Assembly (NCBI RefSeq): GCF_021631985.1
Contig: NZ_CP070225.1
Span: 5,270,001-5,334,000, forward strand
DNA: 64,000 nt
Origin: Sandaracinus amylolyticus
Lineage (GTDB): Bacteria > Myxococcota_A > Polyangia > Polyangiales > Sandaracinaceae
Direction of reading: 5' to 3'
Shown here: positions 1 to 64,000 of the stretch, one piece after another
Layout: each line of letters starts with the position of its first letter
How positions within the stretch are numbered: the first letter of the stretch is position 1
Notes under the pieces: generated by a model
Told to the model about the DNA's origin: nothing
What the model saw: only the letters and a program-made list of their open reading frames with translations
The model's database searches: none
Position numbers and translations under genes: made by a program

Positions 1-781
1 CCTCGCGCAGGTGCCGCGCGAAGCCCTCGGGCAGCTGATCGCGCGGGATCGCGTCGACCTTCTCGCCGCGCACGAACTCCATCGTCATCACGCGCTCGCC
101 CGATCGATCCGCGAACACCTTCGGGAAGCGCACCTTCTTCACGCGCCGGAAGTTCTCGCGGAAGCGCTCGTAGTTGCGCGCCTCGATGCGCAGATCGGTC
201 TGCTGGACGATGCCCTCGACGAAGTGCTCGAGGTGCACCGCGAGCTCGGCGTGGCGCGCCCGCCCCGAGACGCGCTCGAGGATGCGCGCGAAGAAGAGCA
301 GGATGCGCCCGTCGCGCTCGGCGTTCCTGCGCACGTCGGGCCGCAGCACCTTCACCGCGACCTCGGTGCCGTCGAGGAGCACCCCGCGATGCACCTGCGC
401 CACCGACGCCGCCGCGATCGGCAGCTCGTCGAGCTCGCGGAAGAGCTCCCCGATCGGCGCGCCGAGCTCGCGCTCCACGATCGCGCGCGCGTTCGGGAAC
501 GCGGGCAGCTTGTCCTGCAGGTGACGCAGCTCGGCGATGAGCTCGGGCGCGAAGAGGTCGGGCCGCGTGCTCATCACCTGGCCGAGCTTGATGAAGGTCG
601 CGCCGAGCGCCTCCATCGCGCTGCGCAGCACGCGACCTCGCAGCGCGGCGACGCGCGCCCGCTTCACGTCGGGGTCTCGCACGAAGACGAGACCGGCGCG
701 GAGGATCGCGTAGCGGAGGAGCGACCACCACGCGACGAGCCAGATGAACGAGCCGCGGACGAGGAAGCCGAGGGCCTGCAT
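1..781 (-). CDS. ABC1/UbiB (AarF) family protein kinase-like, cut by window edge
   Basis: Atypical kinase of the ABC1/ADCK/UbiB family, whose members act at membranes in quinone or lipid metabolism. Only the N-terminal 260 codons are in the window. I read the hallmark KxGQ motif (K65-L-G-Q68), the Ala-rich loop that replaces the kinase Gly-rich loop (AAAS at 123-126, followed by VAQVH), and the ATP-site Lys in VAVK (K144). The N-terminus carries an aromatic, membrane-leaning stretch (residues 6-26). ATG at 781 is the first ATG in a frame that stays open upstream, 49 bp after the stop of the flavin oxidoreductase gene, so the two may be cotranscribed. The substrate cannot be told from sequence. 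Confidence 0.85.
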   Translation of the reverse strand, partial: MQALGFLVRGSFIWLVAWWSLLRYAILRAGLVFVRDPDVKRARVAALRGRVLRSAMEALGATFIKLGQVMSTRPDLFAPELIAELRHLQDKLPAFPNARAIVERELGAPIGELFRELDELPIAAASVAQVHRGVLLDGTEVAVKVLRPDVRRNAERDGRILLFFARILERVSGRARHAELAVHLEHFVEGIVQQTDLRIEARNYERFRENFRRVKKVRFPKVFADRSGERVMTMEFVRGEKVDAIPRDQLPEGFARHLRE

Positions 782-830
782 CGCGCGCGCGAGTCTGGAT
801 TCGGCGCGCGAGCGCGTCGACTCGACGCGC

Positions 831-1883
831 TCAGATCGCCGGGTAGTCGACGTACCCCTCGGCGCCCGGCGTGTAGAACGTGCTGGGATCCGGGGTCGCG
901 AGCGGGGCGCCGCGCTCGAGGCGCGCGACGAGATCGGGGTTCGCGATGAAGGGCCGACCGAACGCGATCAGGTCGCCGCGACGCTCGGCGATCGCAGCCT
1001 CGGCGCGCGACCGATCGTAGCCGCCGTTGAGCACGATCGGGCCCTCGTAGGTGGCGCGGATCGCCTTCGCGGTCGCGGCGAACCCCTCGTTCGCGCTCTC
1101 GACGAGGTGCACGTACACGAGCCCGCGGAGGCCGCGCGCGAGCGCGGTGTACTGCGCCTCGACCTCGTCGTGCGCCGGCAGGTCGTTGAACGTGCTGAAG
1201 GGCGAGAGTCGGATGCCCACCCGCTCCTCGCCGATCGCGCCGGCGGTCGCAGCAGCGACCTCGGCGACGAAGCGCGCGCGGTTCTCCACGCTGCCGCCAT
1301 AGCCATCGGTGCGGCGGTTCGTGTGCGGGTGGAGGAACTGCTCGAGCAGGTACCCGTTCGCTCCGTGCAGCTCGATGCCGTCGAAGCCCGCCTCGATCGC
1401 GTTGCGCGCGGCGTGCACGAATCCGTCGCGCGCCTCGCGCACGTCGCGCTCGCTCATCGCGTCGGGCTCGGCCTCGGGCTGCAGGCCCTGCTGATCGGTC
1501 CACATCATCCCGTGCGCGCGCACTCCGCTCGGCGAGACCACGCGCGCGCCCTCCGGCGTGTTGTGCGGGTGCGCGATGCGCCCGACGTGCATCAGCTGCG
1601 CGAAGATGCGTCCGCCGCGCGCGTGCACGGCGTCGGTCACCGCGCGCCATCCGCGCACCTGCTCGCTCGAGAAGAGCCCGGGCGTGCGCGCGTAGCCGAG
1701 CCCGTCGGCCGAGGGTGCGATCCCCTCGGTGACGATCAGCCCGGCGGACGCGCGCTGCGCGTAGTAGTCGCGCATCAGCTCGTTGGGCACCGCGCCGATC
1801 GCGCGGCTGCGGGTCATGGGGGCCATCACGACGCGGTTCGCGAGCTCGAGCGAGCCCAGTCGGTAGGGAGTGAAGAGCGGCAT
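831..1883 (-). CDS. NADH:flavin oxidoreductase, Old Yellow Enzyme family (NemA-like)
   Basis: FMN-dependent ene-reductase that reduces activated C=C or nitro/nitrate-ester substrates with NAD(P)H in the cytoplasm. The 350-residue TIM-barrel length fits the family. The N-terminal MAPMTRSRA segment and the substrate-binding H173-G-A-N176-G-Y178 motif (His/Asn pair plus proton-donor Tyr) are intact, as is the FMN phosphate-binding [12 protein letters not shown] near the C-terminus. I chose the inner ATG at 1883 over the one at 1907 because AGGAG lies seven bases upstream of it and family members start MxLFxP. It is divergent from a LysR regulator with palindromic operator-like DNA between them, so it is probably induced by an electrophile through that regulator. 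Confidence 0.93.
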
Positions 1884-1936
1884 CGACGTGCTCCTGTGGT
1901 GGGTCACGCGCTCACTCTGAGGATCTCGGGATGCGT

Positions 1937-1980
1937 GGACAATGGAGGCTCATACGGACACATTGTCCGGCCATGCGGAC
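1937..1980. promoter_or_regulatory. Palindromic operator candidates between OYE and lysR genes
   Basis: A perfect 15-bp palindrome, CGGACA-CAT-TGTCCG, lies at 1955-1969. A further half-site GGACAAT at 1937-1943 matches its ATTGTCC arm (1962-1968) in inverted orientation. Another CGGAC at 1976-1980 falls inside the first codons of the regulator. The whole 89-bp divergent spacer would be covered by a LysR tetramer. This position and symmetry are usual for an autoregulated LysR-type regulator with a divergent target; binding itself is inference. Confidence 0.6.
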
Positions 1981-2923
1981 GACGCGAGAAGCCGATCCCA
2001 ACGCCGTCATCGCGTTCGTCGAGGTCGTCGAGCGACAGAGCTTCCGCGGCGCAGCGCGCGCGCTCGGCGTCCCGAAGTCGACGCTCAGCCAGCGCGTCGC
2101 CGCGCTCGAGGAGCACCTCGGCGCGCGCCTGCTCGTGCGCACCACGCGCAGCGTGAAGCTCACCGACATCGGCGCGAGCTATCACCGCGAGGTCGCGCCC
2201 GCGATCGCCGCGCTGCGCGCCGCGGAGAGCCTCGTCGGCTCGCTGCAGGCGCACCCGAGCGGGCGGCTGCGCATGACCGCGCCCTTCGAGCTCGGACAGG
2301 ACGTGCTCGGCCCGCTGATCGCGACCTACACCCAGCGTTATCCCGAGGTCGCGATCGAGATCGATCTGCTCGATCGACAGGTGAACCTGGTCGAAGAGGG
2401 CTTCGACCTCGCGATCCGCGTCGGCCCGCTCGCGGACTCGGCCCTCGTCGCGCGCCGCCTCGGAGAGCCGCGCACGGTCGCGCTCTTCGCGAGCCCGGAG
2501 TACCTGCGGCGCGCAGGCACGCCGGCGCATCCGCGCGAGCTCGCGTCGCATCGCTGCCTCGTGATGCACGGCCAGCGCACCCCGACGAGCTGGATGTTCC
2601 GCGGCGAGCGCAAGCCGCGCTCGATCGCGATCGCGCCGCACCTCGCGGTGAACAGCTTCCACGTGCTCCGCACGCTGGCGATCGCGGGCGCGGGGATCGC
2701 GCGCATGCCCTCGCCCTACGGCAACGGGCCCATCGCGTCGGGCGAGCTCGTCGAGGTGCTCGCGGAATTCGCACCGCCGCCGGTGCAGGTGTTCGCGGTG
2801 TACCCGAGCGCGCGCAGCATCTCCCCGGCGCTGCGCGCGATGCTCGAGGTGCTCGAGGCGGGCTACGACACCGCGGCGCTCGGCGCGCTGAGCACGAGCC
2901 TGCTGCGACGACGCAAGCGCTGA
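1973..2923 (+). CDS. LysR-family transcriptional regulator
   Basis: DNA-binding regulator with an N-terminal winged helix-turn-helix (roughly residues 5-65; [23 protein letters not shown] is typical) and a periplasmic-binding-protein-like effector domain (about 90-300). Its 316 residues match the family. I prefer ATG 1973 over ATG 1931 because alignment to LysR proteins begins about eight residues before the first helix and because the upstream stretch contains the palindromic operator. Divergent from the Old Yellow Enzyme gene, which is its likely target. This CrgA/DsdC-type arrangement (LysR next to an OYE) is common for quinone or electrophile stress; the effector is unknown. Confidence 0.9.
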
Positions 2924-2967
2924 CGCTCCCTTGTGGGATCTCGCGTCGAGCCCACGTCCTCTGGAGG

Positions 2968-4392
2968 ATGCCGGAGCGCTGGGACGCGATCGTGGTGGGC
3001 GCGGGCCCGAACGGGCTCGCCGCCGCGTGCACGCTCGCGCGCGCCGGCCGCTCGGTGCTCGTGCTCGAGGCGGCATCGCGCCCCGGCGGCGGCACGCGCA
3101 CCGAGGAGATCACCGAGCGCGGCTTCAAGCACGACCTCTGCTCCGCGATCCACCCGATGGGCGCGGCGTCGCCCTTCTTCCGCACCATCGATCTGCGCCC
3201 CTACGGGCTCGAGTGGGTGCACCCCGAGATCGCGCTCGCCCATCCGTTCGACGACGGGACCGCGATGCAGCTGCACCACTCGCTCGACGCGACGGTCGAC
3301 GCGATGGGCGACGACGGGCCGCGCTGGCGGCGCCTCTTCCAGCCCTTCCTCGATCACACCGACGCGCTGCTCGAGGAGACGCTCGGACCGCTGCGCATCC
3401 CGCGGCGCATCTGGCTGATGGCGCGGTTCGGGCTGCGCGCGCTGCGCTCCGCGGAGGGCCTCACGCGCGCGATGTTCGGCAGCCCCAAGACGCGCGCGAT
3501 GTTCGGTGGGATCGCGGCGCACGCGCTGGTGCCGCTCTCCTCGTGGGGCACGGCGTCGTTCGGGCTGATGCTGATCCTCGCGGGACACAAGGCGGGATGG
3601 CCCGCGGCGCGCGGCGGATCGATCGCGATCTCCGACGCGATGATCGCGTACCTGCGCGAGCGCGGCTGCGAGGTGCGCACCGATCATCGCGTCTCGTCGC
3701 TTCGCGAGCTGCCGGAGAGCAAGGCCGTGCTCTTCGATCTCGGGCCGCACCAGATCGCGCGGATCGCGGGCGACGCGCTGCCGTTGCGTTATCGCAATGC
3801 CCTCTTGCGATTTCGCTACGGCCCCGGCGTGTTCAAGGTCGACTGGGCGCTCGACCAGCCGATCCCGTGGAAGAGCGAGGCGTGCCGGCGCGCGGGCACG
3901 GTGCACCTCGCGAACACCTGGGAGGAGCTCGACGAGACCCAGCGCGCGGTGTCGCGCGGCGAGGTGAGCGAGCGGCCCTTCGTGCTGGTCGCGCAGCAGA
4001 GCCTCTTCGACGACACGCGCGCCCCGAAGGGCAAGCACACGGGATGGGCGTACATCCACGTGCCGCACGGCAGCACCGTCGACGCGACGCAGCGCATCGA
4101 GGCGCAGATCGAGCGCTTCGCGCCGGGCTTCCGCGACGTGATCCGCACGCGCCACGTGATCGATCCGCGCGCGCTCGAGGCGCACGACGAGAACATGATC
4201 GGCGGCGACATCGGCGGCGGCGCCAACGATCTCTGGCAGCTCGTGTGGCGGCCGATGGTGCGCTGGGATCCGTACACGACGCCGAACCCCTCGCTCTTCC
4301 TCTGCTCGTCGAGCACGCCGCCCGGCGGCGGCGTGCACGGGATGTGTGGATGGCACGCGGCGCAGCGCGCCCTCTGCGGTGTGTTGCGGTAG
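2968..4392 (+). CDS. FAD-dependent oxidoreductase, phytoene desaturase/CrtI-like
   Basis: A 474-residue flavoprotein of the amine oxidase/carotenoid desaturase superfamily. The N-terminus has the dinucleotide-binding motif VVGAGPNGLAAA (G11-x-G13-x2-G16) followed by the acidic end of beta-2 and RPGGG. The C-terminal STPPGGGVHGMCGW segment is the FAD-closing motif of CrtI-like proteins. The protein is cytoplasmic or peripheral, and the substrate is probably a lipid or isoprenoid. ATG 2968 is in the right place for the Rossmann fold, although the GGAGG just before it is too close to act as a normal ribosome site. The gene lies 44 bp after lysR on the same strand, but no other carotenoid genes are near, so calling it a phytoene desaturase would be too specific. 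Confidence 0.85.
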   Translation: MPERWDAIVVGAGPNGLAAACTLARAGRSVLVLEAASRPGGGTRTEEITERGFKHDLCSAIHPMGAASPFFRTIDLRPYGLEWVHPEIALAHPFDDGTAMQLHHSLDATVDAMGDDGPRWRRLFQPFLDHTDALLEETLGPLRIPRRIWLMARFGLRALRSAEGLTRAMFGSPKTRAMFGGIAAHALVPLSSWGTASFGLMLILAGHKAGWPAARGGSIAISDAMIAYLRERGCEVRTDHRVSSLRELPESKAVLFDLGPHQIARIAGDALPLRYRNALLRFRYGPGVFKVDWALDQPIPWKSEACRRAGTVHLANTWEELDETQRAVSRGEVSERPFVLVAQQSLFDDTRAPKGKHTGWAYIHVPHGSTVDATQRIEAQIERFAPGFRDVIRTRHVIDPRALEAHDENMIGGDIGGGANDLWQLVWRPMVRWDPYTTPNPSLFLCSSSTPPGGGVHGMCGWHAAQRALCGVLR

Positions 4393-4476
4393 GCCGCATC
4401 ACGCACTGCGGATTTCCGGGCTCGCTCGCGTTCCTACCTCACGAACGCGCGCTCCTTGCGCGCGAGGAGGCTCGCG

Positions 4477-6384
4477 ATGCGACGACGTTCCACCACGATG
4501 CTCGCGTTCGGCGTCGCGTCGCTCTCCACGTTCGCATGCACGCAGATCGAGCCGCCCTCCTCGTCCCCGACGCTCGATGCCACGACCATCCCGCAGTTCG
4601 TGCAGGCGCTGCCGATCATCGCGCCGATGGAGCCGACCGGCCGCGACGGAGACGTGGTCGAGTACCGCATCGCGGCGCGCCAGTTCGACCAGCAGATCCT
4701 GCCGCCGCCGCTCCCCACCACGACGGTGTGGGGCTACGGGCGCGACGGAGATCCGTCGTCGTTCCACTCGCCCTCGCGCACCATCGAGGCGCGCAGCGGC
4801 GAGCCCGTGCGCGTCACCTGGATCAACGGGCTCGTCGACGACGCGGGCGACTACCTACCGCACCTCTTGCCGGTCGACGCGACGCTGCACTGGGCCGATC
4901 CCGGCGGTCACGGCGATCACGTGACGGCCGACGAAGTGCAGTACACCGGACCGGTCCCGACGGTCACGCACGTGCACGGCGCGCACTCGTTCGATCACAG
5001 CGACGGTCATCCCGAGGCGTGGTTCCTGCCCGACGCGCGCAACATCCCCGAGGGGTTCGAGCGCCGCGGACCGACGTACCGCACCCAGGGCGATGGGGGC
5101 GAGGGCACGGCGGTGTTCGACTATCCGCACGACGAGCCGGCGACGACGCTCTGGTACCACGATCACTCGCTCGGCATGACGCGCGTCAACGTGTACGCGG
5201 GGCTCGCGGGCATGTGGATCCTGCGCGACGACGTCGAGGATGCGCTCGGCCTCCCGGGCCCGGCGCCGGCGATCGGAGATCCGCCGGGCACGCGCTACTA
5301 CGAGCTCCCGCTGGTCATCCAGGACCGCAGCTTCACCGACGACGGCGCGCTCTCGTATCCCTCGTCGCGCACGGAGTTCGGTGACTACGACGGTCCGTAC
5401 GCGCCGACCTCCGACGTCCCGCCGATCTGGAACCCCGAGGTGTTCGGCGACGTGATGATCGTCAACGGCGCCGCGTGGCCGTACCTCGAGGTCGAGCCGC
5501 GCCTCTATCGCTTCCGCATCCTCAACGCGTCGGACTCGCGCACGCTGATCCTCCACTTCAGCGACGAGCGCGCGGCGTTCGTGCAGATCGGCGGCGACGG
5601 CGGGCTGCTCTCGGACGCGCCGGCCCGCCACGTGGAGCTCGTGATCGGCCCCGCCGAGCGCTACGACGTGCTCGTCGACTTCTCGCGCTTCTCCGAGGGC
5701 GACTCGATCACGCTGCTCAACCGCGGGCCCGACGAGGCGTGGGGCGGTCCTCACGTGACGCCGCCGCAGGAGCCCGCCGATCCCACGACCACCGGCCGCG
5801 TGATGCAGCTCCGCGTGATCGCCCGCACCGACGAGGGCACCGAGGGCGCGGTCCCGAGCGCGCTTCCTCCCGTGGCGACGCCGACGACCTCGCTCCCGCC
5901 GCGCGACCTCGTGCTGATCGAGGAGGACGTCGAGGGCGCGGACGCGCCGCTGCACGTGATGCTGGGGACGCTCGAGGAGGGCGCGCTGATGTGGTCCGCG
6001 CCGCCGACCGAAGTGGTGAGCCTCGGCGACACCGAGATCTGGCGCATCGCGAACACGACCGACGACGCGCACCCGATCCACCTGCACCTCGTGCAGTTCC
6101 GCGTGCTCGATCGCACCCCGTTCGACACCGACGCGTTCGCGACCGCGCAGCAGCAGTGGCTCGCCGGCGAGGGCCCGCAGCCGGTGCTCGAGGACTTCGT
6201 GACGGGCGCCGCGATCCCCGCGCTCCCGCAGGAGCAAGGCGACAAGGACACCGTGATGGTGTGGCCCGGGACCATCACGCGCTTCGTCGCGACGTTCGAT
6301 CGCGCGGGCCAGTACGTGTGGCACTGCCACATCCTCGAGCACGAGGACAACGACATGATGCGGCCGCTCGTGATCACCCCGTGA
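4477..6384 (+). CDS. Multicopper oxidase, CotA/bilirubin-oxidase-like, exported
   Basis: Secreted laccase-type enzyme that oxidises phenols, pigments or metals and reduces O2 to water. All four copper-ligand blocks are present: H165-V-H167-G, WYH228-D-H230, H532-P-I-H535-L-H537, and H616-C617-H618-xxx-H622 with M627 as likely axial type-1 ligand. The family arrangement of three cupredoxin domains fits the 635 residues. The N-terminus is a signal peptide ending at TFAC, so it may be a lipoprotein or simply secreted; no twin-arginine FLK motif is evident beyond the RRR start. ATG 4477 is chosen for the GAGGAGG six bases upstream. It is followed directly by a large nested hairpin. Confidence 0.93.
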   Translation: MRRRSTTMLAFGVASLSTFACTQIEPPSSSPTLDATTIPQFVQALPIIAPMEPTGRDGDVVEYRIAARQFDQQILPPPLPTTTVWGYGRDGDPSSFHSPSRTIEARSGEPVRVTWINGLVDDAGDYLPHLLPVDATLHWADPGGHGDHVTADEVQYTGPVPTVTHVHGAHSFDHSDGHPEAWFLPDARNIPEGFERRGPTYRTQGDGGEGTAVFDYPHDEPATTLWYHDHSLGMTRVNVYAGLAGMWILRDDVEDALGLPGPAPAIGDPPGTRYYELPLVIQDRSFTDDGALSYPSSRTEFGDYDGPYAPTSDVPPIWNPEVFGDVMIVNGAAWPYLEVEPRLYRFRILNASDSRTLILHFSDERAAFVQIGGDGGLLSDAPARHVELVIGPAERYDVLVDFSRFSEGDSITLLNRGPDEAWGGPHVTPPQEPADPTTTGRVMQLRVIARTDEGTEGAVPSALPPVATPTTSLPPRDLVLIEEDVEGADAPLHVMLGTLEEGALMWSAPPTEVVSLGDTEIWRIANTTDDAHPIHLHLVQFRVLDRTPFDTDAFATAQQQWLAGEGPQPVLEDFVTGAAIPALPQEQGDKDTVMVWPGTITRFVATFDRAGQYVWHCHILEHEDNDMMRPLVITP

Positions 6385-6407
6385 CGCGGCCCGGGTGATC
6401 AACATCG

Positions 6408-6480
6408 GCTCGCTCGCGGAGGGCCCTCCCTTCCGCGTGCTCCGCACGCCCCGTGCGGGCCCTCCGCGAGCGAGCACTCC
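6408..6480 (+). terminator. Long nested hairpin, member of post-stop repeat family 2
   Basis: Two perfect 19-nt complementary arms (6408-6426 and 6457-6475) enclose an inner perfect 6-bp hairpin (6435-6440 / 6444-6449). It starts 24 bp behind the stop of the multicopper oxidase gene. No T-run follows, so it is a strong RNA structure rather than a textbook intrinsic terminator. A second element with the same architecture and matching ends (ATCGGCTCGC ... GAGCACTCCGG) lies at 29016-29084. Confidence 0.7.
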
Positions 6481-6507
6481 GGCGGAGGTGGTACCGTCGC
6501 GGCCTCC

Positions 6508-7152
6508 ATGCCCGACGTGCGCGCCCTGTCCCGCCCCTACCCTGCGCGCGATCACGCGCCCGTCCTCACCCACGTCGACACCGCGATCTTCACGGCGCGC
6601 TACTTCACGCGCTGTCTCGCGCACCCGACCTGTCGCGACTGGTGCTGCTCGCACGGTGTCGACGTGGACGAGGCGAACGTCGCGCGCCTGCTCGAGCACG
6701 CCGACGAGCTCGAGCGCTTCACGGGCATCGATCGCGCGCGCTGGTTCCGCGACGACGTCACGCGCGACGCGGAGTTCCCCTCCGGCGCGTACCGCCGCAC
6801 GCGGGTCGAGGACGGCGCGTGCGTGTTCCTCGATCGCAGCGCGCGCGGCTGCCGCATCCACGCGTTCTGCATCGCGACGGGGAGCGACTACCACGAGCTC
6901 AAGCCGATGGTGTCGACGCTCTTCCCGCTCACGTTCGACGAGGGGCTCCTGCGCCCGAGCGACGAGGTGCACGACCACTCGCTCGTCTGCCTCGACGCGC
7001 CCGACACCCGCCCCTCGAGCCCGACGCTCTACCGCGGCGTGCGCGACGAGCTGCGCTTCTACTTCGGCGAACCGCTGCTCGCCGAGCTCGACGCGCTCGA
7101 GGCCGCGCACACGCCCCACGCGCCCACGCGCCTGCGCGTCGTCCCGGGGTGA
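6508..7152 (+). CDS. YkgJ-like cysteine-cluster protein
   Basis: A 214-residue soluble protein of unknown role. It carries two Cys groups typical of the YkgJ/UPF0153 metal-chelating cluster: C-x5-C-x3-CC around residues 36-47 (ending CRDWCC) and C-x8-CRIHAFC around 110-125. Such proteins probably bind zinc or an iron-sulfur centre. The ATG at 6508 follows a large hairpin by about 30 bp, so it probably has its own promoter. The family call rests on Cys spacing only; the rest of the protein is not recognised. Confidence 0.6.
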   Translation: MPDVRALSRPYPARDHAPVLTHVDTAIFTARYFTRCLAHPTCRDWCCSHGVDVDEANVARLLEHADELERFTGIDRARWFRDDVTRDAEFPSGAYRRTRVEDGACVFLDRSARGCRIHAFCIATGSDYHELKPMVSTLFPLTFDEGLLRPSDEVHDHSLVCLDAPDTRPSSPTLYRGVRDELRFYFGEPLLAELDALEAAHTPHAPTRLRVVPG

Positions 7153-7583
7153 CGCCTGGGCGACATCGGCGGGACACGATCGTGCGAGGCGGCGTGCGCG
7201 CCGCACCCGCGCTCCGGCGTCGCGTCCCGCGCACGCCCCGCTGCCCGCGTTCGCGAGCGTCGTGCCCGGCGCGTTGGTGCGAGGTGGCGCGTCCGCGCGA
7301 CCGTCTTCGCGTCGAGTGCCCCACGTCGCAAGTGCGCCTCGTGCGTGGCCCCGCGGTCCTCGCTCGGCTGCGGTCGTGCGCGTGCGTCGCACCGTGCCGC
7401 GTCTCCCTCGAGCGAGGCTCGCGCATCTCACGTGGAGTCGGGCGCTCGGGCGCGTGCACACCGGAGCAGGTGGAGGTGCCACGCCGGACGACCTCGCGTC
7501 GAGGCACGACGACGCACCGAGGCCTCACGCCACGGACCCTCGTTCCCGCGAGCCGGGCACGCCCGCTGCAAACCCGACGGCGC
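7153..7583. other. 431-bp gap before kinase gene, no gene seen
   Basis: I find no reading frame with convincing protein features on either strand. The stretch is uniformly GC-rich with many short CG-rich self-complementary words, and no clear sigma-70 boxes. It presumably holds the promoter and leader of the kinase gene at 7584. Confidence 0.4.
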
Positions 7584-8903
7584 ATGTCCAGCGTGGCTCA
7601 CGAGGCGTACGGAGACCTCACGCCCGGCGACCGCATCGGCGATCGATGGATCGTCCGCGAGCCGATCGGCAGTGGGGGCCACGCCACGGTGTACCGAGCC
7701 GAGCACGTGGAGCTCGGCCACTCGGTCGCGATCAAGGTGCTGCACCTCGATCGCTGCGGCAGCGCCGCCGACGAGATGCTCGGGCGCTTCCGGCGCGAGG
7801 CGCGCATCGCGGCGCGCATCCAGCACCGCAACGTCGTGCGCGTGTTCGACTGGGGCGAGCTCGAGAGCGGCTGGCCCTACTTCGTGATGCAGCTCGTGCC
7901 GGGCGAAGACCTGCAGGCGCTGATCGATCGCGAGGGCGCGCTGCCGATCGCGGCGGCGGTCGACGTGGGGCTGCAGGCGCTCGCGGGCCTCGGCGCGCTC
8001 GCCGAGCTCGGCGTCGTGCACCGCGACGTGAAGCCCGGGAACGTGATGATCGAGACGCGCCCGAACGGCGCGCGCATCGCGCGCATGGTCGATCTCGGCA
8101 TCGCGTCGAGCTGCGATCACGTCGCGGGGCCGCGCTTCACGCTCGAGGGCACGGTGCTCGGGACGCCCGAGTACATGTCGCCCGAGCAGATCCGCGGGAT
8201 GGAGCTCGATCACCGCGCCGACGTGTACTCGCTCGGCGTGGTGCTCTACGAGGCGCTCACCGGCGTGCTGCCGTTCCACGGCAAGGGCCCGTGCGCGACG
8301 CTCGCGATGGCGCTCACGCAGGAGCCCGCGCGCGCGATCGAGATGCGCCCCGACTGTCCGCCCGAGATCGACGCGATCGTCATGCGCGCGCTCGAGAAGG
8401 ACCGCGAAGCGCGCTTCGAGAGCGCACGCGCGATGGCGAGCGCGCTCGCGGAGGCCGCCGATGCGTGCGGTCTGCCGCGCGGCGCCGACGCGTGGCGCAC
8501 GGCAGACGCGATCGCCGAGCGCGAGGTCGACGGCATCCACGCCGAGACGGTCGCCGCGGACGAAGTGATCGAGCTGGTGCACCGGCGCGCGAAGCGCCCG
8601 GCCGCGCGCGCACGTCACGATGCCGCGCGCCCGCTGCCGCGCGTCGATCCGGCCGCAGCGCGTGCGCTCGACGACTCGACGCGCTTCCTGCGCGAGCCGA
8701 CGAGCACGACGGTGCGCCTCAAGGCGCGCGCGCGAGCACCGTTCGGCGCGATCCGCGCGCTGATCGCGGTGGTGGCCCTGGGCGTCGCGACCGCGCTCGG
8801 CGTGCGCGCCGCGACCGGCGCGGTGATGGCCGACCTGCCGGAGGGCACGACCGACGCGCTGCAGACGCACATCGTGCCCGCGCAGCCGCCGCTCGCGCCG
8901 TGA
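7584..8903 (+). CDS. Transmembrane Ser/Thr protein kinase (PknB/Hanks type) with DLG motif
   Basis: Signalling kinase of 439 residues. The kinase domain spans about 20-285: Gly-rich loop GSGGHATVY, VAIK with K51, catalytic HRDVKPGN with D148, and SPEQ in place of APE. The magnesium-binding motif reads D170-L-G rather than DFG, a known variant that usually keeps activity. After a Arg/Ala-rich linker there is one transmembrane segment (about 394-414, LIAVVALGVATALGV), leaving only a short outer tail of some 25 residues and no sensor domain. It stands alone, with no phosphatase or FHA partner nearby, so its targets cannot be guessed. Confidence 0.92.
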   Translation: MSSVAHEAYGDLTPGDRIGDRWIVREPIGSGGHATVYRAEHVELGHSVAIKVLHLDRCGSAADEMLGRFRREARIAARIQHRNVVRVFDWGELESGWPYFVMQLVPGEDLQALIDREGALPIAAAVDVGLQALAGLGALAELGVVHRDVKPGNVMIETRPNGARIARMVDLGIASSCDHVAGPRFTLEGTVLGTPEYMSPEQIRGMELDHRADVYSLGVVLYEALTGVLPFHGKGPCATLAMALTQEPARAIEMRPDCPPEIDAIVMRALEKDREARFESARAMASALAEAADACGLPRGADAWRTADAIAEREVDGIHAETVAADEVIELVHRRAKRPAARARHDAARPLPRVDPAAARALDDSTRFLREPTSTTVRLKARARAPFGAIRALIAVVALGVATALGVRAATGAVMADLPEGTTDALQTHIVPAQPPLAP

Positions 8904-9035
8904 GGCGCGCGCGCGTTGGGGGCTCGCGTCGCGCTCCGTGACGCGAACGCTCACGCCGCGCGATTGGCCGCGATCCCGCGCGTTTGCTAGACCGCGCGCC
9001 CGAGTCGGTGACATCCGGCTCGGGAGCGACGCAGC

Positions 9036-9812
9036 ATGCAGGTGGGGGGTCGCTCGGGGGCGCTGCGCGGTGAGACGCGCCGCGCGAGCGAGATCGATGT
9101 GCGCACGCGCGACGCGATGTGGTCGCTCTTCGAGCGCTACTACGCGGACGTGCGGCGCGAGGTCTTCGAGCGCGACCTCTCGAGCAAGCAGTACGTGATC
9201 CTGCTGCTCGACGAGGGCGACGAGAGCGTGCAGGGCTTCTCGACGGTGCAGGTCTACCGTCGCGTGATCGACGGGCGCCCGGTGCAGATCGTGTTCTCCG
9301 GCGACACCGTCATCGAGCGCACGTACTGGGGCCAGGGCGTCGTCCAGCGCGCGTACGCCGCGCTCTTCCTGCGCGTGAAGCTCGAGCGCCCGAGCGAGCC
9401 GCTCTACTACTTCCTGCTGAGCAAGGGGTACAAGACGTATCTCTTGCTCACGCGCTCGTACCCCGAGCACTGGCCGCGCCACGATCGCGAGACACCCACG
9501 CACGTGCGCACGATCCTCGACACGCTGTCGCGCGAGAAGTTCGGCGAGCTCTACGACGCGCACAGCGGCGTGGTCCGCGTGCAGTCCGCCGAGGGGCGCT
9601 TGCGCGAGGACGTCGCGCCCATCCACGACGGTCTGATGGCGGATCCCGACATCCGCTTCTTCGCGAAGATCAACCCGGGCTACGTGCAGGCGCACGAGCT
9701 CTGCTGCATCGCGCCGGTCACGTGGCTCACCCCGGTGCGCTACGTCGTCTCGCGCGGCGCGCGCGCAATCTCGTCGCGCCTCCGCGCGCCCACCCCCGAG
9801 AGACGTCGATGA
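9036..9812 (+). CDS. GNAT-like acyltransferase, first gene of Rieske operon
   Basis: A 258-residue protein of uncertain family. The central strand-turn-helix FSGDTVIERTYWGQGVVQRAYAALF looks like the acyl-CoA-binding motif A region of GNAT acyltransferases, with a QG-V-Q turn in place of the usual RGxGxG. No membrane segments or signal peptide are seen. GGGAG lies nine bases before the ATG. Its stop overlaps the ATG of the Rieske gene (ATGA at 9809-9812), so the two are translationally coupled and probably act on the same molecule. Confidence is high for a real gene and modest for the fold. Confidence 0.6.
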   Translation: MQVGGRSGALRGETRRASEIDVRTRDAMWSLFERYYADVRREVFERDLSSKQYVILLLDEGDESVQGFSTVQVYRRVIDGRPVQIVFSGDTVIERTYWGQGVVQRAYAALFLRVKLERPSEPLYYFLLSKGYKTYLLLTRSYPEHWPRHDRETPTHVRTILDTLSREKFGELYDAHSGVVRVQSAEGRLREDVAPIHDGLMADPDIRFFAKINPGYVQAHELCCIAPVTWLTPVRYVVSRGARAISSRLRAPTPERRR

Positions 9813-10846
9813 GCGAGCTGCACGTGCGCACACCGCTGAGCGCGCTCGAGGAGCACTGGCTCCTCGCCGCATCGAGCCGCGAGCTGGGGGACGCGCCGCT
9901 CGGTCGCACCGTGCTCGGCCGATCGATCGTGCTGTTCCGTGATGCGTCGGGCGCTGCGGTCGCGCTCGAGGATCGCTGCCCGCACCGCCACGTCTCGCTC
10001 TCGAAGGGATGCGTGCAGCGCGGGACGATCGCGTGCCCGTACCACGGCTGGCGCTTCGACGGACGCGGCGCGTGCGTGCACGTACCGAGCGCGCTCGACG
10101 GCGAGAAGCTGCCGAAGGCGACGGTCGCGACCTTCGCGGTGCGCGAGCAGGACGAGAGCGTGTGGGTGTGGATCGGCAGCGGCGCGCCCACGCGCGAGCC
10201 GCCGCGCTGGCCCCACGCCGAGATGGGAGGATTCGCCACGCACGAGGTCGTCACCGTGATCGACTGCGCGCTCCTGCCGATCCTCGACAACTTCGTCGAC
10301 ACCGCGCACACCGGCATCGTGCATCGCGGGCTCTTCCGCGGACCGCCGAGCAAGCCGGTGCGCGCGCGGATCGAAGAGCTCGCGACGGGCGTGCGCATCG
10401 AGACGCTCGGCGAGAGCGATCCCGACAGCGTCGCAGGCCGGCTCACCGGCGGCGAGCGCATCGAGCACTTCGACGAGGTGATCCTCCCGTACACCGTGCG
10501 CGTCGACTATCGCTGGGGCACGTCGCGCCACGTGCTCACGACGTCGATCTGCACGCCCGAGACCGCGACCCGAACACGCGTGTTCACTCGCGTCTCGGTG
10601 CGATTCGGTCGTGCCTCCGCGATGCTGGTGCGCGCGCTGATCCCGCTGACCGAGCGCGTGCTCGCACAGGACAAGGACGTGCTCGAAGATCAGGCGGCGC
10701 AGCTCGCGAAGCACGGCGCGACGTTCCGCGCGTCGACGATCGCCGATGCGCCGACGATCGCGGTCACCCGCGCGTTCGAGGCGTACTGCGAGCACCGGAT
10801 GGACGCGCGCGAATTGCGGACCCGGGATGTCGAGTACCGACTCTGA
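9809..10846 (+). CDS. Rieske non-heme iron oxygenase
   Basis: A 345-residue oxygenase alpha-subunit-like protein. The N-terminal Rieske [2Fe-2S] site is complete: C57-x-H59 and C76-x2-H79 in CPHRH...CPYHGW. The catalytic mononuclear iron site follows as N161-x2-D164-x2-H167-x4-H172. The family hydroxylates, demethylates or desaturates aromatic or steroid-like substrates using electrons from a separate reductase, none of which is encoded next to it. It is coupled to acyltransferase-like genes on both sides (ATGA overlap upstream, 20-bp overlap downstream). This suggests a tailoring step in a small biosynthetic or modification pathway rather than aromatic degradation. Confidence 0.92.
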   Translation: MSELHVRTPLSALEEHWLLAASSRELGDAPLGRTVLGRSIVLFRDASGAAVALEDRCPHRHVSLSKGCVQRGTIACPYHGWRFDGRGACVHVPSALDGEKLPKATVATFAVREQDESVWVWIGSGAPTREPPRWPHAEMGGFATHEVVTVIDCALLPILDNFVDTAHTGIVHRGLFRGPPSKPVRARIEELATGVRIETLGESDPDSVAGRLTGGERIEHFDEVILPYTVRVDYRWGTSRHVLTTSICTPETATRTRVFTRVSVRFGRASAMLVRALIPLTERVLAQDKDVLEDQAAQLAKHGATFRASTIADAPTIAVTRAFEAYCEHRMDARELRTRDVEYRL

Positions 10847-11927
10847 GCGATATCGCGCGCCGCGCCTCGCCGACGAGCGCGACGATCCGAAGCTCTGCGC
10901 GCTCGCGCGCAGCGTCGTGATGCGCGGCGACGTCAGCTACGTGCTCGAGCGCGATCCGAGCTTCCTCGCGATGACGCGCGCCCAGGGCGAAGGCGGGCGA
11001 GTGGTCGTGATCGAGCACGACGAGAGCGGCGAGATCGTCGCGTCGGGGATGAGCGCGCCGATGGACGTGTACCTCGACGGACGCGCGCGGCGGACGCTCT
11101 ATGCGGGCGATCTCAAGGTGCACCCGGCGCATCGCGCGAAGGGCGTCGCCGAGCTCGTCGCGGCGGCGAGCGTCGCGCAGTTCGAGACGGAGGGGCACGA
11201 CCTCGCATGGGGCGTGGTGCTCTCGAGCAACCGCGCGGTCGAGCGCTTCTTCGGGCGCACCACCGAGCTCGTGCGCTTCCAGCCGCGCAACGACGTGACG
11301 ATGTGGAATGTGTTCTTCGGCCCGCGTCGTGGTCGCGTCGAGGCACGGCGCGCGCGACCGGAGGACGCGGCGCAGATGGTCGAGCTCTTCCACGCGACGC
11401 ATCGCGACCGGCAATTCGCGCCCGCGCTCGATCGTGACGATCCCGTCGGCGCGCTCACGCGCTTTCCCGGCATGCGCATCGACGACTACTACGTGCGCGA
11501 GCGCGGCGGGCGCATCGTCGCGTTCTGCGGCGTGTGGGACGCGTTCGCGATCAAGCGTGCGCGGCTGATCGCGCTCTCGCGCGCGATGGAAGTGGTGCGC
11601 TTCGGGTACGACGCCGTCGCGCGCCTCGCCCGGCGTCCGCGCCTGCCGCGCGACGGGGAGCACCTTCGCTTCCTCTACGCGACCGCGTGGTGCGCGCAGG
11701 AGGTCGACGATCTGCGCGCGGTGCTCGCGACGATCCACGACGCGCACGCAGGGCGCGAGCACGTGTACTTCGACATCGCGTTCGACGCGCGCGATCCGAT
11801 GGCGCGCGCGCTCGACGGGCTCTGGAAGACCGGGGTGCCGTTCCGCCTCGCGACGCTCACGTGGGGCGCGCACCAGCCGCCCTCGCTGCGCGAGGCTCCG
11901 GCGTACTTCGACCCCGCGATCGTGTGA
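10827..11927 (+). CDS. GNAT-family N-acetyltransferase, possibly two-domain
   Basis: A 366-residue protein whose N-terminal half carries a good GNAT core: LYAGDLKVHPAHRAKGVAELVAAA, where R-A-K-G-V-A occupies the acetyl-CoA pyrophosphate loop, followed by WGVVLSSNRAVERFF. The C-terminal half (about 190-366) has a similar beta/alpha pattern and may be a degenerate second GNAT domain. ATG 10827 overlaps the end of the Rieske gene by 20 bases, making it the third gene of the operon. The acceptor substrate is unknown. Its stop is directly adjacent to the stop of the convergent CPBP gene, with a palindrome across the junction. Confidence 0.75.
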   Translation: MSSTDSERYRAPRLADERDDPKLCALARSVVMRGDVSYVLERDPSFLAMTRAQGEGGRVVVIEHDESGEIVASGMSAPMDVYLDGRARRTLYAGDLKVHPAHRAKGVAELVAAASVAQFETEGHDLAWGVVLSSNRAVERFFGRTTELVRFQPRNDVTMWNVFFGPRRGRVEARRARPEDAAQMVELFHATHRDRQFAPALDRDDPVGALTRFPGMRIDDYYVRERGGRIVAFCGVWDAFAIKRARLIALSRAMEVVRFGYDAVARLARRPRLPRDGEHLRFLYATAWCAQEVDDLRAVLATIHDAHAGREHVYFDIAFDARDPMARALDGLWKTGVPFRLATLTWGAHQPPSLREAPAYFDPAIV

Positions 11928-11940
11928 TCACGCGATCGCG
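11915..11940. terminator. Palindrome across abutting convergent stops
   Basis: The stop codons of the acetyltransferase (TGA 11925-11927) and of the CPBP gene (complement of 11928-11930) are adjacent with no spacer. The sequence is nearly self-complementary around GTGATCAC, with GCGATCG-type arms on both sides. It could form a hairpin in either transcript and serve as a shared bidirectional terminator. No T-runs flank it. Confidence 0.5.
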
Positions 11941-12710
11941 ACGGTCTTGCCCTCGAACGCGCGACGATCGAGCGCGAGCAACACGATCGCGAGGACGGCC
12001 CACGACGCCGTGAGGATGAAGAGCGGCGTGGAGTCCTCGGGCAGCGCGTGATTCGGGTTGTCGAGGTGCGAGCCGAGGTGGAGCAGCACCGCGACCAGCA
12101 GGCTCCCGCCGGTGCGACGGTAGAACCACGTGTACACGACGTTGCCGACGATGATGAGCACGATGCCGACGAGCACCTGCGTCATCGTCATCCCGACGCT
12201 GACGAACATCGGCAAGTGCCACACGCCCCAGAGCACGCCGAGGATCGCCGTCGCTCGTCGCGCACCGTGGCGCGCGATCAAGCGCGGCAGCGCGTAGCCG
12301 CGCCATCCGATCTCCTCGCAGATCGGCACGAAGAGGATCGCGCCGAAGTGCTCGGGCCGCTCCGGGAGATAGACCCACGGCCCTCCGCCGGACCCCGGCA
12401 CCAGCGCGTACACCGCGCGCCCCGCGACGTAGACGAGCCCGGGCAGCCCGAGCGCGAGCACCAGCCACATCGGGCCGACGCGCCACGCGCCGAGCCCTCG
12501 CAGCATCGTGCGCACGGCCGCCCATCCACCTTCGCGACGCGCCGCGAGGATCGCGGCGATCGCGGGCGAGAACACCGCGAGCGGTGCCGCCGCCATGTAC
12601 GTCTCGGGCGCGCCGGGCAACACGCCGAGCGCCGCGAGCGAAGGCGGCAGCAGCGAGAGCCACGTCAGCAGGAACGCGATGCCGAAGTAGAACGTCGTGG
12701 GGGGCAGCAT
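11928..12710 (-). CDS. CPBP-family intramembrane glutamic endopeptidase
   Basis: Polytopic membrane protein of about 260 residues related to Rce1/ABI (CPBP) proteases. I count six to eight hydrophobic segments. The conserved motifs are present: CEEIGWRGY (EExxxR), the WGVWHLP His motif, and a later His-rich LLHLGSH. Members cleave inside membranes or process prenylated or peptide substrates, and some act as bacteriocin immunity proteins. ATG 12710 gives the better start; ATG 12728 is an alternative six codons upstream. A perfect 16-bp palindrome lies about 55 bp upstream inside the end of the neighbouring gene. Confidence 0.88.
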   Translation of the reverse strand: MLPPTTFYFGIAFLLTWLSLLPPSLAALGVLPGAPETYMAAAPLAVFSPAIAAILAARREGGWAAVRTMLRGLGAWRVGPMWLVLALGLPGLVYVAGRAVYALVPGSGGGPWVYLPERPEHFGAILFVPICEEIGWRGYALPRLIARHGARRATAILGVLWGVWHLPMFVSVGMTMTQVLVGIVLIIVGNVVYTWFYRRTGGSLLVAVLLHLGSHLDNPNHALPEDSTPLFILTASWAVLAIVLLALDRRAFEGKTVAIA

Positions 12711-12758
12711 GGGCCTGGTTTCGACCACGCGCGCGCGGCGCGGTTCCCGGAGACGATT

Positions 12759-13505
12759 CTAATCGCAACCAATTGGTTGCACGTCCAGCACCACGTCGTC
12801 GACGAGCGCCTCGAACGTGCCCTGGCTCGGGTCGGACCACGCGACCCCGACCAGCACCCGGTCGTAGTCGCCCGCGGGATACGAGTCGACGCCGGTGGCC
12901 GACACCACGCGCTCGCCGTCGAGGAAGAGCTCGAGCTCGCCGTCGCCGTCCGACACGCCCACGTGCAGCTCGACGCAGACCCACTCGTCCGCGGGGAAGC
13001 GCAGCTCGTCGGGCGCGTCGAACGTGCCCGCCTCGACGCCGAAGACCTCGACCCGCCCGTCGCGCACGACGTTCACGTCGATGCCGAACACGTCGCTGCC
13101 CTGGTGCTCGAGCGCGAGCAGGTTCACGCCGACGCTCGGGCTCGGCGCGGGCACCCGCACGAACGCGCGCAGCCAGAGATCGCCCGACGCGATCGGCGTG
13201 AAGCGGCGATGCACGAACGCGGTCGCGCCGCTGCCACCCATCTCGGCGCGCAGCGCGCGCTCGCCGCGATGCACGGCCGCGGTCGTGGTCCCGACCATCC
13301 CGTCGTCGCGCGTCGTGAGCGACCAGTACGTGCCGACGTCCCCCTCGAAGCCCGAGCACACGAGCGCACCGGCGTGCTGCGACGCGCACTCGTCGATCGA
13401 CGGCGGCGCATCGAGGGTGCCTCCGTCGCCCGAGCCCACGTCGTAGCCGACGCGGCCGCAGCCCACGAGCAGCACCATCGCGAGCGCGGGCGACCTCCAC
13501 AGCAT
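12759..13505 (-). CDS. Lipoprotein, LamG/concanavalin-like fold suspected
   Basis: A 248-residue exported protein with a lipoprotein signal peptide (lipobox LLVGC, Cys at about residue 16) and a short Gly/Asp-rich linker. The mature part, about 45-248, is rich in beta strands with phrases such as LVCSGFEGDVGTYWSL and WVCVELHVGVSDGDGELELFLDGERV. These resemble LamG or glycan-binding jelly-roll domains seen in myxobacterial surface lipoproteins. No catalytic residues are recognisable. It lies downstream of polB on the same strand with a 30-bp gap, and its role is unknown. Confidence 0.7.
   Translation of the reverse strand: MLWRSPALAMVLLVGCGRVGYDVGSGDGGTLDAPPSIDECASQHAGALVCSGFEGDVGTYWSLTTRDDGMVGTTTAAVHRGERALRAEMGGSGATAFVHRRFTPIASGDLWLRAFVRVPAPSPSVGVNLLALEHQGSDVFGIDVNVVRDGRVEVFGVEAGTFDAPDELRFPADEWVCVELHVGVSDGDGELELFLDGERVVSATGVDSYPAGDYDRVLVGVAWSDPSQGTFEALVDDVVLDVQPIGCD
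12765..12780. promoter_or_regulatory. Perfect 16-bp palindrome GCAACCAATTGGTTGC
   Basis: The palindrome occupies the last codons of the lipoprotein gene and lies 55 bp upstream of the CPBP protease start on the same strand. It is AT-richer than its surroundings. Its position suits an operator for the protease gene, but it is coding sequence and could be chance. Confidence 0.35.
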
Positions 13506-13535
13506 CCCGCTCCAGGATGCCTCGGATGGTGCTCG

Positions 13536-15860
13536 TCAGAACAGCCGCAGCTGCGCGCCCGCCACCCGATCGAACGACGTGCCCAGCAGCGGGAGCACCA
13601 CGTCCGCCGCGGGCGCGAGCTGCTTGTCGACGTAGTGCGCGTGATCGATCGGCGAGACGCGTCGCGACGCGGGCTCGGGCCCGCGCGTCGTGATCACGTA
13701 CTCGATCTCGTCGCCCTCGAGATCGTCCTCGAGCATGCGCGCTGCGCGCACGTGGGGCGGCGAGCCGCCGTAGTCCTCGATCTCACGGCGCAGTCGGCGT
13801 CGATAGACGAGCTCGCGATCGAGCTTCCCCGCGACGAGATCGCCGCGTACCCCGCGCAGCCACTCCTCCCACGGCTGGTCCTCGAACACCCGGCGCAGCA
13901 GCTCGCGCTGCACCTCGCGCGCGAGCGGCGTCCAGTCGCTGCGGATCGCCTCGAGCCCGCGGATCACCAGCTCGAGCGCGCCGTCGCCGCGACGCACGAG
14001 GCCGGCATAGCGCTTCTTCGAGCCGCGATCGGAGTGCCGCATCGTCGGCATCAGGAAGCGCAGGTAGTGCGACTCGAAGCGCATCTCGAGGAAGCTCTCG
14101 AGGCGCAGCTCGCGCGCCAGCGCGTCGCGCCAGTACGCGGTGATCTCGCGCGCGAGGCGGGCGCCTTCGGCGCGGCACTCGGCCTCGGCGAGCGACTCGG
14201 GCAAGCGCACGAAGAGCGAGTCGGTGTCGCCGTAGATCACCGGATGCCCGCGCTCCTCGAAGAACGCGCGGCTGCGATCGATGATCTCGTGTCCGCGCCG
14301 CGTGATCGACGTCGCGAGGCGCGGATCGAAGAAGCGGCAGCCCGGCGTGCCGAGCACGCCGTAGAACGAGTTCATCAGGATCTTGATCGCGCGCGAGAGC
14401 GCCTCGTTCTTCGCGCTCTGCGCGCGCCCGCGCGCCTCCGCGAGGTGCGCGACGATGTCGGGGAGGATCGCGCCTTCGCGCGGGAACGACGCGCCCTCGA
14501 AGCCGGGGATCGGATCGTCGCCCGGCGCCCAGAGCCCGAGCGGATCGACGTGGAACGTGCGGATGATGCTGGGGTACAGCGAGCGGAAGTCGAACGAGAG
14601 CACGTTGCGGTAGAGCCCCGGCACGCTCTCGAGCACGTGCCCGCCGGGCGAGGGGATCGCGTCGACCTCCACGCCGACGTCGGGCGCGACGTACCCGCGG
14701 CGATGCAGGCGCGGCAGGTAGAGATGATCGAACGCCGCGACCGCGCCGCCCTGTCGATCGAGGGGCAGCCCGGTCAGACGTGCGCGCTCGACCGCGAACC
14801 CGACGAGGTCGGCGGCGCGGAACACGTCGAGCACGAGCCGCGCGTCCTCGAGGTTGTAGGCCGCGAGCGCGTCGGGATCCTCGGCGTGCATGCGGCGGAT
14901 CTCGGCGAGCGCGTCGCCTCCCGCGTCGATGCGCTTGCCGCGCCCGACCAGCGCGCGCGCGACGTGATCGAGCGTGTAGCGCTCGAAGGACCACGTCGCG
15001 TTCTTCAGGGTCGCGATGCCGTCGAGCACGACACGCCCGGGCACGCGCGCGATCGACACCTGGCTCGCGGTCGCGCCCTCGAGCACGCGCGCACGCTCGC
15101 CCGCGCGGCCGATCGCGAAGGGCACACGGAGCACCGCGCAGCGCGCCTGCAGCGCGCGGAGGTCGAACTCCACGACGTTCCACCCGACGATCAGATCGGG
15201 ATCGGCGCGCCGGATCACGTCGAACGCCGCGTCGAGCAGCGCGCGCTCGTCGTCGTGGAAGGTGATCGCGTCGTGATCGCGATCGCTCTCCCGCGCGCGC
15301 CGGATCAGCACGCGCTCGAGGCCCTCGCCCGCGAGCGCGATCGAGAGCACCGGGCCGTCCCACCCGTCGGTCTCGATGTCGAGCGAGAGCGGGCGAAGCT
15401 GCGGCGTGACGTCGGCGGCGCGCACCTGCGGATCGCGCACGTGCAGCACGCCGTCCTTGCTGCGCGCGTGGCCGCGCAGCGCGATCCCGCTGGTGACGAA
15501 GCGCTCCATCAAGAAGCGATCGGAGGGCTTCACGTCGGACTCGAGCGCGACCTGCAGCCGATTGCGCAGCCGCTCTCGCTCCGCGATCAGCGCGCGCTGC
15601 GATCGGAAGTAGACCGCGTCGACGTCGAGCCCCTCGCGCGTGCGCAGCGGCCGAGGATCGCGGCGCCCCGCCTCGGTCGCGACGTCGCGCGGCACGAACA
15701 GGACCGCTTCCTGATCACGCAGCGACGCCTTGATCGCGCCGTGCTCCGACGAGACCGCCCAGAGCGTGATCTCGACGCCGCCCGGACCGTCCCGCCACTC
15801 TCGCGAGAGGAGGAACGCATCGAGCTCGCGCACGTCCGGCACGAGCGCGTCATAGCGCAA
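13536..15860 (-). CDS. polB: DNA polymerase II (family B DNA polymerase)
   Basis: Repair and translesion replicative polymerase, 774 residues versus 783 in E. coli Pol II. All motifs are intact. The 3'-5' exonuclease has D161-I-E163-T (ExoI), GWNVVEFD (ExoII) and Y335-N-L-E-D339 (ExoIII). The polymerase has D424-FRSLYPS (motif A), K493...NSFYG (motif B) and YGDTDS (543-548, motif C). The start is ambiguous. No ATG is in frame near the 5' end, and candidates are TTG 15860, GTG 15842 and GTG 15833; the similarity to Pol II (AFLLSREWRDG) begins right after the last. An in-frame stop lies just upstream. A 78-bp tandem duplication fills the space before the gene. Confidence 0.95.
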   Translation of the reverse strand: MRYDALVPDVRELDAFLLSREWRDGPGGVEITLWAVSSEHGAIKASLRDQEAVLFVPRDVATEAGRRDPRPLRTREGLDVDAVYFRSQRALIAERERLRNRLQVALESDVKPSDRFLMERFVTSGIALRGHARSKDGVLHVRDPQVRAADVTPQLRPLSLDIETDGWDGPVLSIALAGEGLERVLIRRARESDRDHDAITFHDDERALLDAAFDVIRRADPDLIVGWNVVEFDLRALQARCAVLRVPFAIGRAGERARVLEGATASQVSIARVPGRVVLDGIATLKNATWSFERYTLDHVARALVGRGKRIDAGGDALAEIRRMHAEDPDALAAYNLEDARLVLDVFRAADLVGFAVERARLTGLPLDRQGGAVAAFDHLYLPRLHRRGYVAPDVGVEVDAIPSPGGHVLESVPGLYRNVLSFDFRSLYPSIIRTFHVDPLGLWAPGDDPIPGFEGASFPREGAILPDIVAHLAEARGRAQSAKNEALSRAIKILMNSFYGVLGTPGCRFFDPRLATSITRRGHEIIDRSRAFFEERGHPVIYGDTDSLFVRLPESLAEAECRAEGARLAREITAYWRDALARELRLESFLEMRFESHYLRFLMPTMRHSDRGSKKRYAGLVRRGDGALELVIRGLEAIRSDWTPLAREVQRELLRRVFEDQPWEEWLRGVRGDLVAGKLDRELVYRRRLRREIEDYGGSPPHVRAARMLEDDLEGDEIEYVITTRGPEPASRRVSPIDHAHYVDKQLAPAADVVLPLLGTSFDRVAGAQLRLF

Positions 15861-15924
15861 TCGACCCGCTCACGCGGAGCCATCCCGGCCGACGAGATCG
15901 CGGTGACGAGCAAGCGGGCCTGGA

Positions 15925-16080
15925 GCGGCCGCGAAGCCGACGAGATCGCGCTGCCGAGCAAGAGCAAGCGGGGCTGGGGCCCCGCGCGCAGCGTTTGGGG
16001 AGGCGGCCGCGAAGCCGACGAGATCGCGCTGCCGAGCAAGAGCAAGCGGGGCTGGGGCCCCGCGCGCAGCGTTCGGGGAG
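15925..16080. repeat. 78-bp tandem duplication with partial third copy
   Basis: Two adjacent 78-bp units (15925-16002 and 16003-16080) differ at one base (15996). A shorter degenerate copy lacking about six bases precedes them at 15888-15924. The unit begins GCGGCCGCGAAGCCG and ends with the GC-rich arm of repeat family 1. It is located between the stop of the 16141-16644 gene and the 5' end of polB. Confidence 0.9.
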
Positions 16081-16135
16081 GGGGGCCCCGATCCGGCTCT
16101 GCCGGTCGGGGGGAGGGGTCTTCCAAGACCCCTTC
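16032..16135 (-). repeat. Repeat family 1, copy A: 102-bp three-hairpin element after a stop codon
   Basis: Read on the minus strand it starts about eight bases after the stop of the 16141-16644 gene. It opens with hairpin AGGGGTCTT-GG-AAGACCCCT (arms 16114-16122 and 16125-16133), followed by an imperfect CCCGACCGGC...GCCGG-TCGGG hairpin and a GCGGGGC...GCCCCGC hairpin. Copy B at 47280-47381 is the same length and differs at about six positions, in the same orientation relative to its upstream gene. It probably works as a terminator or mRNA 3'-end stabiliser. Confidence 0.85.
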
Positions 16136-16140
16136 CGCAA

Positions 16141-16644
16141 TCAACGATGCGTGCCGACGCCGGCGACCTTCGCGCGCACGCGCTCGATCGCGGCCTCGAG
16201 CTCACCCGCACCGCCCGAGCCCGCCGAGAGCTGCGGCGCGACCATCACGGCCGCCGATCGAATCGACTCGACGAACTTGAACGGCAGCGCCTTCGGCGAG
16301 AGCGACGAGAGCGCGACGCCGACGCCGCGCACGATCGCCGCACGGAAGCCACCACCCTCGGGGACGATGATCGCGTGGTCCATCGAGCTCGTGAGATCAC
16401 GGTACACGCGCGACATGCCCTTGCGGACCTCGTCGCTCGGCGGCGGCGACGTGCGCTCGATGATCGAGATCGTCGAGACCTTCGCCCCGGCGGGTTGCTC
16501 GGCGAGGAAGCTGCGCGCGACACGCTCGAGGCCGGCCAGGTTGTCCATCGTCATCGGGCCCCGCCACACCTGGATCAGCACGCGATCCCAGGTGGCGAGG
16601 CAATGATCGGCATCGAGTGTCCTCGTCTGTACTCCGTCGCTCAT
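16141..16644 (-). CDS. Conserved-looking small protein, function unknown
   Basis: A 167-residue soluble protein without signal peptide or membrane segments. The central part (ATWDRVLIQVWRGPMTMDNLAGLERVARSF ... IIERTSPPPSDEVRKGM) alternates strands and helices in the manner of small STAS- or roadblock-like proteins common in myxobacteria, but I cannot name a family. GGAGG stands a few bases before ATG 16644. Repeat family 1 follows immediately after its stop. Confidence 0.65.
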   Translation of the reverse strand: MSDGVQTRTLDADHCLATWDRVLIQVWRGPMTMDNLAGLERVARSFLAEQPAGAKVSTISIIERTSPPPSDEVRKGMSRVYRDLTSSMDHAIIVPEGGGFRAAIVRGVGVALSSLSPKALPFKFVESIRSAAVMVAPQLSAGSGGAGELEAAIERVRAKVAGVGTHR

Positions 16645-16740
16645 GGACCTCCCTCACTCACTCTGCTTCCGTCCCCGCCGCGAAGATACACGAGGCGCGG
16701 CATCGATGGATCGTTTGCGGCCGCATGGAGCGAACGTGAG

Positions 16741-18285
16741 TCAGCGACGGAGCGCCATGCGCCCGGTGAACGCGTTGTCGAACAGCCCGAATCGGTTGAA
16801 CCGCGCGAGCTGCCGTGCCCAGCTCGGACCCTTCGGGTACCGGAGCAGGAATCCACCCGACACGGTGTGACGCTGGCCCCAGTGTGGTCGTCCCTCGAAG
16901 CGCGGATCGATCAGCGTGCGCTCGAACGAGCCGAGGATGATCGGCGCGGCATCGGCGGCGGTCGCCGATCCGATCGCGTGCACGTTGACGTTGCCCACCG
17001 GGATCGGCGCCTCGATGGTGCAGGTGTCGCGGCCGTATTGCATCGCGAGGTAGTGCGACGACGCGCGAGAGAAGCGGATGCCGAGCGGCGAGACGTGGAA
17101 GAAGCCGCGCGAGGCCATCGCGTCGAGGTGCGCGATCGTCGCGTCGATCGCCGCCACGCTGCGGCCCACGTCGACCCCGATCTCGCTCGACGTCGCCGGG
17201 ATCCAATCGCCCACGCTGGTGCGGAACACGACGTAGCTCTCGCTCTCGATCGTGCGCGTCGCGTCCTCGCGGAAGAGCTCGCGCAGCTTCTGGGTCGCGA
17301 TGCGCGTCCCGAGCGGGCCCGCGGCGAGCGCGCAGCACACCAGCTCCGACTGCTCCTTCCCTTCGCGCGTGCGCGCCTCGCGGATCCGCGCGTCGCCGCG
17401 CGGCGGGAGCTCGGTCAGCGGCACGTGGTGGGGGAGCGCGGGGCGCTTCTCGCGCACCGTCACCTGGCACCAGTGCTCGCCGTCGAGGCGCTCGGGCAGC
17501 ATCGTCACGTCGAGCCAGGGCGTCGATCGCGCGCGCGACACGAGCGTCGACTTGAGCGACGACCACGGCACGACCTCGCACGTCTCGCGCAGCTGGAACG
17601 CGGGCACCACGCGCAGCGTGATCGCGGTGACGATGCCGAAGCACCCGAGCCCGACGACGACGCTGCGGAACACCTCGTCGTCCTGCACGAGCGACATGCG
17701 CCCGCGCTGGCTCGAGCCATAGAACCGATCGCGATCGGTGATCCCGTTCGTCGGCTCGATGCGCCAGTGCCGCACCACCGGGCGCCCCGCGTCCTCGACG
17801 CCGATCATCTCGATCGACGAGACGAGATCCGCGAGCGGTCCGAAGCCGAGCCCGGTGCCGTGGGTGCCCGTCGCGATCGCGCCGTAGATCGACTGTCCGT
17901 CGTAGGAGCCGAGGTTCGGCATCGCGAGACGGCGCTTCGCGAGATCGAGGTTGAGCGCGCGGATCGTCTGTCCCGACGAGACGCGCACGAGCTGCTCGCC
18001 GGGTCGCACCCGCGGCTCGACCAGCGCGAGATCGCCCTTCAGCCACGTCTTCCAGTCGGCGTCGTCGAGCGCGAGGTGCTCGAGCGAGAGGAGGATCGCG
18101 TCCGAAGGCGGACGCGCGACGTCGGAGGTCGAGTGGCCCGAGCCCACGGCGCGGATGCGACGGTTCGTCCTGACCGCCTCCTCGACCGCCTCGAACACCG
18201 CGTCGACCTTCGCGGGCCGCCGCACCTCGCATGCGACGCGTTGCTGTCCGAGCCAGTCGCTCCACTCCCCATCGCTCACCGGCAT
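16741..18285 (-). CDS. FAD-linked aldonolactone oxidase-like enzyme (ALO/gulonolactone oxidase family)
   Basis: Flavoenzyme of 514 residues from the VAO/PCMH superfamily. The N-terminal FAD domain shows the family patterns: RAVGSGHSTSD near residue 46 where GxGHS contacts FAD, and AIATGTHGTGLGFG near 135. The C-terminal half resembles D-arabinono-1,4-lactone oxidase, including the terminal RPHWGQRH that corresponds to the conserved HWGK-type segment near the active site. The likely reaction is oxidation of a sugar lactone or polyol; the exact substrate is not predictable. Cytoplasmic, with no signal peptide. It is separated from the next gene downstream by 96 bp. Confidence 0.85.
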   Translation of the reverse strand: MPVSDGEWSDWLGQQRVACEVRRPAKVDAVFEAVEEAVRTNRRIRAVGSGHSTSDVARPPSDAILLSLEHLALDDADWKTWLKGDLALVEPRVRPGEQLVRVSSGQTIRALNLDLAKRRLAMPNLGSYDGQSIYGAIATGTHGTGLGFGPLADLVSSIEMIGVEDAGRPVVRHWRIEPTNGITDRDRFYGSSQRGRMSLVQDDEVFRSVVVGLGCFGIVTAITLRVVPAFQLRETCEVVPWSSLKSTLVSRARSTPWLDVTMLPERLDGEHWCQVTVREKRPALPHHVPLTELPPRGDARIREARTREGKEQSELVCCALAAGPLGTRIATQKLRELFREDATRTIESESYVVFRTSVGDWIPATSSEIGVDVGRSVAAIDATIAHLDAMASRGFFHVSPLGIRFSRASSHYLAMQYGRDTCTIEAPIPVGNVNVHAIGSATAADAAPIILGSFERTLIDPRFEGRPHWGQRHTVSGGFLLRYPKGPSWARQLARFNRFGLFDNAFTGRMALRR

Positions 18286-18372
18286 GCGCTCCTCCGAGGC
18301 GCGCGAAGGTACCTCATCCGTGTGCGCACGCGCGCATCGCCGCGCGCGCGCGGCGCGCTATCGTCGCGCCCG

Positions 18373-19893
18373 ATGTGCCGTCCCCCAGCGCGCCCCGCGC
18401 GCTCGTTGCTCGTCCTCGCTCTCTTCGTCGCAGCCTCCGGATGTGTGCGCGGACCCGCAGCGCGCGGGAACGACTGGCACACGATCACCACCGCGCACGT
18501 GCGGCTGACGTCGGACGCGAACGTCGAACGCGCGGTCGAGCACGCCTGGCTTCTCGAGGACTTCCACCTCGCGCTCGCGCATTGGTTTCCCGACTGTGCG
18601 CGCGGCGACGACACGACCGAGGTGGTCATCCTCGCGCGCGACGGCGAGTACGACGAGATCGCCCCGCGCGAGTCCCTGGGCTTCTTCGCGGACGGCTCGT
18701 ACGACTCGCCCTACGCCGTTCCCGCCCGCGTCGTGATCTCGGCTCCGGCGGCCCGCGAGAACAGCCTCCCCGATCTCTTCGTCCACGAGCTGACGCATCG
18801 CTTCGTCGCGACGTGTTACCCGGAGGCGCCGCCCTGGCTGCACGAAGGGCTCGCGGAATTCTTCGAGACGATGCGCGTCGAGGACGACTCGATCGTCCTC
18901 GGCACCGCGCGCTTCCGCATCCGCGACGTGCAGCACACGTTCATGTTCCGATCGCACGGGCGCACCTACGCCGACGTCCCTCCGGAGCGCGTGCCCAGCG
19001 CGACCGAGCTCGTCGCGATGACGCCGAGCGCGTTCTACGACCCGACCGGGCACGGCACGGGCGACGGCTCGCGGTTCGGCAACTACGTCGGCGCGTGGGC
19101 GCTCGTGCACATGATGCGGCTGGGCACGGATCTCGAGCTGCGCGCGCGCTTCCGCGAGTACCTCGGCGCGCTGGAGCTCGGCCTCGTGGACGAGCGCGAG
19201 GCGTTCGCGCGCGCGTTCGAGGACTTCCCGTTGGACATCATGCTCGAGGGCCACATGTGGGCCACCGATCGCACGGTGCTCCGCGCGCCCTACCGGCCGC
19301 CGGTGATCGCTCGGCCCGTCGTCGAGCCGCTCTCGCCGGGCGCGGCGCACGTCACGTGGGCGACGCTGCTGCTGAGGTCGGGCCGTGCGGACGCGCAGGA
19401 GCGCGCGCGCGTGCACATCGCGGAGGCGGCGCGCGATCCCCGGGCCCGCGCCGATGCGCTGCTGCTGCGCGCGACGCTCGCCGAGGGCACGGCGAGGGAG
19501 CGTGCGATCCGCGAAGCGGAGCTCATCGCGCCCGGCACGGCGCGGGTTCTGCGGGCACGCGGCTTCCTCGCGCTCGCGCAGAACGACGTCGAGAGCGCGC
19601 GTGCGATCTCGACCGCGCTCTCGGGGCGCAGCGATCTCGGGGTCGCGGAGCGCATCGTGATCGCGCAGCTCCTCCACGCGAGCGGCGATCTGCAGGGCGC
19701 CGCCGCGAACGCGTCCATCGCGGTGCAGCACGCGGCGAGCACGTGGGAAGCGCAGTACGTGCTCGGCCGCGTCCTCGCGGATCTCGGTCAGGCTCGTGAA
19801 GCACGCCGCGCATTGCTGATCGTGCTGCGCCTCGTCGGCGACGGCCGAACCGAGCTCACCCGTGAAGTGCGCGCGCTGCTCGACGAGCTCTAG
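18373..19893 (+). CDS. Gluzincin-type metallopeptidase lipoprotein with TPR-like C-terminus
   Basis: Exported 506-residue protein with lipobox ASGC at about residue 24. The peptidase part (about 35-290) has the zinc motif HELTH followed about 20 residues later by the third ligand in WLHEGLAEFFE, the DUF1570/M48-like gluzincin pattern. The C-terminal 180 residues are Ala-rich paired helices (RADALLLRATLAEG...; ARGFLALAQNDVESA...; AQYVLGRVLADLGQAREA) typical of TPR repeats. It probably acts in the periplasm or at the outer membrane, and the substrate is unknown. Its TAG stop shares the CTAG at 19890-19893 with the stop of the convergent gene. Confidence 0.82.
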   Translation: MCRPPARPARSLLVLALFVAASGCVRGPAARGNDWHTITTAHVRLTSDANVERAVEHAWLLEDFHLALAHWFPDCARGDDTTEVVILARDGEYDEIAPRESLGFFADGSYDSPYAVPARVVISAPAARENSLPDLFVHELTHRFVATCYPEAPPWLHEGLAEFFETMRVEDDSIVLGTARFRIRDVQHTFMFRSHGRTYADVPPERVPSATELVAMTPSAFYDPTGHGTGDGSRFGNYVGAWALVHMMRLGTDLELRARFREYLGALELGLVDEREAFARAFEDFPLDIMLEGHMWATDRTVLRAPYRPPVIARPVVEPLSPGAAHVTWATLLLRSGRADAQERARVHIAEAARDPRARADALLLRATLAEGTARERAIREAELIAPGTARVLRARGFLALAQNDVESARAISTALSGRSDLGVAERIVIAQLLHASGDLQGAAANASIAVQHAASTWEAQYVLGRVLADLGQAREARRALLIVLRLVGDGRTELTREVRALLDEL

Positions 19894-21215
19894 CGGCCCT
19901 CCACCGCGAGCCCTGCGCGCGCCGTGCTCGGCGCGAGCGTCTCGATCGTGATCTGCGCGATCGCCTCGGGGATGCTGCGCAGCTCGAGCACGACGTAGTA
20001 GGTGCCCGCGGGCAGATCGGGGAAGACCTGCACGCGATCGTCGAAGGGCTCGAGCACCACGCATCCGAGCGCCGAGCTCGTGTCGCCGCACGCGCTGCGT
20101 ACCGAGAGCCCGAGCCGCGCGTGACCGTCGAGCGTCACCCGGAGATCTCGACGAGCACCGGTGGTGATCGCGTACACGAGCTCGGGCCAGTCGTCGTCGC
20201 CGCAGCCGAGCGCGAGGTCGTCCTTCGTGTCGATGAAGTCCGCGGTGAACGTCCCGCCCCCGCCCACGTCGAGCGCGGTCGCGCACGCCTCGTTCGTCGG
20301 CGGATCGGTCGCCGGCGAGAACGTCACGTCGAGCGTGAGCTGATCGGTCGAGCCCGAGCCGAAGTTCCGCTCGGCGCCCGCGAGCACGTAATAGGTGCCC
20401 GCTTCCAGCGCGCGATACCGCATCGTCGCGGGGAAGCCGGTCACGTCGTCGATCTCGGTCGTCGCGTCGTCGCAGCCGCGCCGCAGCGCGACCTCGGTGT
20501 AGGCCCAGTCGTCACCGGGATCGGCCGCGATGATCTCGACGTCGCGCTCCTCGCCGATCGTGAAGCGCGCGACGAAGTCGCGGCACTCGACGATGCCGCA
20601 GCCGAGGTAGTCGCCGCGCAGCTCGCGCGCCTCGACCGCGAAGGTTCCACCCGCCGAGACGTCGAGCGGATCGGCGCACGTGTCGTGCGGCGCGGTCGCG
20701 CACACGTCCTCGTCGACGTCTCCGTCGCAGTCGTCGTCGCGGCGGTTCCCGCAGCGCTCCTCGGTGCCCGACGACACCGTGGGATCCGAGTCGTCGCAGT
20801 CGTTGCCCCCGTCGCAGAACATGTCGACGTCGCCGTCGTCGTCGAGATCGCGCGCAGCGTGCGTGCAGCTCGCTGCGCTCTCGTCGCAGCGATCGACGGT
20901 GCAGACATCGCCGTCGTCGCAGCTCTCGCGCCGCCCTTCGATGCAGCCGTCGACCGGATCGCAGCGCTCCGCTCCGTCGCAGAACACGTCGTCGGCGCAC
21001 GATGCGTGGTCGAGGTGCCAGCGGCAGAGCCCCTCGGCACAGATCTCGACGCTGCACGCGACGCCGTCGTCGCAGTCGGAGTCGACCGTGCACTCGCGGG
21101 GACCGGCGTCGACCGGGGGCCCGCCGTCGCCGGTTCCTCCGTCGGAGGTCGCGAGCGGACGTGACGAGCACGCGGCGAGCAGCACGAGCGCGGCGAGCGA
21201 CCAGAGACCTCTCAT
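19890..21215 (-). CDS. MopE-like Cys/Asp-rich lipoprotein
   Basis: A 441-residue surface lipoprotein (lipobox LLAAC, Cys16). The first 180 residues are Cys-rich and contain myxobacterial repeats such as CTVDSDCDDGVACSVEICAEGLC, plus one copy of the MopE motif (DxDDDGDVDMFCDGGNDCDDSDP... CGNRRDDDCDGDVDE), which probably binds calcium. The rest holds two pre-peptidase-C-like beta domains (about 185-300 and 305-420; each ends AGTYYVLAG or AGTYYVVLE). These lipoproteins are expanded in Myxococcota and their function is mostly unknown. It overlaps the convergent peptidase gene by the shared stop. Confidence 0.82.
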   Translation of the reverse strand: MRGLWSLAALVLLAACSSRPLATSDGGTGDGGPPVDAGPRECTVDSDCDDGVACSVEICAEGLCRWHLDHASCADDVFCDGAERCDPVDGCIEGRRESCDDGDVCTVDRCDESAASCTHAARDLDDDGDVDMFCDGGNDCDDSDPTVSSGTEERCGNRRDDDCDGDVDEDVCATAPHDTCADPLDVSAGGTFAVEARELRGDYLGCGIVECRDFVARFTIGEERDVEIIAADPGDDWAYTEVALRRGCDDATTEIDDVTGFPATMRYRALEAGTYYVLAGAERNFGSGSTDQLTLDVTFSPATDPPTNEACATALDVGGGGTFTADFIDTKDDLALGCGDDDWPELVYAITTGARRDLRVTLDGHARLGLSVRSACGDTSSALGCVVLEPFDDRVQVFPDLPAGTYYVVLELRSIPEAIAQITIETLAPSTARAGLAVEGR

Positions 21216-21295
21216 GCATGCTTATTGGCCGGACCCCGCCGGACCCGTGACGGCACCCGATGGAACCCGCACGGCGAGCGCCGTACGCTTGACGA

Positions 21296-21871
21296 ATGGC
21301 CTCGCCCGCGCCGCGCATCACGCCCGAGGAGTACTTCGCCCTCGACTCCGGGTCGGAGCGCAAGACCGAGTACTACGATGGCGTCGCGGTCGCGATGGCG
21401 GGCGCGTCCCCGCGCCACAACCAGATCGCGCTGAACGTCGCGTCTGCCCTGCGCACCCAGCTCGCCCCGCGCGGCTGCTTCGTGGCCGCGGCCGATCAGC
21501 GCGTCCGCCTCGCGACCACCCGCGCCTGGGTCTACCCCGACGTCGTCGTCTCCTGCGCTCCGCGCTTCGAGCCCCCGCGCCCGCAGACGCTGCTCAACCC
21601 CGAGCTCGTCGTCGAGGTGCTCTCGGAGTCGACCGAGGCCCACGACCTCACCGCGAAGCTCGCGCATTACCGCGCGACCGAGCCGATCGCCGAGATCGTG
21701 TTCGTCCATCCGCGCGAGCGGCTCGTCGAGCACCACCGTCGTGTCGATGGCTCGCGCTGGCTCGTGTCGCTCGTGCGCGAAGGTGTCGTCGAGCTCCCCG
21801 GCACCGCGACCACGCTGGCGATCGCCGACGTGTACGCCGGCGCCGACACGCTGCCCGACGACGAGGACTGA
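21296..21871 (+). CDS. Uma2-family restriction-endonuclease-fold protein (DUF820)
   Basis: A 191-residue protein with the PD-(D/E)xK nuclease core of the Uma2/DUF820 family: the N-terminal ITPEEYFALDSGSERKTEYYDG, then YPDVVV (catalytic Asp), LVVEVLSEST (Glu) and DLTAKLAHY (Lys). These genes are numerous in cyanobacteria and myxobacteria, often single, and are thought to be mobile or defence-related, although activity is seldom shown. It is divergent from the MopE-like gene. Nothing nearby looks like a methylase partner. Confidence 0.88.
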   Translation: MASPAPRITPEEYFALDSGSERKTEYYDGVAVAMAGASPRHNQIALNVASALRTQLAPRGCFVAAADQRVRLATTRAWVYPDVVVSCAPRFEPPRPQTLLNPELVVEVLSESTEAHDLTAKLAHYRATEPIAEIVFVHPRERLVEHHRRVDGSRWLVSLVREGVVELPGTATTLAIADVYAGADTLPDDED

Positions 21872-21999
21872 TCGGGTCCGCGTCGAGAAATCGAAATCCG
21901 ACCGCAGAGATCACAGAGGGCCGCCGAGAGAACGACGTACGGTCGAATCTCTCTGCGGCCCTCCCGTGGCCCTCTGCGGTGGATCCTCGCTCGCGGCCC

Positions 22000-24237
22000 T
22001 CAGGCCACCGCGCCGAGCCCTGCGCCCTGCGCGGCGACCTTGTGCTGCCCGGGCGCGACCGCGTTCTCGCCGTGGAACGTCTTGCCCGTCTTCGCCATGT
22101 CGACGAGCACCGGCGCCGGCGCGAACCGATTGCCCAGCCGATCGCGGAAGCGCTCGAGCCGGCGCACGATCTCCTTCGCGCCCACCGTGTCGACGTAGCG
22201 GAACGGCCCACCACGGAAGGGCGGGAAGCCGAGCCCGAAGATCGCGCCGATGTCTCCGTCGCGCGCGCTGCGGAGGATGCCCTCGCCGTAGCAGAGGCAC
22301 GCCTCGTTCACGAACTGCAGCGCGCAGCGCTGCGCGATCTCGTCCTTCGGCAGCTTCTTGCCGGGGGTGAGACCGAGCACGCCGTACACCGTCTCGTCGA
22401 CCTGCTTCTTCCCCTTCTTCTTCTTGTCGCCGTAGAGGTAGAAGCCGCGCCCGTTCTTGCGACCGAAGCGCTTGTCCGCGAGCAGCTTCTCGAAGCCCGC
22501 CGGCGGCTTCATGCGATCGCCGAACGCGGCGTGCATGATGTGCCCGACCTTCTCGCCGACGTCGATGCCGACCTCGTCGAGCAGCGTGATCGGACCGACG
22601 GGGAACCCGAAGTCCATCAGCGCGTCGTCGATGTCCTCGACCTTCACGCCCTCGGCGAGGATGAACGCGGCCTCGTTCATCATCGGCCCGAGGATGCGCG
22701 ACGTGTAGAAGCCGACGCCGTCGTTCACCACGATGACGGTCTTGCCCTGCTTCTTGCCGATCTCGACGCACGTCGCGGTCACCCACGGCGCGGTCTTCGG
22801 CGTCACGATGATCTCGAGCAGCGGCATCTTCTCGACCGGCGAGAAGTAGTGCATGCCGATCACGGTCTCGGGGTGCGTGCTCGCCTTCGCGATCTCGCCG
22901 ATCGGGATCGACGACGTGTTCGACGCGAAGATCGTTTGCGGCCCGCACTCGCGCTCGACGTCCATCAGGACACGGTGCTTGAGCGCGAGATCCTCGAACA
23001 CCGCCTCGACCACCACGTCCGCGCCGCGCAGGCCGTCGTAGCCCGTCGTGCCGGTGACGTACGAGAGCTGCTCGCCCGCCTCGCGCACCGTGAGGCGCTT
23101 CCGCTTCACCTTCTGGTCGACGAGGTTCTTCACGTACGAGAGGCCGCGCGCGACGCCCTCTGCGTCCTTGTCCTTCAGGCGCACCGGGATCTTCGCGCTG
23201 TTCGCCGTCACGTACGCGATGCCCGCGCCCATGAGGCCCGCGCCCAGCATCCCGACCTTGTGCACCTCGTGCGGCTGCACGCTCGGATCGTCGACGCCGG
23301 TGTCCTTCTTCAGCGCGTTCGTCGCGAAGAAGATGCTCATCAGCTGCGCCGCCTGCGGCGACACCACGAGCTCGCCGAACGCGACCGCCTCCGCCTCGAG
23401 CCCCGCCTCGAAGCCCTTGTCGAGGCCCTTCTCGACGACCTCGAGGATGCGCTCCGGGCCCGGATAGTTGCCGCGCGTCTTGCTCAGCAGCTGCTTCTTC
23501 GCCTGATCGAAGAGGAAGCGACGGCCGAGCGGCGTCTTGGTGAGCGCGGCCTCCTGCAGCTTCTCCGCGCCCTCGAGCTTCGGGCCCTTCGGCGCCGCGC
23601 TGCGCGGTCCGGTGCCCTTCTCCGCGAGCGCGAGCGCGCGCTGACACGCGACCTCGAGCAGGATCGCCTCGGGCACCACCTCGTCGACGAGCCCGACCTT
23701 CTTCGCCTTCTTCGCGTCGAGCTGCTTGCCGGTGAGCAGCATGTCGAGCGCCGTCTGGATCGGCACGAGGCGCGGAAGGCGCTGGGTTCCGCCCGCGCCG
23801 GGCAGCAGACCGAGCTGCACCTCGGGCAGGCCGAGCTTCGTCTTCGGATCGTCGCTCGCGACGCGCGCGTGGCACGCCATCGCGACCTCGAGCCCACCGC
23901 CGAGCGCCGCGCCGTGGATCGCCGCGACCACCGGCGCACGGAACGTCGCGATGCGATCGAGCGCGCGCTGACCGGCGCGCGAGAGCTCCGCGGCCTCGCG
24001 ATCGGTCTTCGCCTTCTGCAGCATCGTGATGTCGGCGCCGGCGATGAAGCCGCTCTTCTTGCCCGACGTGAACACGATCGCCTTCACGCTCGTGTCGCGC
24101 TCGAGCTCGTCGAACACCCGCGCGAAGTCCTCGGCGAACGACGCCTTGAGCGTGTTCACCGGCTCGCCCGGGACGTCCATGCGCAGCACGACCACACCGC
24201 CGTCGCGCTTCTCGATCGAGAGTGCGTCGCTCGCCAT
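22000..24237 (-). CDS. fadJ: Fatty acid oxidation complex alpha subunit (enoyl-CoA hydratase / 3-hydroxyacyl-CoA dehydrogenase)
   Basis: Bifunctional beta-oxidation enzyme of 745 residues. The N-terminal crotonase domain shows FIAGADI (oxyanion hole), GGGLEVAMAC and LPEVQLGLLPGAGGTQRLPRL with both catalytic Glu. The dehydrogenase domain starts near residue 325 with the NAD-binding VGMLGAGLMGAGIAYV and contains GMHYFSPVEKMPLLEII with the catalytic His. The C-terminal half ends with the duplicated 3HCDH_C folds (FGLGFPPFRGGPFRYVDT). It lies 1 bp downstream of the thiolase gene, so both are made from one mRNA and form the complex. Choice between fadJ and fadB rests on gene order and the FadI-type partner. 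Confidence 0.93.
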   Translation of the reverse strand: MASDALSIEKRDGGVVVLRMDVPGEPVNTLKASFAEDFARVFDELERDTSVKAIVFTSGKKSGFIAGADITMLQKAKTDREAAELSRAGQRALDRIATFRAPVVAAIHGAALGGGLEVAMACHARVASDDPKTKLGLPEVQLGLLPGAGGTQRLPRLVPIQTALDMLLTGKQLDAKKAKKVGLVDEVVPEAILLEVACQRALALAEKGTGPRSAAPKGPKLEGAEKLQEAALTKTPLGRRFLFDQAKKQLLSKTRGNYPGPERILEVVEKGLDKGFEAGLEAEAVAFGELVVSPQAAQLMSIFFATNALKKDTGVDDPSVQPHEVHKVGMLGAGLMGAGIAYVTANSAKIPVRLKDKDAEGVARGLSYVKNLVDQKVKRKRLTVREAGEQLSYVTGTTGYDGLRGADVVVEAVFEDLALKHRVLMDVERECGPQTIFASNTSSIPIGEIAKASTHPETVIGMHYFSPVEKMPLLEIIVTPKTAPWVTATCVEIGKKQGKTVIVVNDGVGFYTSRILGPMMNEAAFILAEGVKVEDIDDALMDFGFPVGPITLLDEVGIDVGEKVGHIMHAAFGDRMKPPAGFEKLLADKRFGRKNGRGFYLYGDKKKKGKKQVDETVYGVLGLTPGKKLPKDEIAQRCALQFVNEACLCYGEGILRSARDGDIGAIFGLGFPPFRGGPFRYVDTVGAKEIVRRLERFRDRLGNRFAPAPVLVDMAKTGKTFHGENAVAPGQHKVAAQGAGLGAVA

Positions 24238-24238
24238 G

Positions 24239-25546
24239 TCAGTTGACCTCCAGGATCATCGCCGCGCCGATCCCGCCCGCCGCGCACGCGGTGACGAGAC
24301 CGAGGTTCCCGCCGCGCCGCTTGAGCTCGCGCAGCGTCTGGGTGATCTGCCGCGCGCCGGTCGCGGCGAACGGGTGACCGATCGCGATCGAGCCGCCCGT
24401 CGGGTTGAACTTCGAAGGATCGATCTCGCCGAGCGCCTCGCTGCGACCGAGCTTCTCCTCCGCGAACTTCTTGCTCGCGAACGCCTGCGTGTTCGAGAGC
24501 ACCTGCGCCGCGAAGGCCTCGTGCATGTCGATCACGTCGAGGTCCTTCAGCTTGATCCCCGCGCGGTCGAGCGCGATCGGCGTCGCGTAGCTCGGGCCCA
24601 TCAGCATCTGCCCGCGCGGATCGAGCGCCGCGAACGCGTAGCTCTTGATGTAGCCGAGCGGCGTGAGGCCGAGCGCCTTCGCCTTGTCCTCGCGCATCAG
24701 GATCAGCGCGCTCGCGCCGTCGGTGAGCGGCGACGCGTTGCCCGCGGTGATCGTGCCGTACTTGCGGTCGAACGCGGGCTTCAGCTTCGAGTAGCTCTCG
24801 AGCTTGCTCTCGTCGCGCACGAGGTTGTCCTTCCCGTACGGCTCGAGGCCCTTCCCGTTCTGCACGTAGACGGTCATCACCTCGTCGGCGAGCCAGCCCT
24901 GCTTCCAGGCGTTCGCGGCCTTGGTGTGCGACTGGTGCGCGAGCTCGTCCTGCGCGGCGCGGGAGATGTGGTTCTCCTTCGCCATCTTCTCCGCGCTCTC
25001 GCCCATCGAGAGGCCCGTCGAGTACTCGACGATCGCGGGCGGCACCGGGACGAGATCCTTCGGCGAGAGCTTGCTGAACGCCTTGAGGCGCTCGCCGAGC
25101 GACTTCGCCTTGCTCGCGTCGAGCAGCGCCGCGCTGAGCTTCTTGCTCACCGTGATCGGCACGTCGGTCGAGCTGTCCGCGCCGCCGCTCACGCCGCAGT
25201 CGATCGCGCCGGTGAGGATCGCCTCGGCGATGCTGACCGTGCTCTGGTAGCTCGTCGCGCAGGCGCGGCTGACGCTGAAGGCCTCGATGTTCCGGGGCAT
25301 GCCCGTGCCGAGCACGATCTCGCGCGCGATGTTCGGCGCGGCGATCGAGGGCAGCACCTGCCCGTACACGACCTGCTGGATCTCGCTCGGCGACACGCCG
25401 GTGCGCACCAGCAGCTCGTTCACGACCGCCTGCCCGAGCTCGAGCGCGGACATGTTCTTGTACGCCGAGCTCTGCTTCGCGAACGGGGTTCGCAGCCCCG
25501 CGACGACCGCCACGCGCGTGCCGTTTCCGTTCGTTCCCCTGGCCAT
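24239..25546 (-). CDS. fadI: Acetyl-CoA acyltransferase (3-ketoacyl-CoA thiolase), FadI type
   Basis: The thiolytic last step of beta-oxidation. Its 435 residues match E. coli FadI (436), longer than FadA. The active-site Cys96 in [10 protein letters not shown], the HEAF motif ([11 protein letters not shown]), [10 protein letters not shown] and the second Cys in [13 protein letters not shown] are all present. GGAGG lies five bases before ATG 25546. It is the first gene of a two-gene operon with fadJ. The promoter region upstream contains a consensus TTGACA box overlapped by an inverted repeat, so expression is probably controlled by a fatty-acid-responsive repressor. Confidence 0.95.
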
Positions 25547-25624
25547 GCGTCCTCCACCGATGAGAAAGGAGCGCGCACCGAAACCCGAGACGGCGAATGA
25601 ATCGCGGTTCAGCGCACGACCGCG

Positions 25625-25656
25625 ACGGCGTAAAACGCTTGACGCAGCGTGTCAAG
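25625..25656 (-). promoter_or_regulatory. Candidate fadIJ promoter with overlapping operator
   Basis: On the minus strand a perfect -35 box TTGACA is followed 15-17 bases later by a weak -10 (TTTACG or TACGCC). The -35 is embedded in the inverted repeat CTTGAC-N7-GTCAAG (25638-25643 / 25651-25656), with a second nested repeat ACGC-A-GCGT (25642-25650). This is the usual layout for repression of sigma-70 promoters by a TetR- or GntR-type regulator. No such regulator gene lies in the window. Confidence 0.5.
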
Positions 25657-25697
25657 AGAGGGGCGATCGTTGGAGCACCAACGATTCGCGAGCTGGC

Positions 25698-25733
25698 AAA
25701 CAAATCGGCCCGTCGACGGGGGTCGACGGGCCG
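25698..25733 (-). terminator. Intrinsic terminator, minus strand, upstream of fadIJ
   Basis: Perfect 12-bp arms (25706-25717 and 25722-25733) close a four-base loop. On the minus strand the hairpin is followed by ATTTGTTTG, a proper U-rich tail that is rare in this GC-rich window. No minus-strand gene ends here, so its job would be to block read-through or antisense transcription into the fadI promoter. Confidence 0.65.
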
Positions 25734-25950
25734 CTTCGCCGCTCGGCTCGGGACATCAACTGTCGATACGGCGACCCCTGGACATTGCGCCCAGCCGGGG
25801 CCGGCCGACCATCACCCCGAGGGGTGGATCGCGACGCGCTGGACGCGCCAGACCCCACCGGAGCGGAGCGCGTTCTGTTCCCGCGCCTCGTGATCCCCCA
25901 GAATTCGCGACGTTCCGTTACGGCACTTCCCTTGCGAAGGCGCGTGCGAC

Positions 25951-27648
25951 ATGCGCTTTCGCTCCCTCACCGCGCTCGCGGTGCTCTCGCTCGCCGCGTG
26001 CGACGGGTCGCTGCTCGATCCACGCGGCAGCGGTCCCGGCACGGTCGACGGCTGGGGTCCAGACGGCCCGAGCGGTCCAGGTGGCCCCACGGTCCCCGCC
26101 GAGCCGGGTCGCGTGACCATGCGCCGGCTCAACCGGAGCGAGCTCGACCACACGGTCCGCGACCTGCTCGGCCTCGAGCACCCGGTCAGCACCGACTTCC
26201 CCGCCGACGATCGTGGCTACGGCTACGACAACAACGGCGACGTGCTCTCGACCTCGGCGCTCCACGTCGAGCTGCTCGCGAGCAGCGCGGAGGAGTGGAT
26301 CGACGAGGCGCTCGGCACGACCGAAGCGCCCGGTCCGGGCCGCGAGCGCATCCTGACGTGCGACGCCGCGACGGGCGGTGAAGCGTGCGCGCGCACCATC
26401 CTCACCGCGTTCACCCGCCGCGCGTGGCGCCGCCCCGCGACCGAGCCCGAGCTCACCCGACTGCTCGGGATGAACACGATCGCGCAGATGCACGGCGACG
26501 GCTGGCCCGAGGGCGTCCGCCTCGCGCTGATCGCGACGTTGATCTCGCCGCACTTCCTCTACCGCGTCGAGCTCGACGATCCCGCGGTCACCGGCCCCGA
26601 GCGCGTCTCGGACTACGAGCTCGCGTCGCGCCTCTCCTACTTCCTCTGGGCGAGCGCGCCCGACGACGAGCTGCTCGACCTCGCGGAAGAGGGCGGGCTC
26701 CACGACGAGACGATCCTGCGCGCGCAGGCCGAGCGCATGCTCGACGACGACCGCGCGCGCTCGCTGGTCGACGACTTCGCGGGGCAGTGGCTCTACACGC
26801 GCCTCGTCCCCGAGCACGACGCCGACGACGCGACGTTCCCCGAGTGGACGCCCGATCTCGCGCGCTCGGCGCAGGGCGAGATGGAGCGCTTCTTCGCGGC
26901 GTTCCTCGAGGAGGATCGGCCGGTCGAGGAGATGCTCACCGCGGGCTTCGGGTTCGTCGACGATCGCCTCGCCGCGCACTACGGCGTCGAGATCCCGACC
27001 GACGCGACGCGCGACGAGCAGGGCTTCGCGCGGGTGATGCTCCCCGACACGCGCAGCGCGGGCCTCCTCTCGCGCGCCGGTGTGCTCGCCGTGACCTCGC
27101 AGCCGAACCGCACCTCGCCGGTGAAGCGTGGTGTGTGGGTGCTCGAGCAGATCCTCTGCTCGCCGCCGCCGCCCCCGCCGCCCGGCGTCGAAGGGCTCGA
27201 GGCGACCGAGCCGCGCGAGGGCGAGACGCTGCGCGAGCGCTTCGAGCGGCACCGCAGCGATCCGGTCTGCGCGTCGTGCCACTCGGTGATGGATCCGATC
27301 GGCTTCGGCCTCGAGCGCTACGACGCGATCGGTCGTTATCGCGAGACCGACAACGACGGCGCGATCGACGACAGCGGGCTCCTGCCGGGCTTCGGCGACT
27401 TCACCGGCGCGAGCGAGCTCGGCGCGATGATCTCGAGCGACCCGCGCTTCCCGCGCTGCGTGACGCGCCAGATGATGACCTACGCGCTCGGCCGCGGTGT
27501 CGAGCACCGCAGCGACGAAGCGTGGGTCGACCTGCTCACCGAGGACATGCTCGCGAACGGCGGGACGCTGCGCGCGCTGGTCCTCGAGATCGTGACGAGC
27601 CCCCCGTTCCGCATGCGTGGCGCCGATCACGGCGCGGAGGACGAGTGA
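25951..27648 (+). CDS. DUF1592/DUF1588/DUF1585 domain lipoprotein (planctomycete-type cytochrome-like)
   Basis: A 565-residue exported protein with lipobox SLAAC (Cys17) and a Gly/Pro-rich linker. The domain order is the DUF1587 start (MRRLNRSELDHTVRDLLG), DUF1595 (FTRRAWRRPATEPEL), DUF1592 (ELASRLSYFLWASAPDDELL), DUF1588 (NRTSPVKRGVWVLEQIL) and DUF1585 at the C-terminus (VTRQMMTYALGRG). One c-type haem motif, CASCH, lies near residue 446 after a poly-Pro stretch. These proteins are always paired with a DUF1552 protein and are thought to act in periplasmic oxidation, but no reaction is established. Confidence 0.9.
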   Translation: MRFRSLTALAVLSLAACDGSLLDPRGSGPGTVDGWGPDGPSGPGGPTVPAEPGRVTMRRLNRSELDHTVRDLLGLEHPVSTDFPADDRGYGYDNNGDVLSTSALHVELLASSAEEWIDEALGTTEAPGPGRERILTCDAATGGEACARTILTAFTRRAWRRPATEPELTRLLGMNTIAQMHGDGWPEGVRLALIATLISPHFLYRVELDDPAVTGPERVSDYELASRLSYFLWASAPDDELLDLAEEGGLHDETILRAQAERMLDDDRARSLVDDFAGQWLYTRLVPEHDADDATFPEWTPDLARSAQGEMERFFAAFLEEDRPVEEMLTAGFGFVDDRLAAHYGVEIPTDATRDEQGFARVMLPDTRSAGLLSRAGVLAVTSQPNRTSPVKRGVWVLEQILCSPPPPPPPGVEGLEATEPREGETLRERFERHRSDPVCASCHSVMDPIGFGLERYDAIGRYRETDNDGAIDDSGLLPGFGDFTGASELGAMISSDPRFPRCVTRQMMTYALGRGVEHRSDEAWVDLLTEDMLANGGTLRALVLEIVTSPPFRMRGADHGAEDE

Positions 27649-28997
27649 TGTCGGCGTGGAGCAAGAAGAAGCTGGGGCGCCGGTTCTTCCTCGGCGGTGC
27701 GGGCGCGGCGATCGCGCTGCCGTTCCTCCCCTCGGCGGTGCGGATGCTCGAAGGACGTGGCACCGCGCACGCGGATCACGCGTCGTGCGAGACGCCGAAG
27801 CGGCTGCTCGCGTGGTACGTGCCCTGCGGCATCCACATGGCCGCGTGGCGCCCGACGTCGACGGGACGCGACTTCGCGCTGCCGGAGATCCTCCAGCCGC
27901 TCGAGCCGGTGCGCGGGAAGATGAACGTGCTGACCGGCATCGCGAACATGCCGGCGCGCCCCGACGGCCCGGGTGATCACGCCGCGGGCACCGGCTCGTT
28001 CATCACCGCGACCCACGTGGTGAAGACCGAGGGCTCCGACATCCGCAACGGCGTCTCGATGGACCAGGTCGCGGCGACGCACCTCGGATCGTGCACGCGC
28101 TTCGCGTCGCTCGAGCTCGGCATCGACGGCGGTGGGCCCGCGGGCGGATGCGACTCCGGCTACTCGTGCGCGTACGCGCGCAACGTGAGCTGGAGCGGAC
28201 CGCAGACGCCGATGCCGAAGATGACCGACGTGCGCGCGGTGTTCGATCGCCTGTTCGACGGCTTCGATCCCACCGCGTCGCTCGCCGAGATCGAGCGCCG
28301 CCGCGCGTACCGCACGAGCGTGCTCGACGTCGCGCTCGAGGACGCGAATTCGCTGCGCCCGCGCCTCGGCACCACCGATCAGCGCAAGCTCGACGAGTAC
28401 CTCACGGCGGTGCGCGAGGTGGAGCTGCGCATCTCGTCGGAGGAGACGCTGGTGTGCGAGGTCCCGGGGCGCCCCGCGGAGGACCTCGATCTCACCGCGC
28501 GAATCGACGTGATGAGCGACCTGCAGGCGATCGCGATGCAGTGCGATCTCACGCGCGTCATCACGTTCATGATGGCGAACGCGGGCAGCAACAGGAGCTA
28601 TCCGTTCCTCGGCATCGGCGACGGGCACCACAGCCTCTCGCACCACCAGGGCAACGCCGAGAACCACCGCAAGCTGACGCTGATCGATCGCTGGGAGATG
28701 GAGCGCTTCTCGTACTTCCTCCAGAAGCTCGACTCCATCGAGGAGCCCGGCGGCGGCACGCTGCTCGACACCTGCGCGGTCTTCCTCTCGAGCGAGATCT
28801 CGGACGGCGATCGCCACAACCACGACGACATGCCGATCCTCGTCGCCGGCACTGCGGGCGGCGCGTGGGAGACCGGTCGTCACGTCGTCTACGACGGTCG
28901 CCCGCCGGTCGCGAACCTGTTCACGACGCTGCTCAACGCAGTCGGCGTCCCCTCGACGCGCTTCGGCGACGACGGCACCGGTCCGCTCACGATCTGA
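27648..28997 (+). CDS. DUF1552 domain protein, Tat-exported
   Basis: A 449-residue protein with a twin-arginine signal (GRRFFLGGAGAAIALPFLP at about 10-28). The rest is a sulfatase/DUF1501-like alkaline-phosphatase-superfamily fold: LLAWYVPCGIHMAAW, GDHAAGTGSFITA, DGHHSLSHHQG and SSEISDGDRHNHDDMPILVAG carry the His/Asp residues likely to bind metal. The start ATG overlaps the stop of the DUF1592 gene by one base (TGATG), so the pair is translationally coupled and both products go to the periplasm. Tat export fits folding with a metal cofactor inside the cell. Function is unproven for the whole family. Confidence 0.9.
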   Translation: MSAWSKKKLGRRFFLGGAGAAIALPFLPSAVRMLEGRGTAHADHASCETPKRLLAWYVPCGIHMAAWRPTSTGRDFALPEILQPLEPVRGKMNVLTGIANMPARPDGPGDHAAGTGSFITATHVVKTEGSDIRNGVSMDQVAATHLGSCTRFASLELGIDGGGPAGGCDSGYSCAYARNVSWSGPQTPMPKMTDVRAVFDRLFDGFDPTASLAEIERRRAYRTSVLDVALEDANSLRPRLGTTDQRKLDEYLTAVREVELRISSEETLVCEVPGRPAEDLDLTARIDVMSDLQAIAMQCDLTRVITFMMANAGSNRSYPFLGIGDGHHSLSHHQGNAENHRKLTLIDRWEMERFSYFLQKLDSIEEPGGGTLLDTCAVFLSSEISDGDRHNHDDMPILVAGTAGGAWETGRHVVYDGRPPVANLFTTLLNAVGVPSTRFGDDGTGPLTI

Positions 28998-29015
28998 TCC
29001 AAGACGAAGATCGGC

Positions 29016-29084
29016 TCGCCCGCCGGTCTCTACCGTCCGCGCGCTTCCCGCGCTCCCCTCCGGGACCGGCGGGACGAGCACTCC
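29016..29084 (+). terminator. Nested hairpin, second member of repeat family 2
   Basis: Arms of about 15 bp (GCTCGCCCGCCGGTC against GACCGGCGGG-A-CGAGC, with one bulged A) enclose an inner GCGCG...CGCGC hairpin. It begins about 20 bp after the DUF1552 stop. The outer ends match the element at 6408-6480 (ATCGGCTCGC at the left, CGAGCACTCCGG at the right), while the stem sequences differ with compensating changes. It is therefore conserved as a structure. Confidence 0.65.
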
Positions 29085-29093
29085 GGTAGGGAC

Positions 29094-30209
29094 TCACGTC
29101 GCGGCGCTCGCCTCGCGGTGGGCGCCTCTCGGCTTCCAACGGAAGAGCCCGCGTCGCTCGCCATGCGGCGCCGCGGGCTCGCCCAGCACGTCTTCCACGT
29201 AGAGCATGCGGACCGCGACCACGACGACGACGAGCAGCGGCGTCGCGACGAGCACGCCGACCGGCCCGACGTAGACGACGGTCGCGAGCTGCGCGAGCAC
29301 CACGAGCGCGGGCGGCAGGTTCACCGCGCGCGACTCGACCACGGGATCGAGCAGGTTCGTCTCGAGGAACTGGATCACGACGTAGAGCACGACGACCTGC
29401 AGCGCCTTCTCGGGCCCCTGCAGGAACGCGACGGCGACCGCGGGCAGCAGCGCGAGGATCGCGCCGATGAACGGGATGAACGCGAGCGCGCCGGTGATCA
29501 CGCCGATCGGCAGCGCGAGCGGCACGCCCAGCAGCGCGAGCCCCACGCCGAACGCGACGCCGATCACCGTCATGAGGAAGAGGCGCGCGGCGAACCACGA
29601 GCGCAGCGTGCCCACCGTCTTGTGGATCACCTCGCGCAGCCGATCGCGTCGCGCGCGCGGCGCGAGCATCAGCACACCCTCGACGTAGCGCCCCGGCGTG
29701 GCCGCGAAGAAGATCGCGAGGAAGATCACGATCACCGTGTCCGCGAGCAGGCCGAGCCCGCTCGCGACACCGCGCTGGACCGAGCCCAGCATGTCGCCCG
29801 AGCGCTCGGCGATCTGATCGTCCATCCCGCCGACGCGCTCCCGGATCCGACGCGCCATCGGCGTCTCCTCGATCCACGTGCGCGCGCGCTCGACGCCGTC
29901 GCGCACCGCGACCTCGAGGTCGTCGAGCTGCGCCGCGATCTGGGGGCCGGTCCACATCGAGAACGCGACGACGAGCCCCACCAGCGCGACCAGCGTGAGC
30001 CCGAGCGACGCGCGATAGGGCAGGTGCAGGCGGCGCGAGATCGCGCTGGCGACCGCCCACATCGCGACGCCGAGGAGCAGCGCGCACGCCACGACTGCGG
30101 CGTAGCGCATCAACGGGGCGCCGAGGACGTACGCGAGCGCGACCCCGCCGAGGCCGATCACGATGATCTTCGCCGCGCGGACGGCGCCCTCACGCGTGTC
30201 GTCGGTCAT
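29094..30209 (-). CDS. AI-2E family transporter (PerM/DUF20 permease)
   Basis: Integral membrane protein of 371 residues. The topology is typical of the family: two or three N-terminal helices (IIVIGLGGVALAYVLG, AAVVACALLLGVAMWAV, LTLVALVGLVVAFSMW), a soluble segment of about 90 residues, then five more helices including the conserved FIPFIGAILALLPAV and the DPVVESRAVNLPPALVVLAQL block. Members export small molecules or ions, and quorum-signal export applies to only some of them. ATG 30209 places the first helix at residue 12. It appears monocistronic. Confidence 0.88.
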   Translation of the reverse strand: MTDDTREGAVRAAKIIVIGLGGVALAYVLGAPLMRYAAVVACALLLGVAMWAVASAISRRLHLPYRASLGLTLVALVGLVVAFSMWTGPQIAAQLDDLEVAVRDGVERARTWIEETPMARRIRERVGGMDDQIAERSGDMLGSVQRGVASGLGLLADTVIVIFLAIFFAATPGRYVEGVLMLAPRARRDRLREVIHKTVGTLRSWFAARLFLMTVIGVAFGVGLALLGVPLALPIGVITGALAFIPFIGAILALLPAVAVAFLQGPEKALQVVVLYVVIQFLETNLLDPVVESRAVNLPPALVVLAQLATVVYVGPVGVLVATPLLVVVVVAVRMLYVEDVLGEPAAPHGERRGLFRWKPRGAHREASAAT

Positions 30210-31051
30210 CGCGGAGAGCACCAAGCGCGAAGCGTGCCGCGAGGGAAGGATTGGAGAGTGCCAATCGAAGGGTGGCAGTCGGGAATCGTGAGATCGATTC
30301 TCGCACTGGCACGTCGATAGGCACTCTGCTAACTCTGCGACTCGCTCCGTTCTGCTCTCACCGACGCGACGGAGGTCCACTGCATGCGCTCCCACTCCCT
30401 CACATACGTGATCGGGTGCAGCGATCCTCGGATCGGCTGCAGCGGCACCCGCACGTTGCTCGTTCGAGCGTTGCCCGTTCGAGCGTTGCTCGCTCGAGCA
30501 ACGTTCGTCTGGTGAGCCGCGTCGCGGAGCTCGTGCTGCACCTGGATCCCCTGGCTCTCGCGCTCGTCTGAGCGCCTCTCGATCGCGCTTCCGCGCTCGT
30601 GAGGCGCGGCGAGCGCGGCACCGCGTCATCGAAGCGGCCCCTCCGGTGGGAGCGGCCGGACGCGGCGCCCGGTCTCCGTCGAGCCACCCGGCGCGTGGTC
30701 TTCTGGCCGCGCGCCGCGGAGACCTTCGGGCGCGTCGTCTCGAGCGATCGAGACGGCGCAGCGTCTTCGTCGCCTACGGATCCAGGCGCGCTCGTGCCCT
30801 CGCGCTCCGGCGTGCGATGCAGCCGCGCGGACGATTCCGCTGTCCGCGCGGCTCGACGACGTCGTGTGTCCACCACACGGCGTGCATGCCCCGCAGCGCA
30901 CGAGCGCCCATGCGCTCCGAGCCGCGGCTCACCACACGAACACCGAGCATCGCAGTCGCGACTCCCACGCTCGTCGGGGGGGCGTGCGATTCGATGCTTG
31001 CGTACGACCGGGCTCCGGCCCGCACACTCCTCCCAACCGAACGGCGTCGCC
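30210..31051. other. 842-bp gap with short tandem repeats, no gene supported
   Basis: Frames stay open through the region because of composition, but none shows domain-like sequence. It contains spaced inverted repeats near the permease end (AGAGTGCC 30255-30262 with GGCACTCT 30320-30327; GAATCG...CGATTC near 30284-30299) and a 15-bp triple repeat at 30454-30498. Codon-phase bias looks lost compared with genes on either side. A non-coding RNA or decayed gene is possible. Confidence 0.4.
30454..30498. repeat. Three 15-bp tandem repeats
   Basis: Units CGTTGCTCGTTCGAG, CGTTGCCCGTTCGAG and CGTTGCTCGCTCGAG follow each other exactly, and CAACG after the last copy is complementary to the start of the unit. 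Period 15 and self-complementary TCGAG-type cores could form alternative hairpins. Confidence 0.85.
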
Positions 31052-34000
31052 GTGCCCGTCCTCCTCTTCCAACGCCTGCTCACGAGCACGGTGGATCGCG
31101 ACGATCTGCCGGCGTTGCGCACGCTCGCGTCGCTGCCGATCCCGGAGCGAGCGCCGTGGCTCGGTGCGCTCGCGCCCGCGCTCTCGCACCCCGACGTCGA
31201 CGTGCGCGTGGCTGCGGTGCGCGCGCTCGCCGGCGCTCGCGGGCGCGTGGGATTCCTGCGCATCGCGGACGCGCTCGACGACGACGACGACGCGGTGCGG
31301 ATCGCGGCCGTCGAGTCGCTGCGCGCATCGAGCGCGGGCCTGCCCGCCGCGTGGGCGCTCGCGATCTTCCATCGCGATCCCGCGGTGCGCCGCGCCGCCG
31401 TCGCAGGCGCGCCGCCGCTCGGCTGCGAGTCGCTCGAGCTGCACCTGCTCCCCGATCCCGCGTGCGCCGACCACGTCACGTTGCCCACCGTGCCGCGCGC
31501 GATCGGGCCCATCCTCGCGCACGTCCGAAGCGGCGTGATGAGCGCGGAGCGGGCGCGCGGGTGGATCGAGGCGAACCTCGGCGTGCAGCTCCTCAACGAG
31601 CTCCTCGTCGTTCGCTACCGCACCCCCGCGGAGATCGATCCGATCCTCGACGGCGACGATCCCGGGGTCGCGCACGACGACACGCTCGAAGAGCTGATCG
31701 AGCTCTTCTTCGACCCCGAGGTGGAGCCCGCGCGCTGCGCGAGCGTGCTGCGCACCGTGCGCGCGATGCTGCTCGCGCGCGCCGACACCCACCGGCGCGC
31801 GGCGGCCGCGCTCTACGCGATCCTGCGGCGTACCGGCAAGCTTCCCGCGGCCGGGGCGGCGATGCTCGGCGCGCTCTATCCCGCGGCGCTCGCCGATGTC
31901 CGTCTCTCTCGCGCGCTGCGCGTCGCGGCGCTCGAGGGGCCACTGCAGTGCGGAGACGCGGTGCCCGCGCTCGCCGCAGAGGCCGTCGACGCGCTGCTCG
32001 GCGGCGATCTCGTGCGCACGCCCGAGGGCGCGCTCGATCTCCGAGCGCTCGCCGCGATCTTCACGGTGGCGCGCGGCGTCGACGTCGCGACCGTGATCGC
32101 GCGGATCGGCGAGCGCGAGATCATCGACGCGTTCCGGAGCGATGCGCGACGCGCAGCGCCGCTGATCGCACGTGCGCCCTCGCTCCTTCCGGCGCTGATG
32201 AGCGCGATGCCCGAGCAGCGCGCGCTCCTGGTCGCGCTCGCGATCGCGGCCACGCCGACCGACGACGTCACGCTGCCCGCCGGGGTCGACGGCGCGCTCG
32301 CGATCGAGATCGCGCTCGCGCTCGACGCGCTGCGCGTCTCGGACGAGGCACGGCTGACCGCGGCGAAGGTCGATCGCGCGGTCGAGATGCTCGGCGGGCA
32401 GGTCGCGGTCGCGCCCGCGGCCCTGCGCGCGCTGCTCGTCGCGCTCGTCGATCACGCGGACGCGAAGGGCTCGCCGCTGCTGCTCGATCTGCTCGGCGAC
32501 GCCGCGCGGCGCGTCGGCGCCGACCCGTGGACCGAGGCTGCGCTCTCGCTCGAGCTGCACCGCCTCGTCGCGCTGGTCGTGCTGCTCGGCCACGTCACGA
32601 GCCTGCCCTTCGCGAAGGAGCTCGCGCTCGCCCACGCGCTCGCCGAGCACGACGATCCCGCGCTGCGCGGGTGGGCCGCGAGCCGCGTGCCCCGCCCTGC
32701 CCTCGAAGATCCCTCCTCGATCACGGTGGGCTCGCTCGACGAGCGCCAGATCGCGCGGATCGCCGACGCGACCACCGCGGGCGATCTGCTCGATGCGCTG
32801 CGTCCCGCGCTGACCGCACCACGCCGCGGCCTCGTCGCGGTGCTCGCGGCGCGTCGTCCGATCGTCTCGCCCGTCGTGTGCGCGGCGTTGCTCGCGTCGC
32901 ACGACGATCCTGCCGCGGTGGCGCGCGAGCTGGTGCGCTGGTCCGCGCCCACCGGCGCGTTCCGCACCGAGCTCGACGCGGAGATGGTCCGCCGCTGGCG
33001 CGGCCGTCACGACGTGCTGCCGGTGCTCGCCAACGCATGGCTGCACCTCTTCGAGGCGCACGCGTTCGCGCTGATCGAGCGGCTCGCCGCGGGGACCGAC
33101 GGAGTGCTCGGCGCGATCGCGGCGGCGCGCACGCTGCCCGCGCCGATCCTCGCGCAGCAGATCTGGGCCGGCGTGGCGACCGTCGCGGAGATGTGGCGAT
33201 GGCGCGATCGCACGCGGCTCGAGGAGCTGGCGACGCCCGCGCTCTTCGACCTCGCGCTCTCCGAGCTCGACACCGACCTCGGCGACATGGCGGCGCGCCT
33301 GCTCGTCTCGTGCGGCGTGGTCGCGCCGACGTTGCTCGCGGAGCGAACGCCCGCGATCGTCGCGCTGCTCCCGGATCTCCCCGAGCGCACGCGCGAGCGG
33401 CTCGTGTCGATCGCGAGCGCACGCGGCCTCGCGCCGTCGCGCCGCGCGCCGCGCCCCCGCATCACGTCGACCGAGCTCGACGAGATCGCGCGCATCAAGA
33501 GCCTCGCCGATCTCGATGCCCTCGCGCGCGAGTGCGAGGGCACGGTCGAGCCGCTGGTCCAGGAGGCCGCGCTCGCGCTGCTCCTGCGCGGTGCGGGCGC
33601 CGGTGAGCGACGCATCGCGCAGCTCCTCGAGCGCGAGCCCGGCGTGCCCTGCGCGAGCGCGCTCGCGGCGGCGGTGGACTTCTTCGAGTCGGAGGCCGCG
33701 CTCGACGTCATCGAGGCGATGGTGCGCGCGCGTCGCGGCGCGGGCGCCGACGCGGAGCTGCGGTTCCGGCTCGCGGTGTCGCTCGCGCGGCTCGGTCGCG
33801 CCGATCTCGCCGACGTCGCGCTCGACGCGGCGTGTGATCCGACGCCGCCGATCGGGTGGATGCGCGAGAGCGACGTCGAGCGGCTCGAGGCGCTGCGCCC
33901 CCTGCTCGTGGTCGCGTGCGCGCTCGCGCGCTCTCCGCATCCCCACGCGTACACGCGCGCGGTGCGGACGCTGATGGCGCGCGCGTACGACCCGACGGTC

Positions 34001-36052
34001 CTCGGTCGCTGCGTCGAAGGGATCCGCGCGTTCCTGATCGCCGGGCCCGATCGCCTCGCGACGCTGCGCAAGAGCGCGGCGCAGTGGCTGATCGCGCACG
34101 AGGATCGCCTCGGCGCCCCGCTCCTGATCCAGAGCGCGCTGCGCGCCGAGCAAGCGCTGCCGACCGAGCTGGTGCGGCGCATCAGCGAGGGCATGGTGAT
34201 GGCGCTCGCCGAGGGCGGGCTCACCGTCGGACACGAGCACGTGCTCGAGCCGCGGATCGTCGACCTGCTCGAACGGTTGCGCACGCAACCGAGCGCCCGC
34301 GAGTCCGCGCTGCGTCGGGTGCTCGAGGACGGGATCTACGAGGTCGCGCGACGCCGTGCGCGCGCCCTGATGGTCCCGTCGCGCGCCCGCGACACGAAGC
34401 TGCGCGAGGTCGCCGACGTGTTCGCGTGGGGCACGCGCCGCTCGCGCGAGCTCACCGGGCGCGTCCTCCGCTTCCACATCAGCGACGTCTCGCAGCTCGG
34501 GTACACGACGATGCGCTCGGGCGACGTCCACGTGACGCCCCTGCCGATCTTCCAGCGCGAGCGCGACGGTCGCACGATCGTCGAGGCCCTCGTGCTGCAC
34601 GAGATCGGGCACCACGTGTTCCACGGCTCCGTCGAGGCGATCGCGATCTGGGAGCAAGCGGACGAGATGGGCCTCGTGCGCCTGCTCAACCTCGTCATGG
34701 ACGAGCACCTCGAGCGCAACCTCCGCGCGATGGAGGCCGAGTGGGGCGATCGCCTGAAGACGCTCGCGGCGTGGGCCTTCCGTCACTCGCGCAACGACGT
34801 GCGGCTCGATCTGCTGCTCTCCATCCTCGGCGCGCACGCGTTCGAGGTGCTCAGCGCGACGAAGCTCGGCATCGCGCGCGATCGCACCGCGATCACCGTG
34901 GAGAGCGGCGCGGTGCTGGGCGCGCTCGAGTCGCGCGGCCACTCGTTCGCGCGCTTCGTGCGCGCGCTCCGCATGGGCCTCGGGGATCGCTCCGGCGATC
35001 CCAAGGTGCGCGAGGCGCTCGCGCTCTTCGATCGCAAGTTCCGTCACGCCGACGTGCCGCGGCTCTGGGAGATCGCGCAGGCGCTCCATCGCATCTTCGG
35101 GCAGGAGATCGACGTCGCGCTCGGGTTCGGCGGCGCGGAGTCGGTGTCGCGCCCCGGCGAGCTCGTCGACTGCGACGAGGGCATCACCGACGGCGAGGTG
35201 CAGCGCGAGGTGCAGCGCGTGCTCGAGGCCCCGCGCAGCGCGCCCGGAGCGCCGCCGCCGGGCCGCGATCAGCCCCTCGTGATCAACGTCGGCGCGAGCC
35301 AGGAGTGGGCGCCGATCACCCGCGTCGAGGTGCTGCCGCCCGATCCCGGAAAGCACGAGCAGGTCGCGAGCACGGTGCGCCGTCACGCCGATCGCATGCG
35401 CCGCCACCTCGAGGAGCTCGGCCTGCGATGGGAGCCGCAGCGCATGCGCCTCCAGGGTCGTCGCCTCGACGTCGCGCGCCTGCGCGCGCTGGTCACCCGC
35501 GGCGATCCGCGCGTGCTGATCGCGCGCGAGCTTCGCCACCGCACCGACCTCTTCCTCGGCGTGCTGATCGACTGCTCGGGCTCGATGAACGGCACCTCGA
35601 TGGAGCGCGCCCACGCGTTCGGCGTGCTGCTCGCAGAGGCGGCGCGCGATCTGCGCGGCGTCGATCTGCGCGCGTTCGGGTTCACCGATCGCTGCGTCTA
35701 CGACGCGGGCGATGCGCGACGGTCGGCGATCACCTCGCTGCGCGCGACCGACGGGAACAACGACGCGGCCGCGCTCGACTACGTCGGTCAGGTCGCCGCG
35801 CGATCGACCCGTCGCGCCAAGCTGATCGTGATGATCAGCGACGGCCTGCCCACCGAGTGCTCGGTCGAGGCGCTGCGCACGTGCGTGCGGCGCACCTCGC
35901 GTCGCGGCATCGCATGCGCGCAGGTCGCGGTGCGGCCGCTCGAGGAAGTGTGCTTCCCGCACTACGTCGTGATCGAAGGCGGCGAGCTCGACGGAGCGGT
36001 CGCGCGCTTCGGCGAGGTGATCACGAAGCTGGTGCGCCAGGTGATGAGCTGA
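31052..36052 (+). CDS. Giant HEAT-repeat / HExxH metallopeptidase-like / vWA fusion protein
   Basis: A cytoplasmic protein of about 1,666 residues with no signal or membrane segments. Residues 1-1100 are almost entirely Ala/Leu-rich paired helices of HEAT/Armadillo style (e.g. HPDVDVRVAAVRALAGARG, DDDAVRIAAVESLRA). A zincin-like region follows with the motif H1183-EIGHH, preceded by IVEALVL and followed by acidic helices (MDEHLERNL). The C-terminus (about 1,495-1,666) is a von Willebrand A domain with a full MIDAS: D1507-C-S-G-S, a Thr in TDGNND and Asp in ISDGLPTE. The start is taken at GTG 31052 because the frame upstream is open but non-protein-like; no good ribosome site is visible. MoxR ATPase follows 11 bp later, and MoxR-vWA pairs act together as chaperones or in conflict systems. 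I do not know a named family with this domain set. Confidence 0.85.
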   Translation: MPVLLFQRLLTSTVDRDDLPALRTLASLPIPERAPWLGALAPALSHPDVDVRVAAVRALAGARGRVGFLRIADALDDDDDAVRIAAVESLRASSAGLPAAWALAIFHRDPAVRRAAVAGAPPLGCESLELHLLPDPACADHVTLPTVPRAIGPILAHVRSGVMSAERARGWIEANLGVQLLNELLVVRYRTPAEIDPILDGDDPGVAHDDTLEELIELFFDPEVEPARCASVLRTVRAMLLARADTHRRAAAALYAILRRTGKLPAAGAAMLGALYPAALADVRLSRALRVAALEGPLQCGDAVPALAAEAVDALLGGDLVRTPEGALDLRALAAIFTVARGVDVATVIARIGEREIIDAFRSDARRAAPLIARAPSLLPALMSAMPEQRALLVALAIAATPTDDVTLPAGVDGALAIEIALALDALRVSDEARLTAAKVDRAVEMLGGQVAVAPAALRALLVALVDHADAKGSPLLLDLLGDAARRVGADPWTEAALSLELHRLVALVVLLGHVTSLPFAKELALAHALAEHDDPALRGWAASRVPRPALEDPSSITVGSLDERQIARIADATTAGDLLDALRPALTAPRRGLVAVLAARRPIVSPVVCAALLASHDDPAAVARELVRWSAPTGAFRTELDAEMVRRWRGRHDVLPVLANAWLHLFEAHAFALIERLAAGTDGVLGAIAAARTLPAPILAQQIWAGVATVAEMWRWRDRTRLEELATPALFDLALSELDTDLGDMAARLLVSCGVVAPTLLAERTPAIVALLPDLPERTRERLVSIASARGLAPSRRAPRPRITSTELDEIARIKSLADLDALARECEGTVEPLVQEAALALLLRGAGAGERRIAQLLEREPGVPCASALAAAVDFFESEAALDVIEAMVRARRGAGADAELRFRLAVSLARLGRADLADVALDAACDPTPPIGWMRESDVERLEALRPLLVVACALARSPHPHAYTRAVRTLMARAYDPTVLGRCVEGIRAFLIAGPDRLATLRKSAAQWLIAHEDRLGAPLLIQSALRAEQALPTELVRRISEGMVMALAEGGLTVGHEHVLEPRIVDLLERLRTQPSARESALRRVLEDGIYEVARRRARALMVPSRARDTKLREVADVFAWGTRRSRELTGRVLRFHISDVSQLGYTTMRSGDVHVTPLPIFQRERDGRTIVEALVLHEIGHHVFHGSVEAIAIWEQADEMGLVRLLNLVMDEHLERNLRAMEAEWGDRLKTLAAWAFRHSRNDVRLDLLLSILGAHAFEVLSATKLGIARDRTAITVESGAVLGALESRGHSFARFVRALRMGLGDRSGDPKVREALALFDRKFRHADVPRLWEIAQALHRIFGQEIDVALGFGGAESVSRPGELVDCDEGITDGEVQREVQRVLEAPRSAPGAPPPGRDQPLVINVGASQEWAPITRVEVLPPDPGKHEQVASTVRRHADRMRRHLEELGLRWEPQRMRLQGRRLDVARLRALVTRGDPRVLIARELRHRTDLFLGVLIDCSGSMNGTSMERAHAFGVLLAEAARDLRGVDLRAFGFTDRCVYDAGDARRSAITSLRATDGNNDAAALDYVGQVAARSTRRAKLIVMISDGLPTECSVEALRTCVRRTSRRGIACAQVAVRPLEEVCFPHYVVIEGGELDGAVARFGEVITKLVRQVMS

Positions 36053-36063
36053 GGAGTGCGGTC

Positions 36064-37185
36064 ATGACGAAGCTGGAGATCGAAGAGATCCGCGAGGGCG
36101 CGGTGATGGAGGCGACGTTCTGGGCGAACCCGGTCGAGGACTCGCGCTTCAAGTACCGCGCGACGCACCTCGACGGGCGGCGCGCGCCCAAGGTCGTGCT
36201 CAGCGACGACGCGCGCATCCAGCCCGGCGTCCCGTGCCTCGTGCGCATCGAGGCGATCCACAAGCCCGAGCGAGCCGATCACGGCTACATCGAGGCGAAG
36301 TGGGAGCGCCCCGCGCCCTTCCGCATCGAGGGCGTGTGGATCGATCCCGTCGTCGCGAAGAAGCTGCAGATCCTGCTCGAGAGCGGGCTCAACATCCTGC
36401 TCGACGGCCCCCAGGGCTGCGGCAAGACGACGCTCGCGCGCGCGATCGCGGAGTCGCTCGGGATGGAGTTCGTGTTCTTCAACTGCGGCGCGGTGGTCGA
36501 GGCGAGCGACTTCCTCGCGACCATCCAGGTGCGAGCGAGCGCGTCGGGCGCGCCGGTCACCGACTTCGTCAAGACCGACGTGCTCCTCGCGATCGAGCAG
36601 GCGAACGAGACGAAGGACGAGCGCTATCTCGTCTTCCTCGACGAGCTCAATCGCTGCCCCGAGAGCGCGCGCAACGCGCTGATGCCCGCGCTCGACGCGA
36701 CGCGACGCGTGTTCCATCCGGTGGAGAACCGCTTCGTGACGATCCCCGATCACGTGCAGTTCGTCGCGGCGGTGAACCGCGGTCGAGAGTTCTCGGGCAC
36801 GTTCGGCATCGACGCGGCGCAGCTCGATCGTTTCGCGCCGCTCCAGATGCGCTACCCGCCGCCGCCCGAGGAGGTGAAGCTGCTGCGCGCGCGTCATCCC
36901 TCGCTCGGCAAGGAGCTCGTCGAGACGCTCGTCGCGATCGCCGATGCAGTGCGCCACGCGCCCGAGCTCGGACAGAGCCTCTCGGTGCGCGCCACCGACG
37001 AGGCGTGCGTGTACCTCGAGCATCCGCTGATGAGCGAGGAGCCGCGCGCGAACCTGCCCGACGTGCTCAAGTCGAGCTTCTGCGGCCGCTTCTCGGGCCG
37101 CTGGGACGATCCGGGCAGCGACGCAGGCGCGGTGTGGGCGACGGTGACGCGCGTGCTGCGCGAGCGCGGGGAACCGGTGGCGTGA
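36064..37185 (+). CDS. MoxR-type AAA+ ATPase with N-terminal beta-rich extension
   Basis: A 373-residue ATPase. An N-terminal domain of about 95 residues (MTKLEIEEIREGAVMEA..., rich in strands) precedes a AAA+ core. Walker A is G115-PQGCGKTT, Walker B is YLVFL-D193-E194-LNR, sensor 1 is VAAVNRG and the arginine-finger region is DAAQLDRF. The core is of the MoxR/CbbQ/GvpN group, which remodels metal-dependent or multisubunit protein complexes together with a vWA partner. It is 11 bp behind the vWA fusion gene, so the partner is almost certainly that protein. The N-terminal extension is unusual for MoxR and may bind the HEAT region. Confidence 0.92.
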   Translation: MTKLEIEEIREGAVMEATFWANPVEDSRFKYRATHLDGRRAPKVVLSDDARIQPGVPCLVRIEAIHKPERADHGYIEAKWERPAPFRIEGVWIDPVVAKKLQILLESGLNILLDGPQGCGKTTLARAIAESLGMEFVFFNCGAVVEASDFLATIQVRASASGAPVTDFVKTDVLLAIEQANETKDERYLVFLDELNRCPESARNALMPALDATRRVFHPVENRFVTIPDHVQFVAAVNRGREFSGTFGIDAAQLDRFAPLQMRYPPPPEEVKLLRARHPSLGKELVETLVAIADAVRHAPELGQSLSVRATDEACVYLEHPLMSEEPRANLPDVLKSSFCGRFSGRWDDPGSDAGAVWATVTRVLRERGEPVA

Positions 37186-37212
37186 TCGGCGGGCGCGTCT
37201 AGATCGCACGAG

Positions 37213-38313
37213 GTGCCCGATCGATCGGACAAGCTGCCCGCGGGGCTCCGCGCGCACCTCGCGTCGCTGTTCCCGGGCGCGCGCGTCGTGAGGGCGTGCG
37301 CGCTCGGGCCCGATGCGCATCCGCCGAGCGACGAGACCGAGAAGGAGCTGGGGTACGGACACCCGCTGCGCGTCACGCTCGCGACCGAGACGGGGACGAC
37401 GCACGACGTCGTGCTCCACACCGCGGGAGCCGACGAGTACGGGCACGATCGCCGCGCCGACCGCATCGCCGCGCAGGTCCTCGCCTACGACACGTTCGGC
37501 CTCTTCCCGCAGCACGTGCGCGCGATCGACGTGGGCGCGCTGCGCGACGACGGAACCCTGGTGTCGCTGCGCGCGACCGGTGAGGCGTACCTGATCACCG
37601 AGTGGGCCGAGGGCGAGCTCTATGCCGACGATCTGCGTCGCATCGGGCGCGATGGAGCGCTGCGCGAGCTCGACGTGGCTCGCGCCGACGCGCTCGTGCG
37701 CTACCTCGTCGCGCTGCATCGCACGCCGGGCACCCACGAGGGCGCATACGTCCGCGCGATCCGCGATCTGATCGGCGCGGGCGAGGGCGTCGCGGGGATC
37801 GCCGATGCGTACCCCGAGGACACGCCGGGCGCGCCGCGCGCGCGGCTCGACGCGATCGAGCGCGCGTGCCTCGAGCACCGGCTGCGCCTGCGCCGCCGCA
37901 CCGATCGGCTGCGCCGCACCCACGGCGACTTCCATCCGTTCAACCTGCTCTTCGAGGGCGAGAAGCTGATCGCGCTCGACGCGAGCCGCGGCGCGCAGGG
38001 CGATCCCGCCGACGATCTCGCGTCGCTCACGATCAACCACCTGTTCTTCGGGCTCGAGCACCGCGACGTGTGGAACGACGGGCTCGGCGCGTTGTGGTCG
38101 CGGACCTTCGATCGTTATCTGCGCGAGAGCGGCGATCTCGGGATGCTCGAGACGATTGCGCCCTTCTTCGCGTGGCGCGCGCTCGTCGTGTCGAGCCCGC
38201 GCTGGTATCCGCACCTGCGCGCCGAGGATCGCGATCGGATGCTGCGCTTCGCCGAGCGCGTCCTCGCCGCGCCGCGCTTCGATCCCGTGATGGGCATCGA
38301 GGCGATGCGGTGA
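37213..38313 (+). CDS. APH-fold (aminoglycoside/choline kinase-like) phosphotransferase
   Basis: A 366-residue protein of the phosphotransferase (APH) family. The catalytic loop HGDFHPFNLLF (Brenner motif, around residues 237-247) and the following ALDASRGAQGDPADDLA, with an Asp equivalent to the DFG Asp, are visible. The N-lobe is weaker, with a possible ATP Lys not obvious. Substrates in this family range from antibiotics and choline to hydroxylated metabolites. GTG 37213 is the start (AGG just before it). It follows MoxR by 27 bp and its stop overlaps the next gene's GTG, so the four genes from 31052 may form one operon. Confidence 0.85.
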   Translation: MPDRSDKLPAGLRAHLASLFPGARVVRACALGPDAHPPSDETEKELGYGHPLRVTLATETGTTHDVVLHTAGADEYGHDRRADRIAAQVLAYDTFGLFPQHVRAIDVGALRDDGTLVSLRATGEAYLITEWAEGELYADDLRRIGRDGALRELDVARADALVRYLVALHRTPGTHEGAYVRAIRDLIGAGEGVAGIADAYPEDTPGAPRARLDAIERACLEHRLRLRRRTDRLRRTHGDFHPFNLLFEGEKLIALDASRGAQGDPADDLASLTINHLFFGLEHRDVWNDGLGALWSRTFDRYLRESGDLGMLETIAPFFAWRALVVSSPRWYPHLRAEDRDRMLRFAERVLAAPRFDPVMGIEAMR

Positions 38314-38822
38314 GCGGCACTGCCTCGAGCGGCGTCGTGCTCTGGCTCACCGGGCTTCCCTCGTCGGGCAAGTCGACGCTCGCGCGGCGCGCGGCCGACG
38401 CGCTGCGTGCGCGCGGGATCCCGACGCTCGTGCTCGACGGCGACGACGTGCGCGAGACGCTGCGCCCCCGCCTCGGCTACGACGACGACGCGCGCGACGC
38501 GTTCTACGAGACGCTCGCTCGCCTCGCTGCGCTCGCCGCATCGCAAGGGCTCGTGGTGCTCGTGCCCGCGACTGCGCATCGCCGCGCGTTCCGCGATCGC
38601 GCGCGCGCGCTCGCGCCGCGCTTCGTCGAGGTGCACGTCGACGTGCCGCCCGAGATCGCCGAGGCGCGCGACGACAAGGGCTTCTACGCGCGCGCTCGCG
38701 CGTCGCGGTCGAGCACGATGCCGGGCGTCGGCGTGAGCTACGAGCCGCCGCTCGCGCCGGAGCTCGTCGTGCACGGGAGCGACGAGGTCGACGCGCTGCT
38801 CGCCGCGATCGACCGGCTCTGA
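38310..38822 (+). CDS. Adenylylsulfate-kinase-like P-loop kinase
   Basis: A 170-residue P-loop kinase similar to APS kinase (CysC). Walker A is GLPSSGKST (residues 15-23), followed by LVLDGDDVRETLRPRLGYDDDARD, the APS-kinase DGD motif with substrate-binding Arg. The later EVHVDVPPEIAEARDDKGFYARAR corresponds to the CysC lid region. The typical FISP and ENPDL sequences are altered, so it may phosphorylate something other than APS. GTG 38310 overlaps the phosphotransferase stop (GTGA). The coupling of an APH-type kinase and a small P-loop kinase recalls proteins in which both are fused. Confidence 0.82.
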   Translation: MSGTASSGVVLWLTGLPSSGKSTLARRAADALRARGIPTLVLDGDDVRETLRPRLGYDDDARDAFYETLARLAALAASQGLVVLVPATAHRRAFRDRARALAPRFVEVHVDVPPEIAEARDDKGFYARARASRSSTMPGVGVSYEPPLAPELVVHGSDEVDALLAAIDRL

Positions 38823-38861
38823 TCACGCGCGCAGTCCACGCGTGTGGCCGTTGTCGCGCGC

Positions 38862-38880
38862 GACGTGGTGCCCACGTCGC
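38862..38880. promoter_or_regulatory. 8-bp perfect hairpin CGACGTGG-TGC-CCACGTCG
   Basis: Found in the 165-bp gap between the APS-kinase-like gene and the following lipoprotein gene, 40 bp after the stop. It could end the upstream operon or act as an operator for the lipoprotein. No T-tract follows. Confidence 0.35.
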
Positions 38881-38987
38881 TGCCCACACGAGGGCGGACT
38901 GCTCACTCGGTGACGCTCGCAGGGGGATGTTCGATGCGAGCCGAAGGCGGTCCGGTCCATGACCCACTCGAGATCCCGGGGGTTCAC

Positions 38988-39596
38988 ATGATCCGTTCGT
39001 TCCTGATCGCCGTCGTCGCGCTGTGCGGTCTCGCCGCGTGTGGAAGCACCGAAGAAGCGTCGACCGCGGAGACCACCGGCACCGCGCCCACGACCACCAC
39101 CACGCCGCCGCCGACGCCTCCGCCCACGACGCCGACGCCCGCCGAGGGCACGACCGCGGCGCCCGGCGCTGCGCCCGCCGGTGGCGGCGGCGCGACCATC
39201 ACGATCGCGACCGGCTTCACCGATCCCACGATCACGACCGGCACGTCGGGCGGCGCGGTCGAGGCCTCGACGCTCAACGCCGAGTGCGCGGGCTGGGTGA
39301 GCTCGAGCCCCGATCACGTGCTCGATCTCCAGGCCGCGATGCCGCGCCTCAAGATCATGGCGTTCGGCACCGAGGCCGACTCGGACGTCACGCTCGTCGT
39401 GCGCAAGCCCGACGGCACGTACCTCTGCAACGACGACAGCGACGGGTTCCACCCGGTCGTCGAGGGCGAGATGCCCGCGGGCCGCTACGAGATCTTCGTC
39501 GGCAGCTACGAGCAGGGCCGCCGCCAGGCGTACCGCCTCGGCATCACGACGCAGGAGGCGGCGACGCCCACGACGACGCTCGCGCAAGCGCAGTGA
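38988..39596 (+). CDS. Small lipoprotein with Pro/Thr-rich linker and PPC-like domain
   Basis: A 202-residue lipoprotein with signal peptide and lipobox LAAC (Cys at residue 15). A low-complexity Thr/Pro/Ala linker of about 50 residues (repeats of TTTT, PPTPPPTT) would span the cell wall or surface layer. The C-terminal 110 residues form a beta-rich domain (AGWVSSSPDHVLDLQAAMPRLKIMAFGTEADSDVTLVVRKPDGTYLCNDD...GRYEIFVGSY) resembling pre-peptidase C-terminal domains. ATG 38988 begins the signal peptide exactly. A strong terminator follows the stop. Function unknown. Confidence 0.8.
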   Translation: MIRSFLIAVVALCGLAACGSTEEASTAETTGTAPTTTTTPPPTPPPTTPTPAEGTTAAPGAAPAGGGGATITIATGFTDPTITTGTSGGAVEASTLNAECAGWVSSSPDHVLDLQAAMPRLKIMAFGTEADSDVTLVVRKPDGTYLCNDDSDGFHPVVEGEMPAGRYEIFVGSYEQGRRQAYRLGITTQEAATPTTTLAQAQ

Positions 39597-39604
39597 TCGA
39601 TCCC

Positions 39605-39644
39605 ACGAACGCCGGTGATCTCGCCCGAGGTCACCGGCGTTCGT
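39605..39644 (+). terminator. Strong terminator hairpin after lipoprotein gene
   Basis: Perfect 14-bp arms (39605-39618 and 39631-39644, ACGAACGCCGGTGA and its complement) with a 12-base loop, starting eight bases after the stop. Only a short GCTTCT follows, so it is a weak-tailed intrinsic terminator or 3' stabiliser. Confidence 0.75.
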
Positions 39645-39656
39645 GCTTCTCGCGAT

Positions 39657-39703
39657 CTTCGATGCAACTTGCATCGAAGACTTCGATGCGTCATGCATCG
39701 AAG
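39657..39703. promoter_or_regulatory. Two tandem 23-bp palindromes directly before the TIGR02452 start
   Basis: Two sites of the form CTTCGATGC-N5-GCATCGAAG occupy 39657-39679 and 39681-39703, separated by one base. The arms are identical in both copies and only the five central bases differ (AACTT and GTCAT). The second ends one base before the ATG at 39705. A 24-bp period puts the two sites near-equivalently on the helix. They overlap the ribosome-binding region, so a bound protein would block transcription or translation of the gene. Confidence 0.8.
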
Positions 39704-39704
39704 C

Positions 39705-40529
39705 ATGAACGACAAGCCGAACCGAAGACGTCGCCAGGAGATCGCGGAGCAGACGGTCGCGATCCTGCGGGCGGGCCGCTACGTCGCGCCGAGCGGGCGC
39801 GAGATCGACATCACCACTGCGATCGCCGATGCGGTCGCAGGCACCACGCTGCACACGCCGGAGCGTCCGCCACCGCGCGCGATCCCGAGCGCGCGCCCGA
39901 CGACGATCACCGTCGCGAACGAGACCACGCTCGTCGGCGCGAAGCGCCTGCACGACGCGGGACATCGTGTCGCCGCGCTCGTGTTCGGCTCGGCGCGCAA
40001 CCCGGGCGGTGGGTTCCTCGGCGGCTCCGAGGCGCAGGAGGAGAGCCTCGCGCGCGCGTCGGCGCTCTACGCGTGCGAGGAAGGCTCGCCCTTCTACGAG
40101 CACCACCGCGCGCACCGCGCTCCGTACTACTCGCACCACGTGATCCACGCGCCCGACGTGCCGGTGCTGCGCGACGACGCGGGCACGCTCCTCGAGTCGC
40201 CGTGGCCGTGCACGTTCCTCGTGGCCGCGGCGCCGAACCGGCGCGACCTCGATCCCGACGAGGAGACCGCGCCGGTCATGGCCGAGCGCATCGCGCGCAT
40301 CCTCGACGTCGCTGCGGCGCACGGTCATCGCACGCTCGTGCTCGGTGCGTTCGGGTGCGGCGTGTTCCGCAACGATCCGGTCGAGGTCGCAGGGCTCTTC
40401 GCGACCGCGCTCGAGGGCAGCCACGCGGGCGTCTTCGACGAGGTGCGCTTCAGCGTGCTCGACACGTCCGAGGAGGGCGCGACGTTCCGCGCATTCGCCG
40501 AGCGGTTCGCGCATGATCGCGATCGATGA
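39705..40529 (+). CDS. TIGR02452 family protein (PARG-like macrodomain)
   Basis: A 274-residue cytoplasmic protein. The N-terminal helices (NRRRRQEIAEQTVAILRAGRY) and core AALVFGSARNPGGGFLGGSEAQEESLARASALY are diagnostic for the TIGR02452/DUF2263 group. This group is related to poly(ADP-ribose) glycohydrolase; the GGG-x-QEE segment matches the PARG catalytic loop. Later LGAFGCGVFRNDP is the second macrodomain ligand loop. It probably removes or senses ADP-ribose modifications. ATG 39705 is chosen because it follows the tandem palindromes and matches the family start. It shares ATGA with the next gene (40526-40529). Confidence 0.9.
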   Translation: MNDKPNRRRRQEIAEQTVAILRAGRYVAPSGREIDITTAIADAVAGTTLHTPERPPPRAIPSARPTTITVANETTLVGAKRLHDAGHRVAALVFGSARNPGGGFLGGSEAQEESLARASALYACEEGSPFYEHHRAHRAPYYSHHVIHAPDVPVLRDDAGTLLESPWPCTFLVAAAPNRRDLDPDEETAPVMAERIARILDVAAAHGHRTLVLGAFGCGVFRNDPVEVAGLFATALEGSHAGVFDEVRFSVLDTSEEGATFRAFAERFAHDRDR

Positions 40530-41245
40530 CGCTCGATCGCATCGCCCCGACGCGGCGGCCCGAGGGCCCGAACGCAGGCACGCAGCGATGGCGCGAGCTG
40601 CTCTTCGTCCACTGGAGCGTGACGCTCGACGAGGTGCGACCGCTCGTGCCCGCGTCGCTCGAGCTCGACCCGTGGGAAGGCCGCGCGTGGATCGGCGCGG
40701 TGCCGTTCCGCATGGAGGAGATCCGTCCTTCGTGGCTCCCGCGCGCGATGGCGCTCGACTTCCTCGAGCTCAACCTCCGTACCTACGTGCACCACCGCGG
40801 GCGCCCCGGCGTGTGGTTCTTCTCGCTCGAGGCGAGCTCGTGGCTCGCAGTGCGCGCGGCGCGCCTCGGGTGGTCGCTGCCGTACTGGCACGCGCGCATG
40901 CGCACCGAGCGCGAGGGCGCGCGCGTGAGGTACACGTCGTCGCGCCGCGGGCACGATGCGCGGTTCGACGTCGAGTACGAGATCGACGACGCGATCGGCG
41001 CCTCGGCGCCGGGCACGTTCGAGCACTTCCTGCTCGAGCGCTACCTGCTCTTCGCCGCGCACCGCGGGCGCATCCTCGAGGGCCAGGTGCACCACCTGCC
41101 CTACCCCGCGCATCGTGCGCGCGTGCACCGGCTCGAGCAGACGCTCACGGCGGCGGCAGGGCTGCCCGCGCTGCAGCGCGCGCCCGAGATCGTGCACTGG
41201 AGCCCGGGCGTCGACGTCGAGGTGTTCGGGCCGTGGGCGACGTGA
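40526..41245 (+). CDS. DUF2071 (YqjF-like) family protein
   Basis: A 239-residue soluble protein. The opening QRWRELLFVHWSVTLDEVRPLVPASLELDPWEGRAWIGAVPFRM and the following FLELNLRTYVHHRGRPGVWFFSLEASSWLAVRAARLGWSLPYW are the typical YqjF/DUF2071 blocks, an acetoacetate-decarboxylase-like barrel. No activity is known for the family. The ATG overlaps the stop of the macrodomain gene by four bases, so both are made together. Shared control by the tandem palindromes is likely. Confidence 0.9.
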   Translation: MTLDRIAPTRRPEGPNAGTQRWRELLFVHWSVTLDEVRPLVPASLELDPWEGRAWIGAVPFRMEEIRPSWLPRAMALDFLELNLRTYVHHRGRPGVWFFSLEASSWLAVRAARLGWSLPYWHARMRTEREGARVRYTSSRRGHDARFDVEYEIDDAIGASAPGTFEHFLLERYLLFAAHRGRILEGQVHHLPYPAHRARVHRLEQTLTAAAGLPALQRAPEIVHWSPGVDVEVFGPWAT

Positions 41246-41294
41246 TCGAGCGCCGTGCATCGCACGCGCGATCGCTGCTACATCACGCCCCGCC

Positions 41295-42704
41295 ATGAAC
41301 GCCCCATCCCGCGCGCACGCCGCGATTGCTCCCGCGTGCGCGATCCTCCTCCTCACGACCACGCTGTCGGCACACGCCCAGGTCGCGCGTGACCCCCAGC
41401 GCTTCGCGCTCGAGATCCCCGACCCCGAGCGCTACGTGCTCGAGAACGGGCTCGAGGTGATCCTCGATCCGCTCCCGGGCCGGCGCGAGGTCACGGTGCA
41501 GGTCACCTACCACGTCGGCGCGGCGGATCAGCGCCCCGGGTGGACCGGCCTCGCGCACCTCGCCGAGCACCTGATGTTCGAGGGCTCGCTGCACGTGCCG
41601 AGCGACGCGTACATCCCGTGGCTCGAGCGCGCGGGAAGCCTCGATCGCAACGCGACGACCTCGCTCGATCGCACCGAGTACCACCAGACGCTGCCCTCGG
41701 AGCGCCTCGAGACCGCGCTCTTCCTCGAGAGCGATCGCATGGCGTACCTGCTCTCGGTGCTCGACGAGGCGAACGTCGCGGAGCAGCGTCGCGTCGTCGC
41801 CCGCGAGCGCATCGAGCACGACGTGCTGAGCGCGCACGGGCTGCTGCCCTCCGTGATCGCGCGCGCGCTCTATCCCGAAGAGCATCCCTACCGCGACGTC
41901 GACGAGCGCCCCTCCGACCTCGAGGCGATCCGGCTCGCGCACGTGCAGTGGTTCGTGCAGTCGTACTACCAGCCCGCGAACGCGACGCTGGTGATCTCCG
42001 GCGGGTTCGATCCCGCGCCGGCGCGTGCGCAGATCGAGCGCTGGTTCGGGAGCATCCGTCGCTCGGCGCCTCGGCCCGCACGCACGGCCCCGCCGCGGGT
42101 CCGACTGGAGGACGAGACGCGCATCGTGATCGAGGTCGACCACACGAACGACGAGCTGCGGGTGATCTGGCCGACGCCGGCGTACGGCGCGCCGGGCGAC
42201 GCCGAGCTCGACGTGGTCGCGCACATCCTCGAAGAGCGGCTGCGCCTCGCGCTGGTCGAGCGCGGCCTCGCGATCGGCGTGTGGGCCGGGCAGATGAGCC
42301 GCGAACGAGGATCCGAGTTCACCGCGGGCGTGGTGCTCCCGCGCGATCGCGGCACGGCCGAGGCGCTCGCGGTGATCGACGCGGAGGTCGCGCGTCTGCG
42401 CGAGGGCGTCGACCCCGCGCTCGTGCGGCGCGTGGATCAGGTGTGGTTCGACCGGCTGGTGCAGCGCATGGAGCGCACCGCGGCGCGCGCGGAGCTGCTC
42501 TCGCTGCGCTGGCACGACGGCACGCCGTACACCGTCGCGTCCGATGCGCGCCGCTACGCGCAGGTCGACGCCGAGCGCACCTCGCGCGCGGTGCGCGCGT
42601 TCCTGCCGCTCGATCGCCGCATCGTGGTCTCGCTCGATGCCACGCCGGGCGTGCCCGAGGGCGGCCGCGTGGTGACGACGCAGCACGCGCGGAGGTCGCG
42701 ATGA
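41295..42704 (+). CDS. M16 family zinc metallopeptidase, catalytic subunit
   Basis: Exported peptidase of 469 residues with a cleavable signal peptide (AIAPACAILLLTTTLSAHA). The inverted zinc motif HLAEH (HxxEH) and the downstream Glu in VVARERIEHDV complete the M16 active site. Two half-barrel M16 domains follow (about 45-240 and 245-469). Such enzymes degrade or process short peptides in the periplasm. It is the first of an overlapping pair with a second M16 protein that lacks the zinc site, the usual heterodimer of active and structural subunits. Confidence 0.93.
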   Translation: MNAPSRAHAAIAPACAILLLTTTLSAHAQVARDPQRFALEIPDPERYVLENGLEVILDPLPGRREVTVQVTYHVGAADQRPGWTGLAHLAEHLMFEGSLHVPSDAYIPWLERAGSLDRNATTSLDRTEYHQTLPSERLETALFLESDRMAYLLSVLDEANVAEQRRVVARERIEHDVLSAHGLLPSVIARALYPEEHPYRDVDERPSDLEAIRLAHVQWFVQSYYQPANATLVISGGFDPAPARAQIERWFGSIRRSAPRPARTAPPRVRLEDETRIVIEVDHTNDELRVIWPTPAYGAPGDAELDVVAHILEERLRLALVERGLAIGVWAGQMSRERGSEFTAGVVLPRDRGTAEALAVIDAEVARLREGVDPALVRRVDQVWFDRLVQRMERTAARAELLSLRWHDGTPYTVASDARRYAQVDAERTSRAVRAFLPLDRRIVVSLDATPGVPEGGRVVTTQHARRSR

Positions 42705-44152
42705 GATCGTCGATGCTCGTGCTCGTGCTCGCGCTCGCCGCGGTGCACGCAGGCTGCGGAGGCGCGACGCGCGCGACGTTGCCCGCGCCGCGCCGTCCGC
42801 TGGTGCGCACGCCCGACGAGGCATCGCGCGCGGCCCCGCCGCTCGCGACGCTCCCGCTGCTCGAGGTGCCCGAGGTGCACCGGACGACGCTCGCGACGGG
42901 GCTCGACGTGCAGGTGGTGCCGCGCCGCGAGCTGCCGCTGGTGGCGATCGTGCTCGCGTCGCGCGCGTTCCACGTGCACGACCCCGCAGCACCGCGCGGC
43001 GCGGCGTCGCTGACCGCGCGCGTGATCGAGCGAGAGCTCGAGCGCATGGCGCTCGCGGCGCGAGGTCGCGAGCTGCCGGTCCCCCAGGTGTCGGTCGGCA
43101 GCGACGGCCTGGTCGTCTCGATGCAGGTGCCGAGCGCCGAGATCGTCACCGCGCTGACGATGCTCTCGGCCGTGCTGCGCGCCGAGGAGTGCTACCCCGC
43201 CGACGTCGAGCTCGCGCGCGTCGGGCACCGCGAGCTCGTCGCACGCGCCCAGACCGTGGGTCGCATCGCGAGCCTGAGCGCGATCGCATCGCTCTACGGC
43301 CCGCACGATCCGCGCTCCGCGCCGTCCTACGGCAGCGCGATGCACGTCGAGCGCCTCCAGCGCGGCGACTGCATCGCCCAGCGCCGCCGCGGGCTCGTGC
43401 CTGCGGCGACGACGATTGCGATCGCGGGCGACATCACGCCCGAAGAGGCGTTCGCGCACGTCCAGGGCACGCTCGGCGCATGGGCGCGCACCGGCGACGT
43501 CGTGCCCGCCGCGCCGCGGCCGACGTTCCCGCCGCCCGAGCGCAACCTGCTCCTCGTGCCGGTGCGCTCGTCGGAGGGCTCGCTGATGATCGTCGAGCGC
43601 GGCCCCGGCCCGGCCGAGCCGGGGTTCCCCGCGTTCGCGGTGCTCACGCGGATGCTCGGCGGGATGTTCTCGTCGCGCATGAACCTCGAGATGCGCGAGC
43701 GCCGCGGCTTGTCGTACGGCGTCTCGGCGGAGCTCGGCATCTCGGCGGATCACTCGGCGGTTCGCATCGAGTGCACGGTCCGCGGCGATCGACTGCTCGA
43801 GACGCTGCAGGTGTTCGAGGGCGAGCTCGCGCGCATGCGAACGCCCGGGCGCATCGAGGACGACGAGCTCGCGACCGCGGTGAGCATGGAGCGCGCGATC
43901 CTGCGGACCCAGCTCGAGTCGCGCGCCGGCGTGGCCTCCGCGCTCGCGTACGCGTTCCTCCGCGGGACATCGCTCGCGGACCACGCGCGGCTCGATGCGG
44001 CGCTCGCGTCGCTCGGGCGCGACGACGTGGCGCGCGCTGCACAGGCGTTCCGCCTCGGCGACGCGCCGGTGGTGATGATCGGACCGCAGGAGATCGCCCC
44101 GGCGCTCTCTCGCGCGCGGCCCGGCCGATTCGCGATGATCGTGGCCCGATGA
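42701..44152 (+). CDS. M16 family peptidase-like lipoprotein, non-catalytic partner
   Basis: A 483-residue protein with lipobox VHAGC (Cys at 19). The M16 fold is clear (TTLATGLDVQVVPRRELPLVAIVLASRAFHVHDP; later RMLGGMFSSRMNLEMRERRGLSYGVSAEL with the substrate-binding R...Y pair). The HxxEH zinc motif is absent, replaced by a DPAAPRGAAS stretch. It therefore probably binds substrate and completes the chamber of the active subunit encoded just upstream (ATGA overlap at 42701-42704). The lipid anchor would hold the pair at the membrane. Confidence 0.9.
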   Translation: MRSSMLVLVLALAAVHAGCGGATRATLPAPRRPLVRTPDEASRAAPPLATLPLLEVPEVHRTTLATGLDVQVVPRRELPLVAIVLASRAFHVHDPAAPRGAASLTARVIERELERMALAARGRELPVPQVSVGSDGLVVSMQVPSAEIVTALTMLSAVLRAEECYPADVELARVGHRELVARAQTVGRIASLSAIASLYGPHDPRSAPSYGSAMHVERLQRGDCIAQRRRGLVPAATTIAIAGDITPEEAFAHVQGTLGAWARTGDVVPAAPRPTFPPPERNLLLVPVRSSEGSLMIVERGPGPAEPGFPAFAVLTRMLGGMFSSRMNLEMRERRGLSYGVSAELGISADHSAVRIECTVRGDRLLETLQVFEGELARMRTPGRIEDDELATAVSMERAILRTQLESRAGVASALAYAFLRGTSLADHARLDAALASLGRDDVARAAQAFRLGDAPVVMIGPQEIAPALSRARPGRFAMIVAR

Positions 44153-44216
44153 GCGCGATCTGACGGCGGATCGCCCGATCTGAATCGTCCTGAAATCGCC
44201 GAGCACGAGAGCGACC

Positions 44217-44236
44217 GTCGCGCGGCCCCGCGCGAC
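44217..44236. promoter_or_regulatory. 8-bp hairpin just before the MopE-like gene
   Basis: GTCGCGCG-GCCC-CGCGCGAC is a perfect inverted repeat ending nine bases before the GTG start at 44246. It may be an operator, or a leader hairpin that limits translation. No purine-rich ribosome site is visible between it and the start. Confidence 0.35.
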
Positions 44237-44245
44237 AGTCGTACC

Positions 44246-47200
44246 GTGGGGAACGACATCTTCCGTGGGTACGTGATCGGGGCGCTGGTCGCGCTCGCGG
44301 CGTGCGGACAACCCGAGCAGGACGTCGACGCGAGCACACAGGACGACACCGACGCGCGCGTCGAGTGCGCGAGCGACGCCGAGTGCAGCGACGGGCGCTT
44401 CTGCAACGGCGTCGAGCGCTGCGCGCCACGGGGCGCGGGCGCCGACGCGCGCGGCTGCGTGCCCGCGGCGGAGCCCGCGTGCGCGATCGGACAGGCGTGC
44501 GACGAGGACGCCGATCGGTGCACGACCATGTGCGCGGTGACCGAGGACGCCGACGGCGACGGCGCGATCGCGATCGACTGCGGCGGCGACGACTGCGACG
44601 ACTCCGACCGCCACGTCTTCCCGGAGGCGACCGAGATCTGCGATCCCGAGCACGTCGACGAGGACTGCGATCCCACCACGCTCGGCGCGCTCGATCGCGA
44701 CGCCGACGGATACGCCGACGAGGCGTGCTGCAACGATCGCGGCGACGGCATCCTCGCGTGCGGCGACGACTGCAACGATCTCGAGCGCGCCGTGTCGCCG
44801 ACCTCGAGCGAGATCTGCGACGGCTTCGACAACGACTGCGACGAGACGATCGACGAGCGCGTGCAGGCCTCGGGGTTCCTCGATGCCGACGGCGATCTGC
44901 ACGGTGATCCCGCGTCCCCTCGCATGGCGTGCCCCGGCGACGCGCGCTTCTCCGCGGTCGACGACGACTGCGACGACGCGGACGCGCAGCGTCACGGCTC
45001 GCAGTCCGAGGCGTGCAACGGACGCGACGACGACTGCGACGGCACCGTCGACGAGGCGACCTCGACGCTCACCTGGTACCGCGACGCCGACGGTGACGGG
45101 TTCGGCGATCCCAGCGCGACCTCGCGCGCGTGCGCTCCGCCCGCCGGGCACGTGCTGATCGCGCTCGACTGCGACGACGGCGACGCGGAGGTGCATCCCG
45201 CGGCCGCCGAGCGCTGCAACGGCGAGGACGACGACTGCAACGGGCGCGCGGACTTCCGCGTCGATCGCGGCGACTACGAGGACGACGATCACGATCTCCG
45301 CCCCGACGCCGCGTGCAGCGAGGACGAGAGCGTCGCGGACTGCGACGATCGCAACCCCGACGTGCGCCCCGGCGCGCCCGAGCTCGTCGACGGAGTCGAC
45401 AACGACTGCGACGCGGCCGCCGACGACGTGTGCCGCGTCACGAGCTGGTACGTCGATGCCGACGGAGACGGCTACGGCGACGGCGCGAGCGAAGCGATGC
45501 GCGCGTGCGAGCCGATCGCCGGCCGCGCGCCGCGCGACGGCGACTGCGACGACACAGCGCCCGAGCACAACCCCGCGCAGCGCGAGGTGTGCAACGGCGA
45601 GGACGACGACTGCGACGGAGACGTCGACGAGAGCTCGGGCGCGCTCTGCTTCCTCGCGCACGCGATCGGCGCGTGTGACGCGGGCGCGTGCACGATCGAC
45701 GCGTGCGGGCGCGGCTGGCGCGACTGCGACGACGAGGTCGACGACGGATGCGAGATCTCGATCGCGACCGACCCTGCGAATTGCGGCGCGTGCGGGACCG
45801 AGTGCCCCGGCGGAGCTCGCGCCGTGGCCGCGTGCACGATGGGTCGCTGCGGCTTCGACTGCGAGGACGGCTACGGCGACTGCGACGGCGAGGCGAGCAA
45901 CGGCTGCGAGGCCGACGTCTACTCGGACGTGCTGAGCTGCGGCGCGTGCGGTCGCGTGTGCTCGAACCGACCGAACGCCACGCGCGACTGTCGCCTCGGG
46001 GCGTGCGTCGCCGACTGCACGAGCGGCTACGAGAACTGCGACGGCGACATCACCGACGGCTGCGAGGTCTCGATCGCGCGTGACGCGACGAGCTGCGGCG
46101 CGTGCGGCGTGAGCTGCGGCACCGCGGGCGAGATCTGCATCGATCGCTCGTGCGAGACACCGGTGTTCGCGAGCAGCGGATCGGAAGGCGCGTTCGCGCC
46201 CAGCGCGGACGTGGTGCTCTCGCCCGGCGTGCACCACTTCACGACGATCACGATCCCCGAGGGGGTGGTGGTCACGACGTCGGGCAGCGGCGTGCTCGAG
46301 CTTCGCGCGACGGGCGACGTGATCATCGCGGGGCGCGTCGACGTGTCGGGCGCGCGCGGTGGTCGAGGGAGCGCGGCGTTCCCCGCGTCCGACTCGGGCG
46401 GCGGCGGCGCGACCGGCAATCCGCTGGCGATCGGCGTGGACTTCGACGCCGAGGTGAGCGAGTGCGGGACGCCCGGGAGCGGCGGCACCGGCGCGGCGGG
46501 CGGCACCGGTGTGTCGGGGTCGCCGTCGTGCTCGCTCGGCGGAGCCTTCGGCGGCGGCGCAGGCGGGCTCGCGACCGGCGCGGGCGGAGGAGGCGGCGGC
46601 TACGCGGGCGGCGGAGGCGGCTGCGACTACCAGAGCATGCGCGCCGGCGGTGCGGGTGGATCGGCGGCCGGCAACGCAGGTGGCGCGGGGTGCGTCGCGA
46701 GCGGGTGCGTGCCCGCCGAGGGTGGCCACGCGTTCGGCGCGTACTCGGGTGGCGCGCCCGCGGGATGTCGCGGGGGTGGTGGCGGATCGATCGGACAGCA
46801 GGCCGCGGCGGATCTCGCGGTGGCGACGACGTTCCGCCCGGGGAGCGCCGGCGGTGGCGCGGGCGGCGCGTACGTCTCGGGCTCGGGCGGCGGCGGGGGT
46901 GGCGGAGGCGCGGTGCGCATCTCGAGCCCGACGCGCATCGAGATCACGTCGAGCGGTGCGGTGCGCGCCGACGGCGGCGACGGCGGGCACGGTCCGGGCA
47001 GCGGCGATCACAGCGGCGGCGCGGGATCGGGCGGCGTCGTGTACCTCGCGGCGCCTGCGCTGCGGATCGACGGCGTGGTGAGCGCGCTCGGCGGGATCGG
47101 CGGTGGTGGCAGCAGCGCGAACGCGGGCGGCGACGGCGGGCTCGGACGCGTGCGGCTCTCGGCGCTCGCCGAGGAGTGCACGATCACCGGCGTGATCTCG

Positions 47201-47272
47201 CCGACGCTCGCGCGCGGATGCGCACCGAGCTCGATCACCGAGCACCCGTACGTCGCGCGCTATCCGCTTTGA
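44246..47272 (+). CDS. Large MopE-like Cys/Asp-rich lipoprotein with Gly-rich C-terminus
   Basis: A 1,008-residue surface lipoprotein (lipobox LAAC, Cys20). Residues 30-470 hold about seven MopE-type repeats (DADGDG-x-G ... CDDxDxxxxPxxxExCNGxDDDCDGxxDE), a probable calcium-binding stalk. Then come four blocks of the form GWRDCDDEVDDGCEISI...NCGACGTEC (about 480-630). From about 660 the sequence starts a beta-helix-like part (VVLSPGVHHFTTITIPEGVVVTTSGSGVLELRATGDVIIAG) interrupted by long Gly/Ala-rich loops. This is the architecture of myxobacterial putative metal-binding surface proteins. Start is GTG 44246. Repeat family 1 follows its stop. Confidence 0.88.
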   Translation: MGNDIFRGYVIGALVALAACGQPEQDVDASTQDDTDARVECASDAECSDGRFCNGVERCAPRGAGADARGCVPAAEPACAIGQACDEDADRCTTMCAVTEDADGDGAIAIDCGGDDCDDSDRHVFPEATEICDPEHVDEDCDPTTLGALDRDADGYADEACCNDRGDGILACGDDCNDLERAVSPTSSEICDGFDNDCDETIDERVQASGFLDADGDLHGDPASPRMACPGDARFSAVDDDCDDADAQRHGSQSEACNGRDDDCDGTVDEATSTLTWYRDADGDGFGDPSATSRACAPPAGHVLIALDCDDGDAEVHPAAAERCNGEDDDCNGRADFRVDRGDYEDDDHDLRPDAACSEDESVADCDDRNPDVRPGAPELVDGVDNDCDAAADDVCRVTSWYVDADGDGYGDGASEAMRACEPIAGRAPRDGDCDDTAPEHNPAQREVCNGEDDDCDGDVDESSGALCFLAHAIGACDAGACTIDACGRGWRDCDDEVDDGCEISIATDPANCGACGTECPGGARAVAACTMGRCGFDCEDGYGDCDGEASNGCEADVYSDVLSCGACGRVCSNRPNATRDCRLGACVADCTSGYENCDGDITDGCEVSIARDATSCGACGVSCGTAGEICIDRSCETPVFASSGSEGAFAPSADVVLSPGVHHFTTITIPEGVVVTTSGSGVLELRATGDVIIAGRVDVSGARGGRGSAAFPASDSGGGGATGNPLAIGVDFDAEVSECGTPGSGGTGAAGGTGVSGSPSCSLGGAFGGGAGGLATGAGGGGGGYAGGGGGCDYQSMRAGGAGGSAAGNAGGAGCVASGCVPAEGGHAFGAYSGGAPAGCRGGGGGSIGQQAAADLAVATTFRPGSAGGGAGGAYVSGSGGGGGGGGAVRISSPTRIEITSSGAVRADGGDGGHGPGSGDHSGGAGSGGVVYLAAPALRIDGVVSALGGIGGGGSSANAGGDGGLGRVRLSALAEECTITGVISPTLARGCAPSSITEHPYVARYPL

Positions 47273-47277
47273 TTTCC

Positions 47278-47381
47278 GGAGGGGTCTTGGAAGACCCCTC
47301 CCCCCGACCGGCGGAGCCGGATCGGGTCCCCCCACCCTCAACGCTGCGCGCGGGGCCCCAGCCCCGCTTGCTCGTGCTCGG
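47278..47381 (+). repeat. Repeat family 1, copy B: 102-bp three-hairpin element
   Basis: It begins five bases after the stop of the MopE-like gene. Hairpin one has perfect 11-bp arms (47278-47288 and 47291-47301, loop GG). Hairpin two is CCCGACCGGC-GGA-GCCGG-A-TCGGG. Hairpin three is GCGGGGC-CCCA-GCCCCGC. The whole element matches copy A (16032-16133) at about 96 of 102 positions by eye, in the same orientation relative to the upstream gene. It fills the gap between two convergent genes and probably terminates both. Confidence 0.88.
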
Positions 47382-47385
47382 CCGG

Positions 47386-47937
47386 TCAGGGAGTCGGCGC
47401 GGGCTCGCGCAGGAGCTGGCGGAACGTGCGGAAGAACGACGTGCGCTCCGTCTCTCCGATCGCCCCCGCGTGGCGCCATCGCACGCGACCCTGACGATCG
47501 ATCAGCGCGACGTTCGCCTCTCCGCCGCGCAGCGAGAACGGCGCGCGACGCAGCGCACCGTCCCAGTCGAGCAGGATCTGGATCCCGTAGCGCTGCGCGA
47601 TCGTGCGGATCGCGCCGCGCGCCATGTCGCGCACGATGCCGTCGATGCCGTGCACGTCGGCCACCGCGTAGGTCGTCGCCTGCTGCTGCAGGTGGTTGTC
47701 GATCACGAAGCGGTGGAGCGTCTCCTTGAACGCGTGGTTCACCGACGTGTGATCGCGATCCTCGTAGAAGACGATCACCACGCGACCGCGCACCGACGCG
47801 AGCGTCCGCGTCTGTCCCGAGGTCTCCTCGAGCGAGAAGTCGCCGGGCTCGCTCGGCGGCTCGACGAGCTGCGCGCGCGCGAGGGTCGCCGCGGAGAGCG
47901 CGGCGATCATCGCGAGCAGCGCAGCCCGGCGGGTCAC
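47386..47937 (-). CDS. Thioredoxin-fold (redoxin/YtfJ-like) exported protein
   Basis: A 183-residue protein with a cleavable signal peptide (RAALLAMIAALSAATLARA). The mature part has the redoxin pattern: FSLEETSGQTRTLASVRGRVVIVFYEDRDHTSVNHAFKETL, then VALIDRQGRVRWRHAGAI. The active-site Cys (CxxC or peroxiredoxin Cys) is missing, as EDRD stands in its place, so it is not a normal thiol oxidoreductase. GTG 47937 overlaps the stop of the halogenase-like gene (GTGA), so both products may act on one pathway, although this one is exported. Confidence 0.75.
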   Translation of the reverse strand: MTRRAALLAMIAALSAATLARAQLVEPPSEPGDFSLEETSGQTRTLASVRGRVVIVFYEDRDHTSVNHAFKETLHRFVIDNHLQQQATTYAVADVHGIDGIVRDMARGAIRTIAQRYGIQILLDWDGALRRAPFSLRGGEANVALIDRQGRVRWRHAGAIGETERTSFFRTFRQLLREPAPTP

Positions 47938-49727
47938 TCGGCGGCCTCCGTGATCGACGCGTACACGTGAGCGACGAGGCCGCGCACCGAGCTCACCTCG
48001 GGGTGCTTGTCGGCGCGACCGACGCAGCGCTCGAAGTCACGCGCGACGAGCGAGAGCGCGCGACGGCGCGCGCCACCCTCGGCCTCCTCCGCGTCGAGCC
48101 GCGCATCCGACACCCGCGATCCCCAGCTCGCGAGATCGACCTCGCGCGCGACCTCGACGCCCTTCGTCGGCCCCAGCGAGACGAGCGCGCGCAGCACCAT
48201 CTCGTGCAGCAGCTCCTCCGCGAGCGCGAGCTTCTCGGTCATGTACGCGTGCGTCTCGTCGGGCGTCATCGCCTTCTCGAGATCGAGGTGCAGGTTCGCG
48301 AGCAGCGACGGAATCGGAGGCAGCGTCACGTGCACCGGGCGCGGCTCGTCGTGCGCGCGCTTCGCCCACTCCGAGACCAGCTTCTGCGCGCGGAAGCTCA
48401 GCGTCGCGAAGCCCTTCGCGATCTCCACGAAGCGCGCGTGCTCGGCGGGCGGGAGCTTCCAGAGCTCCTTGAAGAAGTACTGGCAGACGAACGACCAGTA
48501 GTTGAAGTCGTCCCAGTAGATCTTCGCCGCCATCGCGCGCGGCTGGCCGTAGCAGGGCGCGGCCTTGCGATAGGTCTCGCACGCGACGTCGAAGAAGCGC
48601 AGGTAGAACCCGTCGTACTCCTCGGCGCGCGCCTTCCACGACGCGTCATCCGCGAGGTCCATGCGGATCAGCTCGGTCGTGAAGCAGTTGCCGAGCGCGA
48701 TGAAGTCGGAGCCCGGCGAGTAGAACGGATCTGCGAAGGGCCCGGCCTCGCCCACACACGACCAGCGATCCGTCGAGTACACCTGCACGCTGCCGTGCGA
48801 GTAGTGGCGCAAGCAGAGGAAGTCCTCGGCCTCGTGGTGCCCGATCTGCTCCCAGATGCGCGGCTCGTGGTGCGCGATCCACTGCTTCGTCTTCTCGAGC
48901 GTGCGGATCGTGTCGAAGGGATGCACCTCGTCGTGGACCACGACGCCGACGCTGGTGTGCCCGGTCGAGAGCGGGATGAGCCAGAGCCAGTACCCGGTGC
49001 CCATGAAGTGCACCGTCGAGAGCCAGCGGATGTGCTCGGAGTCGCGTGCGTGCCATCCGCGCTCGCTCTCGGGCACGTAGTCGCCGACGTCGAGCTTGCC
49101 CTTCACGCGGTACCACGAGCTGTTCGCGAGGTGCCCGCTCGGGCGCGTGAGATCGAGCTTCTTGCGGATGAGCGCGGCGCGCCCCGCGGCATCGACGACC
49201 CAGCGCGCGCGCAACGTCTGGTGCTCGCCCTGCGAGCCCTCGCTGACGACGACCTCGTGAGGCTGTTGCTCGGGAGAGGAGCCGAAGCGGATGTCGCGCA
49301 CCGAGAAGCCCTCGAGCAACGTCACCCCGTCGGCCTCGACCATCGCGCGCAGATCGTTCTCGAGGCGCCCGCGATCGAGCTGGAACGAGGGCACCTTCGG
49401 CATCTGCGGCGGGCCGATCTCGGTGCGCTCCTCGAGGCGATGGGTGCGGCCGCCTCCCGGGAAGAACCGCAGCCCGTTCTTGATCAGGTGGTTCTTGCGC
49501 AGGTAGTCGCCGAGGCCGAGCACGACCCCGAAGTAGTGCGACGAGAGCTCGACGCTCGACTCGCCGACCTTGTGCGCGGCGTCGGGCAGCGGACGACGCT
49601 GGCGCTCCACCACCGCGACCTTCGCGCGCGGCACCTCGCGGCGTAGCTGCCGCGCGAGCGTGAGGCCCGCGAGGCCTCCGCCGCAGATCACCACATCGAA
49701 CATCGCCCCATCGAACGAAGCGCTCAT
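47934..49727 (-). CDS. Flavin-dependent halogenase-like monooxygenase
   Basis: A 597-residue FAD enzyme. The FAD motif is VVICGGGLAGLTLAR (about 12-26). Halogenase signatures follow: HKVGES (52-57), a Lys in HLIKNGLRFF (K83) at the place of the catalytic Lys of phenol-type halogenases, and the W247-L-W249-L-I-P252 motif (WxWxIP) that excludes ordinary monooxygenation. GEAGPFADPFYSPGSDF is the second FAD block. The extra C-terminal 200 residues are helical. It may chlorinate or hydroxylate a carrier- or phenol-type substrate; enzymes of this subgroup also occur in aryl-polyene pigment clusters. ATG 49703 is an alternative start. Confidence 0.85.
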   Translation of the reverse strand: MSASFDGAMFDVVICGGGLAGLTLARQLRREVPRAKVAVVERQRRPLPDAAHKVGESSVELSSHYFGVVLGLGDYLRKNHLIKNGLRFFPGGGRTHRLEERTEIGPPQMPKVPSFQLDRGRLENDLRAMVEADGVTLLEGFSVRDIRFGSSPEQQPHEVVVSEGSQGEHQTLRARWVVDAAGRAALIRKKLDLTRPSGHLANSSWYRVKGKLDVGDYVPESERGWHARDSEHIRWLSTVHFMGTGYWLWLIPLSTGHTSVGVVVHDEVHPFDTIRTLEKTKQWIAHHEPRIWEQIGHHEAEDFLCLRHYSHGSVQVYSTDRWSCVGEAGPFADPFYSPGSDFIALGNCFTTELIRMDLADDASWKARAEEYDGFYLRFFDVACETYRKAAPCYGQPRAMAAKIYWDDFNYWSFVCQYFFKELWKLPPAEHARFVEIAKGFATLSFRAQKLVSEWAKRAHDEPRPVHVTLPPIPSLLANLHLDLEKAMTPDETHAYMTEKLALAEELLHEMVLRALVSLGPTKGVEVAREVDLASWGSRVSDARLDAEEAEGGARRRALSLVARDFERCVGRADKHPEVSSVRGLVAHVYASITEAAE

Positions 49728-49803
49728 AGAGACGTCGAGAATATCTCTACGACGCCCCCCCGGGCCACCGATTCACCGCGGTCCAGCGGGAGTGCCAGGT
49801 TCC

Positions 49804-50616
49804 TCAGCGACGGAGCTTGCGCGACGTGCCTCGTCGCTCGTCGCGCTCGTCCTCGTCGTCGAAGTCCTCGTCGTGATCGACGCGCACGCGCGGACCGCGC
49901 CCGTCTCCATCGCCGCCGACGTCGCCCACGCGCGCGCCGGTCGGACCGCCCTTCTTGCGTGTCACGTAGCGGTTGAACTCGGTGTCGGGCAGCGGGCCTT
50001 CGTCGCGCCGCGTCGCCTTGTCGAGGTGCTTCGTCGCGGCCTGCAGCAGCGCGCTCACGCCGCTCTCGACCGCGCGCTCGAACTCCTTCTCGATGCGCTT
50101 GCGGCGATCACGATCGTCGCGATCGCGGTGACGTCGCGCCTCGCGCTCCATCCGCCGCACCTCGCGCTTGCGCTCGGCCTCGCGGCGCCGTCGCTCCTTG
50201 CGCGTCACACGCTCGATCTGCGCGGGTGTCGGCTCGCGGAGCGCGCCCACCCCCTGCAGCGCCACTGCGATGCCCCATCCGAGCAGCGGATAGAAGAACC
50301 ACCACCCGGGCCCTCCGAGCACGTCGAGCAGGAAGAGCCCCGCGTTGACGACGAGCCACGTGAGCAAGTGCGACGCGAAGCGACGCCGCCGCGCCGCCTT
50401 CCAGGCCTCGACCGCGAGCCGATCCTCGCGGCGCTCCGCGAGCTCGCCCGCCGCGCTCTCGACCGCCGACACGTCGATGCCGGCCTCGCGCGCGGCCGCG
50501 ACGAGCTCGTCGTGCCGCAGCGCGTCCCCGCGATCGTGCGTGCGCTCGGCGGCGCGCCGCAGGATCTCTTCGACCTCCTCGCGCGTGTAGCGAGGCGCCT
50601 CGCGCTCGTCGGACAT
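49804..50616 (-). CDS. 2TM domain protein with charged coiled-coil tail
   Basis: A 270-residue protein. The N-terminal region (YTREEVEEILRRAAER ... DELVAAAREAGIDVSAVESAAGEL) is the short helical SHOCT/HTH-like segment often preceding a 2TM domain. Two transmembrane helices lie at about 81-125 (HLLTWLVVNAGLFLLDVLGG, WWFFYPLLGWGIAVALQGVG). The rest is extremely charged (ERKREVRRMEREARRHRDRDDRDRRKR), likely coiled coil, ending in an acidic/basic tail. ATG 50616 is chosen over GTG/ATG forms upstream because MSDEREAPRYTREE matches the family start. Function unknown. Confidence 0.75.
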   Translation of the reverse strand: MSDEREAPRYTREEVEEILRRAAERTHDRGDALRHDELVAAAREAGIDVSAVESAAGELAERREDRLAVEAWKAARRRRFASHLLTWLVVNAGLFLLDVLGGPGWWFFYPLLGWGIAVALQGVGALREPTPAQIERVTRKERRRREAERKREVRRMEREARRHRDRDDRDRRKRIEKEFERAVESGVSALLQAATKHLDKATRRDEGPLPDTEFNRYVTRKKGGPTGARVGDVGGDGDGRGPRVRVDHDEDFDDEDERDERRGTSRKLRR

Positions 50617-50665
50617 GGCGGTCCGATCTCCTACCACGCCGCGTTCCAACGCAGGAGGGTGCGGC

Positions 50666-51421
50666 TCAGCACATCCCGCCGTTCACTCCGATGACCTGCC
50701 CGGTGATGTACCCCGCCGCATCGCTGCACAGGAACGCCACGATCGCGGCGACGTCCTCGGGCTTGCCGATCCGCCGCATCGGGATGTGCTTGAGCACCTC
50801 GTCGAGCGGCGTGCCCTGCGCGAGCGCGCCCTGGAACATGTCGGTCTCGACCGGGCCGGGCGCGACCGCGTTCACGGTGACGTTGCGCTTCGCCATCTCC
50901 TGCGCGAGCGCCTTGGTCGCGCCGATCAGGCCCGCCTTCGCGGCCGAGTAGTTCACCTGACCGCGGTTGCCGATCACGCCCGACACGCTCGCGATGTTCA
51001 CGATGCGGCCCCAGCGCGCGCGCACCATCGGCATCACGAGCGGCTGCGTCACGTTGTAGAAACCGTCGAGCGTGGTGCGCGTGACCGTCTGCCACTGCGA
51101 GAGATTCATCGCGGGGAACGGCGCGTCCGCGGTGACGCCCGCGTTGTTCACGAGCACGCCGATGGGCCCGCCCTCGAGCAGCTTCGCCATCGACGCGCTC
51201 GCGCTCTCCGCGTCCGCGACGTCGAAGCGCGAGAGCTCGGCGCGCCCGCCCTCCTTCTCGATCGATTCCTTCACCGCGTGCGCGGCGTCGTCGTTCGATC
51301 GGTACTGCACGATCACCGGGTACCCCGCGCGCGCGAGCGACACCGCGATCGCCGCGCCGATGCCGCGGCTCGCGCCGGTCACGAGCGCCCTGGGCTTCTC
51401 CTTCGGGCTGCGGTCCTTCAT
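50666..51421 (-). CDS. 3-oxoacyl-ACP reductase, FabG/ApeQ-like SDR
   Basis: NADPH-dependent short-chain dehydrogenase of 251 residues that reduces 3-ketoacyl-ACP. The cofactor motif TGASRGIG, NNAG, catalytic Ser in ASVSGVIG and Y-x3-K in YSAAKAG are intact, and the C-terminus CSDAAGYITGQVIGVNGG is FabG-like. Its ATG overlaps the stop of the ApeP-type dehydratase gene (ATGA, 51418-51421), so the pair works on one acyl chain. Partnering with an ApeP-like enzyme suggests a specialised polyene or lipid pathway rather than housekeeping fatty acid synthesis. Confidence 0.9.
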   Translation of the reverse strand: MKDRSPKEKPRALVTGASRGIGAAIAVSLARAGYPVIVQYRSNDDAAHAVKESIEKEGGRAELSRFDVADAESASASMAKLLEGGPIGVLVNNAGVTADAPFPAMNLSQWQTVTRTTLDGFYNVTQPLVMPMVRARWGRIVNIASVSGVIGNRGQVNYSAAKAGLIGATKALAQEMAKRNVTVNAVAPGPVETDMFQGALAQGTPLDEVLKHIPMRRIGKPEDVAAIVAFLCSDAAGYITGQVIGVNGGMC

Positions 51422-51867
51422 CGCTGCTCCCCTGCCCCGGTCGCGATCCCCATCGCGACGTTGATCGTGCCCTTCGCGATCGTCTGGCCCGCGCGCACGA
51501 GCACGCACTCGTACTGCGCGGCGGGCGGCATGAACATCACCTGCGTCACGCGCACCTCGAGCGGCTCGCCGACGCGCAGCGTGCCCTCGCTCATCTCGAG
51601 CTTGCGCGTGCCGAGCAGCGCGCCCGACGACATGCCGGAGCCGCGCGTCATCCCGAGGTACCCGAAGTGCGCGGCCGCCGCCTGGGCGAAGAGCTCGAGC
51701 GTCACGAGCGCGCTCACCTCGCCGCTCGGCTCGACGAAGAGCTCGCCCTCGCGGAACGTCTTGGTGCAGACCGCCTCGGTGTCGCTGCACGCGACGAGCG
51801 CGTCGAGCATCAACATCGGCGGGCGATGCGGCATGAACGCGGTGAGCGGCGGGAACGCGGCGGACAT
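51418..51867 (-). CDS. Hotdog-fold 3-hydroxyacyl-ACP dehydratase, ApeP type
   Basis: A 149-residue hotdog protein. The N-terminal motif MPHRPPMLMLDALV (His14) is the signature of the ApeP/FabZ-like dehydratases in aryl-polyene and related clusters. The helix VTLELFAQAAAAHFGYLG supplies the second catalytic residue (Glu in LELFAQ). It dehydrates 3-hydroxyacyl-ACP made by the coupled FabG-like enzyme. No ketosynthase or carrier protein gene is present within the window, so the rest of the pathway must lie elsewhere. Confidence 0.85.
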   Translation of the reverse strand: MSAAFPPLTAFMPHRPPMLMLDALVACSDTEAVCTKTFREGELFVEPSGEVSALVTLELFAQAAAAHFGYLGMTRGSGMSSGALLGTRKLEMSEGTLRVGEPLEVRVTQVMFMPPAAQYECVLVRAGQTIAKGTINVAMGIATGAGEQR

Positions 51868-51941
51868 CGCGCGCGGTGTACCACGCAGGGAGCGGGAGGT
51901 TCGAGGGCCAACCCGGCGTAGACTCTCGGTCGGAGAGACGC

Positions 51942-52352
51942 ATGAACGACTTCACGCCCTGGCTCCGTCCCACGCTCGTCGGTCCCTTCGCGACGACGTG
52001 GACCATCGTGTCGCTCCTGCAGCTCGCGCAGTCCGCGCTGGTGCTGCCGAACGGCGAGCGCCTCGACGCGTGGCTGCTCGTGCTGCTGTCCTCGAGCTTC
52101 TACGCCGCGATGATCGTGGTCGGGCTGCTCAGCGCAGATCTCGTGCTGCTGCGGACCAAGCTGCGTCGGCTCCCGACGAACGGGCGCGCATGGCTCTCGT
52201 CGCTGCTCGCGCCGGTCGGCGTGTGGCTCGCGTGGGCGATCGTGGGCTGGGGTGACGAGGACACCGCGATCCCGATGGTCGTGCTGCTGGTGTCGTGGCC
52301 GTTCCTCGGCGCGCCGCTCGCGCTGCGCTGGATGTTCGGCGAGCGCCCGTGA
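51942..52352 (+). CDS. Small four-helix membrane protein, unknown
   Basis: A 136-residue integral membrane protein with four hydrophobic stretches (FATTWTIVSLLQLAQSALVL, LLVLLSSSFYAAMIVVGLLSA, SLLAPVGVWLAWAIVGW, IPMVVLLVSWPFLGAPLALRW). It has no recognised motif. GGAGAGA lies about six bases before ATG 51942. It is the only plus-strand gene in this stretch and separates two hotdog-protein genes on the other strand. Confidence 0.7.
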   Translation: MNDFTPWLRPTLVGPFATTWTIVSLLQLAQSALVLPNGERLDAWLLVLLSSSFYAAMIVVGLLSADLVLLRTKLRRLPTNGRAWLSSLLAPVGVWLAWAIVGWGDEDTAIPMVVLLVSWPFLGAPLALRWMFGERP

Positions 52353-52356
52353 GCGC

Positions 52357-52716
52357 TCACTGCTGGTAGACGATCGCGCCCGATGCGCAGCGCGTCCCGT
52401 CGCGCGAGATGTCGAAGCGCACCTGGGTCTCTCCGGGCGCGCTTCCCGCGCTGCGCTCGAGCGTGACGTCGAGCTCGTCGCCGGGGTGGATCACCGCCTC
52501 GAACTTCACGCGAACGATGCGCTTCTCTCGTCCCAGCGCGCCGAACACCTCGCGCGCACGACGGTGCGCGAGCGCGACCAGCTGAGCGACCCCGGGCAGC
52601 ATCGGGTTGCCCTCGAAGTGCCCCTCGAAGAAGCGCAGATCGACGGGCACGGTCGCGCGCAGCACCGCGCGCTCGGGCGTCCGCTCCACCTCGCGCACCA
52701 CGAAGTCCTCGCTCAT
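52357..52716 (-). CDS. FabZ/ApeI-like hotdog dehydratase
   Basis: A 119-residue hotdog protein. FFEGHFEGNPMLPGVAQLVAL (from residue 29, H33) is the FabA/FabZ active-site motif GHF-x-NPxxPG. The protein is shorter than FabZ (about 150), as is usual for the ApeI-like subgroup. It is likely to dehydrate beta-hydroxyacyl-ACP in the same process as the FabG and ApeP-like enzymes 1 kb upstream, from which it is separated by a divergent membrane-protein gene. Downstream it is spaced 16 bp after the kelch lipoprotein gene start region on the same strand. Confidence 0.85.
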   Translation of the reverse strand: MSEDFVVREVERTPERAVLRATVPVDLRFFEGHFEGNPMLPGVAQLVALAHRRAREVFGALGREKRIVRVKFEAVIHPGDELDVTLERSAGSAPGETQVRFDISRDGTRCASGAIVYQQ

Positions 52717-52732
52717 CGCGCGCGACGGTACC

Positions 52733-54502
52733 TCAACGACGCGTCAGGCGCAGGCTCACCAGCTCCGCGCCCGCCTCGCGCGCGACGAACGCGAGCGAGA
52801 CCTCGCCGAGATCGTCGACCGAGCACGACCGCTCGCCGAGCGTGATCACGCCGGGCGCGATGTTGATCGCGGCATCGCCGTCTCGCGGCGCGCGGCATCC
52901 ATCGATCGCGATCTCGGTGTCGTCGATCGCGATCGCGATCGATCCCTCGTCGCCGATCACCCGTACGTCGATCCTGCCGCGCGCCGTGAGCCCCACGTCC
53001 CAGCGGCTCCCACGCAGCACCCGGAGATCGATGCGCGCGCCCGCATCGAGCGCGACCAGCGCGCCGCCGCGGACCTCGAAGCGCGGCGCGCTCCACCGCG
53101 TATCGCCCACCGGATCGCTCACCCACCACGTCTCGTCGGACGCGAAGAGCAGCGTCGCGGGCGGCTCGTCGAAGGGCGTGGGCCCGTCCTCGCGGCGCAG
53201 CGACGCGCCGGTCGCGGCGAGCTCGATCACGCTCTCGTCGATCATCGCGACCAGCGCCGAGGGAACGCGCGACGCCGGGCGCGACGACACGCGACCGGTG
53301 CCGGGATCGAGCAGGTACGCCGCGCGCGTCTCGCCCTCGCTGCCGACCACGAGCGCCCGTCCCGCGGTGCCCACCGCGCGCGCGATCTCGAGCGGCATCG
53401 CATCGAGCGCGCGCGACGCGACCGGTGCGTCCCCGTGCAGCGCGATCAGGTGCGCGCCGTCGGGCGTGACCCACACCAAGCGCTCGCGCACCGCGGTCAG
53501 CGCGAGCGGCGCTGCGAGCGCGACGTCGAAGCGCTCGATCACGTCGCGCTCGACGTCGAGCCGCTCGATCACGCCCGCGTCCTCGCCACGCATCGCACCG
53601 CCCGCGATCCACACGCGGCCGTCCTCGGCGAGCCCGATCCACGGCGCGAGGCGCGGCACCGCGAGCCGCGCGCCCAGCACGACGCTCTCCGCGCGCTGCG
53701 GATCGATCACCTCGATGCCGTCGATGCCCTCTCCGTCGCTCGTCGCGCGCCCGCCGATCAGCACCACCCGGCCGTCGCGCAGGCGCACCGCCGCATGATC
53801 ACGACGAGGTCTCGAGAGCGGCTCGATCACGCGCGCCGCGTCCACCCGCGGATCGAGGATCTCGAATTGATCGTACGCCGGCGCGTCCGCCGAGATCGCA
53901 CCGCCCGCGATCACCACGCGCGATGCGTCGATCGCGGTCGCGGTCCCGAACGCGGTGGAGAACCCGAGGCGCGCCGGCGTGGTCTCACCGACCTGCGCGC
54001 CGGGCGGCAGGAGCGCGATCCGACCGGTCGCGCGCTCGCCGTCCAGCCCTCCGGCGACGAGCGACGTCCCGTCCTCGAGCACCGCGAGCTGCGCGCCCTC
54101 GGGGGCACGCGCATCGGGATCGCCGATCGGGCACGAGAGCCCCGGTGGCAAGAGCGCGATCTCGTCGCCCGCCGCGCCCAGCGCGCGCCACCCCACACCG
54201 CGCCATCCGGGCGCCTCGGCGATCGCGAGCACCACGCGCGTCGGGTACGGCAGCGCGGGCAACGCACGGATCGGCGCGTCGGGCGCGAGCGACACGATCG
54301 ACGAGGGCTCCCCCGGGCCGTCGCCGAGCACGCGAACCCGGAGCGACGCGAGCGACGACGCAGGCGCGCAGCTCGTCGCGTCGGGCAGTCGCAGCACGAT
54401 CGAGCGCTCGACCACGCGCTCGCCCTCGCACGCGGCCGCGAGCACGGCGAGGAGCGCGATCGCAGCTCGACGCGGCTGGCTCCGGTATGATCGCGTCACC
54501 AT
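52733..54502 (-). CDS. Kelch-like beta-propeller lipoprotein
   Basis: A 589-residue exported protein with lipobox LAAAC (Cys25). The middle part (about 130-420) contains kelch-like repeats marked by di-glycines after hydrophobic strands: SLVAGGLDGERATG, RVVIAGGAISADAPAYDQFEILDP, RVVLIGGRATSDGEGIDGIEVIDP and RVWIAGGAMRGEDAGVIERLD. The C-terminal 130 residues form a separate beta domain with one Cys pair (DGCRAPRDG ... GERSCSVDD). Probable surface or periplasmic protein of unknown ligand. It is divergent from the PEGA-type kinase, with starts 44 bp apart. Confidence 0.8.
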   Translation of the reverse strand: MVTRSYRSQPRRAAIALLAVLAAACEGERVVERSIVLRLPDATSCAPASSLASLRVRVLGDGPGEPSSIVSLAPDAPIRALPALPYPTRVVLAIAEAPGWRGVGWRALGAAGDEIALLPPGLSCPIGDPDARAPEGAQLAVLEDGTSLVAGGLDGERATGRIALLPPGAQVGETTPARLGFSTAFGTATAIDASRVVIAGGAISADAPAYDQFEILDPRVDAARVIEPLSRPRRDHAAVRLRDGRVVLIGGRATSDGEGIDGIEVIDPQRAESVVLGARLAVPRLAPWIGLAEDGRVWIAGGAMRGEDAGVIERLDVERDVIERFDVALAAPLALTAVRERLVWVTPDGAHLIALHGDAPVASRALDAMPLEIARAVGTAGRALVVGSEGETRAAYLLDPGTGRVSSRPASRVPSALVAMIDESVIELAATGASLRREDGPTPFDEPPATLLFASDETWWVSDPVGDTRWSAPRFEVRGGALVALDAGARIDLRVLRGSRWDVGLTARGRIDVRVIGDEGSIAIAIDDTEIAIDGCRAPRDGDAAINIAPGVITLGERSCSVDDLGEVSLAFVAREAGAELVSLRLTRR

Positions 54503-54546
54503 CGACCGGGCTGCATCGTAGTCGCCCTCTTCGATCCTCGCTCACC

Positions 54547-56193
54547 GTGATCGCGTCCGAACCGGCGTCGGGCCCCGAGCCCTTCGGCAAGTACCTGCTC
54601 GATCGCGAGATCGCCCGCGGCGGGATGGCGCGCGTCCATCTCGCGCGGCTGCGCGGGCTCGGCGGGTTCGAGAAGCGCCTCGTGGTGAAGCAGATCCTGC
54701 CGCACCTCGCGCTCGATCCGCGCTTCGTCTCGATGTTCGTCGAAGAGGCGAAGACGCTGGTGCAGATGAGCCACCCGCACGTCGTGCCGGTGTACGAGCT
54801 GGGCGTCGTCGACGGCGTGTACTTCCTCGCGATGGAGTACGTCGAGGGCGCGACGCTCGCCGACGTGCTCGAGGAGGGCCCGATCGATCCCGCGCAGGTC
54901 GCGCACGTGGGCGCGCAGATCGCGGACGCGCTCTCCTACGCGCACGAGCGCTTCTCGGTGGTGCACCGCGACGTGACGCCGCGGAACGTCATGGTCGACG
55001 CGGCCGGGCACTGTCGACTGCTCGACTTCGGCATCGCCGCGCCCGCGGAGGACGACGCCGAGGGCGCGCTCTTCGGCACGCCGGGCTATCTCGCGCCGGA
55101 GCAGGCGCGCGGCGAGACGATCGGTCCCGCGACCGATCTCTTCGCGCTCGGCGCGGTGCTGCACCACGCGCTGCTCGGCGAGCCGCCGGTCGATCCCCAC
55201 GACGTCGATGCGCTGCGTGCGCGGCGCGATCCCATCCCGAGCGTCGCAGCGCGCGGCGTCGATCCCGAGCTCGCCGCGATCGTCGATCGCGCGCTCGCGC
55301 TCGATCCGAAGGAGCGTCCGCCCTCGGCTGCAGCGCTCGCACGCGCGCTGCGCGGATGGCTCGCAGCGAAGAGCCCGGAGGGGGTCGCCCACGAGCTCGG
55401 TGCACGCGCGGAGCGAGCACGGGGGCGCCGCGAGCGACGTCGCGCCTCGGAGCGCCCACCGGCGCCGACCACCGGGACCAGCACCGCGCGGCGCGAGCCG
55501 ACCGGCAAGGTGCGCACGCTCGCGCAGAGCCGGGCGCTCGAGGAGATCATCGCGGGCACGGTGCCGCTCGCACGCGCGAGCACGCCCCAGGCCCTCGAGC
55601 CCGCGACGAAGCCGATCGATCGACCGCGCCCTCCCCCGGAGCCCGAGCCGATCGAGCGCACCGATCGCGTGCGCGTGGCAGCGCCGTCACGGCCGCGGAG
55701 CTGGGTGGGGCCGGTCGTCGTCGGAGGGCTCGCGGTCGCAGGCGCGCTCGTGCTCGCGCTCGCCGCGGGCACGCCGCCCGAGCCCGACCCCGAGCGCCCG
55801 CTCGTCGTCGAAGCGCGCCAGCCCGAGCCCATCGCGCCGCCGCCGCGCGATCCCGAGCCCATCGCGGCGCCGATCGCCGAGCCCACGCCCCCCGAGGCCC
55901 AGCCCACGACGACGCCGATCACCGCGACGACCGACGACACCACGCGCGCACGAGGCGCATCGATCGCCGTCTCGTCGCGCGACTGGGCCGAGATCAGCGT
56001 CGATGGTCGCCGCCTCGGCACCACGCCGATCCGCCGCGCGTCGCTCTCGCCGGGCGCCCACACGATCGTCGCCGAGAACGCGCCGCTCGGCCTTCGCGCC
56101 AGCGCCTCGTTCCGCGCCGAGCCCGGTGAGCGACTGCGCGCCGTCGTCGACTTCCGCGCGACCCCGCCGCGGATCTCCGTCGACGCGCAGTGA
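54547..56193 (+). CDS. Transmembrane Ser/Thr protein kinase with PEGA-like outer domain
   Basis: A 548-residue kinase. The kinase domain covers about 15-285: Gly loop ARGGMARVHLA, VVKQ with K48, catalytic HRDVTPRN with D142 (Thr for the usual Lys, common in myxobacterial kinases), DFG with D160, and GTPGYLAPEQ. A long Arg/Pro-rich linker precedes one transmembrane helix (about 386-408, WVGPVVVGGLAVAGALVLALAAG). The outer part has a Pro-rich stretch and a PEGA-like domain (ISVDGRRLGTTPIRRASLSPGAHTIVAENAPLG). Start GTG 54547 fits the domain edge; ATG 54487 is an alternative that would overlap the divergent gene. Confidence 0.92.
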   Translation: MIASEPASGPEPFGKYLLDREIARGGMARVHLARLRGLGGFEKRLVVKQILPHLALDPRFVSMFVEEAKTLVQMSHPHVVPVYELGVVDGVYFLAMEYVEGATLADVLEEGPIDPAQVAHVGAQIADALSYAHERFSVVHRDVTPRNVMVDAAGHCRLLDFGIAAPAEDDAEGALFGTPGYLAPEQARGETIGPATDLFALGAVLHHALLGEPPVDPHDVDALRARRDPIPSVAARGVDPELAAIVDRALALDPKERPPSAAALARALRGWLAAKSPEGVAHELGARAERARGRRERRRASERPPAPTTGTSTARREPTGKVRTLAQSRALEEIIAGTVPLARASTPQALEPATKPIDRPRPPPEPEPIERTDRVRVAAPSRPRSWVGPVVVGGLAVAGALVLALAAGTPPEPDPERPLVVEARQPEPIAPPPRDPEPIAAPIAEPTPPEAQPTTTPITATTDDTTRARGASIAVSSRDWAEISVDGRRLGTTPIRRASLSPGAHTIVAENAPLGLRASASFRAEPGERLRAVVDFRATPPRISVDAQ

Positions 56194-56199
56194 TCGACT

Positions 56200-56970
56200 T
56201 CAGAACGTCGACGGCGCCGGCGCGACGGGCCCGTCCGAGGGCGGATGCGCGACCTGCAGCGGCGCGCCGCCGCGCTCGACGTACTTCTGGTACAGCTGCG
56301 CCGCGAAGTGCGCGCGCGCGACGACCATCGCGACCATGCACGGGATGAGCGGCAGGCCGCAGAGCAGCATCGAGCCGACCATCATCAGCCACTGCACGAA
56401 CGCGAGCACGAGCGAGCCGATCACGAGCTCGCGCATGACGAGCTTCGTCATGTCGAGCACCTCGCGGAACTGGAGCCCCGCGTTCAGGTCGTCGGCGAGC
56501 TCGGCGCGGATGCCGGCCATCTGCGCAGGGAGCTGCAGGACGATCGACACCGCGATCAGCAGCGGGAAGCCCACGCCGAACGCGCAGAGCGCGCCGAGGC
56601 CGCCCATCCCGCCGTCACCGCCCGCCGCCGCGCCGCCGATCATCGTCGCGATCGCGCCCGCGTAGAGGCACGCCACGCCGGTCCCGATCAGGATCCCGGC
56701 GGGCAGCCCCCAGATCATCATCGCCAGGAACGCCTTGAACCCGGTCGAGAGCAGCTTGCCGAGGTAGTCGAAGTCGAGATCGAGGCGCGGCATCGGCGTC
56801 TCGGTGCCCGACACCGCGCGCCGCACCATCACCGCGCCCCACCCCGCGAGCACGATCTGCCCGAGGAACGGAATGATCGACGCGCTCAGCAGCAGCAGCG
56901 AGCCGACGCCGATCTTCGAGAGCCAGTCGGGATCTTCACGGAGTCGGCGGAGGCCGCGGAGGTAGTCCAT
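56200..56970 (-). CDS. DUF4013 membrane protein
   Basis: A 256-residue polytopic membrane protein. MDYLRGLRRLREDPDWLSKIGVGSLLLL followed by IPFLGQIVLAGWGAVMVRRAVSGTETPMPRLDLDFDYLGKLLSTGFKAFL is the DUF4013 signature, with five to six transmembrane helices and a cytoplasmic amphipathic section. The family is of unknown function and frequent in Myxococcota. GTG 56988 is an alternative start. It is convergent with the kinase gene with a 6-bp gap. Confidence 0.85.
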   Translation of the reverse strand: MDYLRGLRRLREDPDWLSKIGVGSLLLLSASIIPFLGQIVLAGWGAVMVRRAVSGTETPMPRLDLDFDYLGKLLSTGFKAFLAMMIWGLPAGILIGTGVACLYAGAIATMIGGAAAGGDGGMGGLGALCAFGVGFPLLIAVSIVLQLPAQMAGIRAELADDLNAGLQFREVLDMTKLVMRELVIGSLVLAFVQWLMMVGSMLLCGLPLIPCMVAMVVARAHFAAQLYQKYVERGGAPLQVAHPPSDGPVAPAPSTF

Positions 56971-57037
56971 CGCGCGAAGGAGTGACACGCGTGCTCGCGA
57001 CGATCGAGCACGCGTTCGGACTCATCTCACCGTGCGC

Positions 57038-57631
57038 TCAATGCCGGGGCGTGAACTGGAAGGGCACCTGCACGACTGCGCAGTCGCGCCCCCCCGGCGG
57101 CGGGAAGCGCATGTGCGACGCGACGCTGCGCACGCACGCGAACACGTCGCGATCGCGGAGCGAGCCCGTCACCTGCGTGCCGTCGACGCTGCCGTTCGGC
57201 GCGATGCGCACCGCGAGCGTCATGTTGCCCTCGAGCATCGGGTTCTGCTTGAGCTGGCGCTCGTAGCAGTTGCGGATCTGCGCGTTGTGCTCGCGGATGA
57301 CCTGCGAGGCCGCAGCGGCGGCGATCTCGCCGGTGCAGTCGTCCCAGCTGCGCGTCGGCGGCGGTCGGCGCGCCGTCGTCGTCGTCCCCGCGTCGGGCGG
57401 CGGGCCCGCGTCGGGCTCGAGCTCCGGGATCTCGAACTCGTCCTCCACGAGCGCGGTCGAGCGTCCCGCGCCCGCGTCGGGCGTCGTCTCGGCGACCGGC
57501 GCGGGAGGTGGAGGCTCCTCGCGCGTCAGGCAAAAAGCGAGGCCCGCGATGGCGAGCAACGCCACGCCGGCGATCGCATATTTGGCTCCCCCGCCACCGG
57601 GCTGGGGAGGCGGTGTCGACTCGGACGCCAC
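57038..57631 (-). CDS. AgmX/PglI C-terminal domain (TonB-like) protein
   Basis: A 197-residue single-span membrane protein: a short N-terminus, one transmembrane helix (about 17-35, YAIAGVALLAIAGLAFCL), a Pro/Asp-rich periplasmic linker, and a C-terminal domain of about 100 residues. That domain (VIREHNAQIRNCYERQLKQNPMLEGNMTLAVRIAPNGSVDGTQV...FACVRSVASHMRFPPP) is the TonB-like fold of AgmX/PglI gliding-related proteins with its conserved Cys pair. GTG 57631 is chosen for the GGGAGA just upstream. It probably joins an energy-coupled envelope complex. Confidence 0.87.
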   Translation of the reverse strand: MASESTPPPQPGGGGAKYAIAGVALLAIAGLAFCLTREEPPPPAPVAETTPDAGAGRSTALVEDEFEIPELEPDAGPPPDAGTTTTARRPPPTRSWDDCTGEIAAAAASQVIREHNAQIRNCYERQLKQNPMLEGNMTLAVRIAPNGSVDGTQVTGSLRDRDVFACVRSVASHMRFPPPGGRDCAVVQVPFQFTPRH

Positions 57632-57761
57632 GTTCTCTCCCTTCGAGCGCGCCTTTCGGCGGGCTCCTTTTACCACGCCACGCGACGCGTGCCGTCCCAA
57701 TCGCACAGCGCCGCACGCGCCGGGCTCTCAGGCGCGTTCATGCCGGCGAGCGCGCGATCCT

Positions 57762-58442
57762 TCAGCGCAGGGACCCCGTGATCTCGAGGTGCAGATCGAT
57801 CCCGATGCGCGCGGTGCCCTCGGGGAACGCATCGCCCGGCGCGAGGTCGACGCGCGTGCGCGCGAAGAAGCGCACCCGACGCGACGTGTCCACGAGGTAG
57901 CGCGAGAGCGCGTCGACCCCCTCCGCGTCGAGCGCGATCGCACCGCTCGTGATCGCGCCGGCCTCGATCGGCGGCACCACGCCGAGCGCGACCACGCCCA
58001 ACGACGCATCGACGTGCGACGCGCCCTCGGGCCCCCAGAACAGCTCGGTCTCGGGCAGCGGAACGGTGAGCGCGTTGAAGGGCACGTCGTAGCTCGCCTC
58101 GACCACCTCGATCGCCTCGACGTGCCCGAGGAGCTCGCGCGCATCCGACGTCAGCTGATCGACGTCGACCACCTCGCCGAGCGCGAACGAGATCGTGCGC
58201 GCCGCGGGATCGCAGACGCTCGCCTCGCACGTGATCGGCACGTCGGCGGAGCTCGGGCACATCTCGGTCGGCCCGCACGCGAGCTGCGCGATCGTGTCCC
58301 CGTCGCGCATCGTGTCGGGCAGCGCGAGGGCATCCGCGTCGACGTCGAAGCCGCGCGCTCCGGTCTGGAGCCGGACCATCACGCTGTCGTCGCAGCCCGC
58401 GAGCGTGAGCACGAGCGCCGTCAGCGCAGGAGCGACGCGCAT
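57762..58442 (-). CDS. Lipoprotein, unknown
   Basis: A 226-residue lipoprotein (lipobox LAGC, Cys17). It contains four further Cys (ACGPTEMCPSSADVPITCEASVCDP, about 56-80), probably paired, and a beta-rich remainder with the recurring theme of hydrophobic strands and acidic turns. No family is recognised. It lies 32 bp downstream of the PEGA-type gene at 58475-59734 on the same strand, so the two envelope proteins may be cotranscribed. Confidence 0.7.
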   Translation of the reverse strand: MRVAPALTALVLTLAGCDDSVMVRLQTGARGFDVDADALALPDTMRDGDTIAQLACGPTEMCPSSADVPITCEASVCDPAARTISFALGEVVDVDQLTSDARELLGHVEAIEVVEASYDVPFNALTVPLPETELFWGPEGASHVDASLGVVALGVVPPIEAGAITSGAIALDAEGVDALSRYLVDTSRRVRFFARTRVDLAPGDAFPEGTARIGIDLHLEITGSLR

Positions 58443-58474
58443 CGACGCGAGTCTACGACCTCGAGCCCGCGGCG

Positions 58475-59734
58475 TCAGCGCGACACGCCCCACGGCTCGC
58501 GTCCGTCGACGATCAGCGTCTCGCGCTGCTGCGGCTCGGGCCACGTCGCGCCGATCGTCGCGCCGATCGCGCCCGCGATCACGACGCCCGCGATCACCCA
58601 GGGCCACGGCTCCTGCCACCACTCGGCCGCGGGCGGAGGCGGCGGCGCGACGGGGATGGGCTCGTCGAGCCAGGCACGGGCATCGGCGAGCGCCCTCGCC
58701 CCGAGCGGCGCGCCGACGAGATCGGGATCGTGCGGCAGCGCCGACTCCACGCGCGCCACGTCGATCCGCACCGGCTCGCTGCAGCCCTCGGCGCGACACG
58801 CGACGACGAGCGCGCGATCGGTCGCGCCCGCGCTCGCCTCCACCAGCCAGAGCGCGCGCGGCGCATGCCCGTCGCGCGAGAGCTCGGCGAGGAGCGACGC
58901 GACGTGCTCGAGCGCGCCGGCATCGCTCGCATCGCGCAGCGAGCGCGCCGCGACGAGGACGGGCTCGGGCGCGAGCGTCACCGCGATCGGCGCCCGCGCG
59001 CCCTCGAGCACGTCGACGAGGCGCGCCCACGCACGATGGCCCGGCGCGTCGACCCGCAGCACGTGCGCGCCGACGCTGGTCTCGATGCGCGCCGGTGCCT
59101 CACCGATCACACGTCCGTCGAGCGACACGATCGCGCCCGGCACGTCGGTGCGCAGCTCGAAGCGGCCGCGAGGCCCGGTCGCGATCGCGCGTGCGATCGA
59201 CGCGGCGCGCGCGACGAGCGCCGGAGGTGCTTCGGCGGCGCCGAGCACGCGGCTCGGATCGATCGTGCTCGCGCGCGCGAGCGCCGCCTCGGCGAGCCCC
59301 GACTGCCCGAGCTCCGCGGCCGTCACCGCGAGCGCGATCTGCACCTCCGCGTACCACGCGCTCGCGCCCGGCACGTCGAGCACCGAGCGCGCGATGCGCT
59401 CCGCGTCGGCGAGCCGCGCGAGCGCGCCGTGCGAGTCGAGCTCGGCGCGCGCGTCGTGGGCCTCGCGCACCAGACGCTCCACGTCGGCGAGCCGCGCGAC
59501 GCGCGTCTCCGCGCTGCCTGGCTCGTCGAGCACCCACTGCTCGGCCTCGATCGTCACCTCCGCGCCGGCGCGCTCGAGCGCCCGCGCGACGCGCCGTTGC
59601 CAGCGACGCGCGCGCCCCGCGACCTCGCCCTCGGGCGCCGACGCGATCCACACGACGTGAGGCGCATCGGCGCGGGCCGGCACCACGCCGAGCGCGATCA
59701 CACCGGCCAACACCAGCGCCCAAGCGCGAGCCAC
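58475..59734 (-). CDS. PEGA-domain protein with signal peptide and C-terminal membrane anchor
   Basis: A 419-residue protein starting at GTG 59734 with a signal peptide (ALVLAGVIALGVVPARA). Helical, TPR-like sequence at about 70-185 is followed by a PEGA domain (about 190-265: FELRTDVPGAIVSLDGRVIGEAPARIETSVGAHVLRVDAPGHRAW). After a second alpha/beta part comes a Pro-rich stretch, a Trp-rich motif (EWWQEPWPW) and one transmembrane helix (about 377-395). This matches myxobacterial cell-envelope proteins of the TPR-PEGA type. Function is unknown. Confidence 0.8.
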   Translation of the reverse strand: MARAWALVLAGVIALGVVPARADAPHVVWIASAPEGEVAGRARRWQRRVARALERAGAEVTIEAEQWVLDEPGSAETRVARLADVERLVREAHDARAELDSHGALARLADAERIARSVLDVPGASAWYAEVQIALAVTAAELGQSGLAEAALARASTIDPSRVLGAAEAPPALVARAASIARAIATGPRGRFELRTDVPGAIVSLDGRVIGEAPARIETSVGAHVLRVDAPGHRAWARLVDVLEGARAPIAVTLAPEPVLVAARSLRDASDAGALEHVASLLAELSRDGHAPRALWLVEASAGATDRALVVACRAEGCSEPVRIDVARVESALPHDPDLVGAPLGARALADARAWLDEPIPVAPPPPPAAEWWQEPWPWVIAGVVIAGAIGATIGATWPEPQQRETLIVDGREPWGVSR

Positions 59735-59771
59735 CGCGCGAGCGTACTGCGTGACGCCCGCGCGTGCTCGA

Positions 59772-61148
59772 TCACATCAGCATCGTGATCGGCGCCTCGA
59801 TGATCTTCTTCAGCGCCGCGAGCCACTCCGCGCCGACCGCGCCGTCCACCACGCGGTGATCGCACGACATCGTCATTCGCAGGCGCCGCCCCGGCACAAC
59901 CGCGCCGTTCTTCACGACCGGCTCTTCGCGCACCACGCCGACCGCGAGGATCGCGCCCTCGGGCGGATTGATCACCGCCGAGAAGTCTTCGATGCCGAAC
60001 ATGCCGAGGTTCGAGATCGAGAACGTGCCGCCCTGCATCTCCTCGGGCTTCAGCTTCTTGTCGCGCGCCTTCTTCGCGAGCTCGCGCACCTCGCGCCCGA
60101 TCTCGACGACGCCCTTGCGATCCGCGTCGCGCACCACCGGCGTGAGCAGCCCGTCGGGCACCGCGACCGCGACCGAGATGTCGACGACCTGGTGCTGCAG
60201 GATCTTGTCGCCCGCGAACGACCGATTCACCGCCGGCACGCGGCGCAGCGCGATCGCGCACGCCTTGATCAGCAGATCGTTGACCGAGACCTTCTCGCCG
60301 CTCTTCTCGAGCTCGGCGTTGATCCGGGCGCGCGCGTCGTTGATCGGATCCGCGTCGACGTCGATCGTCAGATAGAAGTGCGGGACGTTCTGCTTCGACT
60401 CGACGAGCCGCCGCGCGATCGTCTTGCGCATCTGGGTGAGCGGCTGCTCCGCGGGCGGATGGCGCTCGAAGCTCGTCTGCAGCGGCACGAACACGTGCGC
60501 GGCCGGGGCCTTCGCTTCCGCCACCGGCGCGGGCTTCGGTCGCGAGAGCACCTCGTCGACGTCGCGCTTGATGATCCGACCGCCGGGCCCGGTGCCCTGC
60601 ACGCCGCGCAGATCCACGTCGTGCTCGCGCGCCAGCGCACGCACCAGCGGCGACGCGCGCACCCGTCCGTCGTGCCCGTTCGTGACCTGCTGCACGCCGT
60701 TCTGCACCACCGGCGGCGGCGCGGTCGGCGCCTTCTCCGGAGGCGTCGACGGACGCGCCGTGCTCGCGGGCGTGTTCGGCGAGGGCGTCATCGCCCCCGG
60801 CGCGACCGGCGCGCTGTGCGGCTGCTCGGGCTTCGGCGCGTCGGGCATCGAGGGCGCCGCTCCGGCCGCGCCGCTCTTCACCTGCGCGAGCAGCGCGGTG
60901 ATGTCCTCGCCCGCGTTGCCGAAGATCGCGACCGGCTGCTCCGGCTTGAGCGTCGCGCCCTCGGGCGCGAGCACCTTCAGCAGCACGCCCTTGTCGAACG
61001 AGCGCCACTCCATCGTGGCCTTGTCGGTCTCGATCTCCGCCACGAGGTCGTCGATGCCGATCGCGTCGCCTTCCTTCTTGGCCCAGCGCGCGAGCGTGCC
61101 CTCCTCCATCGTCGGAGAGAGCTTCGGGAGCCCGATGATCTTCGCCAT
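59772..61148 (-). CDS. pdhC: Pyruvate dehydrogenase E2, dihydrolipoamide acetyltransferase
   Basis: A 458-residue core subunit of the PDH complex that passes the acetyl group to CoA. One N-terminal lipoyl domain carries the lipoylated K43 in EIETDKATMEW. A Pro/Ala-rich linker follows, then a peripheral-subunit-binding domain (about 150-190: VRASPLVRALAREHDVDLRGVQGTGPGGRI), and a catalytic domain with H431 in CDHRVVDG and D435. It is the last gene of a pdhA-pdhB-pdhC operon, 12 bp after pdhB. The E3 gene (lpd) is not in the window. Confidence 0.95.
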   Translation of the reverse strand: MAKIIGLPKLSPTMEEGTLARWAKKEGDAIGIDDLVAEIETDKATMEWRSFDKGVLLKVLAPEGATLKPEQPVAIFGNAGEDITALLAQVKSGAAGAAPSMPDAPKPEQPHSAPVAPGAMTPSPNTPASTARPSTPPEKAPTAPPPVVQNGVQQVTNGHDGRVRASPLVRALAREHDVDLRGVQGTGPGGRIIKRDVDEVLSRPKPAPVAEAKAPAAHVFVPLQTSFERHPPAEQPLTQMRKTIARRLVESKQNVPHFYLTIDVDADPINDARARINAELEKSGEKVSVNDLLIKACAIALRRVPAVNRSFAGDKILQHQVVDISVAVAVPDGLLTPVVRDADRKGVVEIGREVRELAKKARDKKLKPEEMQGGTFSISNLGMFGIEDFSAVINPPEGAILAVGVVREEPVVKNGAVVPGRRLRMTMSCDHRVVDGAVGAEWLAALKKIIEAPITMLM

Positions 61149-61160
61149 CTCTCGCCTCGC

Positions 61161-62147
61161 TCAGCTCTTGTAGAGCACGTCGCGGATCGTCTTCTCGATG
61201 CGGTCCGGTCCGACGATCACCTTGTTCTCGAGGTGCAGCGCGTAAGGCATGGGCACGTCGAGGTTCGTCGCACGCAGGATCGGCGCGTCGAGGTAGTCGA
61301 ACGCATCGCGCGTCACACGATCCACGATCTCCGCGCCCGGTCCGCCGTAGGGCCAGTGCTCGTGCACCACCACGCAGCGGTTCGTCTTCTTCACGCTCTG
61401 CACGATCGTGTCGGTGTCGAGCGGGCGCAGCGAGCGCGGGTCGATCACCTCGATCTCGATCCCCTCGCCCGACAGACGATTCGCGACCTCGAGCACCGTG
61501 TAGAACGGGCGGCCCCAGGTCACGACCGTCACGTGGCGACCCTCGCGCACCACGCGCGCCTGGCCGAGCGGGATCGTTTCGTCCTCACCCGCGTCGGGCA
61601 CGTCGCCCTTCACGTTGTAGAGCGTCTCGCCCTCGAGGAAGACGACCGGGTTGTCGTCGCGGATGCTCGTCTTGAGCAGCCCCTTCGCATCACGCGGCGT
61701 CGACGGGTACACGACCGCGAGCCCCGGCACGTTGCAGTAGAACGGCTCCACTGCGTGCGAGTGCTGCGCGCCCACCTGACGCGCCGACGCGTTGGGCCCC
61801 CGGAACACGATGGGCACGGGGTACTGGCCCGCGCTCATCTGGTACATCTTCGCCGCGTTGTTGACGATCTGGTCGAACGCGACGAACGAGAAGTTCCACG
61901 TCATGAACTCGATGATCGGGCGCAGCCCCGTCATCGCCGCGCCCACGCCGACCCCCGCGAAGCCAGCCTCGGCGATCGGCGTGTCGATCACGCGCTCGGC
62001 GCCGAACTGATCGAGCAGGCCGCGCGTGACCTTGTACGCGCCCTGATAGTGGCCGACCTCTTCGCCCATGACGAAGACGCGAGGATCGCGCTCCATCTCC
62101 TCGGCCATCGCTTCCTTGAGCGCATCGCGATAGGTGATCTCGCGCAT
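61161..62147 (-). CDS. pdhB: Pyruvate dehydrogenase E1 component, beta subunit
   Basis: A 328-residue beta chain of the alpha2beta2 E1 enzyme. MREITYRDALKEAMAEEMERDPRVFVMGEEVGHYQGAYKVTRGLLDQFG has the TPP-contacting Glu in MGEEVG. Typical blocks EAGFAGVGVGAAMTGLRPIIEFMTWNF and VEVIDPRSLRPLDTDTIVQSVKKTNRCVVVHE follow. ATG 62147 overlaps the pdhA stop by one base (TGATG); GTG 62150 is an alternative. It is translated together with pdhA to give equal amounts. Confidence 0.95.
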   Translation of the reverse strand: MREITYRDALKEAMAEEMERDPRVFVMGEEVGHYQGAYKVTRGLLDQFGAERVIDTPIAEAGFAGVGVGAAMTGLRPIIEFMTWNFSFVAFDQIVNNAAKMYQMSAGQYPVPIVFRGPNASARQVGAQHSHAVEPFYCNVPGLAVVYPSTPRDAKGLLKTSIRDDNPVVFLEGETLYNVKGDVPDAGEDETIPLGQARVVREGRHVTVVTWGRPFYTVLEVANRLSGEGIEIEVIDPRSLRPLDTDTIVQSVKKTNRCVVVHEHWPYGGPGAEIVDRVTRDAFDYLDAPILRATNLDVPMPYALHLENKVIVGPDRIEKTIRDVLYKS

Positions 62148-63178
62148 CACGCGCCTCCTCCCTCGCGCGGCCCGTCGCCGCTCGTCGTCCTGGCCAAGAC
62201 GTAGTCGAGCATCGACGACTCCTTCGCGGGCTCGCTCTCGTCCGCGAACTTCACCGCGTCGGCGACCTCTTCCTCGACCTGCGCCTCGATGCGCGCGACG
62301 TCGTCCTCGCTCGCGCCCGCCTCGAGCAGGCGCTGCCGCGCGATGCGCACGGGGTCGCCCTTGCGCTTGCGCTCCTCGACCTCCTCGCTCGTGCGGTACT
62401 TGCCGGGATCCGACATCGAGTGACCGCGGAAGCGATAGGTGAGGATCTCGATCAGCGTCGGACCTTCACCGTCACGCGCGCGCGCCACCGCCTTCGCGAT
62501 GCGGTCGCGCACCTCGATCACGTCCTGCCCCTCGAAGCGATCGCGCGCCATGCCGTAGCCCGGCGCCTTGTCGGTGATGTCCTTCGCGGGCAGCGTGCGC
62601 TCGAGGGGCGTGCCCATCGAGTACATGTTGTTCTCGCAGACGAACACCACGGGCAGCTTCCAGAGCCCCGCGAGCGAGAGCCCCTCGTGGAACCCGCCGA
62701 TGTTCGTCGCGCCCTCGCCGAAGAAGCAGAGCACGACCTCGTCGTTCTTCAGGTACTTGCACCGGAAGCCGACGCCTGCGGCGAGCGAGCAGTGCCCGCC
62801 GACGATGCCGTGGCCGCCGAGGAACCGGTTGGGCCCGTCGAACATGTGCATCGAGCCGCCGAGACCGCGCGCGCACCCGGCGTCCTTGCCGAAGAGCTCG
62901 GCCATCACGCCGCGCGCGCTGGTGCCGCGCGTCAGCGCGAAGCCGTGGTCGCGATAGGTCGTGATGATCCAGTCGGTCTTGCGGATCGCTGCCTCGACGC
63001 CGACCGCGATCGCCTCCTGCCCGATGTAGAGATGCAGGAAGCCACCGATCTTGCCCTGCACGTAGGCCCGCGCTGCTTCCTCCTCGATGCGCCGGATCAG
63101 CTGCATCGAGTGGAACATCCGCGCGAGCTCGTCGCGCGCTGCGGGGGCCTCGCCGGGCTGCATGTCCAGAGAGCCCAT
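62147..63178 (-). CDS. pdhA: Pyruvate dehydrogenase E1 component, alpha subunit
   Basis: A 343-residue alpha chain that binds thiamine diphosphate and decarboxylates pyruvate. The TPP motif GEGATNIGGFHEGLSLAGLWKLPVVFVCENN (G-D/E-G ... NN) is complete. The regulatory-loop region YRFRGHSMSDPGKYRTSEE is of the usual E1alpha type. GGAGG stands five bases before ATG 63178, making it the well-translated first gene of the operon. The leader upstream contains two perfect inverted repeats. Bacterial E1 of this two-subunit type can also accept branched-chain 2-oxo acids, but MHMFDGPNRFLGGHGIVGG fits PDH. Confidence 0.95.
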   Translation of the reverse strand: MGSLDMQPGEAPAARDELARMFHSMQLIRRIEEEAARAYVQGKIGGFLHLYIGQEAIAVGVEAAIRKTDWIITTYRDHGFALTRGTSARGVMAELFGKDAGCARGLGGSMHMFDGPNRFLGGHGIVGGHCSLAAGVGFRCKYLKNDEVVLCFFGEGATNIGGFHEGLSLAGLWKLPVVFVCENNMYSMGTPLERTLPAKDITDKAPGYGMARDRFEGQDVIEVRDRIAKAVARARDGEGPTLIEILTYRFRGHSMSDPGKYRTSEEVEERKRKGDPVRIARQRLLEAGASEDDVARIEAQVEEEVADAVKFADESEPAKESSMLDYVLARTTSGDGPREGGGA

Positions 63179-63234
63179 CGTTCCTCCAAAGGGGGGCGGA
63201 GCCTAGCACGAAAAGAAAGACGTCACGCCATCGG

Positions 63235-63262
63235 GGCGATCGTTCGATCGCCTTGTTTTTCC
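63235..63262 (+). terminator. Plus-strand intrinsic terminator in pdhA upstream region
   Basis: GGCGATCG-TT-CGATCGCC (63235-63242 and 63245-63252) is followed directly by TTGTTTTTCC, a textbook U-tract on the plus strand. There is no plus-strand gene before it, so it would stop antisense transcripts leaving the pdh operon. Confidence 0.55.
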
Positions 63263-63265
63263 TTT

Positions 63266-63288
63266 GACGCAGAGCGTCACTCTGCGTC
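63266..63288. promoter_or_regulatory. Perfect 9-bp inverted repeat, possible pdh operator
   Basis: GACGCAGAG-CGTCA-CTCTGCGTC lies about 90-110 bp upstream of pdhA. Its size and spacing suit a dimeric regulator such as a GntR-type PdhR-like protein, though it does not match the E. coli PdhR box. The regulator is not in the window. Confidence 0.45.
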
Positions 63289-63404
63289 GAGGCACCATTT
63301 CGTGCTGCAGCAGTTCTAGGGGCGCCAGCGGCCGCGAGCCAGGGTCGCACGAGACCCCGGACCACGAGAAGACCACCGCCCGAGCACGGACCGCAGAACG
63401 ACGT

Positions 63405-63434
63405 AGGCCCCGACCGCTCACGCGATCGGGGCCT
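63405..63434 (-). terminator. Hairpin downstream of the 63487 gene
   Basis: Perfect 9-bp arms AGGCCCCGA / TCGGGGCCT (63405-63413 and 63426-63434) with a 12-base loop. It lies about 50 bp after the stop of the partial minus-strand gene and before the pdh promoter region. No U-tract follows on that strand, so it would be a structure-dependent terminator. Confidence 0.55.
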
Positions 63435-63486
63435 TCATCATGTGGAGCGACTCGCGCTCGATTGGCTCTCGGGAGCCTGCGTCAGA

Positions 63487-64000
63487 TCACAGCCAGCTCG
63501 TGATGCCGAAGATCCGCTGGACTTCGATGAGCGTCTCGAGGAACGACTCGTTGCGCTCGAGCTCACGCTGGCGGTTGCGGAGCTCGCGCTCCTGCTCCGG
63601 CGTGCGCGACGCGAGGGCCTCGAGCTCCGCGATGCGCGTCTGGTTCTGCGTCATCGAGAGGAGCAGCGCGAAGCCGAGCTGCTCTTCCTCGAGGTTGTAC
63701 TCGATGCGCGGGCGGACCTTCACCGCGACGTAGGCCACGTGGAGGCGGTTCGACTGGTACACGATGTAGTCGGCCTCGAGCGGGTCGGTGCACAGGTCGT
63801 GCGTCGCCTCGATCGCGGTGCCGAACGCACAGGTCGCGTCGCCGTCGGGCTGGGTGTCGGGGATGTCGAAGCCGTCGGCGTTGCCGAGCTTGAACACCGC
63901 GAGACGCTGCTCCCACGACGAGTCGTAGAAGACCGGGAACTCGGAGAGCGCGAACGCGGCCGCGTAGAAGCGGAGCACGTCGTTGCTCGTGCCACCGAGC
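63487..64000 (-). CDS. Unrecognised protein, C-terminal part, cut by window edge
   Basis: The frame runs off the right end of the window, so the start is not seen; at least 170 residues are present. The visible part reads DVLRFYAAAFALSEFPVFYD, CAFGTAIEATHDLCTDP with one probable Cys pair, YIVYQSNRLHVAYVAVKVRPRIEYNLEEEQLGFALLLSM, and then a heptad-like helix (TRIAELEALASRTPEQERELRNRQRELERNESFLETLIEVQRIFG). That suggests a soluble or periplasmic domain with a C-terminal coiled coil. I do not recognise the family. A hairpin follows its stop. Confidence 0.65.
   Translation of the reverse strand, partial: LGGTSNDVLRFYAAAFALSEFPVFYDSSWEQRLAVFKLGNADGFDIPDTQPDGDATCAFGTAIEATHDLCTDPLEADYIVYQSNRLHVAYVAVKVRPRIEYNLEEEQLGFALLLSMTQNQTRIAELEALASRTPEQERELRNRQRELERNESFLETLIEVQRIFGITSWL

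Follow-up and report, generated by a model that had tools for sequence, protein, structure and literature searches.

Results

The window, the whole stretch of DNA analyzed here, comprises 64,000 nucleotides of the Sandaracinus amylolyticus chromosome. An open reading frame on its forward strand, running from a GTG start at position 31052 to a stop codon ending at 36052, encodes P0001, a protein of 1,666 residues that combines HEAT repeats, a predicted zincin-like domain and a C-terminal vWA domain. It is followed on the same strand by the gene for a cognate MoxR-type AAA+ ATPase of 373 residues (36064 to 37185), whose ATG lies 11 bases past the P0001 stop. The sequence-only reading of this locus had put forward the 1,666-residue frame, the vWA domain as its tail and the adjoining MoxR gene, and all three held up. 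The GTG start fits a comparison with a congener 90% identical, in which 2 of the first 30 residues differ, as opposed to 73 of the 127 residues read in frame ahead of 31052; this jump in divergence supports the start. Over residues 1 to 300, the differences from the congener fall mainly at third codon positions (29, 16 and 73 at positions one, two and three). P0001 is long and rich in Ala, Leu and Arg, and has a single match in its own 10.96-Mb genome. Searches with P0001 gave no match in NCBIfam or PADLOC and no relative at an E value of 1 among PDB sequences. Elsewhere in the window, positions 39615 to 40526 hold a gene with a microbial-type PARG catalytic domain, and positions 25951 to 28997 encode a DUF1587/1595/1592/1588/1585 protein followed by a DUF1552 protein, which we take to be an ordinary gene pair in this group.

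The N-terminal part of P0001 had been described as about 1,100 residues of HEAT-like helices, a claim that stands for its beginning and weakens beyond it. Sequence matches give solid support to tandem HEAT repeats at residues about 39 to 145 (31166 to 31486, forward strand): Pfam HEAT_2 matches residues 39 to 117 just under the curated cut-off, HEAT_2 was found in the N-terminal parts of nine of the 10 family members scanned (best E value, 3.8e-10; the N-terminal parts of L069 to L077 were left out), and alpha-Rep HEAT designs and HEAT proteins in the PDB match positions 41 to 142 of the N-terminal alignment profile, with E values down to 8.9e-26. Residues 146 to 1084 (31487 to 34303, forward strand) are presumably a helical scaffold and evolve fast; weak similarity was seen only at residues about 822 to 895, to designed ARM proteins (best E value of 0.0091, alignment profile versus PDB), and at residues about 1030 to 1100, to HEAT (hhalign E value of 0.0027), and a search for internal HEAT repeats over residues 150 to 1030 yielded no clear signal. 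Constraint is far stronger in the zincin-vWA core than in the HEAT part, with 125 of the 154 invariant positions in an 11-sequence alignment located within residues 1101 to 1666.

Residues 1085 to 1365 (34304 to 35146, forward strand) are predicted as a zincin-like domain. Modeled alone from 10 sequences, this part gave a confident fold (pLDDT of 88.1, pTM of 0.82) in which strands are followed by a helix with the HExxH motif and then by a helix with NLVMDEHLER; the first of these helices spans model residues 89 to 107 and carries the motif at 99 to 103. A model of residues 1070 to 1666 had a mean pLDDT of 79.5 and a pTM of 0.52. The HExxH motif noted earlier at H1183 is thus present as HEIGHH at residues 1183 to 1188 (34598 to 34615, forward strand), and structure prediction places its helix in a separate beta-containing domain with a conserved acidic candidate for a third ligand. 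H1183, E1184, H1187 and H1191 are identical in all 20 sequences that contain the zincin region (the window's included, the fragment L078, which lacks the region, left out), so conservation of the motif, on which the earlier proposal depended, is without exception in this set. The same holds for N1213, D1217, E1218, E1221 and R1222 in NLVMDEHLER (residues 1213 to 1222; 34688 to 34717, forward strand), while identity to the window's domain ranges from 96% down to 32%. H1188 varies and is not needed. By analogy, H1183 and H1187 are candidate metal ligands and E1184 a candidate general base; that E1184 is kept together with the ligands is as expected of an enzyme. From these features we infer zinc binding and peptidase activity.

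The fold comparisons point to zincins as a class. Foldseek of the zincin domain against the PDB returned no match reaching an E value of 0.001; its best match was the minigluzincin jannalysin (E value of 0.4, prob of 0.99), and its 50 best rows comprised 29 entries with titles that we take to denote zincins (jannalysin, abylysin, selecase, Wss1, LTA4 hydrolase, other M1 peptidases and neurolysin) and 21 unrelated ones at a prob of 0.08 or less. In VIA-align, 49 of the 50 best rows were, by the same presumed reading of titles, zincins with Z scores of 4.3 to 6.8, many of these entries being the same few proteins; the one remaining row, 3o0y, has an uninformative title. The zincin reading rests on the dominance of one class in this list, although single Z values are middling, and with Z at most 6.8 it is a statement at the level of the fold. 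Bacterial cobaltochelatase CobT was absent among the zincin-domain matches listed (the best 50 of Foldseek and the best 50 of VIA-align). At the sequence level, no Pfam peptidase model reached its cut-off, with Zincin_1 seen in two of 11 members (best E value of 0.012), and the zincin alignment met three PDB sequences at E values of 0.066 or worse, taken as chance.

For the third ligand, we propose D1217 as the best candidate, with E1218 as the alternative. Eleven of the 50 VIA-align rows end with model residue 137 opposite residue 322 of human LTA4H, 324 of PepN, 397 of ERAP2 or 367 of yeast LTA4H; taking the third zinc ligands of these enzymes to be E318, E320, E393 and E363, respectively, D1217 would coincide with the Glu that is the third ligand of gluzincins if the ends align without gaps. 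Six of the 50 rows, mostly with trim off, pair that helix three or four residues differently, such that the alignments differ in register by about one helical turn; the remaining rows carry no information on this point. The likeness to minigluzincins and M1/gluzincin peptidases consists of the predicted fold of residues 1085 to 1365 and the HExxH motif; those enzymes have Glu as the third ligand, whereas the candidate in P0001 is an Asp located 30 residues past H1187.

Downstream of the zincin-like domain, a linker and a predicted vWA finger region (residues 1366 to 1498; 35147 to 35545, forward strand) lie partly within VIA-align alignments to NorD chains, and the vWA/MIDAS domain follows at residues 1499 to 1666 (35546 to 36049, forward strand). 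Pfam VWA_CoxE matches residues 1449 to 1624 above its cut-off (E value of 7.9e-7), and by Pfam and the PDB this domain is most like those of CoxE, CobT and NorD. Its best VIA-align match is the MIDAS domain of midasin (Rea1), with a Z score of 22.1 and an rmsd of 2.2 over 195 aligned residues. Against the model of residues 1070 to 1666, the NorD chains 9qh6_G and 9qhd_G reached Z scores of 17.8 and 17.6 over 236 to 237 aligned residues, covering model residues 345 to 593 (rmsd of 8.1) and 322 to 593 (rmsd of 7.7), respectively. The vWA of P0001 is related to the NorD and midasin MIDAS domains. As to the MIDAS motif itself, DxSxS (DCSGS, residues 1507 to 1511) and D1597 are present in 21 of 21 sequences, but the canonical Thr of DxSxS-T-D is, from the sequence, probably replaced by Asn: N1569 and N1570, in NND at 1569 to 1571, are invariant in 20 of 20, and T1545 is off the spacing seen in NorD, where T534 and D562 lie 28 residues apart (PMC9976466). 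Among 11 sequences, C1603, C1622, C1634 and H1637 of the vWA are also invariant; the three cysteines are lost in some further members, so the family as a whole does not share a metal site there.

The MoxR protein matches Pfam AAA_5 (E value of 1.1e-14), and its nearest PDB sequence is midasin (E value of 1.5e-19). Its nearest NCBIfam model is GvpN, at 47 of 267 bits and far below the cut-off; it scored 15.8 of 27 bits with the bpMoxR model, also below the cut-off, and gave generic ATPase matches only in PADLOC. About 80 to 100 residues precede its AAA+ core (36064 to 36330), a part covered by none of the 25 Pfam families listed.

A scan of genome contigs with P0001 revealed at least nine loci, from a Sandaracinaceae bin, other Myxococcales or deltaproteobacterial bins, Plesiocystis pacifica, a Kofleriaceae bin, an uncultured bacterium, a Phycisphaeraceae bin and another Planctomycetota bin (L005 is apparently the G005 contig again). 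The chromosomal HEAT fusion was found in Myxococcota and Planctomycetota. Complete relatives have open frames of about 1,620 to 1,990 residues with the zincin-vWA part C-terminal; a contig end truncates L009 and L069. In a sample of the phylum, 20 of 95 genomes matched the zincin-vWA part at an E value of 0.001, with G050 alone, besides the window's genome, matching over the whole part (E value of 9.7e-103) and the remaining matches short and in the finger/vWA region.

When the same protein was sought in other genomes, MoxR came with it. In 16 of 20 loci, the gene is followed on the same strand by a MoxR of the same subfamily (44 to 97% identical), at a spacing under about 200 bases (about 1.4 kb in L073; in L007, the contig ends inside MoxR), and the other four loci, from Plesiocystis and three genomes of one genus, have a MoxR 70 to 72% identical on another contig. 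Across the order, with limits of E 1e-30 for the zincin-vWA part and E 1e-50 for MoxR, both genes occur in one and the same set of 11 genomes out of 144, the window's own among them, with one copy of P0001 in each, and within these limits neither gene was found in the remaining 133; the 11 genomes are related and do not represent 11 independent events. Because the two genes are kept together in a genome even where they lie apart, they appear to be a functional pair. The MoxR link is stronger than adjacency, and by genomic evidence P0001 and MoxR are a conserved two-gene machine. Clustering of the neighbors in 23 regions, several of them short and with frames overlapping P0001 or MoxR left out, revealed no further frame common to more than three regions, and those three were congeners. 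Two side observations concern individual copies: G050 has a second copy of the vWA part at a contig end (L078, contig 120), accompanied by a MoxR that shares 44% identity with that of the window, and the MoxR match in G121 (contig 81, L083), one of those on a separate contig, spans one in-frame TGA, which may reflect a sequencing error or a broken copy.

Relatives of the core were found in phages and plasmids. Group 2.2 jumbo phages are reported to carry a MoxR and vWA pair in which the vWA has a metallopeptidase fused on its N-terminal side (PMC7824862). In a Foldseek search against viral models, phage CobT-like and VWFA proteins headed the matches to the 597-residue model; the matches extend across the model, but TM-scores near 0.3 and rmsd values mostly about 20 or more in the leading rows make them leads only. 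Eight of the 11 phage or plasmid CobT-like/VWA proteins read contain HExxH, the exceptions being Thermus phage P74-26 gp48, the vWA protein of pRlX6 and the product of the gene upstream of the latter. In seven of the eight, N(x3)D(x3)E comes no more than about 35 residues later; in the eighth, from GMA7, HEIGH is followed by N(x3)D(x3)D, and the profile was built from the other seven. In a pairwise hhalign comparison, this seven-protein profile matched the zincin domain over 105 columns (prob of 91.7, E value of 7.7e-7), while all 20 column-shuffled versions gave E values of 0.048 or worse. The core of P0001 is therefore remotely homologous to phage and plasmid metallopeptidase-vWA proteins.

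A CobS, MoxR, AAA or ATPase-family gene adjoins the vWA gene in CRP-810, pKAM376, an E. coli plasmid and GMA7, as does an unannotated AAA_5/CbbQ_C gene in MT835482; in pMAQU02, an annotated ATPase lies three genes upstream. The genes adjacent to that of BS162P1 are annotated as hypothetical, and pKO116 has HExxH but lacks DxSGS, with no ATPase annotated in the stretch covered. The jumbo-phage pair and the CobT-like proteins share HExxH, N(x3)D(x3)E and a C-terminal vWA, mostly with a MoxR-type ATPase close by. They differ from P0001 in having no HEAT arm, with 584 to 768 residues in the set read, whereas P0001 is chromosomal with about 1,080 extra residues. A search of plasmids with the CRP-810 protein gave 1,025 records at an E value of 1e-5, three of them covering at least 80% of its length; P0001 had no plasmid match at that limit. 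Three phage records match residues 1070 to 1666 at an E value of 0.01, in the C-terminal part only, and two scans of viral contigs gave no relatives.

Several details of these elements are recorded here as observations. HExxH with N(x3)D(x3)ER occurs in L097 (2134 to 4086), L098 (3001 to 4857), L099 (1956 to 4262), L101 (2926 to 5034) and L057 (5821 to 7620), in proteins labeled CobT in some cases and hypothetical or unannotated in others; MoxR/CobS/AAA-type ATPase genes adjoin in L097, L099, L101 and L057. In two plasmids (L100, 2054 to 2971; L103, 1987 to 3393), a DUF3150 gene, perhaps a further partner, lies directly upstream of the HExxH-bearing VWA gene. Rhizobium plasmid pRlX6 (L102, 1780 to 5173) has a small vWA gene; neither it nor the hypothetical gene before it contains HExxH, and a MoxR gene and a separate CbbQ_C-type piece come after it.

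A remote similarity was also seen to PF13203 (DUF2201_N), a putative metallopeptidase family in which the strand, the HExxH helix and N(x3)D align with the zincin domain and a vWA-like domain follows. The hhalign E values were 1.3e-5 with A2 (prob of 80.5) and 1.1e-4 with A4 (prob of 55.8), and 10 of 10 shuffles of A4 gave 0.2 or worse. Proteins of that family have a shorter spacing, open frames of about 330 to 620 residues and no HEAT arm. Membership of P0001 in PF13203 was rejected, as there was no match at an E value of 1 and the similarity is confined to remote profile comparison.

Discussion

With a HEAT arm, a zincin-like domain, a vWA (adhesion) domain and a MoxR of its own, P0001 looks like part of an ATP-driven remodeling machine. 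Close parallels are NorQ-NorD and CbbQ-CbbO (MoxR, CGN group), which share an N-terminal part, a linker and a finger-bearing C-terminal vWA with a MoxR ring as partner. In NorQD, the pore of the NorQ hexamer takes up the finger of a single NorD vWA, and the client is proposed to be strained as the vWA rotates relative to the N-terminal domain (PMC13036017). NorD differs in that its description, as available, mentions no peptidase, and its sequence comparison to P0001 is essentially confined to the vWA. The parallel also bears on the earlier view that MoxR ATPases normally partner with small vWA proteins, which does not fit NorD, a 70-kDa protein with a C-terminal vWA, or the highly variable length of the N-terminal parts of such proteins (PMC9976466). 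Midasin/Rea1 is akin as the best PDB sequence match of MoxR and the best VIA-align match of the vWA. It differs in joining six AAA units in a single chain and is not known to contain a zincin.

We tentatively favor, as a reading with a real but not preponderant chance of being right, that P0001 and MoxR form an ATP-driven remodeling machine in which the vWA subunit is also a zinc metallopeptidase and cleavage is delivered by a twist. By analogy with NorQ-NorD, a MoxR hexamer would engage a single P0001 chain through its finger and vWA, and the vWA would be turned relative to the N-terminal part as ATP is hydrolyzed. A client held at two points, by the HEAT arm and the MIDAS, could thereby be strained; since the zincin lies between arm and lever, strain may deliver or expose a segment to the active site, and the twist would present the zincin with a segment that is strained or unfolded, belonging either to the client or to P0001 itself, for one or a few cuts with no wholesale degradation. 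Complex formation, client binding by the HEAT part and gating by ATP are our inferences. Counting against this model, the closest vWA relatives, CoxE, CobT and NorD, serve metal insertion and not proteolysis, no substrate gene is conserved nearby, and the NorD alignments have an rmsd of 7 to 8. The scores of the zincin domain in Foldseek, VIA-align and Pfam given above, and the shift in third-ligand register between alignments, also weigh against it.

These same relatives make metal insertion without cleavage the main rival, in which the HExxH/D site would hold a metal and MoxR-vWA would open a client for loading. CobT serves metal insertion, and CoxE, CobT and NorD are among the nearest vWA relatives in Pfam and the PDB; NorQD and CoxDE likewise serve metal insertion (PMC9976466, PMC13036017, PMC7159879). 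We consider this rival rather unlikely: E1184, which hydrolysis requires but metal binding does not, is the same residue in all 20 sequences, and this invariance speaks for hydrolysis over plain metal insertion; furthermore, the zincin domain resembles peptidases in fold, the related midasin and CbbO are not metal insertases, and no metalloenzyme gene is conserved nearby. A catalytically dead zincin serving as a structural or regulatory hinge would agree with the weak similarity to any peptidase model, with the fact that vWA chaperones need not cleave, and with phage CobT-like fold relatives that lack HExxH, such as that of Thermus phage P74-26, but none of the 20 family sequences has lost H, E, H or D, and we regard it as very unlikely. 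That the motif arose by chance within an ordinary HEAT helix, as might happen in a protein so long and so rich in Ala, Leu and Arg, is extremely improbable and was rejected, given its invariance in 20 of 20 sequences, the separate beta-containing domain predicted with high confidence, the zincin structure matches, and the phage and plasmid relatives that carry the same extended motif and whose profile match far outscored all 20 shuffled profiles.

P0001 and MoxR could instead belong to a biological-conflict (defense) system akin to the MoxR-vWA ternary systems, with the HEAT scaffold and the peptidase as effectors. In those systems, HEAT scaffolds, and rarely metallopeptidases, are reported in the effector position, with a preference for multicellular bacteria (PMC7159879), and the distribution in 11 of 144 genomes is patchy. 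Nevertheless, we judge a defense role quite unlikely. The third core component of the ternary systems (VMAP, iSTAND, bpX) was not found in the 23 regions, where no third gene is common to more than three; P0001 has no PADLOC match, and MoxR has only generic ATPase ones; and each of the 11 genomes has one copy (G050 has a second, cut one). An effector in the sense of conflict systems finds no backing in the neighborhood data or PADLOC.

Nor is the pairing of HExxH-vWA with MoxR a new arrangement, as had been suggested, since it has been reported in jumbo phages (PMC7824862), and we found it in phages and plasmids. The HEAT-zincin-vWA-MoxR combination was not found in the open-access literature; the giant HEAT-fused form appears to be undescribed, and its core is of a known but little-studied metallopeptidase-vWA plus MoxR kind. 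A bolder and more doubtful proposal is that the remodeling peptidase set out above represents a new AAA+ protease architecture in which MoxR gates single-site cleavage. The peptidase would lie outside the ring, with no chamber, between a HEAT arm holding the client and the MIDAS lever of a vWA co-chaperone. In this proposal the core would be spread in phages and phage-like plasmids as "CobT", and cobaltochelatase CobT itself could have arisen from this metallopeptidase-vWA stock; the idea of descent draws on the naming of the phage proteins. The cobalamin/CobT label on these phage and plasmid genes is probably misleading.

MoxR-vWA pairs are widespread, and few have known clients. A chromosomal pair with an intact zincin site provides a direct handle, in that a catalytic-dead mutant should trap the client. 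Beyond the family itself, the results suggest that some phage and plasmid genes labeled as cobalamin biosynthesis protein CobT may be MoxR-coupled metallopeptidases.
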